From NCBI GenBank assembly GCA_007693585.1, contig REDH01000050.1, positions 1 to 64,000 of the forward strand: DNA of 64,000 nt. Direction: 5' to 3'. The notes below the pieces were generated by a model that was not told where the DNA came from, did no database searches, and saw only the letters and a program-made list of their open reading frames with translations. Shown in pieces: positions 1 through 64,000 of the stretch (the first letter of the stretch is position 1; every line of letters begins with the position of its first letter). The DNA comes from Deltaproteobacteria bacterium (GTDB taxonomy: Bacteria > Myxococcota_A > Bradymonadia > REDH01). Position numbers and translations under genes: made by a program.

Positions 1-69
1 GGCGGCGGCGGCGGTGGAGGCGGCGGTGGCGGCGGTGGCGGTGGCGGTGGGGGCAGCACAAGCGGATGA
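1..69 (+). CDS. 3' end of a protein with a poly-glycine tail (partial)
   Basis: Frame 1 is open from the window edge and reads an almost pure glycine run (about 18 Gly codons), then S-T-S-G and TGA at 67-69. The stop overlaps the ATG of the next gene as ATGA, a layout used repeatedly in this genome for translational coupling. The codons alternate GGC, GGT and GGA, so this is not a simple homopolymer slip. Only the C-terminus is visible, so no function can be given; a flexible glycine tail on a secreted or assembly protein is possible. Confidence 0.6.
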   Translation, partial: GGGGGGGGGGGGGGGGGGSTSG

Positions 70-1247
70 ATCCCTCCGGCCCGATCGACGAGCACGAACT
101 CGAGACAGGCTGCGTGGAGGGGCAGATCGCCGCCATCGACGCGGCAAACGCCTATCTGTCGAGCCCGCATCCCTATACCCGCGCGCGGGCGGCGGAGATG
201 CTCTCGGTCTGTCCCGACGACGCCCTGCGGTCCTGGTGGGCGGGTTTTCTGGCCCGGAGGTGCTCTCCCGAGACCGGATGGCTCGTGCTCGCCCTGCGCG
301 CCGCCGATCTCGGGGCGCTGCCCGAGCTGGACGGCCTCGCCGATGCGCTCGAGGGTCGCATTCGCGAGGAACCGGGCGGCGACGAGGCAAGCCACCTGCT
401 CTCGCTCGCCGAGTTCCTCCCCCCGGCAAGGGCGGTGGACGCCCTGCGCCTGCTGGCCTCCCATCCGGACACCGAGGTCGCCGTGGAGGCCGCCTGGATC
501 CTCGACGAGCGGGACGAGCCACTCGGCGACGAGCTCCTCGATCGACTCGAGAGCGTCCGCGGTCCAGCGGGAGCGATGGCGAGCGTGGTGTGCGCGGATG
601 CCGGCCGCGCGGGAGCGCTGGAGCATCTCGTCGAGCTCGTGCGCTCCGAGCACTTCCTCGCGGCCACTGCGCTCGACGTGCTGGAGCGGCGCGGGGAACG
701 GGCGCACGGCGAGGCCCTCCGACCGACGTGGGATCGCTTCTTCGCGTCCTTCCTCTCCGCCCGCGCCGCGGCGACTTCGGCCGTGCTCGGCGTGCCGGAC
801 GCCCGCGCGCGCCTCGAACGGCTCGCGCGCTCCTGGCGCTCCGCGGTCCGTCACGCGGCAGCCGCCGAGCTGCTCCGCCTCGCTCCCGCCGAGAACGTCC
901 GGGCCTGGGCCCCCGCAACCCGGGGTCAGGGTGTCGACGCCGTGGCCGTGGCGTGCGAGGCCCTTGGCCGCCGCGCCGACTCCGCGGCGTTCCGATCCCT
1001 GAAGGAGGTCGTGGAGTCGGACGGAAGGGAGCCGGTGCTCCTTGCAGCCGTCGAGGCCCTGTGCGAGCCCGCCTTCGGTGACGACGGGCGCGCCTGGGTC
1101 ACCGCATGGGCCGCCCGGCAGGGGGACGCCGACCTCCGCGCGTCGGTGCATCGGATCCAGGCCCGGTCAGCCCGGCAGGTGGCTCGCCGCTCGCCTTCCG
1201 ACATTGCCTCGCCCCCCGCGATCGTGCCAGACTCTCCCGCATCCTGA
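66..1247 (+). CDS. HEAT-repeat-like alpha-helical protein
   Basis: A 393-residue protein without signal peptide or membrane segment. It consists of repeated amphipathic Ala/Leu/Arg/Glu helices of roughly 30-40 residues, for example a stretch giving HPDTEVAVEAAWILDE and later blocks with SAVRHAAAAELLRLAP, typical of HEAT or armadillo-like scaffolds (compare the TIGR02270-type proteins of Proteobacteria). Such solenoids normally bind other proteins; no catalytic motif is visible. The start at 66 was chosen because it overlaps the preceding stop as ATGA and the protein reads well from there. It is followed at 34 bp by tatD. The exact role is unknown; the fold assignment is inferred from repeat texture only. 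Confidence 0.75.
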   Translation: MNPSGPIDEHELETGCVEGQIAAIDAANAYLSSPHPYTRARAAEMLSVCPDDALRSWWAGFLARRCSPETGWLVLALRAADLGALPELDGLADALEGRIREEPGGDEASHLLSLAEFLPPARAVDALRLLASHPDTEVAVEAAWILDERDEPLGDELLDRLESVRGPAGAMASVVCADAGRAGALEHLVELVRSEHFLAATALDVLERRGERAHGEALRPTWDRFFASFLSARAAATSAVLGVPDARARLERLARSWRSAVRHAAAAELLRLAPAENVRAWAPATRGQGVDAVAVACEALGRRADSAAFRSLKEVVESDGREPVLLAAVEALCEPAFGDDGRAWVTAWAARQGDADLRASVHRIQARSARQVARRSPSDIASPPAIVPDSPAS

Positions 1248-1281
1248 GCCCGGCCAGTCCCCTTCCCATCCCGGTCCCGTC

Positions 1282-2085
1282 ATGTTCATCGATACCCACT
1301 GCCATCTCGAGCTCCACCGCTACGGGGACGAGCTGCCCTTCGTGCTGCAGCGTGCGCGCGACAACGGCGTCGCGCGAATGGTCGCGATCGGCAGCGGCGG
1401 AACCCTCGCGACCTGCGAGGAAGCCGTGCGCCTTGCCGAGGCGCACCCGGACATCCACGCGGTGATCGGCTTTCATCCCCACGAGGCGAGCGCCTTCGAC
1501 TTCGACGCTGCGCAGGGTGTGGCCGAGTTCGCGGAGCATCCCCGTGTCGTCGCCGTGGGCGAGACAGGGCTCGACTACCACTACGCGTTCTCCCCGCCCG
1601 TCGTGCAGGAGGACGCCTTCCGGCAGCAGATCGAGATCGCGCGCATGGTCGGCAAACCCCTCGTCATCCACAACCGCGAGTCGGACGAGGACTGCATCCG
1701 CATCCTCCAGGACTCGCCGGCGGGCTCGGTCGGCGGGGTGATCCACTGCTTCACCAGTGGCTGGGATCTCGCGAAGGTCGCGCTGGACCTCGGCTTCTAC
1801 ATCGGCTTCACGGGCATCGTCAGCTTTCGCAACGGCGAGGACGTGCGCGACGTCCTGCGGCGCGTGCCCCAGGACCGCATCGTCATCGAGACGGACAGTC
1901 CCTTCCTCGCGCCCGTCCCGCACCGGGGTCGCCGGAACGAGCCCGCCTGGGTGGTCGATGTCGCCCGGGCCGTCGCCGACACCCTCGGACTCTCGCTCGA
2001 GGAGGTGGCCCGGATCACCACCGAGAATGCGTGCCGACTCTACCGCCTGCCGGACATCGAACCGTCGGGCTCGCTCACCGCATGA
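1282..2085 (+). CDS. tatD: TatD family metal-dependent DNase
   Basis: 267 residues, the usual length for TatD-type hydrolases, which are two-metal TIM-barrel 3'-5' exonucleases or phosphoesterases of the cytoplasm acting in DNA repair and quality control. The metal ligands are in place: DTHCH at residues 4-8, GETGLDY near 93-99 (Glu94), His130 in VIHNRE, His155 in VIHCFTSG and ETDSP at 203-207. The ORF track begins at 1042, but that extension runs through the upstream gene; ATG 1282 starts the canonical MFIDTHCHLE. The stop overlaps the next ATG (ATGA at 2082-2085), so translation is probably coupled. Confidence 0.93.
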   Translation: MFIDTHCHLELHRYGDELPFVLQRARDNGVARMVAIGSGGTLATCEEAVRLAEAHPDIHAVIGFHPHEASAFDFDAAQGVAEFAEHPRVVAVGETGLDYHYAFSPPVVQEDAFRQQIEIARMVGKPLVIHNRESDEDCIRILQDSPAGSVGGVIHCFTSGWDLAKVALDLGFYIGFTGIVSFRNGEDVRDVLRRVPQDRIVIETDSPFLAPVPHRGRRNEPAWVVDVARAVADTLGLSLEEVARITTENACRLYRLPDIEPSGSLTA

Positions 2086-2897
2086 GGATGGACCTCCGCC
2101 GGCAGGCCTGCCTCGTCGGTGCGCTGGTCATGACGCTCGCGGGCTGCCCCGGGGATCGTCCGCCGACGGAGGTCGCGGCGCTGCGGGAACAGCTCCGCGT
2201 GCCGGTGGACGGACTGGCCCTCCAGCCGCAGTTCGCACCGCGCCTGCGGTTGGCGCTCGAGGTGCCCGACGAAGGCCTCCCGGAGGGTCTGGCCATCGAG
2301 GGAGGGAGGCAGTCCGTCGTGTCCGCGAAGCCGTACGGGATCGTCCTGCGGGTGCTGGTGGAGCCGGTCGACGCGCGAACCCGCATCGGCGACGATCCCG
2401 ATCATCCGGACGCGGCGGCGCCGTGGCTCGGCAGCGACACCGGGATTCACCCGGATGACGGGCGCGTTCAGCGGCTGGCCCGCGCCTCGCTGGGGCCGGG
2501 GGCGCGTGTCCGGCATGGTGTGGATGCGCTCGATCGCGAGCTGCGCCGCGAGCTTCGCCGAGGCTGGCGCAGCGGTCCGCCCGATGCGGTGGCGGCGCTC
2601 CGGGCCGGTCGCGGGGAGTGCGTCGACTTCGCGCTGATCGGGGTCTCCGCCCTCCGCTCGGCGGGGGTACCGTCCCGCGTGGCCGTGGGACTCGCGCGGC
2701 GGGACGACCAGCTCGTGTATCACGCATGGGTCGAGTACTGGGACGCGCGGTGGTCCACCTGGGATCCGACCTGGGGCGAGCACCCGGCGCCGGCTACCCA
2801 CGTTCGGCTTGCCCTGTGGGGAACCCCGTCCGTCGCCGCCCTCGGGGATGTCCTCGGTCGACTGGAGGTGTCGCTGCAGCCCGGGGACTCGCCGTAG
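2082..2897 (+). CDS. Transglutaminase-like cysteine peptidase lipoprotein
   Basis: 271 residues. A lipoprotein signal peptide ends in MTLAGC (Cys22), so the protein should be anchored in the cell envelope. The C-terminal half is a transglutaminase-like domain with all three catalytic residues: Cys180 in RGECVDF, His214 in YHAWVEYW and Asp228 in WDPTWG. Bacterial proteins with this fold act as peptidases, amidases or cross-linking enzymes on envelope proteins; the substrate cannot be told. The N-terminal 150 residues have no recognised domain. The start is taken at the ATGA overlap with tatD; the track start at 2031 lies inside tatD. Confidence 0.85.
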   Translation: MRMDLRRQACLVGALVMTLAGCPGDRPPTEVAALREQLRVPVDGLALQPQFAPRLRLALEVPDEGLPEGLAIEGGRQSVVSAKPYGIVLRVLVEPVDARTRIGDDPDHPDAAAPWLGSDTGIHPDDGRVQRLARASLGPGARVRHGVDALDRELRRELRRGWRSGPPDAVAALRAGRGECVDFALIGVSALRSAGVPSRVAVGLARRDDQLVYHAWVEYWDARWSTWDPTWGEHPAPATHVRLALWGTPSVAALGDVLGRLEVSLQPGDSP

Positions 2898-2978
2898 CGC
2901 AGGGCCCGCGAGCGTTGCGGTGAGCCCTGTCGTTCCCTACAACCGGTCGGGGGGGGCGACCCGCGACCCGGGGAGCGC

Positions 2979-3671
2979 ATGCAGGGAGATCCACGGAGAC
3001 TGCCACCGCCAGGCTGGATGCCCAGCGGGGCGAGGAGCCTGCGCATCGATGCGCGCCGGGCCCTGATTCCCGTTTCCCTGGGCGTGCTGGCCATCCTCCA
3101 CTTCGTGCTCGGGGTGCCGCTGTGGGTCGTGGCCGGCCTCGCGATCCTCGTGCCGCTGCTCTACCTCGCATCGGCGCTCTACGTGCGTCGTGAGGCTCCC
3201 CGCTTCGAGGACACCTTCAATCGCCTGCTGCAGGTGAGCGACGTGAAGGGACTGACGGCGCTCTACCGGTCGTCCCGGCTGCTGCGGCTGCTCGCACCGG
3301 ATCACTGGGTGCTGGCTCGCCTGGGAATCATCCTCACGCTGCGCGGCCAGTTCCGCGAGGCGGAGGGAGTGCTGGAAGAGTCGTGGGAGCTCGCCCCCAA
3401 GGCGTACCGGCTCCACCTGCTCGGGCCGATGGTCCGGGTGAAGTACGAGCTGGAGGCGTGGGGAGATCTGCGCGCGCTGGCCGAGCAGTGGAGGCAACGC
3501 TCGCTCTTCCCGGGTGCGGCGAACGTCTACCTGGCGGCGGCGCTCCTCGAGCAGCCCACGCCCGAGGCCACGCGGGCCCGGGAGTTGCTCGACGAGGCCG
3601 AGGGCTCGCTCGCCGCGACCGAGAGGGTGCTGTGCGCGAGCGTGCGCGAGCGCCTCGAAGCGCTCACCTGA
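2979..3671 (+). CDS. Small membrane protein with TPR-like cytoplasmic domain
   Basis: 230 residues. Residues about 29-46 and 48-68 form two hydrophobic segments separated by a Pro turn, a membrane hairpin. The rest is helical with a tetratricopeptide flavour (WVLARLGIILTLRGQFREAEGVLEE, about one TPR) and a second helix-turn-helix array towards the C-terminus. The likely arrangement is a membrane hairpin with a soluble protein-binding domain. ATG 2979 has GGGAG about 5 bases upstream. It ends 21 bp before the 3' end of the convergent glycine-rich gene. I do not recognise the family. Confidence 0.8.
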   Translation: MQGDPRRLPPPGWMPSGARSLRIDARRALIPVSLGVLAILHFVLGVPLWVVAGLAILVPLLYLASALYVRREAPRFEDTFNRLLQVSDVKGLTALYRSSRLLRLLAPDHWVLARLGIILTLRGQFREAEGVLEESWELAPKAYRLHLLGPMVRVKYELEAWGDLRALAEQWRQRSLFPGAANVYLAAALLEQPTPEATRARELLDEAEGSLAATERVLCASVRERLEALT

Positions 3672-3692
3672 GCGTCGACGGATCTGGCTGGC

Positions 3693-5981
3693 TCAGTTCC
3701 GGTCGAAGGCCGGGGCGTCCACGCGCTCCTCGACCCCACCCGCGCTCCCTGCGGGTGCGCCGGGTGGAGTGGCACAGGCGCTTCCGCCAGCGCCCCCGGG
3801 ACCGAGATCCCAGGTGACGTCTCGCACCTGAACGGCGGCGTTGCCCAGGCCCCACACTCCCACGGACGGTCCGCCGCCGCCGCCGCCCCCGCAGCCGCCA
3901 TCGCCGCCGCGTCCACCGGCACCACCGCGTCCGCCGGCGCCGCCGATCTCCGATCCCTGCCCGCTTCCGGTCCCGTTGCCCCCCCGTCCCCCCGCGCCCC
4001 CGGGTCCCCCGGAACCGCCTCGCCCGGCGGCGCCCCCACGGCCTCCACCGACCGTGGCCAGCTCTGCGTCGATGAGGACCGGTGTGGCGTTCCGAACGAG
4101 GAGCGCGACGGAGGCGCCTCCGCCCTGTCCGGCGGCGCCGGGCTGTCCCGCCCCACCGCCGCCGCCGCCGCCTCCTCCACCGCCGCCGTAGCCGTTTCGC
4201 GTGCCACAGCTGTGGCCGCCGCCGCCCCCACCGCCGCCGCCGCCGCCTCCCACCGTGCCATGGCTTCCCGCCGTGCCATCTGCCGGGATGTACCGCGTTT
4301 CCTCGAAGTGGCCCCGGTCTGCGCCGCCGGCACCATGTGCCCCGTTGGGGCCGAGACAGCCCGGTTGCCCGTTGCCTCCGTCCTCGGCAGCACGACGAAC
4401 ACTGCACAGCCAGTTGGAGTCGTTTCGGCGCCCGCCGCTCCCGGCGCGACCGCAGGTCGTCGCCGAGCCGTCCCCATTCGTGCCACTTCGGCCATCGTTG
4501 CCTTCCTTTCCGCCACTCCCTCCTCGTCCGCCGTTCGCGCCGGCGGCACCGCCGACACTTCCGGAACTGGAGCTGGAGCCGTTGGTCCCGTCGCCGCCCG
4601 GTGCGCCACTCGTTCCGGGTTGCCCCTGGGCGCCGTCGCGTCCGTCCGCTCCCCGTCCTGCCTGGATTCGGCTGTTGCGGATCTCGAGGCGAGATGCGCT
4701 GTCGGTCACGACGATGCCGATGCTCGCGGCGCCTTCGTCGGACGCGGGGGCGGACGCCAGCGTGATCTGGTTCAGGATGAGGGTGGCCTCGAGGGCGTCG
4801 GCCCGCGCGGCGATCGGTGCGGCGACGAGGATGTTGGATCGATCGCTCCGGCGCTCGGAGAAGTCGGGGGCAAAGCCGCCGTAAACGCCGACGCCGCCCT
4901 GGAGCTGGATCGTCGTTGGCACGTTCCACGTCCCCACGCCGAGCAGGATCTGATCCCGGCCGGTGGTGGAGGCGATCGCGAAGGCGCGGGTGAGGCTCGC
5001 GACAGCAGTCTCGGGGGTGATGCCATCGGCGGAGTCATCGCCGTCGGGGAGGAGGAAGATGGCCTGCTCGCGGTCCCCATCGAGCCCGTCGCAGTTGGTG
5101 TCGCGTCCGTTCGGCACGTCGGGCACGCTGAGGTCCCGGTCGGGACAGAAGTACTCGCAGCCGGTGAGGTCGTCGAAGTCGAGGTTGAAGTAGCCTTCGT
5201 CGCATTCGTCGATCAGGCAGGTCCCGGACTCGCAGCGTGGTGTGGCGTTGGGCAGGTTGCAGGGGACGTTGCAGGCGCCGCAGTGGTCGGGGTCGTTGGC
5301 GAGGTCGATGTCGGGGGGGCATTCGCAGGCGAAGTTGTTCGGAGTGCACTGGCGTGCCTCGAGGATGCCTCCGTCCGTCAGCTCGATGGCCCAGTCGTTG
5401 CAGAAGAAGCCGTCCGGGCACTCGCCGTCCGTGCTGCAGTCGAGGGCGCACCGGTCTCCGTCGTCGAGCGGGATGCAGAAGTCGGTCGCACCGCCGCAGT
5501 CGCGGTTGCGCGAACAGGGCTCGCAGAGCGTGTCGGGGTCGCTGACGCAGAGAAAGGACGTGTCCGCTCCGGTGGAGACCTGGCGGCAGGTAAACCCCTC
5601 GGCGGGGCATGGGGTGCCCGGTTCACAGAAGGTGGTGCACATGCGGCCGCGATCCTCGTCGATGCGGCAGAGGTTGCTCTCGCAGTCCGCGTCTTCGCTG
5701 CACGTCTCTCCGAAGGCGGCGAGGGCGAGGGAGGTGCCGGGCGGGGGGGGCTCGTCCGTGGTCGAGTTCGGATCGGGAAGAGGGGGAGGGCCCGACGTTC
5801 CGGAACTCGCCGGAGGCAGCAGCCCGGTCACGTCGCCGGTGGCGGACTCGGCGTTGCTGTCCGATCCGTTGACCAGCCGAGGACCCTCCGCCTCGCTGCC
5901 ACAGGCGACGAAGGAGGCCGAGCCCAGCATGAGCGAGAGAAGGAGCGCCAGGGGCAGTCGGACGATTCGCGGTCGGTCCAT
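3693..5981 (-). CDS. Glycine-rich (PGRS-like) surface lipoprotein, paralogue 1
   Basis: 762 residues from ATG 5981, chosen because it begins a lipoprotein signal peptide ending in FVAC (Cys27); the track extends to 6101. Order: signal; Ser/Pro linker; Cys-rich region with dickkopf/EGF-like spacing (CSEDADCESNLC, CSRNRDCGG); an NCDGLDGD motif like the putative metal-binding motifs of myxobacterial proteins; a DUF1565-like parallel beta-helix start (DGITPETAVASL); then about 330 residues dominated by Gly with runs of ten or more, interrupted by strand-like blocks such as GASVALLVRNATPVLIDAEL and GGPSVGVWGLGNAAVQV. Probable role: surface adhesion, coat or environmental binding (inference). It is clearly paralogous to the 8637-11042 gene and lies last in a minus-strand group. 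Confidence 0.85.
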   Translation of the reverse strand: MDRPRIVRLPLALLLSLMLGSASFVACGSEAEGPRLVNGSDSNAESATGDVTGLLPPASSGTSGPPPLPDPNSTTDEPPPPGTSLALAAFGETCSEDADCESNLCRIDEDRGRMCTTFCEPGTPCPAEGFTCRQVSTGADTSFLCVSDPDTLCEPCSRNRDCGGATDFCIPLDDGDRCALDCSTDGECPDGFFCNDWAIELTDGGILEARQCTPNNFACECPPDIDLANDPDHCGACNVPCNLPNATPRCESGTCLIDECDEGYFNLDFDDLTGCEYFCPDRDLSVPDVPNGRDTNCDGLDGDREQAIFLLPDGDDSADGITPETAVASLTRAFAIASTTGRDQILLGVGTWNVPTTIQLQGGVGVYGGFAPDFSERRSDRSNILVAAPIAARADALEATLILNQITLASAPASDEGAASIGIVVTDSASRLEIRNSRIQAGRGADGRDGAQGQPGTSGAPGGDGTNGSSSSSGSVGGAAGANGGRGGSGGKEGNDGRSGTNGDGSATTCGRAGSGGRRNDSNWLCSVRRAAEDGGNGQPGCLGPNGAHGAGGADRGHFEETRYIPADGTAGSHGTVGGGGGGGGGGGGHSCGTRNGYGGGGGGGGGGGGAGQPGAAGQGGGASVALLVRNATPVLIDAELATVGGGRGGAAGRGGSGGPGGAGGRGGNGTGSGQGSEIGGAGGRGGAGGRGGDGGCGGGGGGGPSVGVWGLGNAAVQVRDVTWDLGPGGAGGSACATPPGAPAGSAGGVEERVDAPAFDRN

Positions 5982-6135
5982 GAGCGTCTTCCGGTCGGGG
6001 GGAGACCCGTCCACCGGGTCCTCGAGTACACAGTCTAGCGGATCGGAGGACGCGCGGGAATCGTTCGCACGGCGCGTTGCGCAATGTTTGCCGAACGACA
6101 CGTTGGGTTGACCGAGCCGTCATGCCCATCGGCGA

Positions 6136-8613
6136 TCACGGCCCGACGGGGAACCATCGCCCGACCCAGCGGCCGTTGATGGCCGGGAACACGTCCTGCG
6201 CCGTGCCGGCGAGGCGCCACCGCCCCTCCCCGAGGTCCTCTCCCGACACCCGTGTCATGGTGCCGTCGCTGCTGCGGAGGATGGCGTCCACCTGAATCGG
6301 CTCGTCGGTGGGCAGGGGAGAAAGGGTCAGGATGGTCGAAAAGTCCGCGGACTCGAGCGCGATCCAGTCCGGCTCCTCGATCACCACGGGTCCGGGCTCC
6401 CCCAGGCAGTCGAAGCGGCTCTCGAAGCCGGACGGAAAGCGCAGGGTGCCCTGCTGCGTGATGCTCGTCACGGTGGTCGGCGCTCCGGCGCGCATCTGCC
6501 CCTGAATGTCCCGCGTGCGGAAGTCGCGCGTGTCACCTGCGGCGATGGCCATTCCGAAGCCGTGAGCGGGGACGAGCCGCGGGCGTGGGGCGATGGTGCA
6601 GCGGGGGGGCGGTGGCGCCCCCTGGGGCTGTTCGGTGTAGATCTTCACCGGGCCGTTCAGGGAGGCGATGACGATCTCGAGCAGCCCGTCCCCGGTGAGG
6701 TCGACCTTGACGGCGTTGCGGCTGGCCGCGGGAAGGAACGCCACGTCTGTCGGTTCGTCGGCCGGCGGAACGAACCCGGCCTCCTCCGCCCATGCGGAGA
6801 AGGTCCCGTCCGGCTCCTGGGTGAGCAGCGTGTCCACGTGCACTTCCCACACGGCCACGTCGAGGTCGGCGGTCATGCCGTGGGTCACGATGAGGTCGTC
6901 GAGGCCATTTCGCGTGAAGTCATCGACGACGACGCCCCATGCGAAGAGCAGGCGCCCCCCTCGGCGGCCGAGGTCGGCGAGGCGCTGGCGTGCCTCGTCG
7001 ACGGGGACGCTGTCCACATGGTGGACGAGGCGGTTGGGTCCCCAGTCGCTGAGGTACAGGCGGTCGCGTCCGTTCACGCGAACGAGACCGGCGCCCATGT
7101 AGGAGCCCCAGTTGGTCGTGTTCACGCCGAAGGGCACGGGACGCCAGGTGCAGTCCTCGTCGGGGGCGCAGCGCAGGAGGACGGCGCCCGGCTCGAAGTG
7201 GACGCGCCGCCGCCCGATGGAGGAGAAGGAGTCGGTGACGAGGACGAGGTCGAGAAGACCGTTGTCGTTGAGGTCCGCGACGCCCAGAGCGAGGGTGACA
7301 CCGTCGCTCAGCAGTGGGTCATCGTCGGTCGCGTCGATGGCGATCCACGCGCGCTGATCGTTCATCCGGAAGAGGAGGTTGGACCAGTCGTGCTCTTCCA
7401 TTCGCTCGATTTCGTCCGTATGGGCCTGGCATCCGATCAGGAGCTCGGCTTGTCCGTCGAAGGTGATGTCCATGGCGGCCACGGCGCCGGGAACGCATCG
7501 AGCGAGGCGATGACGATCCAGTCGCGGATGGACGAGTTCGACGCGCTCGGGGGACGGGTGAAACGCGTGGACGTGGACGAAGGAGTCGCCCACAACGATC
7601 AGCTCGTCCCTTCCATCACCGTCGAGGTCCACCGCCCAGGCGGCCCAGGCCGTCGGCTCGACGCCGGCGCAGTCGGCGGCGGCGTCGAATCGCATCTCCT
7701 CCGGAGTCGAGCGATTGAGGTAGATGCACGCTGGATCGTCCCGATCGCCGTAGGCCCCCACAAAGAGATCCGGCCTTCCGTTTCCCTCGACGTCCACGAC
7801 GCCGATGCCGGCGCCGAAGCCCATTCCGTCGTTCTCGCGCCAGCCCTGAATCACGTCCAGACCGGAGACCGCTCGGCGCTGGAAGGTGACCGGAGGCGAG
7901 CGCTCCGCGATGCATTCGCGCTGCAGGCAGACGAGCCCATCAGGGCAGCCGATGGTGTCGCCACAGACGGAGCACACGCCGTCCGTGGCGCAGAAGAAGT
8001 CGTTGCCGCAGTCCTCGTCCGCGATGCACTCGCTGACGCCGACCGGGGTGCACTTCTCCTCGTCGGGGTCGCAGCGCTCGCCGTAGCCGCAGTCACGGTT
8101 GGCGGAGCAGGCCGGGACTTCGCAAATGCCCTGTCGGCACTCGGCGCTGTCGCCGCAGTCCGCATCGGACCGGCAGGCGGGAACGCACTGCACGCGATAG
8201 CACACCTCACCCGGTCTGCATCGTACGGGTCCACACCATGGTCCGGCGGGGGATGAGGGGGTCACGTCACTGGTTTCGTGAGGTGATTCGCTGGTCCCCC
8301 CGGTGCCTGCAGGGAAGGTGCTGTCGCCGGGCTCGGGTTCCGACGTCGGCTCCGAGGGGGGAATCGGACGGGCCGAGCCGGTCGACTCGGGGTGTGCGGA
8401 GCCGGTCGGGTCGGCGCCGGAGGCGTCGCTGCCCCCGGCAGCAGGCGGAAGGGGTTGCGCTCTGGGCTCAGGCGGCGCCGGTTGGTTCGGGGCCTCGTCG
8501 CGGGACGCCGGTCGCCATGCCTCGTCGTGTGTTCCGATGCAGCCCGTCACGAAGGCCGAACCGAGCGCCGTCAGCAGGCCGAGGAGCGCGAGGGTGGCGA
8601 TTGGGGGGCGCAT
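6136..8613 (-). CDS. FG-GAP/VCBS-repeat lipoprotein with Cys-rich N-terminus
   Basis: 825 residues from ATG 8613, which begins a signal peptide ending in FVTGC (Cys25). A Pro/Ser/Glu linker is followed by a Cys-rich dickkopf-like region (CRSDADCGDSAEC, CSANRDCGYGERC, CIADEDCGNDFFC). Then come repeated Asp-rich calcium-binding blades of the FG-GAP/VCBS type: VDVEGNGRPDLFVG, VDLDGDGRDELIV, ADLNDNGLLDLVL, VDLTGDGLLEIV. The end resembles an ASPIC/UnbV-like domain (GTLRFPSGFESRFDC). Such proteins form integrin-alpha-like beta-propellers and act in surface binding. The gene starts 23 bp after the stop of glycine-rich paralogue 2 (same strand), suggesting one transcript; the next gene follows after 154 bp. 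Confidence 0.88.
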   Translation of the reverse strand: MRPPIATLALLGLLTALGSAFVTGCIGTHDEAWRPASRDEAPNQPAPPEPRAQPLPPAAGGSDASGADPTGSAHPESTGSARPIPPSEPTSEPEPGDSTFPAGTGGTSESPHETSDVTPSSPAGPWCGPVRCRPGEVCYRVQCVPACRSDADCGDSAECRQGICEVPACSANRDCGYGERCDPDEEKCTPVGVSECIADEDCGNDFFCATDGVCSVCGDTIGCPDGLVCLQRECIAERSPPVTFQRRAVSGLDVIQGWRENDGMGFGAGIGVVDVEGNGRPDLFVGAYGDRDDPACIYLNRSTPEEMRFDAAADCAGVEPTAWAAWAVDLDGDGRDELIVVGDSFVHVHAFHPSPERVELVHPRLDRHRLARCVPGAVAAMDITFDGQAELLIGCQAHTDEIERMEEHDWSNLLFRMNDQRAWIAIDATDDDPLLSDGVTLALGVADLNDNGLLDLVLVTDSFSSIGRRRVHFEPGAVLLRCAPDEDCTWRPVPFGVNTTNWGSYMGAGLVRVNGRDRLYLSDWGPNRLVHHVDSVPVDEARQRLADLGRRGGRLLFAWGVVVDDFTRNGLDDLIVTHGMTADLDVAVWEVHVDTLLTQEPDGTFSAWAEEAGFVPPADEPTDVAFLPAASRNAVKVDLTGDGLLEIVIASLNGPVKIYTEQPQGAPPPPRCTIAPRPRLVPAHGFGMAIAAGDTRDFRTRDIQGQMRAGAPTTVTSITQQGTLRFPSGFESRFDCLGEPGPVVIEEPDWIALESADFSTILTLSPLPTDEPIQVDAILRSSDGTMTRVSGEDLGEGRWRLAGTAQDVFPAINGRWVGRWFPVGP

Positions 8614-8636
8614 GGTGATGTGCCGGCTCGTGGGGC

Positions 8637-11042
8637 CTACTCGGCGGGTTCGGGAGCCGGCGTTCTGGAGGGCACCGGCCACTCCGTGGGTTCGGGCGTG
8701 TCGGTGGGTTCGGGCGTGTCGGTGGGTTCGGGCGTGTCGGTGGGGGCAGGGTCGGTTCCCTCGTCACTGACGATGGTGGCCACGTCGATTCGATCGATCT
8801 GTGCGCCGGCCTGGCCGGGGTTTCCGAGCGGGGGGCGCATGCAGCGTTCTCCGCCGCGGCCACCGGGCCCGGCCTGGACGACCAGGTTTTCCTCCACGGG
8901 TTCCGGGACGAGTACGGCTGCGTTCTGGAGTCCCCAGATGCCGATGGAGGGTCCTCCTCCTCCTCCTCCTCCGCAGCCGCCGTCACCGCCGCGCCCGCCG
9001 GTTCCGCCGACGCCGCCGTTTCCGGGTGTGCCGGTCTGGGTGAAGCCGCCGCCGGTGCTGCCGTCACTGCCGCCGCCGCCGCCGGGTCCGCCCTGTCCTC
9101 CGTTGCCGCCCTGTCCACCATTGCCGCCGCCATTGGTGGCGATCTCGACGTTTCGCATCTGCACGGTGGATTCGAGGAGCACGAGTCCAATGGACGCACC
9201 GCCGCCGCCGCCGCCGGTTCCGGGTTGTCCGCCCGTTCCGCCGGCTCCTCCTCCTCCGCCGCCGGCTCCGTCTCCAGCTCCGGTGACGCCGGATCCGCCG
9301 CGTCCCCCACCGCCGCCGCCGGCGCCTCCGCCGCTTGCCCCCGGGGCTCCGCCGGCCCCGGCCGCGGCGACATAGGAGCCGCCGTTCGCGCCCAGGCTTC
9401 CGAGAGCGGCACCTGCTGCACCATGTGCGCCCTGATCTCCCTGACAGCCGTTGTTTCCGGGTTCGCCATCGCGGGAGCCGTTGCCATCCCGTCTTCCGCC
9501 GCGTCCTCCCTGTCCGCAGCTCGCCGGGCCGGTGCGGGCGGCGTTGGCGCCGTTGTCTCCTGCGCCGGCCGAGCCGAACAGGCCTGCGCCTCCGCCGCCT
9601 CGGCCGCCGCCGCCGCTGCGAACGTCGCCGGCACCCACTGCGGCCCCTCCGTTTCGTCCCGATCCGCCGGCACCGGGTGCGCCCTGGCTGCCGTTTCCGC
9701 CCTGGCTGCCATCGCTTCCTGCGCCGCCGGAGCCTGCGCGGATGCTGACGCTCTCGAGGCGGAGGAAGGAGCCGCTGTTGCGGACGATGACGGCGATGGC
9801 GGAGGCGCCGGGTTGGTTCTGGTTGGCGGACTGGAGGTCGAGCTGCACGACGTGGGTGCTGGCGGTCAGGTCGTCGACGACCATGGCCGTGGGGCCCTGG
9901 GAGACGAAGGTCGCGCGTGCGCTGGTGCGGCTGCGGAAGTCGCTGCCGAAGCCCGAGTAGAGGCTGACGCCGGAGGCGAGGCGCAGGGGCTGTGCTGCGG
10001 AGTAGTCGCCCACGGCCACGAAGATCTGGTCGCGCTCGGGGTTGGCTTCCGCGATCTCGATGGCGTTCTGCAGGGTGCGGACGGGGCTCCCCGGGGTCAG
10101 GCCGTCGTTGTTGGCGTCGGAACCGTCGGGGCTGACGAACACGCCCCGGGAGATGTCCCCGTCGTAGCCGTCGCAGTTGGTGTCCCGGCCGTTGGGGACG
10201 TCGACGACGTCGAGGTTCCGGTTGGGGCAGAAGTACTCGCAGCCGGTCTCGTAGGTCCCGTCGAGGTTGAAGTAGCGGTCTTCGCACTCGGCGATCAGGC
10301 ACTGTCGGAACTCACAGGTGGTGATCGCGTTGGGTACGGCACAGCGGTTGCCGCACTCGCCGCAGTTCTCCGGGTCGTTGGCGAAGTCGGTCTCGGGCGG
10401 GCAACCACAGAAGAACGAGTTGGGCGTGCACTGGGTGGCTTCGCGCATGTCGTCGTCACCGAAGCTGACGAACTGGCTGAAGCAGAAGTAGCCCTCCGGG
10501 CAGTCGGTGTCCTCGTCGCAGTCGAGCCCGCAGAAGCTGCCGTCGTCGAGGTCGAGGCAGTAGTCCTCGGTGCCGCCGCACTCGCGGTTTCGGGTGCACG
10601 GGCGGCACAGGGTGTCGTCATCGGGAACGCAGACGAAGGTGCGGTCCTGGCCGAGGCTGGTGAGCACGCAGGAGAAGCCGTTCGGACACTGATCGTTCGT
10701 CAGGTCACAGAACTCGCTGCAGATCCGGCCGCGGTCCGGGTCGGGGATGCAGAGCTGGCCGAGGCACTCTTCCGCCTCGGCGCAGGCCTCCCCGGTCACC
10801 TTGAGGGCGTCGGTGGGATCCGGCTGCTGGGTGGGCGGAGGCTGGCTGACTCCGCCGGTGTCGGCGACCCCGCTGGTGTCCCCCCGGGGTGGGCCGGACC
10901 AGGACGCGTCGGGGTCGATCTCCGAGCCCCCGTCAACGGGAACGGCGTCCCCGCCCGCGCACGCCACGAAGAGTCCGAGGGAGAGGAGGGCGGCGAATGC
11001 CGAACGAAGCAGGTCGGAGGCGAGGCGTGGGTACGGCGTCAT
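8637..11042 (-). CDS. Glycine-rich (PGRS-like) surface lipoprotein, paralogue 2
   Basis: 801 residues from ATG 11042, the start that gives a signal peptide ending in LFVAC (Cys28). It has the same domain order as the 3693-5981 protein, with alignable segments throughout: CAEAEECLGQLC, CTRNRECGGTEDYC, CEYFCPNRNLDVVDVPNG, NCDGYDGD, DGLTPGSPVRTLQ, then a long Gly-rich region with strand-like interruptions (GASIGLVLLESTVQMRNVEI; GGPSIGIWGLQNAAVLV). Unlike its paralogue it ends in a Pro/Thr/Glu tail with three perfect PTDTPE-type repeats. It is the first gene of the minus-strand surface block. Likely exported and anchored by its lipid; the function (adhesion, coat, ice or mineral binding) is open. 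Confidence 0.86.
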   Translation of the reverse strand: MTPYPRLASDLLRSAFAALLSLGLFVACAGGDAVPVDGGSEIDPDASWSGPPRGDTSGVADTGGVSQPPPTQQPDPTDALKVTGEACAEAEECLGQLCIPDPDRGRICSEFCDLTNDQCPNGFSCVLTSLGQDRTFVCVPDDDTLCRPCTRNRECGGTEDYCLDLDDGSFCGLDCDEDTDCPEGYFCFSQFVSFGDDDMREATQCTPNSFFCGCPPETDFANDPENCGECGNRCAVPNAITTCEFRQCLIAECEDRYFNLDGTYETGCEYFCPNRNLDVVDVPNGRDTNCDGYDGDISRGVFVSPDGSDANNDGLTPGSPVRTLQNAIEIAEANPERDQIFVAVGDYSAAQPLRLASGVSLYSGFGSDFRSRTSARATFVSQGPTAMVVDDLTASTHVVQLDLQSANQNQPGASAIAVIVRNSGSFLRLESVSIRAGSGGAGSDGSQGGNGSQGAPGAGGSGRNGGAAVGAGDVRSGGGGRGGGGAGLFGSAGAGDNGANAARTGPASCGQGGRGGRRDGNGSRDGEPGNNGCQGDQGAHGAAGAALGSLGANGGSYVAAAGAGGAPGASGGGAGGGGGGRGGSGVTGAGDGAGGGGGGAGGTGGQPGTGGGGGGASIGLVLLESTVQMRNVEIATNGGGNGGQGGNGGQGGPGGGGGSDGSTGGGFTQTGTPGNGGVGGTGGRGGDGGCGGGGGGGPSIGIWGLQNAAVLVPEPVEENLVVQAGPGGRGGERCMRPPLGNPGQAGAQIDRIDVATIVSDEGTDPAPTDTPEPTDTPEPTDTPEPTEWPVPSRTPAPEPAE
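8688..8741 (-). repeat. Three tandem 18-bp repeats encoding the PTDTPE tail
   Basis: On the plus strand the unit gggttcgggcgtgtcggt occurs three times head to tail without mismatch, encoding the TDTPEP-type tail of the 801-residue protein in the reverse frame. The repeat length is a multiple of three, so copy number can change without breaking the frame. Confidence 0.9.
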
Positions 11043-11361
11043 GATCTGTGCGCTCTCGATTCGGAAGGTTCGGCAATGGCGTCGCGCGCCGGTGCGGGCG
11101 TCCGAGAGGCTGCCCCATGTCGGGGGGGTGGCCTTCGCCCGTGCGTGTCGCGGTGGGCGACAGGCGGTGGCGTCTTGCGTCCGGCAGAGCCCCCGGCTCG
11201 GGAGCATACTGGCGATGGCTGGCGGAGTCAAAGCCACCAGCGCATCCCGCGCAACGAGTCGCTACCCCTTTCGTTCCGGGGGCGCTATGACCAGTGCACC
11301 GCAGGGCGGGCGCGGACCCACGCGGTGCCGCGGTCGTGACGACCCCCACCCGGAGGCAGCC
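11043..11361. promoter_or_regulatory. Divergent intergenic region
   Basis: About 320 bp between the start of the minus-strand surface block and the DUF1844 gene. It must carry promoters in both directions, but I see no convincing -35/-10 pair or operator. ORF-track entries across it are extensions or shadows of the flanking genes. Confidence 0.4.
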
Positions 11362-11670
11362 ATGAGCGAGTCGAGTGAAGGAGGCCGGAGCAGCGCATCG
11401 GAGACGTCCCCCCCCGGTGTCGACTTCACGACCCTGGTGCTGTCCCTGCGGCAGAGCACGCTGCTGATGCTCCGTCTGGTGGAGGATGAAGACGCTCCGG
11501 TCGAGCCCGACCTTCCCGGGGCACGTCTGCAGATCGACCTGCTCGAGGTTCTCGAACGGAAGACCCGGGGGAACCTCGACGCGGACGAGGAGAAGCTGCT
11601 CACCGCGGTGCTGTACGAGCTTCGCATGGCGTGGGTCGAGATCCGCAACCGGCCACAGGACGGTGGATGA
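11362..11670 (+). CDS. DUF1844 domain protein
   Basis: 102 residues. After a Ser/Glu-rich leader, residues from about 22 match the DUF1844 pattern seen mainly in deltaproteobacterial relatives: DFTTLVLSLRQSTLLMLRLVE, then LPGARLQIDLLEVLERKTRGNLD and ADEEKLLTAVLYELRMAW. The family is a small alpha-helical protein of unknown function, often near envelope or stress genes. ATG 11362 was chosen over the long upstream track ORF because codons before it look non-coding. Its stop overlaps the protease start as ATGA, so the two are probably translated together. Confidence 0.85.
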   Translation: MSESSEGGRSSASETSPPGVDFTTLVLSLRQSTLLMLRLVEDEDAPVEPDLPGARLQIDLLEVLERKTRGNLDADEEKLLTAVLYELRMAWVEIRNRPQDGG

Positions 11671-12818
11671 GGTCGGATGTCCCAGCGCTTCCAGGCTCCT
11701 GCCGGTGGCTCCTCGCCTGGGTCGCCGCAACCGTGGGCCTTGCGGGCGGCGGATGCGCCGAGCCGCAGCCCGAGATGTACAGCCTCGCGGCGCCGACGAT
11801 CCACGTTCCTGCCGCTCCGGTTCCCGTGTCCGGCCCGGTCGTTCCCCGCTCCGACGCCCCATCGAGCTTCGCTGCCCTCGTCGAGAGGGTGCGCCCGGCC
11901 GTGGTCAACATCCACACGACCCAGGAGGTCGATGCGGTCGAGTTCGCCGCGGCCCTGCTCGGGAGCAACGGAGCGGGTCGGGACAACCAGTCGCTGGGAT
12001 CGGGCTTCCTGATCGATGACGACGGGCTGATCCTGACGTCGGGCCATGTCATCGAGAAGGCAACCGAAATCCGCGTCATCCTGCACAACGGCACGCGGGT
12101 GGCAGCCGATGTGGTCGGCCTCGATCGCGCCACGGATCTGGCGCTGCTTCGCATCACCCCGCCCGAGGGGATTCGACCGCTGGCGCTCGCCGGGGGAGAC
12201 GCGATCCGCGTCGGAGACTGGGTCATCGCGGTCGGCAATCCCTTCGGACTGGCTTCCACGGTGACCGCAGGCATCGTCTCCGCCATCGGTCGGCAGGATC
12301 TCGAACTGGGTCGGGAGTTGACGCTGGCCGACCTGCTGCAGACGGACGCTTCGATCAATCCGGGCAACAGCGGAGGTCCCCTCGTCAACATGGACGGCGA
12401 CGTCGTGGGCATCAACACCGCCATCAACCGGGAAGGGCAGGGGATCGGCTTTGCCATTCCGGCGCATGTCGCCCGCACGATTCTTCAGCCGCTCCGGGAC
12501 GAAGGACGCGTGCGACGGGCGTGGCTGGGAATCCGGATGCGACCGATCGACGAGGAGGTGGCGGTGCAGCACGGTCTCGAGGAGGGCAACGGCGTACGGG
12601 TTACCCACGTGACCGAGGACGGCCCGGCGTACCGCGCGGGAATCCGCCGCGACGATCTCCTCCTGCGCTTCAACGAAGCCGACATCCGCAACACCACCGA
12701 TCTCCGGTGGACCGTCGGCATGGCCGGCATCGGAAACACCGTCCCCATCGAGCTCCTGCGCGCAGGAAGCACCCTCACCGTCGAGGTCACCCTCGGCCGA
12801 ATGCCGGAGCCGGACTGA
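11667..12818 (+). CDS. HtrA/DegS-type trypsin-like serine protease lipoprotein
   Basis: 383 residues. A signal sequence ends in GLAGGGC (Cys30), so this should be a lipid-anchored periplasmic protease. The S1C protease domain has its full triad: His127 (TSGHVIEKA), Asp157 (DRATDLAL) and Ser235 (NPGNSGGPL). One PDZ domain follows (about 285-375; VTEDGPAYRAGIRRDDLLLRFN), which makes it DegS-like in layout rather than two-PDZ DegP. Role: proteolysis of misfolded or regulatory envelope proteins. The start at 11667 overlaps the DUF1844 stop; the track start 36 bp earlier is inside that gene. A ClpB-like gene follows after 130 bp, so this looks like a protein-quality cluster. Confidence 0.92.
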   Translation: MRSDVPALPGSCRWLLAWVAATVGLAGGGCAEPQPEMYSLAAPTIHVPAAPVPVSGPVVPRSDAPSSFAALVERVRPAVVNIHTTQEVDAVEFAAALLGSNGAGRDNQSLGSGFLIDDDGLILTSGHVIEKATEIRVILHNGTRVAADVVGLDRATDLALLRITPPEGIRPLALAGGDAIRVGDWVIAVGNPFGLASTVTAGIVSAIGRQDLELGRELTLADLLQTDASINPGNSGGPLVNMDGDVVGINTAINREGQGIGFAIPAHVARTILQPLRDEGRVRRAWLGIRMRPIDEEVAVQHGLEEGNGVRVTHVTEDGPAYRAGIRRDDLLLRFNEADIRNTTDLRWTVGMAGIGNTVPIELLRAGSTLTVEVTLGRMPEPD

Positions 12819-12948
12819 ATCCCGCACGGCCGCCCCCGTGCATCGGCCACCCCGCATCCAGGCGCTGCCCGGACAGGGGACCGGCCGGCACCGACCCAGC
12901 GTACAGACCCATCCGAATCCCGCACCTTCGCCACTCCCGCTGCAGACC

Positions 12949-15678
12949 ATGAATCTCGATCGCTTCTCCGACAGGGCCCAGGCCGCCATCGTCCACGCCC
13001 GCAGCTACGCCAGCGACCTCCGCCACCCCCGCGTGATGCCGGGACATATCGTGGTCGCGCTTCTCGCGGATCGCCGTGGTGTCGTCCCGGCCATGCTGCG
13101 CCGGCTCGGCGCGGACCCGGAACGGCTCGAGCGCCGCCTGCATGCCGATCTCTCCCGGATGCCCCGCGATGGAGGCGGTTCCGTGGGCTGGGATACCACG
13201 GCGCGGATCGTGCTCGAGGATGCGCTGCGGCAGTCCCGCCGTGAGCGGGACGACCTCGTGCGGTCCCACCATCTGCTGATCGCCGCTGCGGACGGCCCGG
13301 TCGGCCAGACGCGCTCGGCGCTGGCCGACGCGGGGGTCACGCGCACCGCGCTGGCGTTTCTCGCCCGGGATATGAAGGACGCCATCGCGCGGGAGCGCAG
13401 CGGTCGCTCGGGGGTCGAGCTGGAGCGGGCCGAAACCGCGAGCGGACGCGAGGAGCGACCATCCAGCGCCGGCGGCGAAGACCCCGTCGGAGGCGAGGGA
13501 GAGTTCCTGTCCCAATTCAAGCTGCTCTCCCAGTTCGGGCGCGATCTCACGGAGCTCGCGCTCGGGGGGAGCCTCGACCCGGTGGTCGGGCGGGACAGGG
13601 AGATCCGCCGGCTCGTGCAGGTGCTGGGACGCCGATCCAAGAACAACCCGATCCTGGTGGGCGAAGCCGGTGTCGGGAAGACATCGGTGATCCATGGGCT
13701 CGCGCACCGCATCGCCCACCGGGACGTGCCCCAGCGCCTCCTCGATCGGCGGATCGTTCAGCTCGACATGGGAGCGCTGGTGGCCGGAACCAGCCTGCGG
13801 GGGCAGTTCGAGGAGAGGCTGCGCCGGCTCATTCAGGAGGTCGCCGGGGCTCAGGGGCGCATCCTGCTCTATCTCGACGATCTCCACACCATCGTCGGTG
13901 GACGGGACGGGGATGGCAACGGCGCGGCCAATCTGCTCAAGCCGGCGCTGGCCCGCGGGGAGATTTCCCTGATCGGGACCACGACACCGTCGGGCTTCCG
14001 CAACCAGATCGAGAAGGACAAGGCGCTCGAGCGACTCTTCCAGGGCATCGAGGTGCCGGAGTCGAGCGTGGAGGAGAGCATTGCCATACTTCGCGGCATC
14101 AAGCAGAAGTACGAGATTCATCACCGGGTTCGCATCCTCGACGAGGCCGTCGTGGCCGCCGTGGAGCTGTCGCGCCGCTACGTGATGGAGCGCCTCCTGC
14201 CGGACAAGGCGGTCGACCTCATGGACGAGGCGGCGAGCAGGCTGCGGATGGAGATCGATTCGCAGCCCGCCGAGCTCGACGATCTGCGTCGTCGACTGCT
14301 CCGCATCGAAGGGGAGAAGGAGTCCCTGCGGAGTGCGGGCGTGGCCAGCCGGGACGCCCTTGATGCGCGAGCGGCGGAAGCGGCCGAGCTGCGCGAGCGG
14401 ATCCGTACGCTGGACGAACGGCTGCAGGCGGAGAAGGGAGCGATCGAGGAGCTGTCGCGGCTGAAGGCCGAGGTGGAAGCCACCACCAAGCTGGTGGAGA
14501 AGGCGCGGCAGGAGGACGATCTCGAGCGGGCGGCCGAGCTCAAGTATGGTGTGCTGCGGGAGCTGGAGAAGGAAGTGGAGGCCGCGACCGGGCGTCTCGA
14601 CGCCCTGCATGGGGAGGGGCGGCTCATCCGGGAGGATGTGGCGGAGGAGGATGTTGCCGGGGTGGTGGCCGAGTGGACCGGGATCCCGGTGACGCGAATG
14701 CTGGAGGGAGAGCGTCAGAAGCTTCTCGCGGTCGAGGAGAGGCTCGGCAACCGTGTCATCGGTCAGTGGCCGGCCGTGCGGGCCATTTCGGCCGCCGTGC
14801 GCCGCGCCAGGGCCGGGGTGCAGGAGCGCAACCGGCCGATCGGAAACTTCTTCTTCGTCGGGCCGACCGGCGTGGGCAAGACCGAGCTCGCCAAGGCCCT
14901 CGCGGAGTTCCTCTTCGACTCCGAGGATGCCCTCATTCGCATCGACATGTCGGAGTACATGGAGCAGTCCAAGGTCAACACACTCATCGGCGCCGCGTTC
15001 GGGTACGTGGACTCCGACCGGGGCGGTCTGCTCACGGAGGCGGTGCGCCGGAGGCCTTACAGCGTCGTGCTGTTCGACGAAGCCGAGAAGGCGCACCCGG
15101 ATGTCTTCAACATCCTTCTGCAGGTGCTGGATGAGGGTCGGCTGTCGGACTCCCAGGGGAGGACCATCGACTTCACCAACACGATCATCATCATGACCAG
15201 CAACATCGGGGCGCGCCGCATCCTCGACCTCACGGGACAGGTTCCCTACGAGGAGCTCGATGTGGAGGTTCGCGAAATCCTGAAGGATCACTTCAAGCCC
15301 GAGTTCCTCAACCGGCTCGATGCCACCATCGTGTTCAACGCGCTCGATCGCGACTCCCTCTCGCGCATCGCGGAGATCCTGGTGAGGCGGCTGCAGCGGC
15401 TGCTCGCCGAGCAGGACCTCGCCATCCGATTCACGCCCGAAGCGGCCGAGCTCGTCCTCGAAGCAGGGTTCCAGCCGGAGTTCGGCGCTCGCCCCCTGCG
15501 GAGGGCGCTGCTCAACCTCGTGCAGGATCCGCTGGCCATGCACCTCCTCGAGGGAGACTTCGGGCCCGGCGACACGGTGCTCGTCGACGCCGGCGATGCC
15601 GGCCTGGTGTTCACCCGGGACACCGCGGTGCCGGACGGCGATGGATCAGCGGAGCAGGAGCCCGATCCGGACGAGTGA
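12949..15678 (+). CDS. ClpB/ClpC-like AAA+ ATPase with degenerate first ATPase domain
   Basis: 909 residues. Domain order: Clp N-domain repeats (about 1-145), a Ser/Glu linker, NBD1 (Walker A GEAGVGKT 238-245), a coiled middle region (about 435-560, including LERAAELKYGVLRELEKE, typical of ClpB M-domains), NBD2 (Walker A GPTGVGKT 638-645, Walker B LFDEAEKAHPDV) and a C-terminal D2-small domain. ClpB unfolds and rescues aggregated proteins with DnaK. NBD1 departs from the family: Walker B reads LYLDDLHT (Glu to Asp311), pore loop 1 reads GTSLRG where a Tyr is usual, and the Arg-finger pair ERRF is ERLF. NBD2 looks intact. ATG 12949 starts the family-like MNLDRFSDRAQ. Confidence 0.9.
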   Translation: MNLDRFSDRAQAAIVHARSYASDLRHPRVMPGHIVVALLADRRGVVPAMLRRLGADPERLERRLHADLSRMPRDGGGSVGWDTTARIVLEDALRQSRRERDDLVRSHHLLIAAADGPVGQTRSALADAGVTRTALAFLARDMKDAIARERSGRSGVELERAETASGREERPSSAGGEDPVGGEGEFLSQFKLLSQFGRDLTELALGGSLDPVVGRDREIRRLVQVLGRRSKNNPILVGEAGVGKTSVIHGLAHRIAHRDVPQRLLDRRIVQLDMGALVAGTSLRGQFEERLRRLIQEVAGAQGRILLYLDDLHTIVGGRDGDGNGAANLLKPALARGEISLIGTTTPSGFRNQIEKDKALERLFQGIEVPESSVEESIAILRGIKQKYEIHHRVRILDEAVVAAVELSRRYVMERLLPDKAVDLMDEAASRLRMEIDSQPAELDDLRRRLLRIEGEKESLRSAGVASRDALDARAAEAAELRERIRTLDERLQAEKGAIEELSRLKAEVEATTKLVEKARQEDDLERAAELKYGVLRELEKEVEAATGRLDALHGEGRLIREDVAEEDVAGVVAEWTGIPVTRMLEGERQKLLAVEERLGNRVIGQWPAVRAISAAVRRARAGVQERNRPIGNFFFVGPTGVGKTELAKALAEFLFDSEDALIRIDMSEYMEQSKVNTLIGAAFGYVDSDRGGLLTEAVRRRPYSVVLFDEAEKAHPDVFNILLQVLDEGRLSDSQGRTIDFTNTIIIMTSNIGARRILDLTGQVPYEELDVEVREILKDHFKPEFLNRLDATIVFNALDRDSLSRIAEILVRRLQRLLAEQDLAIRFTPEAAELVLEAGFQPEFGARPLRRALLNLVQDPLAMHLLEGDFGPGDTVLVDAGDAGLVFTRDTAVPDGDGSAEQEPDPDE

Positions 15679-15689
15679 GCTGGCTCCCG

Positions 15690-16976
15690 TCAGCCACACA
15701 TCCGCATGGCGGTGGCGATGACGGCGAGGGCGACGAGCATGCCGGAGAAGCCCCACCGCACGAAGCGAGCGCGGGCGCTCTCCTCGACCGGGGCAACGGA
15801 GCGGAGCGCAGGAGAGGGAGCGCCTTCATCGCGGCTGTCGGTGTGCTGGTCCGGGCCGCCTCGGGTGCCGCCGGCCTCGTCCGGGGCGTCGGGTGCGTCT
15901 CCTGCTCCCGTAGGCTCGGGCGTTTCCGGGACCCTCTCCCCGGTGGGCGAGGAACCGGCAGACCGGTATGCCGCCGGCGTGTCTGCGGCGTCATCGGCTG
16001 CGGCTGTCGATGCGGAGCGGCTGACGAGCGGTCCGGGGCTGAGGTTGCCCACGCGAGCTGCGGCCTGCTCGTTTCCGTCGGCCCAGGGGGCGAGCAGCCA
16101 GACCTCGCCGAAACCGGGGGTGTCCCGGGAGGGCAGGGTGTCCGGGTGCAGCAGGGGGAGCAGTCGCGACATCCGGGCGAGGCGCTTCTTGTGGAAGGGC
16201 TGCATGCAGTGTGCGACGAGCAGGGAGACTCCCTCCGGGCGGGTTCGGATGCGTTGCCAGGCGTCCGGGGTGACCGGTGCTTCCTGCACCCCGGTGGGCC
16301 GCCGTCCGGAGAACATCCAGGAGAGGAGGGCACCGAAGCTGTAGACATCGGCGCGGGGGCTGACGAAGCGGCCCGAGACCTCTCCGGCGATCTCCGGCGC
16401 ACGCCATCCCGGGACACCCCAGGCCCTCACCGGCTCGGCCCGCGCGCCGCGCTGTCCGGCGTGGCCTGTGCCCACGAGGCGGACGCCTCCCTCCTCGGTG
16501 AGCACGATGTGCGCGGGGTGAAGCCCCCGGAACACGATGTCCGCGTCGTGGAGTCCGTCGAGGATGTCCGCGATGCGTCGCGCGATCCGGAGCCCCTCCT
16601 CGAGGTCGAATCCATCGGGGCAGTGCCGGGCTGCGTGGTCCTCGAGGGTGGTGCCGGCGATGTGTCGATAGACCACGACGGGCTCGCTGGTGCCGTCCTC
16701 GCTGACGAGGACGAGGTCCCCACCGTCCGGAAGCCCGGGAAGCCCACGTCGGAGGATATCGGCCTCGAGCGCGGCTGCCTCCCGTCGGAGCTGGCGGGCC
16801 GCCTCGTCCAGGGTGTCGGGCCAGGCGATGGCCTTGAGCACGACGGGAGTCTCGTCGTGTTCGGAGTCGACCCCGAGGGCGAGCTGGTAGCTGGTGCCGT
16901 CGAGCCAGCGCCGGTCGAGCCGGTACCGGCGCGAGCCGGTGCGTTGATCGTGGAGGTACGTTCCGGGTTGTGGCAT
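15690..16976 (-). CDS. Membrane-anchored pseudokinase (Ser/Thr kinase fold)
   Basis: 428 residues. A protein-kinase fold spans about 15-300: the VAIK-like lysine (VVLKAI, Lys48), the APE motif (RAPEI, 193-195) and DVYSFGALL (210-218) are present. The catalytic HRD loop reads FRGLHPAHIVL, so the base Asp is Gly151, and the DFG motif reads GTG (169-171). Both residues needed for phosphotransfer are missing, so it should be an inactive pseudokinase or a scaffold. A long Pro/Ser/Ala/Asp linker leads to one C-terminal membrane helix (about 405-425), putting the kinase domain in the cytoplasm. It converges on the ClpB-like gene (11-bp gap) and is divergent from glnE. Confidence 0.88.
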   Translation of the reverse strand: MPQPGTYLHDQRTGSRRYRLDRRWLDGTSYQLALGVDSEHDETPVVLKAIAWPDTLDEAARQLRREAAALEADILRRGLPGLPDGGDLVLVSEDGTSEPVVVYRHIAGTTLEDHAARHCPDGFDLEEGLRIARRIADILDGLHDADIVFRGLHPAHIVLTEEGGVRLVGTGHAGQRGARAEPVRAWGVPGWRAPEIAGEVSGRFVSPRADVYSFGALLSWMFSGRRPTGVQEAPVTPDAWQRIRTRPEGVSLLVAHCMQPFHKKRLARMSRLLPLLHPDTLPSRDTPGFGEVWLLAPWADGNEQAAARVGNLSPGPLVSRSASTAAADDAADTPAAYRSAGSSPTGERVPETPEPTGAGDAPDAPDEAGGTRGGPDQHTDSRDEGAPSPALRSVAPVEESARARFVRWGFSGMLVALAVIATAMRMCG

Positions 16977-17088
16977 GACGGGGTCCTCGGGGTCGCGTCG
17001 GCGCGGAGCGGGGCATGAGGTCCGGGGGAGGGGTTGGCAAGGGCAGGCGGGTGGTGGGGGAGCACGGGAAACGAGTGCGGTGAATCGG

Positions 17089-20058
17089 ATGGTCGAGCAA
17101 TCGGGGAAGCAGTCGACGTCGGCGACGTTCTGGGAGGCGATCCTTCGGGGCGAGGAGCCACCGGGAGGGATCGATGCGCGGCTCGCGGAGCTGGCGGGTG
17201 CGGTCGGTCGACGCTGGCCGGACTGTGCCGGGGAGCTCGCCGATGCCCTGGCGAGCTCTGCGGACGCGGAGCTGTCCCTGTTGCGTCTGCTGGACGTGCC
17301 GGAGGACCGCAGCGGAACGATCGATCGGGCCGGCGTTCGTCGGTTCGTCCACCTGGCCGCCCAGAGCCGAACCTACGGGCGCTGGGTGGCGCGCGACCCG
17401 GAGCGTCTGCTCGACCGGGCGGGACAGCTCGACCGGGTGTCGCGGGAGATCGAGGAGCTGCTCGGGCAGGTGGGCGGGGAGGGGACGGAGAGCCGGTTTC
17501 GCCACGCGCTGCGGGTGCGTCGCCGGCTTCGCTCGCTCGGCGTGATCGAGGCGGAGGCGATCGACGGGGAGAGGCTGGAGGAGACGGCGGCCATGGTGTC
17601 GGAGGCGGCCCGTGAGGCGATCGCGGATGCCTGGCGCTGGGTGGAGCGGGGCGCAGGTCTTGGGGACCAGCGCGTCTGTGTGATCGCGATGGGCAAGCTG
17701 GGCGGCGAGGAGTTGAACTTCCACTCGGACATCGACGTCGTGTTCGTCTGCGATCCGGTGGGTGAGATGCGGTCGGAGGCGCTCGGTCGCGGGGTTCGGC
17801 ACTTCGCGGAGATTCTGGAGGATCCGATGGATCCGGGTCTCGTGTTCCGTGTGGATCTTCGGCTGCGTCCGTTCGGGACGCAAGGTGCGCTGGTGCACGG
17901 GGTGGACCAGATGCTGGCGTACTTCGAGCAGCACGGGCGCACGTGGGAGCGCGGAGCGTGGATTCGCGCGGCGGCGGTGGCGGGGGATCGGGAGGTGGGT
18001 GCGCGGCTGCTCGATCGGTTGCGCCCCTTCGTGTACCGGCGGAATCTTGATGAGGCAGCAATCGGCGAGATCGCGGCGATGAAGCGTCAGGTGGATGCGC
18101 AGCAGCGATCTCGGGATGCGGGGCGCGGTCGGTCGTGGGACGTGAAGCTCGGTGCGGGAGGGATTCGGGAGATCGAGTTCTTCGTGCAGGCGTTTCAGCT
18201 CGTCTGGGGAGGTCGTCATCCGCAGTTGCGCGAGCGGGGCACGTTGCCGGCGCTGCAGCGCCTTGCGGAGTTCGGCCTGTTGCCCGAGCGGGCGCGTGCC
18301 CGTCTGACGGATGCCTGGCGGTTCCTGCGGCTGGTCGAGCATCGGCTGCAGATGGACGAGGACCAGCAGAGCCAGCGCCTGCCTCCGTCGGGCCCCGGGA
18401 TGGCGTTGCTGGCGCGCCGGCTCGGGTTCGCGGACGAGGACGCCTTTCGGGCGGAGCTGGACCGGCACCGGTCCGAGGTGCGTCATCGGTGGGAGCGGCT
18501 GTTCGCGGACGAGGCGTCGACGGCGTCGCCGGATGATGCGTGGGTGTCCGGGGTGGTGGACGGGCTGTCGGAGGAGTGCCTCGACGAGCGGTTGTCGCGG
18601 CTTGCGGAGCTGGGGTTTGCGAGTCCTGCTCGGGTGCTGCGGGATCTGGAGCGGCTTGCGGCTCCCCCGGAGGCGCTGATCGGGCGGTTTGCGCCGGGCC
18701 CGATCCGGCGCGCGGTCGAGCCGCTGCTGGCGGGTGTGGTGGAGACGGCGCTGCCCGATCGGGGGCTTGAGCGCTGCGTCGGGATGCTGTCGCGGCGTGG
18801 TTCGAGGCAGGTGGTGCTGAAGGTGCTCCAGTCGAGACCGCGTGCGGCCACGGTGCTGGCGTCGTTCTTCGGGACATCGGGGGAGCTTGGGGGGTTGATC
18901 GCGAGGGAGCCGGTGGTTCTGGAGCGGATCCTCTCGGGTGGGGGGGTACGGGGCATGGGTGCGGAGGCCGTGCGCGTCGGGTTCGAGGAGGCGCTGCAGC
19001 GCGAGGAGGCGCGCTATTCGCGCCCGAGCCGGGAGCGCAGGCTGGTGGCCATTCGTCGTCAGCGCGCCACGGTCGAATTGGAGGTCGCGCTCGGCCAGCT
19101 CAGCGGCCGGCTGGCGGCGACGGAGGCGACGCCGGCGCTGAGCGCCCTGGCGGAGGCATGCCTCGATCGCACGCTGGACGAGGCGGTCGCGGATCTTGGG
19201 GATCGGTTGCCGGCGGAGGCTCGCGAGCGGTTCGGGGCGCTTGCGCTGGGCAAGCTCGGAGCGGGCGAGCTGGGGCACGGCGGGGATCTGGACCTGGTCT
19301 TCGTGTACGAAGACGACCCCGCGCTCGGAGGCATCTATGCGCGACTGGCGCAGCGATGGATCGCGTTCCTGAGTACGCCGATGGCCTGGGGTCGTTGCTA
19401 TTCGGTCGACATGCGCCTCCGTCCGGACGGGTCACAGGGGGCGGTGGTGACGACGGTGGATGGCCTGCGGGGCTACCATCGGGGACGTTCGTGGGCGTGG
19501 GAAGCGCTGGCGCTGGTGCGGGCGCGTCCGGTCTCTGCGGGGGATGGGCTGGCTCGGCGTCTGGAGGCGCTGGTGGGGGAGGTGCTCGGGTCAGTGGATC
19601 CGGCGCGGGTGCGGGTGGACCTCCGACGGATTCGTGCAGCGCGTCTGGAAGAGCTGGAGGCTCGCGGAGGTCCACGGGATCTGAAGGCGTGCGCCGGGGG
19701 GCTGATGGATCTGGAGCACCTGGTGCAGACGACGTGGCTGTCGCACCGGGGGACAGTGGAGCGGGGCCGGGGAGCGACCGTCGCCCTGGTGGAGGGTCTG
19801 GCCGGAGCGGGGGTGTTCGGGAGGCCGGAGGCGGAGTCGTTGGTGCGGATCAACGGGCTGTACCGGACGGTGGAGTCCCGGCTGCGGCTGTCGGAGGGCG
19901 CGGACCGCTCGGTGCTTCCGGTCGATCCGCGTCATGGGGATGCGCTTGCGCGCTGGGTGCTGGACCGGGCGGATGCGGATCGGGGCGAGCTGGAGTTCCG
20001 TCTCGCGGAGGCGGCCGGGGAGGTCGTTGTGCTGTGGGAGCGGTGGATGGGCGGCTGA
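17089..20058 (+). CDS. glnE: Glutamine synthetase adenylyltransferase/deadenylylase
   Basis: About 989 residues, close to the usual GlnE length. GlnE has two nucleotidyltransferase domains that remove and attach AMP on glutamine synthetase in response to PII, setting nitrogen assimilation. Both active-site signatures are visible: GKLGGEELNFHSDIDVVF around residues 202-219 (deadenylylase half) and LGKLGAGELGHGGDLDLVF near 720-738 (adenylylase half), each followed by a helical GlnD/PII-uridylyltransferase-like domain. ATG 17089 is preferred to the track start 16975, which would overlap the pseudokinase start; GTG 17080 is an alternative. No glnA or glnB is nearby. Confidence 0.95.
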   Translation: MVEQSGKQSTSATFWEAILRGEEPPGGIDARLAELAGAVGRRWPDCAGELADALASSADAELSLLRLLDVPEDRSGTIDRAGVRRFVHLAAQSRTYGRWVARDPERLLDRAGQLDRVSREIEELLGQVGGEGTESRFRHALRVRRRLRSLGVIEAEAIDGERLEETAAMVSEAAREAIADAWRWVERGAGLGDQRVCVIAMGKLGGEELNFHSDIDVVFVCDPVGEMRSEALGRGVRHFAEILEDPMDPGLVFRVDLRLRPFGTQGALVHGVDQMLAYFEQHGRTWERGAWIRAAAVAGDREVGARLLDRLRPFVYRRNLDEAAIGEIAAMKRQVDAQQRSRDAGRGRSWDVKLGAGGIREIEFFVQAFQLVWGGRHPQLRERGTLPALQRLAEFGLLPERARARLTDAWRFLRLVEHRLQMDEDQQSQRLPPSGPGMALLARRLGFADEDAFRAELDRHRSEVRHRWERLFADEASTASPDDAWVSGVVDGLSEECLDERLSRLAELGFASPARVLRDLERLAAPPEALIGRFAPGPIRRAVEPLLAGVVETALPDRGLERCVGMLSRRGSRQVVLKVLQSRPRAATVLASFFGTSGELGGLIAREPVVLERILSGGGVRGMGAEAVRVGFEEALQREEARYSRPSRERRLVAIRRQRATVELEVALGQLSGRLAATEATPALSALAEACLDRTLDEAVADLGDRLPAEARERFGALALGKLGAGELGHGGDLDLVFVYEDDPALGGIYARLAQRWIAFLSTPMAWGRCYSVDMRLRPDGSQGAVVTTVDGLRGYHRGRSWAWEALALVRARPVSAGDGLARRLEALVGEVLGSVDPARVRVDLRRIRAARLEELEARGGPRDLKACAGGLMDLEHLVQTTWLSHRGTVERGRGATVALVEGLAGAGVFGRPEAESLVRINGLYRTVESRLRLSEGADRSVLPVDPRHGDALARWVLDRADADRGELEFRLAEAAGEVVVLWERWMGG

Positions 20059-20158
20059 GGACCGGGTGTGCGAGGGAGTCGCGGACCGGGGAAGCGTGTG
20101 GTAGCGTGCGGGGATGTGGGGAACTGCGGGGCGGGTTGCCGGTGTTCAGGGAGGAGAC

Positions 20159-21649
20159 GTGTCGACACAGGGACCGCTGATCGTGATCCTGGATCCCGTG
20201 GAGGAGCGGCTGGCCGAGAGTCGCGCCGCGCTGACCGCCTGCGGGTGGTCGGTGGAGACGGCGTCCTCGCGCCGGGACGCGGCACGGCTTCTTCCGGAGG
20301 CGTCGCTGGTGTTCCTCGAGCCGGCGGCGCCGGCCCTGCGGGAGCTGGTCGGGGAGATGCTGGACGGGCGGGATGTGCCCGTGGTGGGGGCGAGTGGGGC
20401 CTGGACGGGGGAATACAACCGGGCGCTGGCGGTGCGGCTGGATGGGCTGGTGGATCTGCTGGCCCTGCCGGCCGGGGAAGGCGAGCTGGATCGCATCGCT
20501 CGCCGGTTTCTCGGTGCTCCGCCCGAGCGGGAGCCCGCACCGTCGTTCTCGGACCGCGCCCATGCGGAGGCGGTGCTCGATGACGAGGACTCGGAGGAGT
20601 TCCCGATGGATCCGGGGGCCACGCGCGTCGGTGACGTGCAGTCGTTGATCGCCGAGGTGGAGCAGCGCACGGAGCAGCCGACGCCGCCCGCCGTGGATGC
20701 GGTCGACGAGCGTCCGGAGGCGCGGACGGGGGAGGCGGGAGCGGTGGATCTGCGTTCGGAGGCGGTGACCGGAGAGGCCGTCGGGGTGGCACGGACCGAG
20801 TCGGGCGGGCGGCCGGACACGCCCACGCCGGATGCTTCGGACGTGCATCGGGTGGAGGCCATCGGCAGCACACCTCCGGCTGCGACGGATGCGGTGGAGG
20901 AGCGCCCCGAGCGCGTGCTGCTGGTGCCACGTGTGCTGGACCCTGCCGCGGTGCCGGCCCAGGGGACGTTCGAGGACAGCGTGTGGCCGGCGGTGCTGAC
21001 GTGGCTCGGCTCTGCGGAGCGGACGGGCTTCCTGCTGATGGCGAGCGGTGGAGAGCGACTGATTCTCGGCTTCGAGCGCTCGCTCCCGGTGACTGCGGAG
21101 AGCAACCGGCTGCCGTTCGTGGACTGGCTGGCCGAGAGCGGGTTGATCGATGTGTCCGGGGTGGACTCCATCCGCGAGGTGGGGGCGTCCACCGGACGCC
21201 CGGAGAGGGACCTGCTCGACTACGGGAGGAAGGGGTTGCAGCTGGACGTGGCGGATCTGGAGGCGGCGTGGCTCCGCGCGTTGCTGGGGCGCCCCTTCGG
21301 TTGGGACGAGGGCCGATTCGCCTGGCGGGACGAGGCGGTGGCGGTGCCAATGCCCGCGGCGTCGCCGGTCGACCTGCGTGCGGTGCTGTGGGAGGGGATT
21401 GTCCACGCCATGGGACGGGAGCCGGTGGACGGGTTGCTGCGCCCCTTCGCCCGGCAACCCGTGGCGTTTCGTCGCGAGGGGCAGAAGGCGCCGGAGGACT
21501 GGTGGTGCTCCTCGGCGCAGCGGGCCTTTCTCGCCCGGCTCGAGGAGGAGGGCGTGGTCGAACGAACCGCCGAAGAGCGTCGAGATCCGGCGGTGGCTCA
21601 GCTGGTTCTCGGGTTGATCACCGCAGGCCTGGCGGGCTTCTCGCCCTGA
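20159..21649 (+). CDS. Receiver-like / DUF4388-like signalling protein
   Basis: 496 residues from GTG 20159, which has GGGAGG four bases upstream and starts the compact VSTQGPLIVILDP. The N-terminal 120 residues resemble a response-regulator receiver fold (VILDPVEERLAESRAALTACGW, then DASLVFLEP and VPVVGASG), but the usual phosphorylated Asp is not obvious, so it may be a pseudo-receiver. Residues about 125-270 are an acidic Pro/Ala/Glu linker. The C-terminal part (TFEDSVWPAVLTWLGSAERTGFLLMASGGERLILGF) resembles the DUF4388/PatA N-terminal domain common in myxobacterial signalling proteins. It lies 100 bp after glnE. Role probably regulatory; partners unknown. Confidence 0.7.
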   Translation: MSTQGPLIVILDPVEERLAESRAALTACGWSVETASSRRDAARLLPEASLVFLEPAAPALRELVGEMLDGRDVPVVGASGAWTGEYNRALAVRLDGLVDLLALPAGEGELDRIARRFLGAPPEREPAPSFSDRAHAEAVLDDEDSEEFPMDPGATRVGDVQSLIAEVEQRTEQPTPPAVDAVDERPEARTGEAGAVDLRSEAVTGEAVGVARTESGGRPDTPTPDASDVHRVEAIGSTPPAATDAVEERPERVLLVPRVLDPAAVPAQGTFEDSVWPAVLTWLGSAERTGFLLMASGGERLILGFERSLPVTAESNRLPFVDWLAESGLIDVSGVDSIREVGASTGRPERDLLDYGRKGLQLDVADLEAAWLRALLGRPFGWDEGRFAWRDEAVAVPMPAASPVDLRAVLWEGIVHAMGREPVDGLLRPFARQPVAFRREGQKAPEDWWCSSAQRAFLARLEEEGVVERTAEERRDPAVAQLVLGLITAGLAGFSP

Positions 21650-21970
21650 CCGGCGGCTGTCCGCTGTTCCCGGGGAGCGCGGGGCGGGTGGGTCGGTGCA
21701 CGCCCTGACCGGTGGCGTCTCCGCAGGGGGACGCCCCGACCGTGAGCTGCGCGGCATCGCGGCAGCGCGCACGCGGGATGGGGGCGCGCACGCGGGATTG
21801 TGTCGGTCCCGATGGGCTCGCCGGCAGGAGGATGAGCCGGGGGGGGCGGCGCGGACGGAGGCACGTGGTGCCGATCCTGCGAGGGGCTTGTCGGTGGTTC
21901 GGCGGGCGACTAGACCTTCGGCGGGCGCCGGGCCCGAGAGAAGGTGTGTCCCCCGCGCGGAGAACTCGCG
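21650..21970. other. Non-coding spacer with imperfect direct repeats
   Basis: About 320 bp without a credible gene. The string ccctgaccgg recurs at the 3' end of the preceding gene and again near 21704, followed by similar sequence (ggcggctgtccgc and ggtggcgtctccgc). A gcgcacgcgggat string occurs twice near 21768-21798. Track ORFs here are out-of-frame extensions of ilvE or shadows. Confidence 0.4.
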
Positions 21971-22894
21971 ATGATCAAGAAGTCCGAATCAATCTGGCTG
22001 GATGGAAAGCTCGTGCCGTGGGACGATGCCAATGTGCACGTCCTCACGCACACGCTGCACTACGGACTCGGGGCGTTCGAGGGCATCCGGTGCTACGAGC
22101 GCGAGGACGGCCGGTCTCAGGTGTTCCGTCTGCGGGAGCACATCCGGCGGCTGGTGGACAGCGCCCGAATGTACACCATGGACGTGCCGTGGAGTCAGGA
22201 GGACCTTGTCCTGGCCTGCAAGGAGACGCTGCGGGCCAATCGGCTGCGCAGCGCATACCTGCGCCCGCTCGTGTTCCTGGGGGATGGGGCGATGGGCCTC
22301 TATGCGCTGAGCAACCCGGTGCGTGTGATGATCGGCGCGTGGGAGTGGGGGGCGTACCTCGGCGACGAGGCGCTGGAGCACGGCATCCGTGCGAAAGTGT
22401 CCTCGTTCACGCGGAATCATCCGAACTCGATGATGTCGAAGGGGAAGATCTGCGGTCACTACGTGAACTCGATCGTGGCGAAGCGGGAGGTGATGGCGGC
22501 GGGTTACCAGGAAGCCATCATGCTGGATCACGAGGGGTACATCTCGGAAGCATCGGGTGAGAACATCTTCATCATCCGGGACGGGGTGGTGAAGACGCCG
22601 CCGTACTCGAGCTCCATCCTCGGCGGGATCACCCGGGACACGGTGGTGCGCCTGCTGAAGGATGCGGGGATTCCGATCCAGTTCTCCCGATTCGCGCGGG
22701 ACGAACTGTATCTGGCCGACGAGGTGTTCATGGTCGGCACCGCGGCGGAGGTGACGCCGGTCCGCGAGGTCGATGACCGCCGTATCGGGGACGGCCGCCG
22801 CGGCGAAATCACCACCCACGTGCAGTCGACCTACTTCGACATCGTGAAGGGCAGCAATTCGGACTACCCGGAGTGGCTGGACTGGGTGGACTGA
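21971..22894 (+). CDS. ilvE: Branched-chain amino acid aminotransferase
   Basis: 307 residues, a class IV PLP aminotransferase that makes or degrades Leu, Ile and Val with glutamate/2-oxoglutarate. Family signatures: HTLHYGLGAFEGIRCY near the N-terminus, the PLP-lysine region GKICGHYVNSIVAKREVMA, then GYISEASGENIFIIRDG and the C-terminal GTAAEVTPVREVD. The spacing matches group I (IlvE) transaminases rather than D-amino-acid transaminases or ADC lyase. ATG 21971 was chosen over the track start 21944 because it begins the usual short leader MIKKSESIWLDGK. It stands alone, with no other ilv or leu genes in the window. Confidence 0.94.
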   Translation: MIKKSESIWLDGKLVPWDDANVHVLTHTLHYGLGAFEGIRCYEREDGRSQVFRLREHIRRLVDSARMYTMDVPWSQEDLVLACKETLRANRLRSAYLRPLVFLGDGAMGLYALSNPVRVMIGAWEWGAYLGDEALEHGIRAKVSSFTRNHPNSMMSKGKICGHYVNSIVAKREVMAAGYQEAIMLDHEGYISEASGENIFIIRDGVVKTPPYSSSILGGITRDTVVRLLKDAGIPIQFSRFARDELYLADEVFMVGTAAEVTPVREVDDRRIGDGRRGEITTHVQSTYFDIVKGSNSDYPEWLDWVD

Positions 22895-22970
22895 GCGGAC
22901 TGAGCCGAGCAAGGGGGGCCGGGGAGGCGTCGGGCGAAGCCGGGTGTCCCGGTCGGGACGAGCGGACTCA

Positions 22971-23054
22971 GGCGGACCGAGTCAGGCGGACCGAGTCAGG
23001 CGGACCGACTCGGGTGGACCGACTCGGGTGGACCGACTCGGGTGGACCGACTCG
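22971..23054. repeat. Six tandem copies of a 14-bp repeat
   Basis: Two units ggcggaccgagtca, one hybrid ggcggaccgactcg and three units ggtggaccgactcg lie head to tail with no gap. A partial unit precedes them, and degenerate ggactg strings reach back into the end of ilvE. The unit holds the near-palindrome CCGA(C/G)TCGG. Fourteen is not a multiple of three, and the array lies between genes, so it is non-coding. Confidence 0.9.
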
Positions 23055-23181
23055 GGAGAGTTGATGCACGTCGGCGAACCCTGGCGGGCAGAATCGGGTG
23101 GACCGGACCGGGTGCTCTGGGGGGGCAGGACCGAAGAGTGGTTGCGTTCGCAAGCATGAACGGGTGCGTCAAGGCCCGTCC

Positions 23182-23210
23182 TTGACCTAGACGCGCCACC
23201 CCGGAATACT
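23182..23210 (+). promoter_or_regulatory. Sigma70-like promoter for the large fused lipoprotein gene
   Basis: TTGACC (5 of 6 to the -35 consensus) and AATACT (4 of 6 to -10) are separated by exactly 17 bp, 66 bp upstream of the chosen ATG 23276 and downstream of the 14-bp repeats. This pairing stands out in otherwise very GC-rich DNA. Prediction by eye only. Confidence 0.45.
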
Positions 23211-23275
23211 CCGTGCCGGTTGTTCGGCCGGCCACCGTGGGCGCTTGGGCGACCGCAATCCCCTCTCGAGCGCAG

Positions 23276-26200
23276 ATGCATCCGATGCGAATGTCATGGA
23301 CCGACCGGCGATGGAACCCTCTGGTCGCGGTACTCATTCTCCTGCTCGTCTGGGCCTGTGGTGACGACGGGGATGGCTGTGACGGCGCCGATCTCGGCTG
23401 CGATGGCTGCGGCGACGGGGAAGGCTCTGCGGGCCCTCCCTACGTGTTTCCGGACGACGGGCCGATCGTCCCTCAGGGCGTCCAGGTCCGGGTGTCCCAG
23501 TACGGCCTGAGCTTCATCGAGGAGAACTTCGACCAGATCATCGCGCTCGTGCTCGATGACGAGGGAGACGGCGGCCTGACCTTCTGTGTTCCCAACGAAG
23601 GGGCGGTGGGCTTCTCGATCTGCCCGAACCCGGGGACGTGTTCGGATGGTGGAACGGGCTGTGACGTGGACATCATCCTCGAGGATCTCGTGATCAATCC
23701 GCGGGATCCGCAGAGTGCGGCGGAGTCCGGCCGGCTGGAAGTGGAGCTCGTCGTGAGCACGACGAACATTCCGTGGCGTCCGTTGTTGGGCACGTGCCAG
23801 GCACGGCTGCGCGAGATGCCGATCAAGGCGGTGATCACGTTCAATGTCGACGCGCCGCCCCACGAGCGGGTGCACATCCGCATTCCCACGGACGAACTCG
23901 ATTTCGAGGTGCGGACGCGCTACCTGAACCTGAACGCGGGCGGGAGCATCGGGTGCGCCATCGTCGGTGGTCTGGCGGGTTTCTTCGTGAACCTGCTGAG
24001 CGGCACGATCGGCAACCTGATCGTGGATCCGGTCCAGGAGGCGGTGGAGGGGTTCACCTGTGTGACCTGCGAGGATGCCCCGGACTGTCCGGCGGGGAGT
24101 CGCTGCGACGAGGGCATCTGCCGCCTCGATGGCACGGACGACTGTGTGCAGGCGGATCTCGGGCTCGAGACCGAGTTCGACCTGGGTGGATTGCTGGCGG
24201 ACTTTGCGCCGGGGCTCGATGCTCGGCTGGGCATCCTCGCGTATCTGGCGGGATACGCCGACACGGCGGACGGGGGCGGGATCGATCTCTCGGCGCAGAC
24301 CGGTTTCGCCTCGAACCCGAACCTCTGTGTCCCGTATCGGGAGCCGCCGTCCACCCGGCGGGTCATGAAGTCGAGCGTGCTCCACGGGGAGCGGACGCCG
24401 ATGGGCTTCGACTTTGCGGTGGGTCTCGGCCTGTCGAAGAGCAGCCTCGATCTGGCGCTGTGGGCGGCCTACAACTCCGGGGTGCTGTGCCTGAGCATCG
24501 GCGCCGACGAGGTGGAACAGCTCACCACGAGCCTGTTCGCGCTCCTTCTGCAGTCCGTCGGCGAAGTCACGCAGGGGGCGAATTTGCCGCTGCTGTTGCA
24601 GCTCGCCCCGAACCAGCCACCTCATGTCACGATCGGCGAGGGGACCATCGATCGCTCGGGCAGCCAGCCGGTGATCGTCGATCCGCTGCTCAACATCACC
24701 ATCCCCGACCTCGATCTGCACTTCTACACGTGGCTGCACGACCGCTGGGTGAGGCTCTTCGCGCTGAACGTGGACATCGACGTTCCGCTGGGTCTCGATG
24801 TGGACGAGGACAACAACATCATCCCCGTGCTCGGGGATCTGGATGACCTGCTGAGCCGCATCGAGCCCCGGGCCGGTGAGCTCATCCGGCAATCGGACCT
24901 CGACTCGCTCGCGGACCTTCTTCCCGGGCTCATCAGCGGCCTCGCCGGCCCGCTGCTCGGCGATCTCACCGAGGGTTTCGAGATTCCGGATCTTGCCGGC
25001 TTCGAGCTCGTCCTCAACGATGACTCCTTCACCGGGGTCGAGTTCGACGCAGAGCTGGAGAGTCACCGGTTGCTGGGGGTCTTCGCCGACCTTCGCCTGG
25101 CGAGCAGCGCGATGATGATGCCGCACATGACCCGCATCCGGCAGGTGGACGCGTGGATCCCCACCGCGGACGAGATCCGCGTCGCGGTCGCCGAGGCCCG
25201 GTCCGCGGACGAGTCGGTGCCCGTGGAACGCTGGCAGCCCCGGGTCACCCTGCACGTGGATGCCGAGCGTTCCGATGGCACGATTCTTCCGGACGTCGAG
25301 ATGTCCTGGCGCATCGGGGGCGGGTTCTGGTCCATCTGGCACCACGCGCACCCGCTCGAGGTGCGTGATCCTCGTCTCCGTCTGGAGGGGCGTCATGCGA
25401 TCGAGGTCCGGACCCGTCCGGCCGGTGGCGGGAACGCGAGCGTGACGAACGACACGGTGGAGGTGGTCGTCGACTGGACCCCACCGACGATCGAGCTGGA
25501 GGCGCTGGACGGCATGCTGCGCGTTCATGCTCGGGACAACCTGCACAGCGAGGCGGAGCTCACCATGCGCGTCGCGACGGATGATCGCCCGTGGGGAACC
25601 TGGAGCACGATCGATGATGTCCTCGTCGCTGAGTCGGCGGAGCGTGCCCGGGTGCAGGTGCGCGACCCGGCCGGCAACGTCGCCGAGGCAGAAGTCGAGC
25701 TGAAGCGAGCGACCGAGGGTCCGGCCCTGACTGGCGGGGCGAGTGGACCGTCCGCAGCGTCCGACGCGGCGGGGCGCACGGGGTGTTCCGCGAGCGGCGC
25801 TGCGCCCGGCGGATGGCCCGTGGCCCTGTTGCTGCCGTTCGGCCTGCTCATTCTCGCGCGCCGTCGTCGTCTGCTGGGCGTGTTCGCCGCGTTGCTGCTC
25901 GCCCTGGGTGTCGCCGGCTGCGGAGACAAGGGGAGCAAGTCGGGTGGGCCCGAGCCCCCCGAGTGCGACGAGGAGAACCCCTGCCCGACCGGGGAGATCT
26001 GCGAGGACGAGGTGTGCGTGGCGGTCGAGACAGAGCCGGAGCCCTGCGCGGACACCGACCAGTGCGAGGCGGGGCTCGTCTGCGTCAGCGGAGAGTGCGT
26101 CGCGCTCGCCTGCGAGGATGCCGCTGCCTGTGCCGGTGTGAGCTGCGCGGACGGAACCAGCCCCTACTGCGGTGCCGATGGCTGCTACTGTGGCGGCTGC

Positions 26201-27853
26201 AGCGCCGCTTGCGGCGAGGGCGCCTGGTGCTGTGCGGCCACCGGCCAGTGCGCCGACCTGCCGGATCCCTGTGCCGGAACCACCTGCCCCACCGGCCAGC
26301 GTCCCGACATCACGCGTCAGGCCTCCTTCGACACGGGCCTGTGCGACGAGACCGATCCCGGCGCCTGCGAGTGCGTCGACCTCGACCCGCTCCCGCTCGG
26401 CCAGTTCGGATTCTTCCTGGATGCGGCAGCGTCGCCGGACGGCAGCCACGTCCTGCTGAGCGCACGAAGCCGGACCTACCGAGATCTCATGATCGGCTTC
26501 TTCGACGGCGGCGATACCATCGACTGGACCTTCGTCGACGGCCTTCCGGATGGCGGCAACGTCACCGGCGCCCTCGACGGCCCGCGCGGAGGCATCGCCA
26601 CTCCCGGCGGCGATGCCGGAGAGCACTCCTCGATCACCATCGGGGCTGACGGTGCCGCCCACGTCGCCTACTCGGTGTCCCGGTCCGGTGCGCCGCGCGC
26701 CACACTGCGGTACGCACGGGGCGCAGGCGAGAGGCTGGACCGGGAGTGGACCTTCGTCGATGTCGACGAGGACGGCTTCACCGGACGCTACACCCGCACG
26801 CTCATCGACCCCGACGGTCACCCCGTGATCCTCTACAGCGCGATGCGCCTGCGGGATGCCGAGCGTCTCGTCTGGACAAGCGAGCTGCGCATGGCGCGGG
26901 CGTCGACCCCGAGCCCGACCGACAGCGCGGATTTCACCCGCACCGTCCTGCACCGGGTCGACCACGTGGAACCGTGCGCCGGGCGATGCACCGCGAGCGC
27001 CGACAGCTGCCGGCTGGACCTCCAGCTCTGCCAGCCGACGCTCCGTCGCGGCTGCGACCCCTCCTGCGGCGACGAGGAAGCCTGCTTCGACACCGAGGTC
27101 GCCGCCGATCCCGACAACCCGGGCAGTGACGTCGCCACCGAGCCGCGCTGCGCACCGGTCGCCTCCTTCCCGTCCTTCGAACGGCCGGTCGTGGGCACGG
27201 GCATGTACCCGAGCGCCGCCTGGCTCTCCGACGGGCGCATGGTCATCACCTTCTACGACGGAATTCACGGCAACCTGCTCGCCATCGATCTGGCCGCAGA
27301 CGCCGCGGGCAACGGCGAGGAGCCAGGGAACGACGCGCCGGAAGGGCTCCCCGAGGCCCGCATCCTCGACGGGGAAGAGTTGCGGGACGGCGAGGTGGTT
27401 GACCTTGGCGATGTCGGCCGGTTCGCGCACCTCTTCGTGGACGCGGACGACAACGTCTACATCGCCTACATCGACAGCACCCTCGCCGAGCTCCGCGTGT
27501 TCGACCTCACCGCGGGAACCATCTCCACCGTCGACGACGGCATCCGGATCGACGGGGACAGCGTCGCGATCTCCCGCGTGGGCGAGGACGCACGGATCCG
27601 TGAGGTCGGCGGACGGCTCTTCGTGACCTACCACGACACGACGCAGCACGCCCTCCTCGAGAGCCGCCTCGAGGGCGACGGGTGGACGGAGCCGAGCGTC
27701 GTCGCCAGCCGCTTCAACGGTGACGAGTACGACGGGGCCCAGGGCTTCTTCGCCCGCCACGTCCAGACCGCGTCCGGTCGGTTCGTGTTCCACCACCGGA
27801 TGAACCTCCGCGCGTCTCCCATCGTGCGCGATGTCGTCGTCTCCCCGCGCTGA
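23276..27853 (+). CDS. Large envelope protein: two lipoprotein-like halves joined at a MYXO-CTERM-like tail
   Basis: About 1525 residues. Residues 1-28 are a signal peptide ending in LLVWAC; M4 or M6 are alternative starts. The N-terminal half has Asp/Cys-rich and lipid-transfer-like segments, a dickkopf-like CEDAPDCPAGSRCDEGIC and Ig-like strands. It ends in a MYXO-CTERM-like tail: GC (Cys837), a Gly/Ala spacer, hydrophobic WPVALLLPFGLLILA and RRRR (862-865). With no stop codon this runs straight into a second lipoprotein-type signal, LLALGVAGC (Cys882), then Cys-rich repeats (CPTGEICEDEVC, CEAGLVCVSGEC) and a beta-propeller-like C-terminal half (DPDGHPVILYS, DADDNVYIAYID). Either a true fusion or polyprotein, or a lost stop codon. 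Confidence 0.85.
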   Translation: MHPMRMSWTDRRWNPLVAVLILLLVWACGDDGDGCDGADLGCDGCGDGEGSAGPPYVFPDDGPIVPQGVQVRVSQYGLSFIEENFDQIIALVLDDEGDGGLTFCVPNEGAVGFSICPNPGTCSDGGTGCDVDIILEDLVINPRDPQSAAESGRLEVELVVSTTNIPWRPLLGTCQARLREMPIKAVITFNVDAPPHERVHIRIPTDELDFEVRTRYLNLNAGGSIGCAIVGGLAGFFVNLLSGTIGNLIVDPVQEAVEGFTCVTCEDAPDCPAGSRCDEGICRLDGTDDCVQADLGLETEFDLGGLLADFAPGLDARLGILAYLAGYADTADGGGIDLSAQTGFASNPNLCVPYREPPSTRRVMKSSVLHGERTPMGFDFAVGLGLSKSSLDLALWAAYNSGVLCLSIGADEVEQLTTSLFALLLQSVGEVTQGANLPLLLQLAPNQPPHVTIGEGTIDRSGSQPVIVDPLLNITIPDLDLHFYTWLHDRWVRLFALNVDIDVPLGLDVDEDNNIIPVLGDLDDLLSRIEPRAGELIRQSDLDSLADLLPGLISGLAGPLLGDLTEGFEIPDLAGFELVLNDDSFTGVEFDAELESHRLLGVFADLRLASSAMMMPHMTRIRQVDAWIPTADEIRVAVAEARSADESVPVERWQPRVTLHVDAERSDGTILPDVEMSWRIGGGFWSIWHHAHPLEVRDPRLRLEGRHAIEVRTRPAGGGNASVTNDTVEVVVDWTPPTIELEALDGMLRVHARDNLHSEAELTMRVATDDRPWGTWSTIDDVLVAESAERARVQVRDPAGNVAEAEVELKRATEGPALTGGASGPSAASDAAGRTGCSASGAAPGGWPVALLLPFGLLILARRRRLLGVFAALLLALGVAGCGDKGSKSGGPEPPECDEENPCPTGEICEDEVCVAVETEPEPCADTDQCEAGLVCVSGECVALACEDAAACAGVSCADGTSPYCGADGCYCGGCSAACGEGAWCCAATGQCADLPDPCAGTTCPTGQRPDITRQASFDTGLCDETDPGACECVDLDPLPLGQFGFFLDAAASPDGSHVLLSARSRTYRDLMIGFFDGGDTIDWTFVDGLPDGGNVTGALDGPRGGIATPGGDAGEHSSITIGADGAAHVAYSVSRSGAPRATLRYARGAGERLDREWTFVDVDEDGFTGRYTRTLIDPDGHPVILYSAMRLRDAERLVWTSELRMARASTPSPTDSADFTRTVLHRVDHVEPCAGRCTASADSCRLDLQLCQPTLRRGCDPSCGDEEACFDTEVAADPDNPGSDVATEPRCAPVASFPSFERPVVGTGMYPSAAWLSDGRMVITFYDGIHGNLLAIDLAADAAGNGEEPGNDAPEGLPEARILDGEELRDGEVVDLGDVGRFAHLFVDADDNVYIAYIDSTLAELRVFDLTAGTISTVDDGIRIDGDSVAISRVGEDARIREVGGRLFVTYHDTTQHALLESRLEGDGWTEPSVVASRFNGDEYDGAQGFFARHVQTASGRFVFHHRMNLRASPIVRDVVVSPR

Positions 27854-27872
27854 GCCCCTGGAAGGAACGCCC

Positions 27873-29798
27873 GTGACCCCTACCACCGTGTGGCGGCTGC
27901 CGGGGCTCACCCCGGATCGGCGCGACACCGGACCGGCCTGGCTGCACCAGCTCATCCATGCCGACGAGTCCCGGCTCGCATCGTCGTTCGCCGATCTGGC
28001 CCTCGCGCTGCGTGCCGATCCGGGGCTTCGCGAGTCCGTGGCCTCGCTCGCCGGCGCTCCGGTCGCCGAAGTCGCCGCCTCCCCATTCGCCTTGCGCGCG
28101 TGCGCGTGGGCCGTCAGCGAGGGCTTCTTCTCCGTCGCCCACGAGACCCGGATGCCCATTCGGTGGCCCGAGCCGCTTCGCGGCGGATCCGCGGTCGACG
28201 ACCCGCTTCACGACACGTGGGACGAGGGGCGCCTCCACATCGGCAAGTACCAGTCCTTCCTCCAGGACGAGCCCCTCGTCACCCGGAACCCGGACCTCCA
28301 CGCCAAGTGGACGCCCCACGAGCTGCTGCACCGCGTGATGCGGTTTCTCTGGCGGCCCGGCGTTTCGCTTCGCTCCCTCCACCATGGCGCCCGACTCAAC
28401 GAGCTGCTCCCCGTGGTCCTGTGGTACGGCCTCGACGAGGTGCTCCGCCTCGACGGGCGACCCTTCCGGCGGTCCACAGCGCCCCTCGAGCCCGAGGCCA
28501 CCGATGACCGCGTCCACTGGTGGACCCTCGCCCCCGCAGGTCTGGTCGACCGCGCCCGTCCCGAGTTGCACGCCTTTCGAGCCGGCCTCGACCACTACCG
28601 GCACGAGATGCAGGCCATCTCACGCGGCATCGCCTCCAGCGCCGTGGTCTCCGTGCCTCATCCCTTCCTCGACGCCGCCAGCGATGCGACCGCCTACGTC
28701 GTGGGCCATGGCCGCCGCCTGCGCTCGCCCACGGTCGCCAGGCTCCTCACCACCCTTTACCGGCCTGGCCGCGACCGGGACGAAGACCCCCGTGCCGCCT
28801 TCGAACGCGTTCGCACCGGCCTCGCCACCCTCCTCTTCGACGAGATCGTCCTCGACGTCGCGCTCGCGCGCAGCCGCGCCTCCGCCCGCATTCTGCAGGA
28901 CTGGCTTCATCGCAGCGCTCACGCCGTCACCTCCGAGCGACACCCCGTCCTCGAACTGTTGCCGGACGCCGCCACCGACATCGACCGGGCGCTCGACCAC
29001 GCCGACCCCGTCGACCTGGACGCATGGCGGCGCCGCCTCGAGGTGGCCCTCTCGTCCTCCGCTGGCACGGTGCTCGCTTCGGGACTGCCCACCACGACTC
29101 CCACGCCGCTCGCCATCGCTCGCCTCGGGGAGGGGCTGGCCTCTTGCCTGCCCGCAACCCGCCTGTGGCTGTCGCGCCAGGAGCTCCTCGACTCCGCCCT
29201 GCGCGAGTTCCTGCAGTCTCCGGAGTTCGCGCGGCGGCGAAGCCTCCCGATCCGCTTCCGGGACTGGCTCGTCCGGTCCGCCCTCGACCCCGTGGCGGAA
29301 GCCCTCGCGGCATTCGAGCAGTCCCTCCTCACCCTCCCCTCGGGCGACGATGCAGCCGAGTTCCTCGCTCTTTCCCCCGAGGAGATCGACGATCCCGAGC
29401 GCGTCGAGGTGCGGGCCTCGGACGCCTTCGTCCTTCACGTCTCGCCGATCGATGTCGCTGCGCTTCACCAGGCGCTCCTCGAGGACTCCCGGCGGGAGCA
29501 TCCCCTCCCCGCGGTCACCCGTCGGGAGAGTCCCATGGTGCTCGGCCGTCGCGGCGGAGAGATCGCGGCCGTCGCGTTGACCCCTCCCATCGCCGCCGCC
29601 TTCGAGGCGCTTCAGCGGGAGCCGGACCTCCTGCCTCACTGGATGCATCGCCTCGAGCAGGCCGTGACGGACTCCGCCACGGACCCTGGTGCATCGGACC
29701 ACCCGGCGGACGACGAAGCCTGGATGGACGAGCTCGTCGAGGCTGGGGCCGTGGTGCTTTGCCCCATCTGGGACGGCGCCGATCTCCGCCCGGCGTGA
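27873..29798 (+). CDS. Unknown protein with HExxH zinc-peptidase-like motif
   Basis: 641 residues from GTG 27873, preferred because GGAAGGAA lies about 5 bases upstream; the track start 27831 would overlap the preceding gene. No signal peptide or membrane segment. WTPHELLHRVMRF carries HExxH (residues 149-153), and a Glu 24 residues after its second His (LNELLP) could be the third zinc ligand, a gluzincin-like pattern. The region is His-rich (DPLHDTW, HAKW, SLHHGARLNE). The rest is helical, Arg/Ala/Leu/Asp-rich, with an acidic C-terminus ending VVLCPIWDGADLRPA. I do not recognise the family, and peptidase activity is only inferred from the motif. It lies 20 bp after the large lipoprotein gene, so the two may be co-transcribed. 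Confidence 0.75.
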   Translation: MTPTTVWRLPGLTPDRRDTGPAWLHQLIHADESRLASSFADLALALRADPGLRESVASLAGAPVAEVAASPFALRACAWAVSEGFFSVAHETRMPIRWPEPLRGGSAVDDPLHDTWDEGRLHIGKYQSFLQDEPLVTRNPDLHAKWTPHELLHRVMRFLWRPGVSLRSLHHGARLNELLPVVLWYGLDEVLRLDGRPFRRSTAPLEPEATDDRVHWWTLAPAGLVDRARPELHAFRAGLDHYRHEMQAISRGIASSAVVSVPHPFLDAASDATAYVVGHGRRLRSPTVARLLTTLYRPGRDRDEDPRAAFERVRTGLATLLFDEIVLDVALARSRASARILQDWLHRSAHAVTSERHPVLELLPDAATDIDRALDHADPVDLDAWRRRLEVALSSSAGTVLASGLPTTTPTPLAIARLGEGLASCLPATRLWLSRQELLDSALREFLQSPEFARRRSLPIRFRDWLVRSALDPVAEALAAFEQSLLTLPSGDDAAEFLALSPEEIDDPERVEVRASDAFVLHVSPIDVAALHQALLEDSRREHPLPAVTRRESPMVLGRRGGEIAAVALTPPIAAAFEALQREPDLLPHWMHRLEQAVTDSATDPGASDHPADDEAWMDELVEAGAVVLCPIWDGADLRPA

Positions 29799-29826
29799 AC
29801 GGGAACCTCCGCCGGCGCGTTCGAGC

Positions 29827-31344
29827 CTATGCGCCTTGTCGCTCGAATCGAGCGACTGTCTCGACGTGTGCGGTCTGGGGAAACTGATCCACCGGCGTGG
29901 CCCGAACGAGCGACCATCCCCTGTCACGCAGCAGCGCTGCATCCCGCGCGAGAGCCTCGGGGTTGCAGGACACGTAGACGAGGCGCCGGGCGGCAAAGGC
30001 GGCCACGTGGGCCAGGGCCTCCCCCTGGAGGCCGGCGCGCGGAGGATCCACGACGATGACGTCGACCTCCTCCTGCAGCGACGCCACCGCCCCCTGCTCC
30101 AGCAGGGTCCCCACATCGCCCTCGAGAAAGGAGACGTTCGCAAGGCCGTTTCTCGTTGCCCCGGCCTCCGCGTTGCGCACGGCGTCGGGCTGGAGCTCCA
30201 TCCCGACGACCCGCTCCGCATGGTTCGCCAGCACGAGTGCGATCGTGCCCGTGCCGCAGTAGAGGTCGAGCGCCACGCGCGCGCCGTCTCCTTCCAGGAG
30301 CCCCGACTCCTTCAGGACGAGCGCGTAGATCAGCTCCGCTGCGGCCGGGTTGGGCTGGAAGAAGGCACGCGGGTGGATCGCGAAGTCGAGGGCAGCGGTC
30401 CCGGGAACCTCGAGGATCTCGCGCAGGGTCGTCGTGCCCTCGAGATGACGCTCGATCAGCCTCGTGGGTCGGCCCCGCTGCGCATCGTGGCGGGTCCACC
30501 AGATCGACGTGAACGGCGCTCCAGCCTCTCGCCCGAGATCGGCGAGCCGTCTCACCACGGTCTCGGCAACCTCCTCGGCCGCGTGTTCTCCGCCGAGGAG
30601 CTTCGCGCGAGGCGCCGCCGTGGTGACGAGCTCCATCATCCGCTCATCCGTGCGGCGGCCTTCGCGGGTCATCACGTGCCGCAGCCAGCCGTCCGGGGTG
30701 CGTGGGCCGAAGGGTTCCAATCCCGTCCCGGTCAGCCAGTCGTTGACGCGTCCGAGCCAGGTCGAGAGCTCCGTCGAGACGAGCAGGCACTCGCGCAGGG
30801 CCAGCACATCGTGCCGATAGCCGGGTGGGTGCAGCCCGACCCGGGGGCGCCCGTCTTCGCCGGCCGCGAAGCTGAACTCCATCTTGTTCCGGTAGCGCCA
30901 GTCGTCCGGGGGCGGAACGACAGCCTGGACGACCGCGGGGTCGAGTCCCCGGGCTTCGAAGAGCGCGCGAAGTCGGTTGCCCTTGTGCCTGCGCTGGTCG
31001 GCTGCGTCGATGTGCTGCAGGCTGCAGCCCCCGCATGTCTCGCCGGGAAGGCGCCACGGGTGGGCGTGCGCGCATCGGGGTGGAACGCGCTCGGCGGAGG
31101 GCGCCTCGAGTCGAACGACGCAACCGGAGAGCAGGTCTCGGTGCCGGCGGGTGATGCGGACCTCCGCGCGCTCGCCGGGCAGGGCTCCCGGCACGGCGAC
31201 CCGGAAGACCCGCGGGGTGGCCTGCGGTCCGACGAGGAGGTGCAGCCGTGCCGTGGCGTCGCCCCGGGCGTCGAGGGCGTCGAACGTCAGGGGGAACGTG
31301 TCGCCGGGGCGGGGAGCGCGGGGGTGGTGGGCCGGGTCGCTCAC
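29827..31344 (-). CDS. rlmD: 23S rRNA (uracil-5-)-methyltransferase, RlmD/TrmA family
   Basis: 505 residues from a GTG start. Domain order: an N-terminal TRAM-like beta barrel for RNA binding, an iron-sulfur cysteine cluster (CAHAHPWRLPGETCGGCSLQH), then a SAM-dependent methyltransferase domain with DLYCGTGTIAL, VVDPPRAG and the catalytic-cysteine motif YVSCNP. Enzymes of this family methylate C5 of a uridine in 23S rRNA or tRNA. Whether the target is U1939 (RlmD), U747 (RlmC) or another site cannot be told from sequence alone. It is the last gene of the zinc-uptake transcript, 5 bp after the DUF493 gene. Confidence 0.88.
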   Translation of the reverse strand: MSDPAHHPRAPRPGDTFPLTFDALDARGDATARLHLLVGPQATPRVFRVAVPGALPGERAEVRITRRHRDLLSGCVVRLEAPSAERVPPRCAHAHPWRLPGETCGGCSLQHIDAADQRRHKGNRLRALFEARGLDPAVVQAVVPPPDDWRYRNKMEFSFAAGEDGRPRVGLHPPGYRHDVLALRECLLVSTELSTWLGRVNDWLTGTGLEPFGPRTPDGWLRHVMTREGRRTDERMMELVTTAAPRAKLLGGEHAAEEVAETVVRRLADLGREAGAPFTSIWWTRHDAQRGRPTRLIERHLEGTTTLREILEVPGTAALDFAIHPRAFFQPNPAAAELIYALVLKESGLLEGDGARVALDLYCGTGTIALVLANHAERVVGMELQPDAVRNAEAGATRNGLANVSFLEGDVGTLLEQGAVASLQEEVDVIVVDPPRAGLQGEALAHVAAFAARRLVYVSCNPEALARDAALLRDRGWSLVRATPVDQFPQTAHVETVARFERQGA

Positions 31345-31349
31345 GGCGC

Positions 31350-31637
31350 TCAGAGCATCATGCGCAGGTTGGGGATCTGCCCGAAGTCGTCATAGAACGC
31401 GCGGACGTGGTGTGCGCTCTCGACCTGGATGTCGAGGGTGACGCACACGTGTTTTCCGCCGCTGCTGGGCCGGACGCTCTGGTCGATCCAGGCTGCGTCG
31501 GTGACGAGACGGAGCGCCGCGGTGCGCACCTGCTCGGTGAACGTGCCGTCGTTGGGGCCGAAGAGCTTGAAGGTGTACGGTCCGGGGAAGGTGTGAACCT
31601 CCTCGAGGCGCTCGACGCTGGGCATGTTGCGGGTCAT
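31350..31637 (-). CDS. DUF493 (YbeD-like) protein
   Basis: 95 residues. It matches the small DUF493/YbeD ACT-like alpha/beta fold: FPGPYTFKLFGPNDGTF, then VTDAAWIDQSVRPSSGGKHVCVTLDIQVESAHHVRAFYDD. In E. coli YbeD sits near lipoate and cell-wall genes; its role is poorly known and an allosteric or regulatory part is supposed. ATG 31637 is used; Met5 (31625) is possible. It is 18 bp downstream of the ABC permease and 5 bp upstream of rlmD, within the same minus-strand run. Confidence 0.85.
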   Translation of the reverse strand: MTRNMPSVERLEEVHTFPGPYTFKLFGPNDGTFTEQVRTAALRLVTDAAWIDQSVRPSSGGKHVCVTLDIQVESAHHVRAFYDDFGQIPNLRMML

Positions 31638-31655
31638 GACGAGGTCTCCGGGGCA

Positions 31656-32564
31656 TCAGGCAGGCCCGTCCTGCCGTCCGTTGGAATGTCGTCCCCTGCC
31701 GAGCAGGCGCAACCCCTGGCGCAGGATCTCCGCGATGGCCACCAGAGCGAGGCCCACCAGAGCCTGCGCTGCGCCGACGGGGAGATCGTGTCGCCACGCC
31801 AGCACGTAGCCGGAGAAGCCGGTGACGCTGCCGAGGACCATGGCCGTGACGAGAGCGGTGCGAACGCTCGGGCTGACGCGAATGGCGGCGAACGCGGGGA
31901 GGACGGTGAAGGCGAAGACGGGCAGGGCGCCGATGATCCGCGTGAAGACGGAGATGGCGATGGCGAGGGAGAGCAGCAGGATGCCGTCGAGGAGACCGAC
32001 GGGCAGGTTTCGGACCCGGGCGCCCTCCGCGTCGAAGGAGGCCTGCATGAATCCCCTCATCCACCACAGGTGCAGCGGGAGGAGGATGAGGGCGAGGGTG
32101 GCCGCCATGCGGAAGTCCTCGGGCATGACGGCGACAGCCGTGCCGAAGAGGATGGTCTGGACGTCCTGGATCTCCTGCACGATGCGGGTGCCGAGGGCGA
32201 GCGTCCCCGCACTGCCGGCCACGAAGAGAATGCCGAGCAGTGCGTCGCGACGTCCGCCGCCACTGGAGCGGTCGGAGAAGACCACGATCCCGGCGAGCAG
32301 GGTCAGGGCGAGCGCGCCGGCGGTGGGAGACGCGATCGCAGCCGCCACCCCCAGATGAATCTGGATGAAGAAGGCGAGGGTGACGCCGAGCCCGGCGCAC
32401 TGGCTCATGGCCGCGCTCAGAAACACCATTCTGCGGAGCACGATGTAGACGCCGAGCAACCCGAGGACCGCACCCGCGAGCAGTCCGGTGAGCGCGGGCT
32501 CACGGAAGAACTCCCAGGCGGCGAAGAACTCCGACAGGCGCGGAGCGGACATGGGCTCAGGCAT
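31656..32564 (-). CDS. znuB: Zinc/manganese ABC transporter permease
   Basis: 302 residues with about 8-9 hydrophobic segments; it matches the ABC-3 family of zinc/manganese permeases (VYIVLRRMVFLSAAMSQCAGLGV, DALLGILFVAGSAGTL, FAFTVLPAFAAIRVS). It forms the inner-membrane channel driven by the adjacent ATPase. ATG 32564 was chosen because it overlaps the end of znuC by 8 bp, the usual coupling of these subunits; Met5 (32552) is an alternative. The track ORF up to 33038 runs out of frame through znuC. Zinc is favoured over manganese by the operon partners, but selectivity is not certain. Confidence 0.92.
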   Translation of the reverse strand: MPEPMSAPRLSEFFAAWEFFREPALTGLLAGAVLGLLGVYIVLRRMVFLSAAMSQCAGLGVTLAFFIQIHLGVAAAIASPTAGALALTLLAGIVVFSDRSSGGGRRDALLGILFVAGSAGTLALGTRIVQEIQDVQTILFGTAVAVMPEDFRMAATLALILLPLHLWWMRGFMQASFDAEGARVRNLPVGLLDGILLLSLAIAISVFTRIIGALPVFAFTVLPAFAAIRVSPSVRTALVTAMVLGSVTGFSGYVLAWRHDLPVGAAQALVGLALVAIAEILRQGLRLLGRGRHSNGRQDGPA

Positions 32565-33420
32565 GGGCGTGTGCGTGCGCTGCGTGGGCCCCCGGCACGC
32601 CGCAGTCGAAGGCGCTGAACCGGCGGGTGAAGGCCGGATGTCCTGCCACGTCCTCGATGCACCCGGCCAGGGCGGTGCCATCCTCCCGGTCCACGAAGAG
32701 GATGTCGGTGGCGTGGGAGGCGACCAGCGCGAGGTGATGGCTGACCACGATGATGCCGATGTCCTGCTCTCGCCGGATTTGGTCGATGAGCCGGAAGGTG
32801 TCGCGTTCGGCGACGATGTCCATGGCGCTGGTGGGTTCGTCGAGCACGAGGATGTGCGGTTTCGAGACCAGCGCGCGTGCCATGAGCACCCGCTGCTTCT
32901 GGCCTTCGCTGAGCTCCCGGAACGGATGGTCGAGGAGCGGAAGCAGTTCGAGGTCCGTGCCGACCCGGTGGACGGCGTCCCGGGTGCGGCGGGCATGGAG
33001 GGGATTGAGGAACGACCAGCCGCTGTCCAGTCCTCCACGGAGCACGTCGATGGCCCGCGCGGGGAGGTCCAGGTCGAAGGCGTCCCGCTGCGGCACGTAG
33101 CCGGTGCGGAGACCGGAGCGTCGTCGGACGGAGCCCCGCACGGCGGGCAGCAGGCCGAGGAGGGTCCGGATCAGGGTCGTCTTTCCGGAGCCGTTGCGGC
33201 CGATCAGCGCCCAGAACTCCCCGGCGTGCAGGCGGAAGTCGATCGGCGGGAGGATCGCCCGCTGGCCGAAGCCGGCCTGCAGGGCCCGTGCCTCGAGCAG
33301 CGGAGGCACGTCCAGATGCCGGTGCGCCCTGAACTGCGGGTTCTCTCCCCGCACAGGAGCTCCGCAGTGGTCACAGTCGTCGGCGGGCTCCGACGGCTGC
33401 TGCACGTCCCCCTCCATCAT
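32557..33420 (-). CDS. znuC: Zinc/manganese ABC transporter ATP-binding protein
   Basis: 287 residues. Walker A GRNGSGKTTL, signature LSEGQKQRVLMARAL, Walker B HILVLDEPTSAMD and the switch His (VVSHH) are all present. It powers the ZnuB permease. Unusual additions for a ZnuC: an N-terminal CDHCGAPVRG half-zinc-ribbon followed by RAHRHLD, and a C-terminal His tail (GAHAAHAHAHA). Both could sense or buffer zinc on the cytoplasmic side. The end overlaps znuB and the start is 15 bp after the stop of the HDHDHD lipoprotein gene. Confidence 0.93.
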   Translation of the reverse strand: MMEGDVQQPSEPADDCDHCGAPVRGENPQFRAHRHLDVPPLLEARALQAGFGQRAILPPIDFRLHAGEFWALIGRNGSGKTTLIRTLLGLLPAVRGSVRRRSGLRTGYVPQRDAFDLDLPARAIDVLRGGLDSGWSFLNPLHARRTRDAVHRVGTDLELLPLLDHPFRELSEGQKQRVLMARALVSKPHILVLDEPTSAMDIVAERDTFRLIDQIRREQDIGIIVVSHHLALVASHATDILFVDREDGTALAGCIEDVAGHPAFTRRFSAFDCGVPGAHAAHAHAHA

Positions 33421-33435
33421 CCGCTCGCTCCTCGG

Positions 33436-33939
33436 TCAGTCGTTCGGCTCGTATCCTTCGGCACGTTCGAGCAGCAGCTCGAGCTCGCCACCGGTCACCC
33501 CGTCCACGAAGATCGTGTAGATCCCCGGCTCGAGATCGTCGATGCGGAACATGCTGATCGCGGCACAGTCCTCCACGGGGGTGACCGCATGGACCGGGTT
33601 GCGCTCGGTGAGTGCGGCGTCGATGATTCGGAGGTCCGCGGGAACGCGGCTGGCGAAGAGGGCATACCGACCCGCGGTGGCAATCTCGAGCTCGAGATAG
33701 CCGAGCCGAGCCGATTCGTCCTCGGGATCGGTGTCCAGGGTCACGCGGTATCGCGTGTGCGTCCGTTCGATTCGATCGAGATCCTCGCCGGCATCAGCGT
33801 GGGCGAACAGCTCGGTCGCGGCATCCTCCATGTGCTCGCATGCATGCCCGAGATCGAAGGCGTCATGGTCATGGTCGTGGTCGCCGCCACAGGCGGCGAG
33901 GAGTCCCGTGAATGCGAACGCGAGGATGAACCGTTGCAT
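33436..33939 (-). CDS. His/Asp-rich accessory lipoprotein of the zinc operon
   Basis: 167 residues. The signal peptide ends in TGLLAAC, and the mature protein starts GGDHDHDHDAFDLGHACEHMED, a probable metal-binding arm directly after the lipid anchor. The remainder (about 50-167) is beta-rich (YRVTLDTDPEDESARLGYLELE, GIYTIFVDGVTGGELELLLER) and resembles small pre-peptidase-C-like or Ig-like domains. It lies between the ATPase and the second lipoprotein, so a role in holding or passing zinc in the periplasm is likely by context; no named family was recognised. Confidence 0.82.
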   Translation of the reverse strand: MQRFILAFAFTGLLAACGGDHDHDHDAFDLGHACEHMEDAATELFAHADAGEDLDRIERTHTRYRVTLDTDPEDESARLGYLELEIATAGRYALFASRVPADLRIIDAALTERNPVHAVTPVEDCAAISMFRIDDLEPGIYTIFVDGVTGGELELLLERAEGYEPND

Positions 33940-33968
33940 GAAGAATCCGGGTGTGGGGGGACGGCTTG

Positions 33969-34847
33969 TCAGCGGCGGCGTGTCGTGGTCTCGATGACGA
34001 TGTGCCGGGCGAGGTTCTCTGCGAGACCTTCGCGCAGGTCGTCGAGCGACTCGGGGGAAGCATCGGGCAGGAGCGCGTCAAGGGCGAGGTCGTGGAAGAG
34101 CGCGGCCTGGGTGACAAGGGTCGCCTCGATGCGGACCCCGGGCGCCTCGCCACGTTCGATCCTTCCGGCGAGCGGTCCGCGGACGACGACATCGTCCAGG
34201 ACGAAGTCGAACGCAAGCGTCTCGATCCCTTCGGGAAAGCGCGGGGCCCGCGCCTGGCGGTCGAGGACGGTGCCGCGCAGGCGAACCCGAGGGAGCGTGA
34301 CCTCGACATGGCTCAGGCGTCCACGGTCAAGGTGGCAGGGGCCGTCACACCGGTCGATGTCGACGGATCCGCTTGCCGCCAGGACATCCAGGTCCCCGAC
34401 GCGGTCGGAGAACACGAGCAGGGCCGTGGTGCCCTCCGTTCCTCCGGTGGCGCGGAGTTCGGCCTCGATGTCCTCGTACAGCACGATGATGGCAGGGTTG
34501 TCGACGAGGTGGCAGTGGTCGGCGTGGCAGTTCGTGTATCCGGGCGGGGGGTTGCGCGGGTCGAAGCTCAGTGCCCCCCCGGCATCCAGCGGCCCTGTGT
34601 GGATGGTCGCGTCGCTCACGCCCTCCACAAGGAGAGCGTCGAGACGCACCCGGTAGTTCCGGTTGGTGTCGAGCACCGCCGCGCCCTCCTCGACGGGGGC
34701 GTCGATGCGAGCGTCGAGGGACAGTCCGTCGAACGTTCCCCATGGCTGCCCGTCGTCGAGGGCACAGCCGGGTCCGGCGAGCACGATGAGCGCCAGGGCG
34801 AGACGGGCGGTCGCAGCCGCCGCGCCGCGTGCGGAGGTGCGCGGCAT
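33969..34847 (-). CDS. Probable lipoprotein of the zinc operon, function unknown
   Basis: 292 residues from ATG 34847, 19 bp after the znuA stop; the track start 34898 would overlap znuA. A signal peptide ends in VLAGPGC, an imperfect lipobox, so lipid anchoring is probable but not certain. A Cys/His pair region (TNCHADHCHLVDN) could bind metal. Later strands (LSHVEVTLPRVRLRGTVLD) and the C-terminal LARHIVIETTTRRR show no known domain. Operon position between znuA and the HDHDHD lipoprotein suggests a periplasmic accessory role in metal uptake. Confidence 0.75.
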   Translation of the reverse strand: MPRTSARGAAAATARLALALIVLAGPGCALDDGQPWGTFDGLSLDARIDAPVEEGAAVLDTNRNYRVRLDALLVEGVSDATIHTGPLDAGGALSFDPRNPPPGYTNCHADHCHLVDNPAIIVLYEDIEAELRATGGTEGTTALLVFSDRVGDLDVLAASGSVDIDRCDGPCHLDRGRLSHVEVTLPRVRLRGTVLDRQARAPRFPEGIETLAFDFVLDDVVVRGPLAGRIERGEAPGVRIEATLVTQAALFHDLALDALLPDASPESLDDLREGLAENLARHIVIETTTRRR

Positions 34848-34866
34848 CAGGGCGTCGGGTCGGGGG

Positions 34867-35847
34867 TCAGGAGCGGTCGAGTGCATCATGGAGGGCATCG
34901 GTCATGCGCCGGAGGAAGGAGAGGTAGTCTTCGCCACCGCGGTGGTCGGGGCCGCCCGGGATCACCACGACCTCGCCGCCTGCGAGCTGCGCGAGGCGCT
35001 GGCTCGTGTTGGTGGGGTAGAACTGCTCCTGGAGGATGACCCGCGCTCCGCTGGTTCGCATCCGCTGCAGCACCCGCGACACATGGGCCGGGCTGGGCGG
35101 GATTCCGGGTCTGACCTCCACGGTCTCCACCAGTTCGAGGTCAAGCCAGTCGAGGAGGTAGGTCATGGACTTGTGATAGGTGATCACCTGCCGTTGCGAG
35201 GCGGGCAGGGCGGAGAACCGGCTCCGCTGCTCCCGGGCGAACGATCGCAGTTCGCCGGCGAACCGGGTGGCGTTGTCCGCGAAGGCCTGCGCGTGCTCGG
35301 GAGCTCTTCGCGAGAGCACCTCCACGATGCCTTCCGCGATCCCGGCCGCAGCCCGTGGATCGTTGAGGAAGTGCGGATTGCCACCGGGGTGGAGATCCCC
35401 CATGGACCGGTCGATGGGGCCGTCGGGCACATCGAGGAGCCTCACGAAGCGGGAGACCTCGACGAACCCCTCCCCCCCCACCTGCACCCGGGCATTGCGG
35501 CTGTTCACCTGGAGCTGGGGCAGCCAGCCGACCTCGTACTCGAGGCCGTGGGCGAGGAGCACATCCGCGCGGCTGAGCAGGGAGATGAAGTTGGGCCGGG
35601 CGTCCACGTAGTGGGGGTCCTCGGACGGGGACGCGAGGGCCCGGACGCGCACATGATCTCCCCCGACTTCGGCTGCGATGGCGGCGAGCGCGGGGGTGGT
35701 GGCGACCACCTCGAGGGTGGAGGCGTGGGCGCCACTGGCGGGGATCATGAGCAGAAGCGACGCGATGGCGATGGTGGCCACCTGCCGCAGTGCCCGAGGG
35801 CGTCTGGCGGCGGGCCGTGCGTGTCGTTGTCGGGTTGTGGTGGGCAT
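34867..35847 (-). CDS. znuA: Periplasmic zinc/manganese-binding protein
   Basis: 326 residues with a Tat-free Sec signal peptide ending near ASGAHAS. It matches the cluster A-I solute-binding family (ZnuA/PsaA): STLEVVATTPALAAIAAEVGGDHVRV, the metal-ligand regions DPHYVDARP and GGNPHFLNDP, then HKSMTYLLDWL, VILQEQFYP and a C-terminal GGPD. It lacks the long His-rich loop of E. coli ZnuA; the HDHDHD lipoprotein in the same operon may replace it (inference). It delivers metal to ZnuBC. It lies 57 bp after the outer-membrane barrel gene. Confidence 0.92.
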   Translation of the reverse strand: MPTTTRQRHARPAARRPRALRQVATIAIASLLLMIPASGAHASTLEVVATTPALAAIAAEVGGDHVRVRALASPSEDPHYVDARPNFISLLSRADVLLAHGLEYEVGWLPQLQVNSRNARVQVGGEGFVEVSRFVRLLDVPDGPIDRSMGDLHPGGNPHFLNDPRAAAGIAEGIVEVLSRRAPEHAQAFADNATRFAGELRSFAREQRSRFSALPASQRQVITYHKSMTYLLDWLDLELVETVEVRPGIPPSPAHVSRVLQRMRTSGARVILQEQFYPTNTSQRLAQLAGGEVVVIPGGPDHRGGEDYLSFLRRMTDALHDALDRS

Positions 35848-35904
35848 GGGACGAAGGCTCGTGCGGGGCGAGTGAGGCGGCGGGCCGGGCGGGCGTGCGG
35901 CAGG

Positions 35905-37140
35905 TCAGAACGCGTGTGCTCCATGGGCGCCCACGAGCACCTCGAGGGCGAGGAACGACCCGAAGATGGGGTCCGCGCGCCAGGTGGGCACGTCGACGAA
36001 CGGCTGGAGCCGGATGCGGGAGAAGTGGGACGGGTAGTAGGTGAGCTGCGCGGCCAGGCGGTGCCTTTCTCGATCCTCCTCGGGGTCGAGGGGATCGTCC
36101 TCGACCCCCGACGTGAATTCGTAGCGCAGCCCTGTCTCCCACCGGATCCGGGGCTGCCAGACGAGCTGGGCATAGCCGCCAAGATCCTGCAGGACATCGT
36201 CGGGGACCTGACGGCTGCGGACGAGCCACTCGGTCTGCAGCGAGAGGCTTGCCCGGTTGGCGGACGCGATGGGCCTGTAGCGCAGGTAGAGGTCGGTGCC
36301 GTAGATGGCGGTTCGATTGCCGAGTCCGGACGCGTTGGGCCCGAACTGGGTGGAGAGTCCCCAGAGCAGCGAGGTGCTGTCGGAGAACGGGAAGAACTGG
36401 CGGAGGGCCGAGGTGAACAGGAATTCGGCCGGGGTCCGGAGTTCGATGTTCTCGTTGCCGTAGAATGAGCGTGCACAGCACCCTCCGACGGGATCGGACA
36501 CGGTGGTGAGGACCTCCGCGAACCAGGGGAGGGGGAGCAGCCAGGAGAACTCGATTCCCAGGCCTCGGGATCCTTCGGGACCGAAGAACTTGCCGATCAC
36601 GATGGACTGGTCGACGAAGTGCCACGCGTGGGGGTGGGTGGCGTTGACGCGGCCGAACCGGTGCAGGAACTGTCCGGCGCGCAGTTGCAGGCGACCGGGG
36701 AGGGCGAGCGTGGTGGCGTAGGCTTCTTCCACCTCGACGCCCGCGGCGCTGAACACGAGGTAGGCGTTGAACCGCAGGAACGGGTCGACATTCGACTCGA
36801 TGCCCATCTCCAGCTGCTGGAGGTTGAAGCCGTTGCGGACGGGATCGTGAGCTCCCGTCTGCAGGTGATCGGTGTCGGAGAACCAGGCTCCTGCCACGTC
36901 GAGGATGACGCTGATGTCGGGGTTCATCGACTGGAAGGCTGCTGCCGCTGCGCTGCTCGAGCGGGCTGCGCGCGGGTCATCGTCTTCACGGTCGGCGTCG
37001 GCCTGCAGGGCCTCCAGCAGCAGACGCTCCTCGTCGGGGGCGGGGTCATGCTCGATGGCGGATGCGGCTGGAGCGCCGGTGGCGGTCAGCCACAGGACGA
37101 ACACGGCGGAGAGCAGGCTGCGGGTCGGGGAGGCGATCAT
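35905..37140 (-). CDS. Outer-membrane beta-barrel protein at the head of the zinc operon
   Basis: 411 residues. A signal peptide (about 1-28) is followed by an acidic linker, then alternating-residue strands with aromatic girdles (FNAYLVFSAAGVEVEEAY, LQLRAGQFLHRFGRVNATHPHAWHF, ASLSLQTEWLVRS, RWETGLRYEFTSG) and a C-terminal Phe, all typical of outer-membrane porins of phosphate/zinc type. His residues in the HPHAWHF loop could meet metal. Being the first gene of the znu transcript, it probably lets zinc (or a zinc complex) cross the outer membrane. No TonB box or plug is visible, so it looks porin-like rather than TonB-dependent. Confidence 0.83.
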   Translation of the reverse strand: MIASPTRSLLSAVFVLWLTATGAPAASAIEHDPAPDEERLLLEALQADADREDDDPRAARSSSAAAAAFQSMNPDISVILDVAGAWFSDTDHLQTGAHDPVRNGFNLQQLEMGIESNVDPFLRFNAYLVFSAAGVEVEEAYATTLALPGRLQLRAGQFLHRFGRVNATHPHAWHFVDQSIVIGKFFGPEGSRGLGIEFSWLLPLPWFAEVLTTVSDPVGGCCARSFYGNENIELRTPAEFLFTSALRQFFPFSDSTSLLWGLSTQFGPNASGLGNRTAIYGTDLYLRYRPIASANRASLSLQTEWLVRSRQVPDDVLQDLGGYAQLVWQPRIRWETGLRYEFTSGVEDDPLDPEEDRERHRLAAQLTYYPSHFSRIRLQPFVDVPTWRADPIFGSFLALEVLVGAHGAHAF

Positions 37141-37377
37141 CCACCGGGGGGAGTATCGGGGGGAGGGGCCGCTCGTCGACGCAGGGCGACATTCGGCGGA
37201 CTTGTGTGCATCCGGGAGGGTCCGTTGATCATCGCAGTGGACGGGGGACTGCCGATCGGCACCCCGGTCGCTGTTGCGACATTCTTGCGGAAAGGGCAGG
37301 TGCTGTCCAGAGCGCGTGTTGCAGTGGCGTGCGAGAGCGAATCATTCGGAGGCTGTTGCACAGCCGGGGAGGAGACC
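37141..37377. promoter_or_regulatory. Divergent promoter region, znu operon / esterase-photolyase operon
   Basis: A 237-bp gap between divergent starts. Transcription of both operons must start here. No clear Zur-type palindrome or sigma70 pair could be made out. GGGGAGGAG at 37366-37374 is the ribosome-binding site of the plus-strand gene. Confidence 0.45.
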
Positions 37378-38895
37378 ATGGGTGTTCACGGGAAGACGGA
37401 CGGCAGGAGACAGCGGGGCCGCGTGCATCGCGGGGTGCGGGTGGGGGCTTGGGTGTCCGGTGTGCTGCTCGGGTTTCTTCTTCTGGCGTCCGGTTGCGGG
37501 TCGGACGATGGTGCAGAGGCGGTCGAATCCGAGTCGACGGTGTCGTCGACGGAGGCCGGGAGCGACCCGGGGAGCGCCGAGACGACGTGGACACCGAGCG
37601 GGCCGTGGCCTCCCTACGGGGTGGCGGTGGAGCTGGCGGGCCGCGCGCCCGCGCCGGAGTGTGCGGCGCTGGCCGCGCCGGGGCCGTACGGCGTGGGGGT
37701 TCGGCGGATCGAGGTGTCGGGGGTGGAGGCGGAGATCTGGTATCCGTCGGATGTTCGGCCGTCCGGGGAGGCGCGCTGGGATTTCTACGACATGCGGGAG
37801 TGGTTGCCGGAGGCGGAGCGGGAGAAGATCCCGGATGCGGAGGCGCCGCTGGTGATGACACCGGCGTTGCGGGATGCGCCGGTGGCGTCGGAGGGAACGT
37901 TTCCGCTGTTGCTGTTCAGCCACGGCTTCGCGGCGTTTCGCTTCCAGTCGACGTACTGGACGACGCACATGGCGTCGCACGGCTTCGTGGTGGCGTCGGT
38001 GGATCACCCGGCGCGGTATCTCCGGTCGATGCTGGCCTTCGATTTCTCGCAGCGCAACCGGACGCTGAGGCAGCTTCTCGATGAGGTCACGAGCATCGCG
38101 TCGGCGCCCGGCGATCCGCTGGAGGGGCGGATCGACCTGGAGCGCGTGGCGGTGTCGGGGCACTCGGCGGGAGGCAACGATGCCGCGAACGCGCTGGCGG
38201 ATCCGGAGGTTCGTGCGGGGGTGTTGTTCACGCCGGCGGGTGCGCCCCGTGGCGACACGTCGGACACGCTGGCGCTGGTGTTCGCGGGCAGCGCGGACCG
38301 GACGACACCGCCGGAGCGGGTGTGGAACACGTATGCGGGTCTCCAGGGGCTGCGGTGGTGGCTGAACATCGAGAACGCCGGGCATCTGGCGTTCTCGGAC
38401 CTGTGTCTCATCGGCGAGGACGACGGGGGTCTGGCGGGCCTGGCGGCCCGGTACGGGGTCAGTCGGGCGGACCTGTTCGCGGATCTGGCGAGTGACGGGT
38501 GCACGGAGGATGACCTGCCGGCGGCGGACTCGTGGGCGCTGCAGCGGCATGCGGGTGCGGTCTTCCTTCGCGATGTGCTCGAGGTGCCGGGGGCGGAGCC
38601 GTTCGACCTCGATGCGATCGTGGCGTGCTTTGGCGGCCTGGTGGCGGAGGCGGAGGGTCCGACCGGCCCGGGGGAGCTTCCGGAGCCGTCGGAGCAGCCC
38701 GGTGGATCGGGTGGGGATTCCGGATCCGATCCCGGGGAGTCGGGCGAGCCGACGGAGGAGGCTGGTGGCTCGGGCGAGCTTCCGGTGCCGACGGAAGAGC
38801 CCGGCGATTCGGGTGCGGGCTCCGGGGCCGGGGAGGGCACGGAAGCGGGGGACGCGGCGGGTGAGGAGGGAGCCGGGTCGGGGACGGGAACCTGA
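37378..38895 (+). CDS. Lipoprotein alpha/beta hydrolase (PAF-acetylhydrolase/chlorophyllase-like)
   Basis: 505 residues. The signal peptide ends in LLLASGC (Cys40), and ATG 37378 has a strong GGGGAGGAG site; the longer track ORF is upstream noise. An alpha/beta-hydrolase fold follows: LLFSHGFAAFRFQS (oxyanion region), nucleophile elbow VSGHSAGGND (Ser263) and a late His in NAGHLAFSDLC. The arrangement resembles platelet-activating-factor acetylhydrolase or chlorophyllase-type esterases. The last 80 residues are a Gly/Ser/Pro/Glu tail with repeats (EEPGDSG, EEAGGSG), probably an extended spacer. Its stop overlaps the photolyase start by one base (TGATG). Confidence 0.85.
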   Translation: MGVHGKTDGRRQRGRVHRGVRVGAWVSGVLLGFLLLASGCGSDDGAEAVESESTVSSTEAGSDPGSAETTWTPSGPWPPYGVAVELAGRAPAPECAALAAPGPYGVGVRRIEVSGVEAEIWYPSDVRPSGEARWDFYDMREWLPEAEREKIPDAEAPLVMTPALRDAPVASEGTFPLLLFSHGFAAFRFQSTYWTTHMASHGFVVASVDHPARYLRSMLAFDFSQRNRTLRQLLDEVTSIASAPGDPLEGRIDLERVAVSGHSAGGNDAANALADPEVRAGVLFTPAGAPRGDTSDTLALVFAGSADRTTPPERVWNTYAGLQGLRWWLNIENAGHLAFSDLCLIGEDDGGLAGLAARYGVSRADLFADLASDGCTEDDLPAADSWALQRHAGAVFLRDVLEVPGAEPFDLDAIVACFGGLVAEAEGPTGPGELPEPSEQPGGSGGDSGSDPGESGEPTEEAGGSGELPVPTEEPGDSGAGSGAGEGTEAGDAAGEEGAGSGTGT

Positions 38896-40340
38896 TGGCG
38901 GAGCTGTCGATCGTCTGGTTCCGGGGGGATCTGCGGCTGGACGACCATCCGGCCCTGTGCGCGGGGGTGAAGCGTGGAGCCGTGTTGCCGCTCTACGTGC
39001 TGGAGCCCTGCGACGCGGCGGGGGGGTGGCCACCGGGGGGGGCGTCGCGGTGGTGGCTGCACCACAGTCTGGCGTCGCTGTCGTCGGATCTGGAGCGGCT
39101 GGGATCGCCGCTGGTGCTTCGGCGGGGGAGGGCGCTCGAGGTCCTGGAGGATGTGGTCGGGAGCTCGGGGGCGACCGCGGTCTTCTGGAACCGTCGGTAT
39201 GATCCGGCGGGGGTGGCGGTGGATCGGGGGGTGAAGGCGGCGCTGAAGGCGCGGGGTCTGGAGGTGCGTTCGTTTCGGGGTGGTGTGTTGTGGGAGCCCT
39301 GGGAGGTGGAGACGAAGGGGGGCGATCCGTATCGGGTGTTCACGCCCTTTCATCGGCGGATCATCGAGCAGGAGCGTGAGGACGAGCCGCTGGAGGCTCC
39401 GGCCGCCGCGGTGGCTCCGGAGCTCGCGGTGCGGGGGGACGCGCTGGAGGAGCTGGGCCTGTTGCCGCGGCTGGACTGGGCGGACGGATTCGGGGCGCGC
39501 TGGGTTCCGGGGGAGGGGGGAGCGCGGGAGAAGTTGGAGCGTTTCCTGGACGATTCGGTGAATGGGTATGGGGAGCGTCGTGATCGCCCGGACGTGCGGG
39601 GGACCAGCCGGTTGAGCCCGCACCTGCGGCACGGGGAGATCTCGCCGAGGCGCGTGAGACGGGCGGTTCGGGACGCGCTCGGCGGGGGGGGGAGCGCGAA
39701 GGATCATCGGCACTTTCTGCGGGAGATCGCCTGGCGGGAGTTCGCGTGGCACCTGCTGTACCACTTTCCGAAGACGCCGGACGAGCCGTTGCGTCCGGAG
39801 TATGCGTCGTTTCCGTGGACGCGGGACGAGGCGCTGCTGGAGGCGTGGAAGCGGGGGCGGACGGGATACCCGCTCGTGGATGCGGGGATGCGCGAGCTGT
39901 GGGCGACGGGGTGGATGCACAACCGGGTGCGGATGCTCGTGGCGTCCTTCCTGGTGAAGCACCTGCTGCAGCCGTGGCAGGAGGGTGCGCGGTGGTTCTG
40001 GGACACGCTGGTGGACGCGGATCTGGCGAACAACACGCTGGGGTGGCAGTGGGCTGCGGGATGCGGGGCGGATGCGGCGCCCTACTTCCGGGTGTTCAAC
40101 CCGACGCTGCAGGCGCGGAAGTTCGATCCGGAGGGGGCGTACATCGCGCGGTGGGTTCCGGAGCTCGCGGGGCTTGCGCCGGGGCACCGCCACGCGCCCT
40201 TCGAGGCGCCCGAGGCGTGTCTTCGGGAGGCGGGGGTGGTGCTCGGCGAGACGTATCCGGCGCCGTTGATCGCGCATCAGGAGGGGCGGGCGCGTGCACT
40301 GGATGCGTGGGAGCGGTTCCGGGAGCGGGGGCAGGGATAG
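38895..40340 (+). CDS. phrB: Deoxyribodipyrimidine photolyase
   Basis: 481 residues, typical of class I CPD photolyases, which use blue light, FADH- and an antenna to split pyrimidine dimers in DNA. Signatures: IVWFRGDLRLDDHPAL at the N-terminus, TSRLSPHLRHGEISPRRV, the FAD-site helices REIAWREFAWHLLYHFP and TGYPLVDAGMRELWATGWMHNRVRM, then WQWAAGCGADAAPYFRVFNP. The Trp residues for electron transfer to FAD are present in this region. It is translationally coupled to the esterase and followed 31 bp later by the FAD oxidoreductase, so the four genes 37.4-42.4 kb look like one operon. Confidence 0.95.
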   Translation: MAELSIVWFRGDLRLDDHPALCAGVKRGAVLPLYVLEPCDAAGGWPPGGASRWWLHHSLASLSSDLERLGSPLVLRRGRALEVLEDVVGSSGATAVFWNRRYDPAGVAVDRGVKAALKARGLEVRSFRGGVLWEPWEVETKGGDPYRVFTPFHRRIIEQEREDEPLEAPAAAVAPELAVRGDALEELGLLPRLDWADGFGARWVPGEGGAREKLERFLDDSVNGYGERRDRPDVRGTSRLSPHLRHGEISPRRVRRAVRDALGGGGSAKDHRHFLREIAWREFAWHLLYHFPKTPDEPLRPEYASFPWTRDEALLEAWKRGRTGYPLVDAGMRELWATGWMHNRVRMLVASFLVKHLLQPWQEGARWFWDTLVDADLANNTLGWQWAAGCGADAAPYFRVFNPTLQARKFDPEGAYIARWVPELAGLAPGHRHAPFEAPEACLREAGVVLGETYPAPLIAHQEGRARALDAWERFRERGQG

Positions 40341-40371
40341 AGTGGGCGGTGGGCATGACGGGGAGCTGAGG

Positions 40372-41616
40372 ATGACGAGGAGATCGGACGTGGTCGTGGT
40401 GGGTGCGGGCCTGGCGGGTCTGCGCTGTGCGCAGGTGCTGCGGCAAGCGGGTCTGGATGTGGTCGTTCTGGAGGCGGCGGACGCGGTCGGGGGCCGTGTG
40501 CGGACGGACGTGGTGGAGGGGTTTCGGCTCGATCGGGGCTTTCAGGTGCTTCTGACCGCGTATCCGGAAGCTTCGCGTGCGCTGGACCTGGGGGCGCTGG
40601 ACCTGCGCACGTTCGCGCCCGGGGCGATGGTGCGCACGGAGGGTCGGTTCGTGCGGGTCTCCGATCCGTTTCGGTCACCGGCGCGGGCGGTCGAGACGCT
40701 TCTGGCGCCGGTGGGTACGCTGGGGGACAAGTGGCGTGTCGCACGGCTTCGTCTGGCGGTGATGCGGGGATCCGCGGAGGGGTTGCTGGCGGGCCCCGAT
40801 CGGACGACGGCCGAGGAGCTGGACGAACTGGGCTTCAGCGAGCGGATGCGCGAGCGGTTCCTTCGACCCTTCTACGGGGGCATCTTTCTGGAGGATGGGC
40901 TCACGACGACGGCGCGGATGTTCCGGTACACGTTCCGGATGTTTTCGGAGGGGAAGGCGGCGGTGCCGGCGCTGGGCATGGGCGAGATCCCGTCGCAGAT
41001 TGCGGCGGGTCTGCCGGCGGGGGCGGTTCGTCCGGGGGTGCGGGTGGAGGCGGTGACGGGTGGCGAGGTGGTGGCGGAAGGCGGCGAGCGTCTGGCTGCG
41101 GATCATGTGGTGGTGGCGACGGATCAGGACGCCGCCTCGCGGTTGCTTCCCGGCGAGGTGGAGGCTCGGCCGTGGCGCGGGACGGTGTGCGTGTACTTCG
41201 ATGCTCCGGTGCCACCGATGGAGGAGCCGCTGCTGTTGCTGAACGGCGAGGGAGGGGGGCCGGTGAACAGCCTGTGCGTGCCGACGGTGCTGTCACCGGA
41301 GCTGGCCCCTCGGGGCCGGACGCTGGTGTCGGTGTCGCTGCGAAGCGGCTCGCCTGCGGACGAGGCGGTGGAGGCGCAGTTGCGGGACTGGTTCGGGGGC
41401 GTGGTGGATGGCTGGCGGCGTCTGTCGGTCGTCCGCGTGCCGGAGGCGCTGCCGGCGCAGGAGGTGGGGATGCTCCAACCGCCGTCGCGTGCTCTTCGGA
41501 CGGCGTCGGGGGTGTGGGTGGCGGGGGACCATCTGGCGCAGTCCTCGATCCAGGGAGCGCTGCACAGTGGTCGGCGAGTGGCGGAGGCGATTCTCGAGGC
41601 CGGGGGGAAGTCGTGA
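40372..41616 (+). CDS. FAD-dependent amine oxidase/phytoene desaturase-like protein
   Basis: 414 residues. N-terminal dinucleotide-binding motif VVVVGAGLAGLRCAQVL followed by LEAADAVGGRVRTD is typical of the flavin amine oxidase and carotenoid desaturase superfamily; the C-terminal FAD contact reads GVWVAGDHLAQSSIQGALHSG. It may act on carotenoids or other lipids, and the photolyase next door supports a light-protection link, but the substrate is not known. ATG 40372 was chosen as the start of the Rossmann strand; the track start at 40294 is inside phrB. Its stop overlaps the next start as GTGA. Confidence 0.85.
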   Translation: MTRRSDVVVVGAGLAGLRCAQVLRQAGLDVVVLEAADAVGGRVRTDVVEGFRLDRGFQVLLTAYPEASRALDLGALDLRTFAPGAMVRTEGRFVRVSDPFRSPARAVETLLAPVGTLGDKWRVARLRLAVMRGSAEGLLAGPDRTTAEELDELGFSERMRERFLRPFYGGIFLEDGLTTTARMFRYTFRMFSEGKAAVPALGMGEIPSQIAAGLPAGAVRPGVRVEAVTGGEVVAEGGERLAADHVVVATDQDAASRLLPGEVEARPWRGTVCVYFDAPVPPMEEPLLLLNGEGGGPVNSLCVPTVLSPELAPRGRTLVSVSLRSGSPADEAVEAQLRDWFGGVVDGWRRLSVVRVPEALPAQEVGMLQPPSRALRTASGVWVAGDHLAQSSIQGALHSGRRVAEAILEAGGKS

Positions 41617-42413
41617 GTGGTATGGCGGTCGGTCCCGGGGCGGGGGTGCATGTGCACCGGTTTGGCTCGGTCGCGGACGGGTCACCGGCGGTGGGCCTCC
41701 ACGGGTGGGGCGGGACGCATGAGACGTTCGCTCCCCTGGTGCCGCATCTGCCGGTGCATCGAGGGCTCGTATGCCCCGATCTGCCTGGCTATGGTCGTTC
41801 CGATGAGCCGGCGGCGTGGGCGTGGGAGGCCGTGGCGCGGGCGACGCACGCGGCGCTGGTCGAGGCCGGGGTGCGGGAGGGCGCGGAGGTGGTCGGGAGC
41901 TGCAGCGGGGCGCTGCTCGCGCTCGAGATCGGTCGCCTGCGCCCCGGGTTCTTCGGTCGGCTGGTGTTGGTGGATCCGTTCGCGTGGATGCCCTGGTACT
42001 TCCGGCTCTTCACCTGGCCGCTGCTGGGGCCGGTCGCGTACTGGACGGCGTTCGAGAACCCCGTCGGGCGCTGGATCACGAACGGTGCGCTGGCACAGCG
42101 TCGGGCTGCGGGGACGGACATGACGGGGTCGTTCGCCGAGCAGCGCTCCGGGACGACGCTGGCGTACCTGCGCATGCTTCGTCGCCTTCAGGGGCCGGCT
42201 CACTTCCGGGGGGTGGCGGGGGACATCGTGATCGTGCACGGGGAGCGCACCTTCTCCGCGGTGCGTGCGGGTCTGGATGCGTGGCGCAGGGCGCTTCCGG
42301 TCCGGGTTGTTGTGGAGGCGCCCGGCGCGGGCCATCTTCCCATCATGGAGGCACCCTCGCTGCTGTCGTCGCTGTTGTGGGAGGAGACTGCGGGGGTACG
42401 GGCCGGGTCTTGA
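41613..42413 (+). CDS. Alpha/beta hydrolase with Cys in the nucleophile elbow
   Basis: 266 residues from GTG 41613, which overlaps the previous stop (GTGA); ATG 41622 is possible. Alpha/beta-hydrolase order is intact: oxyanion motif HGWGGTHE (about 30-37), PDLPGYGRSDEP, nucleophile elbow VVGSCSGALL, and late IVHGERTF and GAGHLPIMEAP with the catalytic His. In GxSxG the middle residue is normally Ser; here it is Cys97 (G-S-C-S-G). Cys in this place is known in dienelactone hydrolases (GYCxGG). It may therefore be an unusual hydrolase or a binding protein. Last gene of the esterase-photolyase group. Confidence 0.83.
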   Translation: MSGMAVGPGAGVHVHRFGSVADGSPAVGLHGWGGTHETFAPLVPHLPVHRGLVCPDLPGYGRSDEPAAWAWEAVARATHAALVEAGVREGAEVVGSCSGALLALEIGRLRPGFFGRLVLVDPFAWMPWYFRLFTWPLLGPVAYWTAFENPVGRWITNGALAQRRAAGTDMTGSFAEQRSGTTLAYLRMLRRLQGPAHFRGVAGDIVIVHGERTFSAVRAGLDAWRRALPVRVVVEAPGAGHLPIMEAPSLLSSLLWEETAGVRAGS

Positions 42414-42437
42414 CGCCAACGTCGAGGTGTCTAGGCT
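42410..42437 (+). promoter_or_regulatory. Possible sigma70-like promoter for ectABC
   Basis: TTGACG (42410-42415, overlapping the stop of the hydrolase gene) and TAGGCT (42432-42437) are 16 bp apart. The leader to ectA would be about 115 nt and contains a 6-bp hairpin GCGAGC-gctgt-GCTCGC at 42463-42479. The -10 match is poor, so this is tentative. Confidence 0.3.
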
Positions 42438-42560
42438 CGCGGGGTGAGGTGTTCAGGCCATCGCGAGCGCTGTGCTCGCACGCCCCTTCTGTTCGGGGGC
42501 CCGCCCACGCCCTGGGTGGTTCGACCTGTGCACCAACATTTCCCTACGCCCAATCGAACC

Positions 42561-43061
42561 ATGAGAACTCCCGATCCGTCCGTCGCGATTCGCACGACGC
42601 GGCCCGAGGATGGTGCAGCGCTCTGGACCATTGTTCGAGAGTCCGGTGTCCTCGACGAGAATTCCTGCTACGCCTACATCCTGTTGTGCGATCAGTTCCG
42701 TGACACGACGCTGATCGCCGAGATCGGGGGAGAGCCGGTGGGATTCACGACGGCCTTTCGTTCACCCCTGAGGCCGGATGCCGTCTTCCTCTGGCAGGTC
42801 GGCGTCAACGAGGCTGCGCGCGGTCGGGGTGTGGCTGGTCGCCTGCTGGATCGCCTCGTGCGCCTTCCGGCTGCTTCGGATGCGTCGTATCTGGAGACCA
42901 CGATCAGCCCGTCGAACACGGCGTCGAGGAGACTCTTCGAGAGCTTTGCCCGTCGCCACGGTGCCGATCTGGAGGAGAGCCCCGGCTACGGCGAGGGCTT
43001 CTTTCCCGGGGGAGGGCATGAAGCGGAGCATCACTTCCGGATCGGACCGCTGAAACGCTGA
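42561..43061 (+). CDS. ectA: L-2,4-diaminobutyrate acetyltransferase
   Basis: 166 residues, a GNAT acetyltransferase. EctA transfers acetyl from acetyl-CoA to L-2,4-diaminobutyrate, the second step of ectoine synthesis. Features: IRTTRPEDGAALWTIV, LDENSCYAYILLCDQFRDTTLIAE (typical of EctA), acetyl-CoA loop VNEAARGRGVAGRLLDRLV and ETTISPSNTASRRLFESFA. ATG 42561 was taken rather than the track start 42444, because the extension lies in the leader region and does not resemble EctA. It starts the ectABC run and is 33 bp before ectB. Confidence 0.95.
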   Translation: MRTPDPSVAIRTTRPEDGAALWTIVRESGVLDENSCYAYILLCDQFRDTTLIAEIGGEPVGFTTAFRSPLRPDAVFLWQVGVNEAARGRGVAGRLLDRLVRLPAASDASYLETTISPSNTASRRLFESFARRHGADLEESPGYGEGFFPGGGHEAEHHFRIGPLKR

Positions 43062-43094
43062 GTGGACGAACCACGCTGCAGAGAGAGACGAGAC

Positions 43095-44378
43095 ATGATG
43101 AAGACAATCGAGAGGCTGGAGAGTCAGGTACGCGGCTATGTCCGTTCGTTTCCCACGGTCTTCGCGAAGGCGGAGGGTGCGGTGCTGACGGACACGGAGG
43201 GGAGGCAGTTCCTCGACTTCTTCGCCGGCGCCGGAGCGCTGAACTACGGGCACAACCCCGAGCCGCTTCGCGAGGCGTTGCTGCGCTACATCACCAGCGG
43301 TGCGCCCACGCACACGCTGGACATGGCCACGGTGGCCAAGGTGGAGTTGCTGGAAGAGATCGAGCGTACGCTGCTCAAGCCCCGTGGGTTGGACTACCGG
43401 GTGCAGTTCCCTGGCCCCACGGGTACGAACGCGGTCGAGGCGGCGTTGAAGCTTGCCCGCAAGGTGACGGGCCGCGAAGGGGTGATCGCGTTCACGAACG
43501 GCTTTCACGGCATGAGCCTCGGCGCGCTGTCGGTGACCGGGAACGCGTTCAAGCGTGCCGGCGCCGGCGTGCCCCTCGGGCACACGAACTTCATGCCGTT
43601 CGCGGACTATCTGGGCGATGAGGCAGACACACTGACGTATCTGGAAACCTTCATCAAGGACTCCTCGAGCGGTGTGGACCTGCCCGCTGCGATCATCCTC
43701 GAGACGGTGCAGGCAGAAGGTGGAGTGAACGTGGCGAGCTTCGCGTGGCTGCAGCGACTCCGCAAGCTGACCCGCGAGCACGGTATCCTGCTCATCATCG
43801 ATGACATTCAGGTCGGATGTGGAAGGACGGGGCCATTCCTGAGCTTCGAGCCGGCCGACATCGAGCCGGACATCCTCTGCCTTTCGAAGTCCATGAGCGG
43901 TTTCGGCCTTCCCTTTGCCATCACGCTGTTTCGGCCGGAGCTCGATGTGTGGAGCCCGGGCGAACACAACGGGACGTTTCGGGGTCACAATCTCGCCTTC
44001 GTCACCGCGACGGCGGCCCTGCGCACCTACTGGCAGGACGACGCGCTTCCGCGCGCGACCGCGCGCAAGCACGAGACCGCCAGGAAGCGGCTCGAGGCGA
44101 TCGCCGCGCGGCACCCCGAACTCGGCGCCTCCGTACGCGGCCGCGGGATGATCCTGGGTCTGGATGTCGGCGACACGGGACTGGCTGGCCGCTTCTCCCG
44201 AGCGGCGTTCGACCGTGGGCTGCTCATCGAGACGGCTGGACCCACGGACAACGTGCTGAAGCTGTTGCCGCCGGTCACGTTGACCGAGGCCGAGCTCAAT
44301 CAGGGGCTCGACATCATCGATGAGGCCGTCGACGCGGTCATGGCCGAGAACGGCCCGTCTCCGCGTGTGGTGGCCTGA
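43095..44378 (+). CDS. ectB: L-2,4-diaminobutyrate transaminase
   Basis: 427 residues, a class III PLP aminotransferase. EctB converts aspartate-4-semialdehyde and glutamate into L-2,4-diaminobutyrate, the entry step to ectoine. Motifs: FFAGAGALNYGHN, FPGPTGTNAVEAALKLARK, IAFTNGFHGMSLGALSVTGN, IIDDIQVGCGRTG and the PLP lysine in CLSKSMSGFGLPFA; THRGHNLAF-like FRGHNLAFV. ATG 43095 gives MMKTIERLESQVRGYVRSFP, like other EctB starts. 30 bp separate it from ectC. Confidence 0.96.
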   Translation: MMKTIERLESQVRGYVRSFPTVFAKAEGAVLTDTEGRQFLDFFAGAGALNYGHNPEPLREALLRYITSGAPTHTLDMATVAKVELLEEIERTLLKPRGLDYRVQFPGPTGTNAVEAALKLARKVTGREGVIAFTNGFHGMSLGALSVTGNAFKRAGAGVPLGHTNFMPFADYLGDEADTLTYLETFIKDSSSGVDLPAAIILETVQAEGGVNVASFAWLQRLRKLTREHGILLIIDDIQVGCGRTGPFLSFEPADIEPDILCLSKSMSGFGLPFAITLFRPELDVWSPGEHNGTFRGHNLAFVTATAALRTYWQDDALPRATARKHETARKRLEAIAARHPELGASVRGRGMILGLDVGDTGLAGRFSRAAFDRGLLIETAGPTDNVLKLLPPVTLTEAELNQGLDIIDEAVDAVMAENGPSPRVVA

Positions 44379-44408
44379 CCCACTCCGTTCCTTCGCCCAG
44401 CGAGAGCC

Positions 44409-44795
44409 ATGATCGTCAAGTACCTCGAAGACCTGCTCGACACCGAAGCCGACGTCAAGGCCGAGACCTGGAACAGTCGCCGTCTTCTCCTCAAGCGCGA
44501 GGGCATGGGGTTCAGCATGCACGACACGCTGATCCATGCCGGAACCGAGACGCACATCTGGTACCAGAACCACCTGGAGGCCGTGTATTGCATCGAGGGG
44601 GAGGGCGAGATCGAGACCATTGCGGACGGCAAGGTGTATCCGATCCGCCCTGGCATGATCTACGCGCTCGACAAGCATGACGAGCATTGGCTTCGTGCAC
44701 GGACGCAGATGCGGATGGTCTGCGTCTTCAATCCTCCGATCACCGGGCGCGAGGTCCATGACGAGAATGGTGTGTATCCGCTGGTCGAGGACTGA
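44409..44795 (+). CDS. ectC: L-ectoine synthase
   Basis: 128 residues, the usual EctC length. This cupin closes N-acetyl-diaminobutyrate to the compatible solute ectoine with loss of water. Diagnostic stretches are [57 protein letters not shown] and [13 protein letters not shown], including cupin metal and substrate residues (Glu in [11 protein letters not shown], His in DKHDEHW). The gene is convergent with the BCCT transporter 34 bp away. No ectD hydroxylase or ask_ect follows. Confidence 0.97.
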
Positions 44796-44829
44796 GCAGG
44801 GGGCTCTCGCCGTCCAGTGAGCGACCGGT

Positions 44830-46494
44830 TCAGTCGGACGATGGCTCCGCCGAGTCGTTTCCTTCGGCCACCGGCGTGTCTTGCGCCGGGACGACGGACC
44901 GTGCGAGCGCGTCGCCGTTGGCCTCTCGCGCCAGCTCCCGCAATACGCGCTCCCTGCTTGCGCGCTCCAGGTCCCTTCGGTGCTGGTCGGCGAAGAGGGC
45001 TTTCAGCAGGGAGAGCACCATGAGGAGCAGCAGCAGCAGGAAGGGCAGCGCCGCCGTGATCGACACGGTGCGCAGGGCGTCGAGCCCTCCGGAGTAGAGG
45101 AGGGCACCGGCGATGCCGGCCTGCAGGACGCCCCAGAGCATTCGGAGCCACCGAGGCGGGTTTCGCTGACCGTCGCTGGTGAACATGCCCAGCACGAAGG
45201 TGGCGCTGTCGGCGGAGGTGATGAGGAACGTGAGGATCAGCAGGACCGAGAGGAGGGCCAGAAGCGCTCCGAGGGGCAGCTGCTCCAGCGTGGCAAAGAG
45301 GGCGAGGCTGGTGTCGGTATCGACCGCCGCGGAGATGCCTCCCGTACCGAACAGCTCGCTGTGGAGGGCGGTGCCGCCGAAGATGAAGAACCAGATCGCG
45401 CTGACCACCGCGGGGACGAGCATGACACCGGTCACGAACTCCCGGATGGTGCGTCCGCGCGAGATCCGGGCGATGAACATTCCGACGAACGGGGCCCAGC
45501 TCAGTCCCCAGGCCCAGTAGAATACGGTCCAGGACGAGGCCCAGTCGCTGTCGTGCCAGGGACGCATCTGGAAGCTCATGTCGAGGACATTGGAGAAGTA
45601 GTCGCCAACCGCCGTGGTTCCCACGTTGAGGATGAAGAGCGTCGGTCCGGCGAGGAAGACGATCGCGGCGAGGAGCATGGCGATCCACATGTTGAGGTTG
45701 CTCAGCAGGAGGATGCCCTGATTGAGTCGGGTCGAAGCGCTCACGAGGAACAGCGCGGTGATCACGGCGATGATGACGAGCTGGGACCCGGGGCCGATGG
45801 GGACGCCCATGACCTCATGAAGGCCCCCGTTCATCTGCAGGATGCCGAAGCCGAGGGTGGTGGCGACGCCGAAGCTGGTCGCGAGCACGGCGGCCACATC
45901 GATGCTCCAGCCCATCCAGCCGTCAACACGATCTCCGAGGATCGGGCGGAATGCGGAGCTGATCAGCGCGGGCTGTCTGCGTCTGAAGCGCATGTAGGCG
46001 ATGGTCAGGGCGACGATGGAGTAGTTCGCCCACTGGTGGAGACCCCAGTGGAAGACGCTGTACTGAATGGCGAGCTGCGCCGCTTCGGGGCTGGAAGGCG
46101 AGGCGAGGTCGTGGGGGGGCGCGACGAAGTGCATGATCGGCTCGGCGACGCCCCAGAACACGAGCCCGACACCCATGCCGGCACTGAAGATCATGGCCAG
46201 CCAGCTCGCAAAGCCGTACTCCGGCGGATCATCGTCCGGTCCGAGCGTGATTTCTCCGAAACGGCTCAGGGCCAGCCAGATGAGCAACACGATGAAGCTG
46301 GCGGTGGCGAACAGGTAGAGCCAGCCGAAGTGACTGGTGGAGAACGCGAAGGCGGCCTCGCCGGCCGAACTCAGCCGTTGGGGTGCCGCGAAGGCTGCGA
46401 GGGCGAACGTGCCCACGAGGAGCATCGAAATCCAGAGCACCGGGGTGGTCGTCGAATCGACCGGGTCGGTTCGTGAACTGTTCGCGTTGGTCAT
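44830..46494 (-). CDS. BCCT family betaine/choline/ectoine transporter
   Basis: 554 residues with about 12 membrane helices. BCCT signatures: FSAGMGVGLVFWGVAEPIMHF, the Trp-rich substrate site WTVFYWAWGLSWAPFVGMFIARISRGRTIREF and ITSADSATFVLG. These sodium- or proton-driven carriers take up glycine betaine, choline, carnitine or ectoine under salt stress; the C-terminal cytoplasmic tail (charged, Arg/Glu-rich) could sense osmotic state as in BetP. The gene faces ectABC and should work with it in osmoprotection. Substrate is not fixed by sequence. Confidence 0.93.
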   Translation of the reverse strand: MTNANSSRTDPVDSTTTPVLWISMLLVGTFALAAFAAPQRLSSAGEAAFAFSTSHFGWLYLFATASFIVLLIWLALSRFGEITLGPDDDPPEYGFASWLAMIFSAGMGVGLVFWGVAEPIMHFVAPPHDLASPSSPEAAQLAIQYSVFHWGLHQWANYSIVALTIAYMRFRRRQPALISSAFRPILGDRVDGWMGWSIDVAAVLATSFGVATTLGFGILQMNGGLHEVMGVPIGPGSQLVIIAVITALFLVSASTRLNQGILLLSNLNMWIAMLLAAIVFLAGPTLFILNVGTTAVGDYFSNVLDMSFQMRPWHDSDWASSWTVFYWAWGLSWAPFVGMFIARISRGRTIREFVTGVMLVPAVVSAIWFFIFGGTALHSELFGTGGISAAVDTDTSLALFATLEQLPLGALLALLSVLLILTFLITSADSATFVLGMFTSDGQRNPPRWLRMLWGVLQAGIAGALLYSGGLDALRTVSITAALPFLLLLLLMVLSLLKALFADQHRRDLERASRERVLRELAREANGDALARSVVPAQDTPVAEGNDSAEPSSD

Positions 46495-46500
46495 CGAGGG

Positions 46501-46509
46501 TCACCTCCT
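46501..46509 (-). promoter_or_regulatory. Near-perfect Shine-Dalgarno for the BCCT gene
   Basis: On the minus strand AGGAGGTGA lies 6 bases before ATG 46494, the full complement of the 16S rRNA tail. It is the strongest ribosome-binding site noticed in the window and fixes this start, suggesting high translation. Confidence 0.8.
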
Positions 46510-46683
46510 GGGCGGGCACCTGGAGCCGGTTTGCAGCATCCCATCCGCGTGCGCCGCTGTCCCTGATGCGGTACAGTGACCGCCGGTCCCGTGTCCAGCC
46601 TTGACCGGGGCGACGTCAGCGAGCCGACGGCTCTCGGGCATACCGCGTGCGCGGGTGAGTTTCGCCAGAGGAGACCAGCGAGA

Positions 46684-48201
46684 GTGCAGGAGTCCCCGTC
46701 CGATGCAGAGCCGCGCGGTGCGGTGTTGACGGGTGGGCGCGAGGCCTCGTCCGGAGCGATCCTTGCGCTCCTCTGTGGCATCGTCTTTCTCGCCGTGATC
46801 AATGGCACGATGGTGAACATCGCCCTTCCGTTCATCGGGCGCGAGTTCGGCGTCGGCGAGAGCGTCTATGCCTGGGTGGTCATCAGTTTCAGTCTGATGT
46901 TCGGGATCTTCAGCGCCGTCCATGGCCGGCTTGCCGACCTGTTCGGGGTCCGTAGGCTCTATCTGCTGGGCATGATGGTGCTCGGCCTCGCGTCCCTGCT
47001 CGTGGCCTTCGCACCGGACATCGTGACGCTGATCGGGATCCGGTTCGTGCAGGGGGCGGGGAGCGCGGCGATGCCTGCGCTGGGTCCGGTGATCGTGTCC
47101 CGGGTCATCCCACCGGAGCATCGTGGCGCAGCACTTGGTGTAATCCTGGGCAGCATCGGGGTCGCCGCAAGCATCGGGCCATTTCTGGGCGGCGTGGTGG
47201 TTCAGTTCTTCGGCTGGCGTGCGGTCTTCCTGTTGACGGCGACGGTGCTGCTCGCGGTGCCGGTAGCCTTTCGTGTTCTGCCGCGGCGACTGGACGAGGT
47301 GTCGAGCGACGAGCGCTTCGACCTGTCCGGTGCGCTTTTGCTCGGCGTGACCGCGGCTGTGCTGATGTTGAGCCTGACGGTGCTCGAGCGTTTCGGTGCG
47401 GGCTGGGAGTTCGGAGCGATGCTCGTGTTTGGCGTACTGGCCGGGGCAGGATTCCTGTTGCGGATCCATGTCGCCCGCAGCCCGTTCGTGCCTCCCTCCC
47501 TGTTTGGGGACCGTCGTTACGCGGCCATGCTGGGCTCGGGGTTCTGCCTGAACGCGACGCGGTTCGGTACGGTGGTGCTGGTTCCGGCGCTGCTTGTGGA
47601 AGTCCACGCGCTGGCCCCGATCTGGATTGGGGTGATCCTGTTGCCTGGCGCGCTCTGCATTGCTCTGCTCTCCCGTCGGGCAGGTCGTCTCTCGGACCGC
47701 ATGGGTTCGCGTCGTCCGGTCGTGGTCGGTGCGGTGGGCGTTCTGCTCGGCAACATGGTGACGGCTGCATCCGCGGGGGTGAGCGTCGTGGGCGTGGCGG
47801 TGGGAATGCTGCTCTACGGGCTCGGCTTCGCGTTCATGCAGTCCCCGCTGCTCAGCGCGACTTCGTGGATTGTCCCGAGGGCCTGGGCAGGAACGGGTAC
47901 TGGCCTGTACATGACCATCTTCTTTCTGGGGGGAGCGTTCGGCGTGTCCGTCTCGATGACGGCAGTCTCGCTGCAGGGCCCGGTGGCGACGAGCTGGCTG
48001 GGGATGAGCTGGCTGGAGGGTGGCGCGGCGTACTCCAACGCCATGCTGTGCCTTTCGCTGCTCTCGATCGTCCCGTTGCTCAGTGCGCGTTGTGTACCGG
48101 GGCGGGAAATGGTGGTGGTGCGCGGGGCGGTCTCTTCGGGTCCGGCGGCGGAGCGGTCAGGTCTGGTCCGCTCCGAGCCAGACGGTTCTGGGCGGCGCTG
48201 A
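46684..48201 (+). CDS. MFS transporter, 14-helix DHA2-like exporter
   Basis: About 505 residues from GTG 46684, chosen for an AGAGGAG site 7-8 bases upstream; the track start 46576 adds a non-hydrophobic leader. Hydrophobic helices with MFS motifs: NGTMVNIALPFIGREFGVGESVYAWVV, GRLADLFGVRRLYLLG (loop 2-3 motif A), RFVQGAGSAAMPALGPVIVSRV and GSIGVAASIGPFLGGVV (motif C of exporters). This is the pattern of EmrB/QacA-type drug:H+ antiporters; the natural substrate is unknown. The 3' end overlaps the LOG gene on the other strand by 45 bp. Confidence 0.88.
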   Translation: MQESPSDAEPRGAVLTGGREASSGAILALLCGIVFLAVINGTMVNIALPFIGREFGVGESVYAWVVISFSLMFGIFSAVHGRLADLFGVRRLYLLGMMVLGLASLLVAFAPDIVTLIGIRFVQGAGSAAMPALGPVIVSRVIPPEHRGAALGVILGSIGVAASIGPFLGGVVVQFFGWRAVFLLTATVLLAVPVAFRVLPRRLDEVSSDERFDLSGALLLGVTAAVLMLSLTVLERFGAGWEFGAMLVFGVLAGAGFLLRIHVARSPFVPPSLFGDRRYAAMLGSGFCLNATRFGTVVLVPALLVEVHALAPIWIGVILLPGALCIALLSRRAGRLSDRMGSRRPVVVGAVGVLLGNMVTAASAGVSVVGVAVGMLLYGLGFAFMQSPLLSATSWIVPRAWAGTGTGLYMTIFFLGGAFGVSVSMTAVSLQGPVATSWLGMSWLEGGAAYSNAMLCLSLLSIVPLLSARCVPGREMVVVRGAVSSGPAAERSGLVRSEPDGSGRR

Positions 48202-48738
48202 CCAATCGGCCATGCGGTCGAGCAGGCGGCCCGGATCCCGATCGTGGAGCAGAAGGGAGCGGTGCTGCGGATCGATGAAGCCCTCTCCCGTCGCGTGATC
48301 GAGAAACCGGAGAAGGGGAACCCAGTAGTCGTCCACGTCGAGGAGTCCGCACGGGCGATCGTGGATCCCGAGCAGGAGCCAGGTGAGGGTCTCGAAGAGC
48401 TCCTCGAGGGTTCCGAGCCCGCCGGGCAGGGCGATGAACCCTTCGGACTGCTCGGCCATGGTCGCCTTGCGCTGATGCATGGTGTCCACGAGGACGAGCT
48501 GGGAGAGGGTACCCTCGGGGGGCTCCCGTCCGGTGAGACCTCGCGGGAGCACTCCGATGACCTCGCCCCCTCCGCGCCCGCACGCGCGGGCCAGCGCGCC
48601 CATCATGCCCCAGCTCGATCCGCCGTATACCAGTCGAATGCGGCGCGCGGCGAGCTCCCCGCCGAGGGCCTCGGCTTGCTGGATGAAGCGGGAGCGGCGA
48701 CCTTCCCGGGAGCCGCAGAACACGCAGACACTCTTCAT
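48157..48738 (-). CDS. LOG family protein (cytokinin riboside 5'-monophosphate phosphoribohydrolase type)
   Basis: 193 residues, a Rossmann-fold TIGR00730/LOG protein. Signatures: SVCVFCGSREGRRSRF, LVYGGSSWGMMGALARA, then the active-site strings MHQRKATMAEQSEGFIALPGGLGTLEELFE (containing PGGxGTxxE). Family members release ribose-5-phosphate from nucleoside monophosphates; plant LOG makes cytokinins, and bacterial ones act in nucleotide turnover. Met1 at 48738 begins the fold directly. The 3' end overlaps the MFS gene. Confidence 0.93.
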   Translation of the reverse strand: MKSVCVFCGSREGRRSRFIQQAEALGGELAARRIRLVYGGSSWGMMGALARACGRGGGEVIGVLPRGLTGREPPEGTLSQLVLVDTMHQRKATMAEQSEGFIALPGGLGTLEELFETLTWLLLGIHDRPCGLLDVDDYWVPLLRFLDHATGEGFIDPQHRSLLLHDRDPGRLLDRMADWSAPPRTVWLGADQT

Positions 48739-48903
48739 GGCAGGCGTTCGTCAGAGGGTGGCAGGGCCGGCCCCCGTTTCCGGTGCGGGGTCCGTGCTGG
48801 TGGCTGTTGCCCTGTCCTCGTCGAACGCACAAGGGGCATGGTCCGGTGCACCGGCGGTTGGTGCCGAGGCCCGACGCGCTCGTCCGGGAGCGCTCGGTCC
48901 GGG

Positions 48904-49581
48904 TCAGCCGCGCGGCGCCTCGAGCTGGAGCCGAATGACGACCTCGGGCCGGATGAGGTCATTCGCCATGCCCGCATAGCTCACCCCGAAGTCCATTCGG
49001 TTGATCGAGAACTCGGCGTTCGCGTTGACGGCCTCGTCCGTGATGGTGACGGTGGCCGGGAACGAGATGCGCTGCGTCGTGCCGCGCATGGTGAGATCCC
49101 CCACGAGGACGTGTGTCGCCTCACCCTCGGCGCCTTCCCGGATCTCGGTGGTTCGGAACGCTGCGGTCGGGTGGTTCTCGACGTCGAAGAAGTCGTCGTT
49201 GCGGAGGTGTCCGGTGAGTCGATCGTCGTCGGACCAGATGCTGGTGGCGTCGATGGTGATGTCGATGGACGAGCGCGTGGGATGGGTGGGATGGAGGGTC
49301 AGGGTCCCCGAGAACTCGCGGAAGCCGCCGTCGTGGCTTCCGGTGACCTTGGAACCGACCCAGTCGATGCGGGAGTTCTCGTGAGAGATGGCGAGAACCT
49401 CTGGTTCGCCGGCCTCTTCCTCGGCGGGTTCGGCTCCTTCGTCGGCGGAGGGTTCGGCGGTTTCTGCCTCGGCCTCCTCGAGGGTGGCGGCAGGAACATC
49501 TCGAGCGGGATTGGGGCACGCGACAAGCAGGAGTGCTGCAGCAGCGAGGAAGTAGAGGAGGGTACGATTTGCGTTCTTCAT
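48904..49581 (-). CDS. YceI family lipoprotein
   Basis: 225 residues from ATG 49581, which begins a signal peptide ending in LLLVAC (Cys22); the longer track ORF to 49818 is upstream noise. An acidic Glu/Ala linker (about 25-70) follows, then a YceI lipocalin-like domain (NSRIDWVGSKVTGSHDGGFREFSGTL, DDRLTGHLRNDDFFDVENHPTAAFRT, GDLTMRGTTQRISFPA). YceI proteins bind polyisoprenoid lipids in the periplasm and respond to pH or stress. It is divergent from the XRE gene, with a 534-bp gap, and 165 bp separate it from the LOG gene start. Confidence 0.92.
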   Translation of the reverse strand: MKNANRTLLYFLAAAALLLVACPNPARDVPAATLEEAEAETAEPSADEGAEPAEEEAGEPEVLAISHENSRIDWVGSKVTGSHDGGFREFSGTLTLHPTHPTRSSIDITIDATSIWSDDDRLTGHLRNDDFFDVENHPTAAFRTTEIREGAEGEATHVLVGDLTMRGTTQRISFPATVTITDEAVNANAEFSINRMDFGVSYAGMANDLIRPEVVIRLQLEAPRG

Positions 49582-50115
49582 GGTGACTGTCCCGAGTCGT
49601 GGTGGAGAAGACGAACTCGGGTGATGCCCGAGTCCGTGGCCTGAACCCAAAGGATGCGCCGTGGGCGAGTCGGGTGCAATCGGTCGGTGGGGGAGGGATT
49701 GTTCCACCAGCGGGTCAACGGTGGGGACTGATTTCCCCGCGACTTGCCGAATCGCAGCGTGGCCCGCGTCGGCTTCGGTTCGACATTCGGCACGAGCGGT
49801 ACGTATCGTGCCGGACAACGTGTCATGGAGGAGATCGGACGCAGTGGGTGATGAGGTCTCGTGCGAGGAATTGTGCGCTTGGCCGAAAAATTGTTCACTC
49901 TCTGCCGTTCAGGGCACGTCTCTGGTCTTCGGTCCGGGTTGTGCTGATGGGTCTTGGAGTGATGTGGAAACGGGTGCTTGGGCACGCGCCGTGAGCTGCT
50001 TACCTGGCGTCCTGGACATTGGGAAGCGCGGAGATACCGGAGAATTGGAGGGTTGTACGTGTCGACTCAACGACGGAAAAGGTGCACTAGCGACGAGAAG
50101 GAGCCGCGAGGTGGT
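49582..50115. other. Intergenic region upstream of the XRE gene, with a direct repeat
   Basis: About 530 bp between divergent starts, slightly less GC-rich than neighbours. AATTGTGC (49869-49876) and AATTGTTC (49889-49896) are spaced 20 bp start to start, on one helix face, and could be an operator. The track ORF 49661-50227 has no recognisable domain and its composition argues against a real gene. No tRNA or small RNA could be identified by eye. Confidence 0.4.
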
Positions 50116-50478
50116 ATGGTGTCGTACGAGCATTGGCTTGTGGAACTGGGAAGAAACCTTCAGGGTCACAGGCAGCAGCGTGAATGGACGCAGGCTTCCG
50201 CAGCGGAGTGTTGCGGTCTGGATCTGAAGTACTATCAGGACGTGGAGTACGGTCGTCGGCCGGTCACGACCCGAACGCTGTTCCGGATCGCGGATGCGAT
50301 GGGCATCGACATCGCCGAGTTGGTTCCGTCGTCGGTCGTTCCGCTGCGTCGCGGACGCCGGTCGGTCATTCGTGAGTCCTCTCGTGGACGGGGGGCCGTG
50401 GCGCAGGGGGAGTCCAGTGAACGGGAGCGAGACGGGCAGCCCGCAGGCGGAGTCCTCATGGCCGAGGGCGGAGAGTAG
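50116..50478 (+). CDS. XRE-family helix-turn-helix regulator
   Basis: 120 residues from ATG 50116. The helix-turn-helix reads LVELGRNLQGHRQQREWTQASAAECCGLDLKYYQDVEYGRRPVTTRTLFRIADAMGIDIAELV, a Cro/C1-type (HTH_3) domain. The basic Arg/Ser/Glu tail (about 75-120) has no known domain. The track start 49978 includes an unlikely Arg-rich leader; GTG 50059 is another option. The 3' end overlaps the next lipoprotein gene by 62 bp in another frame. Target genes are unknown; autoregulation through the AATTGTKC pair is possible. Confidence 0.82.
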   Translation: MVSYEHWLVELGRNLQGHRQQREWTQASAAECCGLDLKYYQDVEYGRRPVTTRTLFRIADAMGIDIAELVPSSVVPLRRGRRSVIRESSRGRGAVAQGESSERERDGQPAGGVLMAEGGE

Positions 50479-50896
50479 CACTTGGCCGGTAGGCTCATGG
50501 TCTGGTCTCCGGGTGGTCCTGCCCGTGCTGCTCTGCGCGCTGTTCGCGGTTCAGGGGTGCACGGAGAGCCCAGCGGAGTCGCCGGGTGTTTCCGGGGAAG
50601 GTTCGGGCTCCGGGGAGGCTCCCATGGCCGCGCTGAGGGAGGAGAGAGATCGGATCCTGGAGGCTCTCTGGGAGGAGTGGATGGACACCACAGTCCTGCA
50701 GGAGAGGGAGCCGGAGCGCCTCCGCAGGGCGAGAGTGTCGTTCGACAATCGTGTGCGGACGGCAGGGGCCGGTGAGCAGGTTCGCGCGTTGCCGGAGCCT
50801 GTTCGGTCGTTCTTTTCGAGGGAGGAGGTGGTTGACCGCGCACGTCGCGTGGTGGCGCTGGAGGAGCAGCTCCGCGGCGACGCTGCGGGTCGTTGA
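50417..50896 (+). CDS. Small lipoprotein of unknown function
   Basis: 159 residues from GTG 50417, which has GGGGGAG 4-5 bases upstream and lies inside the 3' part of the XRE gene. A long, poorly charged leader precedes a hydrophobic stretch ending in LFAVQGC, an acceptable lipobox. The mature part is a Ser/Gly linker and a charged helix (AALREERDRILEALWEEWMDT, RALPEPVRSFFSREEVVDRARRVVALEEQL). No family recognised; the pattern faintly recalls lipase-chaperone segments. It may instead start further downstream. Followed by the NifU-like gene after 9 bp. Confidence 0.65.
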   Translation: MNGSETGSPQAESSWPRAESSTWPVGSWSGLRVVLPVLLCALFAVQGCTESPAESPGVSGEGSGSGEAPMAALREERDRILEALWEEWMDTTVLQEREPERLRRARVSFDNRVRTAGAGEQVRALPEPVRSFFSREEVVDRARRVVALEEQLRGDAAGR

Positions 50897-50905
50897 CCGC
50901 TTCCG

Positions 50906-51253
50906 ATGCAGCCCTTAGTTCCGGGCGCAACCACGGGCACTGTTCGAGTGCCTGAGTGCGAACCGTTCCCGGAAGAGAGGCTCAGCATCATGAGACGTCA
51001 GATCGCGAAGTGCATCGAGGACATGATCAATCCGGCGGTGGCCAGTCACGGCGGTGCCGTCCATCTCGTCGACGTCCTGAACAACAATGTCTATCTTCGC
51101 CTGTCCGGAGGCTGTCAGGGCTGCGCGAGCAGCAGCGTGACGCTTCGCAACGGCATCGAGCGCCTCCTTCGCGAGGAGTTTCCCGACATTCGGGAGATCA
51201 TCGACGTGACGGATCATGAGGCAGGGGAGAACCCCTACTACAAGCGCGACTGA
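50906..51253 (+). CDS. NifU-like iron-sulfur cluster scaffold domain protein
   Basis: 115 residues. From about 29 the sequence is a NifU C-terminal (Nfu) domain: IEDMINPAVASHGGAVHLVDVLNNNVYLRLSGGCQGCASSSVTLRNGIERLLREEFPDIREIIDV, with the cluster-binding CxxC in GGCQGCAS. Nfu proteins hold or transfer [4Fe-4S] clusters to client enzymes. Codon texture before Met29 (50990) still looks coding, so the longer start 50906 is reported, but 50990 is plausible. Convergent with the hydrolase lipoprotein, 24 bp away. Confidence 0.9.
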   Translation: MQPLVPGATTGTVRVPECEPFPEERLSIMRRQIAKCIEDMINPAVASHGGAVHLVDVLNNNVYLRLSGGCQGCASSSVTLRNGIERLLREEFPDIREIIDVTDHEAGENPYYKRD

Positions 51254-51277
51254 GCCCCGGGGGCCCTGCGGGCTGCT

Positions 51278-53446
51278 TCAACGGTCGCGTCCGAGGGCGG
51301 CGTACGGGTCGATGATTTCGGCGACGCCGGTCTCGAAGTAGCGCTCCAGGAAGTGGTTCCATGCTTCGAGTCCGACCGGGTTGTCAGGAAGCCGCGCATG
51401 TCGGGTCGGGATCCAGCCGTCGTCGCGCTGGATCAGATCGAACTGGAGATAGCCGGCGGTCCCCCCACCGGGCAGGTTCCCGGACACGGTACGGGACTCG
51501 AGTACGGGCACGAGTCCGACCGGACGCAGGACTGGAGGGATGTGGGGCAGGTCGAGGGCTCTGGCCATGAGGACATTGGTCTCGTCGGGCACGACTTCGT
51601 CGTCGAGGCTCATGCCCTTGAGAATCTGGATTTCGGGTTCCTCGTCGAATCGGTTGGTGATGACGTGGGGTGCCCAGTTGCCGGGGTCGGCGCGCTCGAT
51701 GGCGGTCTGGAGGAGCGGGTAGATGGAGGCGTTGACGTCATCGCGGTTGCCCGCGCCAGCGTAGAGGAGGATCAGTCCGGAGAACTGGCTGTACTGGATG
51801 ATGTCCGTGATCCGGGCGCCTCCGATGGCGATGACGGCCACCCGGATGTCCTTCGCGAGCGCCAGGAATTCCGGGCCCATGATGCTGCCGAGCGACATGC
51901 CGATGAACGCGAAGTTGTCCTGTGCGAGGTCGGTGGCGCCGTCGTTGGATGCGTCGAGTCCGGTCGAGATGAGGGCGAGCAGTGCGAGCTTGTCGAGGGC
52001 GGCGGTTCGGAAGTTGTCCCGGAGCGAGCGGGCGTCGAGCAGCGCGCCTGCACCCCCGAATCCGAGGAACTGGAGCACCTGCTCCTCGTCGGACATGGAG
52101 GGATCGCCGGTGGGGTGGTCCCCGTGCAGGGGGGCGTCGACGGCGGCGACCGCGAGACCATAGGGGATGGTGTGCTCGGCGAGTCGCCGTGCTTCGTCCC
52201 GGCTGCTTCCGAGCCCGTGGCTGTAGATCGCGGTACGGTAGGGCGGTTCAAGTACGCGGCCGAGGGTGTCCTCGGCGCCCTCGAGCGGCAGATAGATCAC
52301 CACGGGCAGGTCATAGAAGCCGGGCGCCGAACCATCGGGGGTGAATTCGAGGTAGCCCAGGTCGTTGCGCCAGTTGCCGGCTCGGAGCGTGAGGCGGCAG
52401 GTCCGGTAGCGGTCCCCTGTCGTGCAGCCCGAGTGGTCGACGACCTCGTGCTGATGGTCGAGAATCGCAGTGGCGGTTCGTTGCGTGTCTTCGAAGATGG
52501 ACTGCGTGGTGAAGACGGTCATGGCCACGAGATCGTCGGCGTCGCGCACGACACCTGCCCGGATCATCGCCTGCAGCGCGGACTGGTAGCGGGGCACGAG
52601 GCGGTGGTGTGGTTCGGGCGCGTCTCCGGCGAGGAGGGCCCGGAGCCATGGCGAGGGTACGGCGGGTGTACCATCCACGCTCTGCAGTCCCGGACCGATG
52701 GCGAACACGGCCTGCCGCATCGGCGGGATCGGCAGCATCGGACGGATCATCACACGGGTGAAGCTCGGGGCAAGCAGAACGGCCTCGACGGGGAGCTCGT
52801 TCCACTCGCCGTCGTCCCCGAGCCATCCTGCGATGATCGCCGAGCCGGCTGCTTCGGGTGTTGGGCCGTCCTCCGCCTGAATGCCGTCGGGAGCGAGGCG
52901 TCGCGAGAAGCGGAAGAACCCGCCGGCCTGGGTTCCGAAGCCATCGAGCTCGTCGAGAACGTTGAACAGTTCGTTGACGTTGCGGTTTCTCCAGATGTTG
53001 CGATCCGGGTTGCTGGCGACGTCGAAGTGGAGCCTCAATCCGGTCAGCGACTCGGGATCGTCCCGGGTGAAGTGGTCGTCCGGGAAGCGGAGGATGGTGG
53101 TGTCCTCCGGGTCATGCATTCCGACCGGGGCGTCGCTGCAATCCTCCGGGCACGTTGTTGCATCCTCATGGGGTTCGCAGCTGCCGTTTCCGCAACTGAT
53201 CCTTCGCTCGACCAGGGTCTCCGTGCTGGTCATGCCCGGGTCGCGGGTGTCGGTGGACTCGCTGGTTCGAGGGTCGCCGGAACTGTCGTCCGGGGATGGA
53301 GACGACGATGGAGCGGAGGCGCAGCAGTCGTCGTCCGAGGAGCAGGCGGGGAGGAGCGCGAGGCTCAGGCCGAGAAGGGAGACGAGGATCGCGCCTGCGG
53401 GGGGCGCGTGGCGAATCGGGAGGCGTGCGGGCGAAGGCGTTCGCAT
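51278..53446 (-). CDS. Large lipoprotein with alpha/beta-hydrolase domain and CGNG-x-CE motif
   Basis: 722 residues. The signal peptide ends in LALLPAC (Cys35). A Ser/Asp/Thr linker is followed by CGNGSCEPHEDATTCPEDC, a short Cys motif widespread in myxobacterial secreted proteins. The rest is a large hydrolase-like domain: AIYSHGLGSSRDEARRL (oxyanion region), VDAPLHGDHP and the elbow IGMSLGSIMG, where the middle Ser would be the nucleophile; the acid/His partners are less clear (GMSLDDEVVPDETNV, RHARLPDNP). Likely an envelope esterase or peptidase. The divergent FabG gene starts 190 bp away. Confidence 0.83.
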   Translation of the reverse strand: MRTPSPARLPIRHAPPAGAILVSLLGLSLALLPACSSDDDCCASAPSSSPSPDDSSGDPRTSESTDTRDPGMTSTETLVERRISCGNGSCEPHEDATTCPEDCSDAPVGMHDPEDTTILRFPDDHFTRDDPESLTGLRLHFDVASNPDRNIWRNRNVNELFNVLDELDGFGTQAGGFFRFSRRLAPDGIQAEDGPTPEAAGSAIIAGWLGDDGEWNELPVEAVLLAPSFTRVMIRPMLPIPPMRQAVFAIGPGLQSVDGTPAVPSPWLRALLAGDAPEPHHRLVPRYQSALQAMIRAGVVRDADDLVAMTVFTTQSIFEDTQRTATAILDHQHEVVDHSGCTTGDRYRTCRLTLRAGNWRNDLGYLEFTPDGSAPGFYDLPVVIYLPLEGAEDTLGRVLEPPYRTAIYSHGLGSSRDEARRLAEHTIPYGLAVAAVDAPLHGDHPTGDPSMSDEEQVLQFLGFGGAGALLDARSLRDNFRTAALDKLALLALISTGLDASNDGATDLAQDNFAFIGMSLGSIMGPEFLALAKDIRVAVIAIGGARITDIIQYSQFSGLILLYAGAGNRDDVNASIYPLLQTAIERADPGNWAPHVITNRFDEEPEIQILKGMSLDDEVVPDETNVLMARALDLPHIPPVLRPVGLVPVLESRTVSGNLPGGGTAGYLQFDLIQRDDGWIPTRHARLPDNPVGLEAWNHFLERYFETGVAEIIDPYAALGRDR

Positions 53447-53635
53447 GGGAAGCTGTTCCGTGGTAGCAGCGTCGGGAGATGGGCCCGCGAGTGCGGAGCG
53501 AGTGTATCGATGACGAACCGCGCAGCACCTCGCGCGATGTTGCAGGGTAGCCGGCTTCGGCCCTCGACTGCAATGGCTCCTGCGACAGGGAGGCGTCGGA
53601 GAAGGTCATGACGTCAGGAATTGGAGGGAACGACG

Positions 53636-54970
53636 ATGGGTGACTGGTTTCTGGAAGCGGGTCGCAACCCGCTGATCTCGAAGGCTGTACGTGGGCTGTC
53701 GTTGCCGGTTTCCTTCCCTCCGGAGCTTCGGCGCGCAGACGGACCCTTTACGGAGTCGCCGCTGGCCGGGATGACCATCCGGACGACGGGTGGGCGCTGT
53801 CCGTTCATCGCGGGGGTCATCGAGGAGCTTGGGGCCCGGAACGACGATGGGTCGGGCGAACTGGACGGCCTGGTGTACGATGCCACGGGGATCATGTCGC
53901 CGGCCGGGTTGGACGCCCTGTTCGACGAGGTGCGGCCGGTCCTGCCACGGCTATCCACGGGAGGACGGATCCTGCTCCTCCATGAACCGACCGTGGACGC
54001 AGCGACGCCAGTGGAAGCCGCGGCCCGGTCCGCTCTGGACGGATTCGTGCGATCGCTGGCCAAGGAGCTGGGGCGCAAGGGAATCACGGTCAACCGCATC
54101 GAAGTGCAGCCCAAGGCCCGGAAGAGGCTGGCTCCCCTGCTCGCGTACCTCCTCGGAAATCGAGCATCCTTCGTGACCGGACAGCCATTCGAGGTCACGA
54201 CGCGCGCGAGAGAGCCCGCGGATGCCCCGCTGGTGCATCCCCTGTCGGGCAAGGTAGCGCTGGTCACCGGTGCCGCGCGGGGCATCGGTGCCGCGACCGC
54301 CATTCGTCTCGGAGCGGAAGGCGCACATGTGGTCTGTCTCGACCGAGACCAGGATCTCGAGCGCCTGCGAGACGTGGCGGAGAGTTGCGGAGGCTCGGTG
54401 CTTCCGGTCGACCTCATGGACGCGGATGCCTCCACCCGAATTCGGGAGCATCTGCACGGGTCCTTCGGCGGGGTGGACATCGTCGTGCACAATGCGGGCA
54501 TCACCCGGGACCGCACACTCGGGCGGATGAAGCCCGAGGAGTGGGATGCGGTGATGCGAATCAACCTGCGTGTCATCCTCGAGGTGACGGATACACTGCT
54601 GGACCGGACGCTGGCGAGCTACGGGCGCGTCATCGTGCTCTCGAGCGTTGGCGGGATCGCCGGCAACCCGGGACAGACGAACTACGCCGCGACCAAGGCT
54701 GCCCTGCGAGGGTGGGTGTCCGCCATGGCCGCGCAGCTCGGGCGCAGGGGAATCACGGTGAACGCCATCGCTCCGGGATTCATCGAGACGCGGATGACAG
54801 CGGAAATGCCTCCGGTCCCGCGAGAATTCGGCAGGCGCCTCTCCGCTCTCGGCCAGGGAGGTACCCCCCTGGATGTGGCGGAGGCCATCACGTTCCTGAG
54901 CACTCCCGGAGCGAGTGGCATCACGGGCCAGACGATACGCGTGTGCGGAGGGCTCTTCGTGGGGGCGTGA
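53636..54970 (+). CDS. Two-domain 3-oxoacyl-ACP reductase (FabG4-like)
   Basis: 444 residues, the size of high-molecular-weight FabG proteins. The N-terminal half is a Rossmann-like but degenerate domain (GELDGLVYDATGIMSPAGLD, GRILLLHEP). The C-terminal half is a complete SDR: TGAARGIGAATAIRLG, HNAGITRD, the catalytic VLSSVGGIAGNPGQTNYAATKAAL (Ser, Tyr, Lys) and PGFIETRMT. It reduces 3-oxoacyl thioesters with NAD(P)H in fatty-acid or polyketide-type lipid metabolism. ATG 53636 has GGAGGGA 6 bases upstream; the track start 53621 is a TTG. The usual thiolase and MaoC partners are not adjacent. Confidence 0.9.
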   Translation: MGDWFLEAGRNPLISKAVRGLSLPVSFPPELRRADGPFTESPLAGMTIRTTGGRCPFIAGVIEELGARNDDGSGELDGLVYDATGIMSPAGLDALFDEVRPVLPRLSTGGRILLLHEPTVDAATPVEAAARSALDGFVRSLAKELGRKGITVNRIEVQPKARKRLAPLLAYLLGNRASFVTGQPFEVTTRAREPADAPLVHPLSGKVALVTGAARGIGAATAIRLGAEGAHVVCLDRDQDLERLRDVAESCGGSVLPVDLMDADASTRIREHLHGSFGGVDIVVHNAGITRDRTLGRMKPEEWDAVMRINLRVILEVTDTLLDRTLASYGRVIVLSSVGGIAGNPGQTNYAATKAALRGWVSAMAAQLGRRGITVNAIAPGFIETRMTAEMPPVPREFGRRLSALGQGGTPLDVAEAITFLSTPGASGITGQTIRVCGGLFVGA

Positions 54971-55031
54971 CCTTGTGCAGCCGTTCCGGTGACAGAACAC
55001 CGGAAAGATGTTCGTTCCTGCAGGGACGTCG

Positions 55032-55988
55032 ATGATGACTGAGCACGGTGCCTGGCTGCCCACCGAGTGTCCGGTGGCCAGCGACGAGGAGATCGATCGC
55101 GTGGCGGAGTTCCTCGCCAGAGGCCGGGTCCTCGTGCTGACGGGGGCGGGGTGTTCCACGGAGAGTGGGATCCCGGATTACCGGGGGCCGATCACCCGTC
55201 TTCGTCCGCGGACTCCCCTGACCTGGCAGGCGTTCGCGGACGACCTGGAGCTTCGCCGTCGCTACTGGGCGCGCTCGTTCGTCGGGTGGTCTTCGTTCCG
55301 GGATGCTCGCCCCTGCGCTGCGCATCGTGCACTCGTTGCGCTCGAGTCCGCGTCCATCGTCCAGATGCTGTTGACCCAGAACGTCGATGGGCTGCATGAA
55401 CGGGCGGGGCATCAGGCGCACCTCGAACTCCACGGGTCGTTGTGGCGCGCGACGTGTCCGGATTGCGGACACGTGATTGAGCGCAACGAGCTGCAGGAGA
55501 TCCTCGCCCGGCGCAATCCCGAGTGGGCCCGTTGCGGCCGGAGGGCCCTGATGGCACCGGATGGCGATGCGGATGTCGATGGAGGGGGGCTCACCGACTT
55601 CGCGCTCGCCCCTTGTCCGTCCTGCGGGGGCGATCGGCTGAAGCCGGGTGTCGTCATGTTCGGTGAGAGTGTCCCTCACGCCGTTCGCGAAGCCTCTCTG
55701 GCGGCGCTCTCGGACTGCGCAGGGCTGCTCGTGGTGGGCAGCTCGCTGAGCGTGTACTCCGGCTTTCGCTACGTGCAGCGGGCCGCACAGCAGAGGATTC
55801 CGGCCTGCCTGGTCAACATCGGACTTCCTGTCCGGGGAGGCGAGCTGTTCTCTCTCCGGGTGGATGGTCGGGCCGGGGACGTCCTCGTGCGCGCAGCCCG
55901 GCGGGTCGGAGCGATCGACTCCCTCGACATCGGTCACCATCGCGTCGGACACGCCCGGTACCCGTCGAACACGAGAGCGCCTGGTTGA
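55032..55988 (+). CDS. SIR2 family NAD-dependent deacylase (sirtuin)
   Basis: 318 residues from ATG 55032 (or 55008). All sirtuin core motifs: VLTGAGCSTESGIPDYRG (NAD loop), LLTQNVDGLHERAG with LHGS (catalytic His) and two zinc pairs CPDC and CPSC. GAGCSTESGIPDYR resembles the SIRT4-like class II type. Such enzymes remove acyl groups from lysines while cleaving NAD+. The insert between the zinc pairs is long and acidic (APDGDADVDGGG). The C-terminus after the fold is short. It lies 61 bp after fabG4 and 75 bp before the membrane-protein gene. Confidence 0.93.
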   Translation: MMTEHGAWLPTECPVASDEEIDRVAEFLARGRVLVLTGAGCSTESGIPDYRGPITRLRPRTPLTWQAFADDLELRRRYWARSFVGWSSFRDARPCAAHRALVALESASIVQMLLTQNVDGLHERAGHQAHLELHGSLWRATCPDCGHVIERNELQEILARRNPEWARCGRRALMAPDGDADVDGGGLTDFALAPCPSCGGDRLKPGVVMFGESVPHAVREASLAALSDCAGLLVVGSSLSVYSGFRYVQRAAQQRIPACLVNIGLPVRGGELFSLRVDGRAGDVLVRAARRVGAIDSLDIGHHRVGHARYPSNTRAPG

Positions 55989-56063
55989 CTCGGGCTCGTG
56001 GCTGGCGTTAGCTGCAGGGGAGATGCGGGCCACGGATGCGCTCGCTGCACGAGGAGGATAGGG

Positions 56064-57266
56064 ATGCGCCGCAATACGCTCATCGCGGTCTCGGTTTCGA
56101 GTTCGATCATCGTGATCGGTCTGGTGACAATCGTGCTCATTCTGCTTCTTGGTGGTCGAGGCGGGCACGAGGTGATCGACGAGGCGGTCGAGGCGGAGCG
56201 CGCCGCAGACGAAGCAAGAACCCTCGTGCGCAGCCCGTGGGCGGACCGCGAGACCGAAGCGGTGAGGATGGTGAGTCGCCACCGTGTCGGGGATGAGACG
56301 GTGCAGCAGCGCATCCAGTCGGGGCTGCTGGCACGACACGTGGACCTCATCCGGAGGCTCGCCGAAGATCAGCAGGCGCAGTGGGTTGCTTCGCAGATCG
56401 AGGAGAGCAGCATCTACACGGTGTCGTGGCGGTATCGGGATGGCGAGGTGCCTGTGGGCCCACGCTGGCTTGTCCAGGTGGACCCGGAGGGCCCGGAGGC
56501 CCTGACGGGCGGCAGGGTGGTTGCGGTGAACGCACTTGCGACGCTGGTCGAGACGGGTTCCCCAGGTACCCTCGGGCCCTTCCTCAACCGGACGGACGAG
56601 GTGATTCGCGCCCTGACCAATCACCGCTTCGATGACGGGCTTCGGCTGGGTAGCGCGCTGATCGTCCGCTTCTTCGGCCTGAGCCGAAGCATGGAGGACC
56701 TGCTGGAGCAGATGAAGGGGTGGACCGTGGTTCCGGAGCGACTCGAGCCCGACGAGCGACTGCTGTATACCGTTCATCTGCAGTGGACAGAGGGAGAACG
56801 GGCGCTGGATGCCCAGTGGGAGGTGAATCTTGCCGACGCGAGCTTTCAGCCTCGGAATCTTCTGGCCTACGACCTGATGCGATCCGCGAGAGCAGTCCCC
56901 GCTGCGCTCGTGGACGAGATGCAGATGCCACGAGTGCAGGGCGAGTTGATGGATCTCACGACGCCTCCCGCCGCGGAACCGAGCGAGGCTCGGCGGGCCC
57001 TGCGGTGGGTCCTTCACGATGAGCGCGTGGCGGAGGCCGCTGCCGTTCTCCTCGGGTTTCGCCGCACCCGCCACGAGATTGAGGACATTGGCTGGCGCGC
57101 CCGGCAGGACGATGAGCGGGGCTGGTGGCACGTGCAGTACGTCTTCAATCAGGATGGTGAGGAAGATACCCTTTCGTGGCGTGTTCTCGCGCGAAACGGC
57201 ACCGTGCAGGCCGAGTCCGACATCGCGCGCGCCGTGACGTTCTTCCTGTCCAGCGAGAGTCCGTGA
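56064..57266 (+). CDS. Membrane-anchored protein of unknown function, coupled to an MPN protein
   Basis: 400 residues from ATG 56064 with GAGGAGG upstream; the track start 55998 precedes it without sense. Residues about 6-30 are one membrane helix; the rest, presumably outside the cytoplasm, is alternating helices and strands with repeated Trp/Arg patterns (WVASQIEESSIYTVSWRYRD and WRARQDDERGWWHVQYVFNQDG), perhaps two related beta sheets. No domain recognised. The stop overlaps the start of the MPN gene as GTGA, so these two are very likely partners. Confidence 0.8.
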   Translation: MRRNTLIAVSVSSSIIVIGLVTIVLILLLGGRGGHEVIDEAVEAERAADEARTLVRSPWADRETEAVRMVSRHRVGDETVQQRIQSGLLARHVDLIRRLAEDQQAQWVASQIEESSIYTVSWRYRDGEVPVGPRWLVQVDPEGPEALTGGRVVAVNALATLVETGSPGTLGPFLNRTDEVIRALTNHRFDDGLRLGSALIVRFFGLSRSMEDLLEQMKGWTVVPERLEPDERLLYTVHLQWTEGERALDAQWEVNLADASFQPRNLLAYDLMRSARAVPAALVDEMQMPRVQGELMDLTTPPAAEPSEARRALRWVLHDERVAEAAAVLLGFRRTRHEIEDIGWRARQDDERGWWHVQYVFNQDGEEDTLSWRVLARNGTVQAESDIARAVTFFLSSESP

Positions 57267-57820
57267 ACCCTCGATCGAAACCGATCGAGTCGGGGAGGAG
57301 GGGACTTCGCTATCCGTCCAGCCGGTATCGTGTCCGACGCCTGGGCGGAGGACGCAGTGCGGGCGCGGCGCTCTACGTTCGGGACGGTGTTCTTCGCGCC
57401 TTGCTGGAGATCGCTGAACACCGCCGCGACGAGCAGCAGGTGGCGTTCCTTCTCGGAGGGCTTCACGAGGATGCAGGCGGACATCATCTCGAGGTTGCGG
57501 GCTACGCAGATCTCGAACGAGCGCCGGATCCCTCGAGGCTCATCGACCAGTGGCGTGCAGACTGGCGCCTCGCTCACAATCGGATCAGGCGAGCCTTTCC
57601 TGGCCGAAACGTGGTCGGCTGGGCGGCCCTGCTCCCCGGTTGCAGAGGACAGCTCGCGCCGCGGATCGCGCAGGTCCACTCCACCTTCTTCAACTGCAGC
57701 CATCAGGTATGCCTGCTGCTCGACCCGGCGTCACGATGCCTCGCCTTCCATGGCCTGGATCACACCGGTCGACTGGTGGGCATCGGCTTCAACCTGGTCT
57801 GTCGCACTCGCGACGCCTGA
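57263..57820 (+). CDS. MPN/JAB1-like domain protein lacking the JAMM metal site
   Basis: 185 residues from GTG 57263, which overlaps the preceding stop; the track start 57176 is inside the upstream gene. The middle resembles the MPN/Mov34 fold: EQQVAFLLGG (strand with the family Glu), then NVVGWAALLPGCRGQ in place of the GWxHSHPG metal motif, followed by IAQVHSTFFNCSHQVCLLLDP and LAFHGLD. The HxH metal ligands and the following S..D pattern are gone, so the isopeptidase activity of JAMM enzymes is not expected. It may be a structural or binding partner, as in MPN-minus subunits of eukaryotic complexes. Enolase follows after 70 bp. Confidence 0.72.
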   Translation: MNPRSKPIESGRRGLRYPSSRYRVRRLGGGRSAGAALYVRDGVLRALLEIAEHRRDEQQVAFLLGGLHEDAGGHHLEVAGYADLERAPDPSRLIDQWRADWRLAHNRIRRAFPGRNVVGWAALLPGCRGQLAPRIAQVHSTFFNCSHQVCLLLDPASRCLAFHGLDHTGRLVGIGFNLVCRTRDA

Positions 57821-57872
57821 ATCCACTTCTTGCCCGCTGATCCGGCGTTGCGAGCGCCAAGGGCTTCACTGA

Positions 57873-59186
<1,314 letters not shown>

Positions 59187-59193
59187 GGGTCCC

Positions 59194-59211
59194 GTCCCTC
59201 CCCGGGGGGAC
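59194..59211. terminator. GC hairpin between convergent eno and transglycosylase genes
   Basis: gtccctccccggggggac is an almost perfect inverted repeat in the 33-bp gap between two convergent genes. It has no T-run, so it would be a weak or Rho-assisted bidirectional terminator. Position and symmetry are the evidence. Confidence 0.35.
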
Positions 59212-59219
59212 AGGAGAGC

Positions 59220-62105
59220 CTACCAGTCGATGTTGTCCCCGTAACTCACGTCCAGCGTATTGCCGTGGGACTCGTCTCCATCCTCCTCCCAAATGGCCCG
59301 GTAGAGCCAGGCCAGACGCAGGATGCGCTCCGCGTAGCGCCGTGCCCGATCGAACGGGATGGTCTCCAGCAGGGCGTCGAGTTCGAGATCCGATCCGCGC
59401 CAGTCCATCCAGCGTGCCATCTGGTGAGGCCCCGCATTGTAGGACACCAGCGCCAGGGTCTCCTGGTGCGAGAACTTCTCCATCAGTTGGGAAAAGTACC
59501 AGGTGCCCGCCTCGATGCTGGCGACGGGGTCGATCAGACTGTGAATCCCGAAGCCGATCGTTCCGCGTCTGTCGGCTGTCAGGTGCCCGGTGCGTGGGAT
59601 GACCTGCATCAGTCCGTAGGCGTCGGCGCGGGAGATGCTGTCCGGGTTCAGATCGCTCTCGACCACCATCAGTGCCCAGAGCAGGAAGGGGCAAAGGTCG
59701 TGGCGTCGGGCCTCGCGAAGCATGGTCTCGGCAAAGGCTGGCGGATAGGCGGCGCGCCAGCGATGGAGGTTGCCCGAGCCTGGCGGCTCACCGTGCAGGC
59801 CGCCTTCCTCGAGCGCGAACCGGCGCACAAGGTGTGCGTCGCCAAGCTCCTGGAGCGCTGCTCGAATGTCTGCACGGATGTCGTCCTGTGCGGTGAGGAT
59901 CGCCGTCTGTCGCCTCATCAGGGTCTGGCGTGCCTCATCCGACTCCGGAATCGGCCATCTCGGGCTCCCGTTCAGCGCGAGTCCCCACCAGCCAGCGGGT
60001 TGCCTGCGGTTGTCGATGCGGTGGGCACCCACGACCGCGGAGAGCTCGATCGGTTGCGTGAGGGGAAGGGAGCGCCGCCTCCCTGCCACCGCAAGGCCTC
60101 GGAACTCCTCTGCCACGTCCCGGAACAGGACCCGGGCCTCTTCGCGGGCGCCGACGTCGATGAGGGCGTCCGTGGTTCGTGAGTCCGGAAAGAGGTCTCC
60201 CCAGCGGTGCGCAAAGTGACGTACCGCACCCTGAGGTCCCGAGGCGAACTCCCGGATTCGCTGCAGCACCGGCCCTTCATCGCCCGTCTCGGGGTCCAGC
60301 AGTCGGCGAAAGCCCATGGGCTCACTGTCCTGCGGAGCGATGCGACGAGCAGGCCGCTGAACGGGAACCGGTTCGCCCGCCGAGGTTGCGGCATGCCCCT
60401 CGGGGTGGATCTCAACGCTCGCGAAGCTGGCATCGTGATGGGCACTTCCGCCTGCGGCTGGACCACCGTCCCCTGGGGAGGAGGGAACGGGGTGCTCCAC
60501 CGGAGGCGCCGACGGCCTCGGACGCGTGTGAGCGAGCTCCTCGTACCGCGAGCGCGCCACGCGGCTGTGGTAGTCGAACGGGTCCTCGCTGGCCAGCGCT
60601 GCGAAGACCGAAATGGCTGCGTCCCGGTCTCCTCGGCGGGTCTCCGCACGTCCCTGCCAGTAGCGCGCTCTGCGCTGCTGTGCTCCCGTACTGCGCTCGG
60701 CGATCGTGCGGAAACCGTTTCGGGCACGAGCGTACTCGCCAGCCAGATAGAGCAGAAACGCACCGTCGAACGTCGAGAACCACTGGCTCCCTCGTACTTC
60801 CTCCGCGGCCTCGAGCGCTATCTCGTAGCGCCCGACCATGAATCCGTACTCGGCGAGGCGCGCCAGTTGCTCGGAGCGGGGCCTCCGATCGGTCTGGCGC
60901 CGAATCGCGAGAATCCCCTCGTCGGTTCGTCCAAGACGACCCAGGAACCGAACCTTGTAGTTGCGCACGCTTCGCTCACTCACTCCGCTGAAACCACTGG
61001 CACGAATGGCTTCCACATGAGCCAGTCCATCCTCGCTGCGCCCCCCCTCCCAGGCGTTCAGGATGCGCTGAAACCGGACCCGGTTGGCATCCGCGACCCG
61101 CCCACCCGCAAGCGCTTCTTCCTCGAGCACCTCAAGGAGCAGCTCGGCGTGGTCTCGAAACCGGCTGAAGCGAACTTCCCTGGCCTGTTCGAATCGCTGC
61201 TCCCAGCTGGTGGCCGGACGCCGCACGCCGCGACCCTCCAGCTCGCGGACGCGCGCATCGAACTGCGCAGCGATCGGAATCTGGGGGCGCTCGAGCAGGA
61301 AGCGATGGGCACGGCGCATCGCGGCGTCGTTTCGACCGAGTGACATCTCGGCGTCGACCACTTCCAGGATGAGCGTATCGGCAGCCGGTGTCTCCGGAAA
61401 GCGGTGCAGGAAGGCCTCGGCATCGCGGATGGCACTCGCTGCGTGGTCATCGAGGCGAAGCGATGCCCGAATCGCGAGCAACTCGAAGGCGAGTTCGAGG
61501 CGCAATGTGGGCGCGCCCGGCCCGGCTGCTTCGGCCTCCTCGCGGACTCGATCGGCTTCACCGAGAGTCAGGGCGGCCTCGCTCGCCCAGAGGGCACGCC
61601 ATGGCTCGATCCGGAGTCCGGGTTCATGGGGCTCCTCACTCAACACGGCTCGGGCCCGATCGACATGGGAAAGCGCGACGAGAGCTCCCTCGTGCGTGGA
61701 GCGGTCCGCACAGACCGCCATGACGTCATGCAGGCGGACCTGCTCGTTTGGTGCACGTCGTGCCTCCAGAAGGAGGTGAGCGTCGGACGCGGCCTTCTCG
61801 CAGTCGAACAGCATGGCTCGGCGGGCTACGCTGTCGACGGACTCCGCTGCGGAGACGAACACCATCGTCTCCCGCGCCAGTGCCGTCGCCGTGGACAGAT
61901 TCGCCGTCGCGATGTCGAGTGTCTCGGCAGTGCGTCGCCCCTCGTCGATGCGCTCGGCCAGCGTTCGAATCACCGGAGCCCCACCGGCAGAGGAGCTTCT
62001 CTGGAGGGCGGCTTCCGCCCGGTCTCGCGAGCCGGTGGGAGGCAGCATCAGGGTGGCCGCCAGCGGGAGCGTCGCCAGAAGCAGGGTGAAGAAGATTCGT
62101 CGCAT
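59220..62105 (-). CDS. Soluble-lytic-transglycosylase-like protein with long TPR-type N-terminus
   Basis: 961 residues. Signal peptide or N-terminal anchor (MRRIFFTLLLATLPLAATLML), then about 600 residues of helical TPR/superhelix repeats (IRDAEAFLHRFPETPAADTLILEVVD; YQGRAETRRGDRDAAISVFAAL-type). A His/Pro/Ser linker (about 545-610) leads to the C-terminal SLT domain with catalytic Glu in LMVVESDLNPDSISRADAYGLMQVIPRT and YNAGPHQMARWM. It should cleave peptidoglycan glycan strands to 1,6-anhydro-muropeptides in the periplasm. Slt70-like layout but longer. Convergent with eno. Confidence 0.9.
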   Translation of the reverse strand: MRRIFFTLLLATLPLAATLMLPPTGSRDRAEAALQRSSSAGGAPVIRTLAERIDEGRRTAETLDIATANLSTATALARETMVFVSAAESVDSVARRAMLFDCEKAASDAHLLLEARRAPNEQVRLHDVMAVCADRSTHEGALVALSHVDRARAVLSEEPHEPGLRIEPWRALWASEAALTLGEADRVREEAEAAGPGAPTLRLELAFELLAIRASLRLDDHAASAIRDAEAFLHRFPETPAADTLILEVVDAEMSLGRNDAAMRRAHRFLLERPQIPIAAQFDARVRELEGRGVRRPATSWEQRFEQAREVRFSRFRDHAELLLEVLEEEALAGGRVADANRVRFQRILNAWEGGRSEDGLAHVEAIRASGFSGVSERSVRNYKVRFLGRLGRTDEGILAIRRQTDRRPRSEQLARLAEYGFMVGRYEIALEAAEEVRGSQWFSTFDGAFLLYLAGEYARARNGFRTIAERSTGAQQRRARYWQGRAETRRGDRDAAISVFAALASEDPFDYHSRVARSRYEELAHTRPRPSAPPVEHPVPSSPGDGGPAAGGSAHHDASFASVEIHPEGHAATSAGEPVPVQRPARRIAPQDSEPMGFRRLLDPETGDEGPVLQRIREFASGPQGAVRHFAHRWGDLFPDSRTTDALIDVGAREEARVLFRDVAEEFRGLAVAGRRRSLPLTQPIELSAVVGAHRIDNRRQPAGWWGLALNGSPRWPIPESDEARQTLMRRQTAILTAQDDIRADIRAALQELGDAHLVRRFALEEGGLHGEPPGSGNLHRWRAAYPPAFAETMLREARRHDLCPFLLWALMVVESDLNPDSISRADAYGLMQVIPRTGHLTADRRGTIGFGIHSLIDPVASIEAGTWYFSQLMEKFSHQETLALVSYNAGPHQMARWMDWRGSDLELDALLETIPFDRARRYAERILRLAWLYRAIWEEDGDESHGNTLDVSYGDNIDW

Positions 62106-62207
62106 CGAGGGGCCGTGAAGTCGGACGTGGCATCCGGTTCATGGATAGCCTAAGACGGGAAGGAGGCAAAATCCGTCCTTTCGTGGCAGGAGACCGGGAA
62201 CAGCAAC

Positions 62208-63626
62208 ATGGCACAGGATTCCGAGGCGTCCAGAGAGTCCTGGCGGGACCGACTGGGTGCGAGGCTGGCACGGGTCCGTCGTCGATTTCTTCGCGACCAG
62301 TGGACCAGACTCACGCCAGGTGAACGAAGAGGGGCGTATCTGTTCTTCCTGCTGCGGGAGGTCTGGGATCGTTTCGAGGAGAAGCGGATGGCCCAGCGGG
62401 CGGCGGGACTGGCCTTTCACACCGCGCTCTCCGTCATCCCCATTCTCGTGATCGCCGTGTCCATCGCGGGAGCCCTCGGGCTGCTCGATGGCGCAAGCGA
62501 CGCGCTTGTGGACGCGGTCCTGACGGCGTGGATCCCCGTGGACGACGAGTCGATCCGCGGCACCCTCGATCGACTCATCGAGCGTGCGGGCAGCGCATAC
62601 CTGGGAAGCATCGGATTGCTCTTCTTTCTGTACACTTCGATCAGCCTGTTCAACGAGGCCGACCAGCTCTTCAATGACGCATGGGATGTCGGTCGGCGCC
62701 GTCCCATCGTGAAGCGAATCATCCTCTTCTGGACGATTCTCACGGTCGCCCCTCCCCTGATCACGGCCGGGGTCGTCGCGTCGTCCTACATTCAGGTCCT
62801 CGTCGTGACGCAGCTCGGGGTGTTCCGCTTCACGGCCGTGATTGTCCCGGCGCTCTTCCCCATCCTCCTGACGTTCACCGCGCTGCTCTTCGCCATGGTG
62901 TTGCTGCCGAACACCCGCGTGCGCTGGCGTCCTGCGCTCGTGGCCGCTCTGGTCACGGCCGTGGTTTTCGAGCTCGGAAAGTTCGGATTCGGATTCTATG
63001 TCAGCCAGTTCGCCAGTGTGAGCTGGTTCCGGATCTACGGCGCCATCTTCCTTGTGCCCGTCCTGCTGCTGTGGATCTACGTCTCGTGGATCATCATCGC
63101 CCTCGGCGTCCTCATGGGGGCGTGCATCCAGGACTTTCGAGAGTCCGTGCTGCGCCAGCGAGCGTCGCACCGGCGCTTTCGGGAGTCCCCCGGTGTGATG
63201 GCGCTGCTCGAGGTGCTTCTCCTGCTCGGGATTCGAATCGATCGAGGGGAGGGCAGCGTCTCCACAACGGTTCTCGCCGAGGAGGGCCGGCTGTCTCGAG
63301 CGGATACGGTGCGTATTCTCAAGGTCCTGCAGAGAGTGGAGGTCGTCGAGCCCGTCATGGGAATCGAGCAGAACGAGCGCCGGTGGGTGCTGCGTCAGAC
63401 GCTCGAGCACATCGAGCTGCGGGGACTCCTCGAACGCTGTGGCACGTTCCACGTCGAACGGGAAATCGGCTGCGCGGTGAGCGACGCGCTCGAGCCGCTG
63501 GCGACAGCGATGCGCGATGCGGTGGGTGCCGTCACGCTGGGCGAGATCGTGGCGGTCGTTCGATCCGGGACGGAGTCCGATGCGGCGGAACCTGCGGCCG
63601 AGCCGTTGCTGCCCGGAGATGCCTGA
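62208..63626 (+). CDS. YihY/BrkB family membrane protein
   Basis: 472 residues. After a charged leader, residues about 60-320 carry six hydrophobic segments typical of YihY/virulence-factor BrkB proteins (AQRAAGLAFHTALSVIPILVIAVS, FNEADQLFNDAWDVGRRRP, FELGKFGFGFYVSQFASVSWFRIYGAI). The family was once called RNase BN, but that was disproved; its role is unclear. The C-terminal 130 residues (LLEVLLLLGIRIDRGEGSVSTTVLAEEGRLSRADTVRILKVLQRVEVVEPV) look like a winged-helix regulatory extension. ATG 62208 is the only good start. Confidence 0.88.
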   Translation: MAQDSEASRESWRDRLGARLARVRRRFLRDQWTRLTPGERRGAYLFFLLREVWDRFEEKRMAQRAAGLAFHTALSVIPILVIAVSIAGALGLLDGASDALVDAVLTAWIPVDDESIRGTLDRLIERAGSAYLGSIGLLFFLYTSISLFNEADQLFNDAWDVGRRRPIVKRIILFWTILTVAPPLITAGVVASSYIQVLVVTQLGVFRFTAVIVPALFPILLTFTALLFAMVLLPNTRVRWRPALVAALVTAVVFELGKFGFGFYVSQFASVSWFRIYGAIFLVPVLLLWIYVSWIIIALGVLMGACIQDFRESVLRQRASHRRFRESPGVMALLEVLLLLGIRIDRGEGSVSTTVLAEEGRLSRADTVRILKVLQRVEVVEPVMGIEQNERRWVLRQTLEHIELRGLLERCGTFHVEREIGCAVSDALEPLATAMRDAVGAVTLGEIVAVVRSGTESDAAEPAAEPLLPGDA

Positions 63627-63668
63627 ACCGCCTCTGCTCCTGGCAGGTGGTGCCGATGGCGGAAGGCG

Positions 63669-64000
63669 TCAGCCCTGCCCACCACCTCCCTGCTGCTTCT
63701 TGAGCAGTTCTTCGAAGTCGGAGGCGCTCATGGCCATGGTCTTGCCGCGGAACTGCTCGTTCGGATTGACCGTCGTCGACTGGGTAGCTGTCTCGACGGT
63801 GTTCTCTTCCTCTTCCTGTGCGACGGGCGCGACGGTTCCAGCGGCAGCGGCCTGCGGCTGCTGTGCGGCGGGCATCGCCGGCTCCTGCGGTGCTGCTGCA
63901 GCGGCCGGTGCCTGCTGAGCCCAGGCGTCCTGTGGAGGCTGCGCGGCCGCTCCTGGCTGCTGAGGCTGTCCCCACTGCTGCTGGGGCGCGGCCTGCGGCT
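63669..64000 (-). CDS. C-terminal part of a Gln/Pro/Ala-rich protein (partial)
   Basis: The frame of the track ORF at 63875 stays open to the window edge, reading Q/P/A-rich sequence (PQAAPQQQWGQPQQPGA), so the gene begins beyond 64000. The end is EEEENTVETATQSTTVNPNEQFRGKT followed by SASDFEELLKKQQGGGGQG. Low-complexity tails of this kind occur on cytoplasmic scaffold or signalling proteins of these bacteria, but no domain is visible here. Convergent with the YihY gene, with a 42-bp gap. Confidence 0.7.
   Translation of the reverse strand, partial: PQAAPQQQWGQPQQPGAAAQPPQDAWAQQAPAAAAAPQEPAMPAAQQPQAAAAGTVAPVAQEEEENTVETATQSTTVNPNEQFRGKTMAMSASDFEELLKKQQGGGGQG

Follow-up and report, generated by a model that had tools for sequence, protein, structure and literature searches.

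The open reading frame at 23276-27853 (+) of the window, the whole 64,000-nucleotide stretch of DNA analysed here, raises the question of whether a single chain can give rise to two separately anchored lipoproteins. The initial annotation had described it as two lipoprotein-type units on one chain with a MYXO-CTERM tag between them, and had considered both a real polyprotein and a recently lost stop codon.

One frame with two lipoprotein signals around an internal MYXO-CTERM tag

This description held, because the 1525-aa frame is single and open, without internal stops (0 found), and contains the tag followed by the lipobox GVAGC882. The features are listed below, with the parts before and after the junction called half 1 and half 2.

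23276..27853, + strand: fused ORF, 1525 aa; homologous frames in 45 of 58 relatives
23213, + strand: alternative GTG start of the fused ORF
23276..23359, + strand: first lipoprotein signal peptide RRWNPLVAVLILLLVWAC, lipobox Cys28; Cys28 in 28/28 aligned homologues
23438..25105, + strand: predicted BPI/LBP/CETP-like (tandem TULIP) region, approximate limits; AlphaFold2 mean pLDDT 83, Foldseek
25223..25720, + strand: predicted beta-rich, Ig/fibronectin-III-like region before the tag, approximate limits; model secondary structure, lower-ranked Foldseek Ig/FN3 matches
25772..25870, + strand: internal MYXO-CTERM tag with Cys837 (25784-25786), helix and RRRR (25859-25870); TIGR03901, Cys837 in 30/30
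25859..25921, + strand: second lipoprotein signal, with RRRR shared as n-region and lipobox GVAGC, Cys882 (25919-25921); Cys882 in 30/30
25922..26380, + strand: Cys-rich region of half 2, weak DUF7107, approximate limits; PF23416, about 20 conserved Cys
26381..27850, + strand: predicted beta-propeller of half 2, approximate limits; AlphaFold2 mean pLDDT 85, Foldseek

Residues 1-28 form a lipoprotein signal ending in VWAC28, and half 1 thus begins with an N-terminal signal peptide as MYXO-CTERM proteins do. The tag covers residues 833-865, with RRRR at 862-865, and its invariant Cys, transmembrane helix and Arg-rich end are the MYXO-CTERM signature. The junction reads GCSASGAAPGGWPVALLLPFGLLILA-RRRR-LLGVFAALLLALGVAGC882, with neither a stop nor a linker between the tag and the second signal. 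In that signal (RRRRLLGVFAALLLALGVAGC), the positive n-region, the hydrophobic h-region and the lipobox Cys are all present, and it lies inside the fused ORF, not at an N-terminus as it does in the split homologues L082, L083 and L085. Likewise, the tag is not at the extreme C-terminus, as 660 residues follow it, and from its sequence we file the fused ORF as an internal-tag variant of MYXO-CTERM, like MXAN_5598.

The NCBIfam model of MYXO-CTERM, TIGR03901, scored 20.4 bits on half 1 at residues 833-865 (cut-off 20), 26.1 bits for the tag in the genome scan and 25.6 bits with the junction alone, and it matched 16 of 26 family hairpins at E<=0.01. Since both signals were found in the junction, the earlier proposal that one hydrophobic hairpin would be able to serve two processing systems is borne out at the level of its motifs.

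Predicted folds of the two halves and gene neighbours

Half 1 was modelled as a BPI/LBP/CETP-type lipid-binding protein. The AlphaFold2 model shows a two-domain boomerang fold, and Foldseek returned human BPI (1ewf, E 6.5e-17, TM-score 0.61 by target length) as the best match, followed by LBP and CETP. The Pfam LBP_BPI_CETP families matched only one member each of 29, and weakly (PF02886, E 0.0066; PF01273, E 0.014), so the relation of half 1 to BPI rests on the fold; the fused ORF protein itself had no LBP_BPI_CETP match, and searching the PDB with a sequence profile yielded no informative match. The likeness to the animal two-domain TULIP proteins BPI, LBP and CETP is therefore one of predicted fold, and unlike them half 1 is bacterial, Cys-rich and has a predicted lipid anchor at both ends. 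A BPI/LBP/CETP-like fold is thus predicted in a bacterial, putatively surface-located lipoprotein, apparently lipid-anchored at Cys28 and Cys837, and such a double-anchored protein in a predatory, social and outer-membrane-exchanging phylum may point to the handling of lipids or LPS at the surface.

Half 2 was modelled as a Cys-rich region followed by a beta-propeller near glycosidase and sialidase propellers, a statement about fold that claims no enzymatic activity. DUF7107 (PF23416) matched the Cys-rich region with E 1.3e-4 and 22.6 bits, under the cut-off of 24.6, and Foldseek with the half 2 model gave 5muk (E 7.4e-11) plus sialidase-like propellers.

The next gene, 27831-29798 (+), overlaps the end of the fused ORF by 23 nt and may be co-transcribed with it; it had no NCBIfam match. 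The other neighbours are ordinary, namely the branched-chain aminotransferase IlvE at 21944-22894 (+) and the 23S rRNA methyltransferase RlmD at 29827-31344 (-).

The fusion is conserved across Myxococcota

Homologues were found in 45 of the 58 related genomes, at about 30-38% identity and nearly all as one stop-free frame, indicating that the frame is real. In a draw across the phylum, 56 of 141 Myxococcota genomes matched, including families outside the class, and a profile search of contigs with six alignment rows gave 11 loci titled uncultured delta-proteobacteria, Myxococcota and similar. Among the 57 homologues read, the fusion was present in 52, from many Myxococcota families, and 5 were split. 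In the tree of the 57 N-halves, 51 had been scored as fused and six as 'N only'; L086 was then moved to the fused group, as its frame reaches the contig end and includes the hairpin. Judged from these sequences, the fusion is old and phylum-wide. The source genome also carries two more fused paralogues in tandem (L102, G000:C220:13000-25500), both with a MYXO-CTERM/lipobox hairpin.

Within the junction, Cys837 and Cys882 are the only invariant columns (30/30 in one alignment, 26/26 in another). The Arg cluster is nearly invariant, and hairpin columns have a mean identity of 26% among 30 aligned homologues. An invariant Cys pair in a variable surrounding is the pattern expected if selection acts on both putative processing signals and on little else. 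The length of the cytoplasmic loop ranges from a few residues (RRRR in the fused ORF) to dozens (L088, L097). A strict lipobox-signal pattern caught the hairpin in 49 of the 52 fused homologues, and the remaining three, with longer loops, were recognized by eye. As a control for chance, the same pattern was counted outside the hairpin and had 8 rows over roughly 65,000 residues: the hairpins of L088 and L097, two of the three recognized by eye, accounted for four, one N-terminal signal of L088 for three, and one site was unexplained.

Some members of the family have weak lipoboxes (PPAC, FGSGC). Furthermore, Asp is found at +2 after the second Cys in the hairpins of L006, L007, L011, L015, L017, L019, L021, L026 and L030. 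Asp at +2 is an inner-membrane retention signal for lipoproteins in E. coli, and its presence in several relatives makes the location of half 2 uncertain.

Natural two-gene forms

In the five split homologues (L082, L083, L084, L085 and L087), the N-half gene stops after the Arg cluster and thus ends with a complete terminal MYXO-CTERM. Separate adjacent genes, which the initial annotation had suggested looking for in relatives, were found in three of the five (L082, L083 and L085), where the adjoining second gene has a normal lipoprotein signal. The second gene begins 23 nt downstream in L082 (MSKTRLALLAALAALAFGC), shares an ATGA with the first in L083 (MKRALVLCLALLGC), and has a frame overlapping that of the first in L085 (MNARTCLVGALALTLAGVANPGC). 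The L082 split could in principle be an assembly frameshift, and the gene overlaps in L083 and L085 seem ordinary. As the halves exist as two lipoproteins in these relatives, the joint is a boundary between two complete lipoproteins.

In the N-half tree, each split row is found at a tip of its own, with fused rows on either side of the midpoint root; because the root is a midpoint and not inferred, the tree fits gain and loss of the fusion alike. The expectation that relatives would have the halves as two genes, with a stop close to the joint, came true for a few scattered tips among fused ones, and its corollary, a stop missed in the present sequence, did not.

Internal tags in unrelated proteins

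Among the 30 MYXO-CTERM tags read in the source genome, 24 were terminal (ending within 32 residues of the C-terminus) and 6 internal. In the relatives, internal tags made up 2 of the 17 read in G010 and 1 of the 18 in G036; a further 7 were read in G047, where the sampling favoured long frames, so that no fraction is given. All 16 internal tags from the four genomes, in unrelated proteins, run directly into an in-frame signal peptide, which by eye is of the lipobox type in 10 and of the SPase I type in 6.

Several of these frames have an unusual layout. One (L105, G000:C99) contains a matrixin metalloprotease, MYXO-CTERM, an SPase I-type signal and SpoIID. Two with very Cys-rich repeats (L103, G000:C59; L104, G000:C148) carry a MYXO-CTERM/lipobox joint inside the chain and end in another MYXO-CTERM. 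A 3056-aa frame (L141 and L142, G047:C1:4109307-4111800) has two internal MYXO-CTERM/lipobox joints and is potentially three lipoproteins.

We lean towards the view that an exit tag with an entry signal of the lipobox or SPase I type directly behind it is a general polyprotein device of Myxococcota, giving at least two separately anchored surface proteins in a fixed ratio. If so, the fused ORF family would rather plausibly be an ancient case of it, with a BPI/LBP-like lipid-binding protein and a propeller partner on display. It is unusual for a bacterial polyprotein to give rise to several surface proteins, each with its own anchor. For annotation, the substantial share of internal MYXO-CTERM tags (6/30 in the source genome) is a warning, because with such tags inside the chain, predictions of topology, signal peptides and surface proteins miss half of the products.

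Proposed maturation of the chain

The enzyme acting on MYXO-CTERM is reported to be myxosortase, a glutamic intramembrane protease of the CPBP family, and TraA MYXO-CTERM is cleaved by MrtX in a cysteine-dependent manner; lipidation of the tag Cys by an Lgt-like enzyme is a proposal of the same authors (PMC11980579). The rhombosortase-type protease named in the initial annotation is thus replaced by myxosortase, which the source genome carries in the MrtP form (327.5 bits, cut-off 250). LspA, two Lgt and GspD of the T2SS (508 bits) are also present.

With these signals and enzymes, we consider it probable that the fused ORF encodes a secreted polyprotein that would be cut by LspA before Cys882 and by myxosortase after Cys837, leaving two anchored proteins, with the hairpin discarded. 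Sec would export half 1, with its lipoprotein signal, BPI/LBP-like domains and Ig-like region, until the MYXO-CTERM helix acts as stop-transfer and the Arg cluster stays in the cytoplasm; the second helix would take the Arg cluster as its n-region, so that export restarts with half 2. In this topology, one Arg cluster would suit both helices because of the positive-inside rule. Cys882 would be lipidated by Lgt, and the LspA cut before it would alone be enough to part the halves, whereas Cys837 would be lipidated in an Lgt-like step and MrtP would cut after it, freeing half 1. The products would be a BPI-like lipoprotein lipidated at both termini, an equal amount of a Cys-rich beta-propeller lipoprotein, and a waste hairpin of about 45 residues; the two lipoproteins may be located at the surface and function jointly. 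The fusion would fix the ratio of the halves at 1:1, and the overlapping split genes probably do likewise through coupling. Should the cut prove real, a single helical hairpin would be processed by two membrane systems, myxosortase and LspA, and would also be a natural substrate for testing the Lgt lipidation of MYXO-CTERM cysteines, a point left open by PMC11980579. Against two cuts, the MYXO-CTERM score of the fused ORF is near the cut-off, some lipoboxes are weak, and an uncut, hairpin-anchored protein would give much the same conservation.

Cleavage by LspA at the internal lipobox only, with the MYXO-CTERM part remaining as an uncut two-helix anchor of half 1, would part the halves without an unusual myxosortase substrate, and some tags in the family are weak or have no match to the MYXO-CTERM model. 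We regard this as unlikely, because Cys837 is kept in 30/30 although the tag otherwise varies, and a mere anchor would not need the Cys; in addition, the split relatives retain a complete terminal tag, and the genome encodes MrtP. That the chain stays whole, with both halves exported and still linked through a membrane-embedded hydrophobic hairpin, agrees with the single frame seen nearly everywhere, and cleavage is invisible from sequence alone; nevertheless, the invariance of both processing cysteines, the two-gene forms with both halves complete at tips scattered over the tree, and the recurrence of the tag-then-signal joint in unrelated proteins, SPase I-type signals included, make it decidedly improbable.

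Internal translation initiation near the joint might also, or mainly, make half 2, as the genes of split relatives overlap and are probably coupled, and a start codon giving a signal-like N-terminus was found in 22 of the 46 parsed hairpins. A Shine-Dalgarno-like site was present in just 1 of the 46 and absent from the fused ORF, where GTG 25880 would yield a signal without positive charge and no usable internal start was found near the joint, so we give this route very little weight. An artefact, either a stop missed or a frame shifted in the metagenome assembly (223 contigs) or a stop lost recently as had been suggested, has a negligible chance despite the existing two-gene forms, being ruled out by the same ancient, phylum-wide fusion (52/57) in about 50 homologues from separate assemblies at 30-38% identity, including the single-contig G010, G036 and G047, and by the two fused paralogues in the source genome.

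Comparison with known systems

Internal MYXO-CTERM tags are already known as a rarity, exemplified by MXAN_5598 of Myxococcus xanthus, for which processing and anchoring of the N-terminal part have been proposed (PMC11980579). MXAN_5598 resembles the fused ORF in being one ORF with an internal MYXO-CTERM between two exported parts, but its second part is an outer-membrane beta-barrel with an OmpA domain and was called rare, atypical and a possible gene fusion (PMC11980579); in contrast, the second part of the fused ORF is a lipoprotein, the family is phylum-wide, and the joint is repeated in several unrelated proteins. The TraA/TraB pair of myxobacteria (PMC11980579) has a MYXO-CTERM gene that overlaps the gene after it, which encodes an exported protein, as in L083 and L085; the pair differs in consisting of two genes of other protein families, and TraB is of the OmpA type and not a lipoprotein. 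As far as the literature found shows, the ancient two-lipoprotein family, its invariant Cys pair, the naturally split homologues and the regularity with which a signal follows the tag are new.

A literature search on internal signal peptides and FbcH gave no useful paper. The cytochrome b/c1 precursor FbcH of Bradyrhizobium is a polyprotein split by signal peptidase at an internal signal peptide. It differs in using SPase I and in its polytopic first half, with no sorting tag and no lipobox.

By name, NF033207 (midcut-by-XrtH) and NF058595 (lipo-invert tail) are also similar, the one to a mid-protein cut and the other to a lipobox-like anchor, and there were weak matches to some of the hairpins; XrtH, unlike myxosortase, is an exosortase. 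A literature search on 'lipo-invert', internal lipobox and midcut/XrtH found no paper. Membership in NF058595 was rejected, as the scores of 17.5-23.2 bits compare with a cut-off of 37 and were below it in all 38 genomes searched. Those NF058595 matches that were inspected in relatives were mostly like ordinary lipoprotein signals, except L031 (G032:C351), in which the best 'lipo-invert' match among the relatives is a MYXO-CTERM/lipobox hairpin in a 1021-aa frame.
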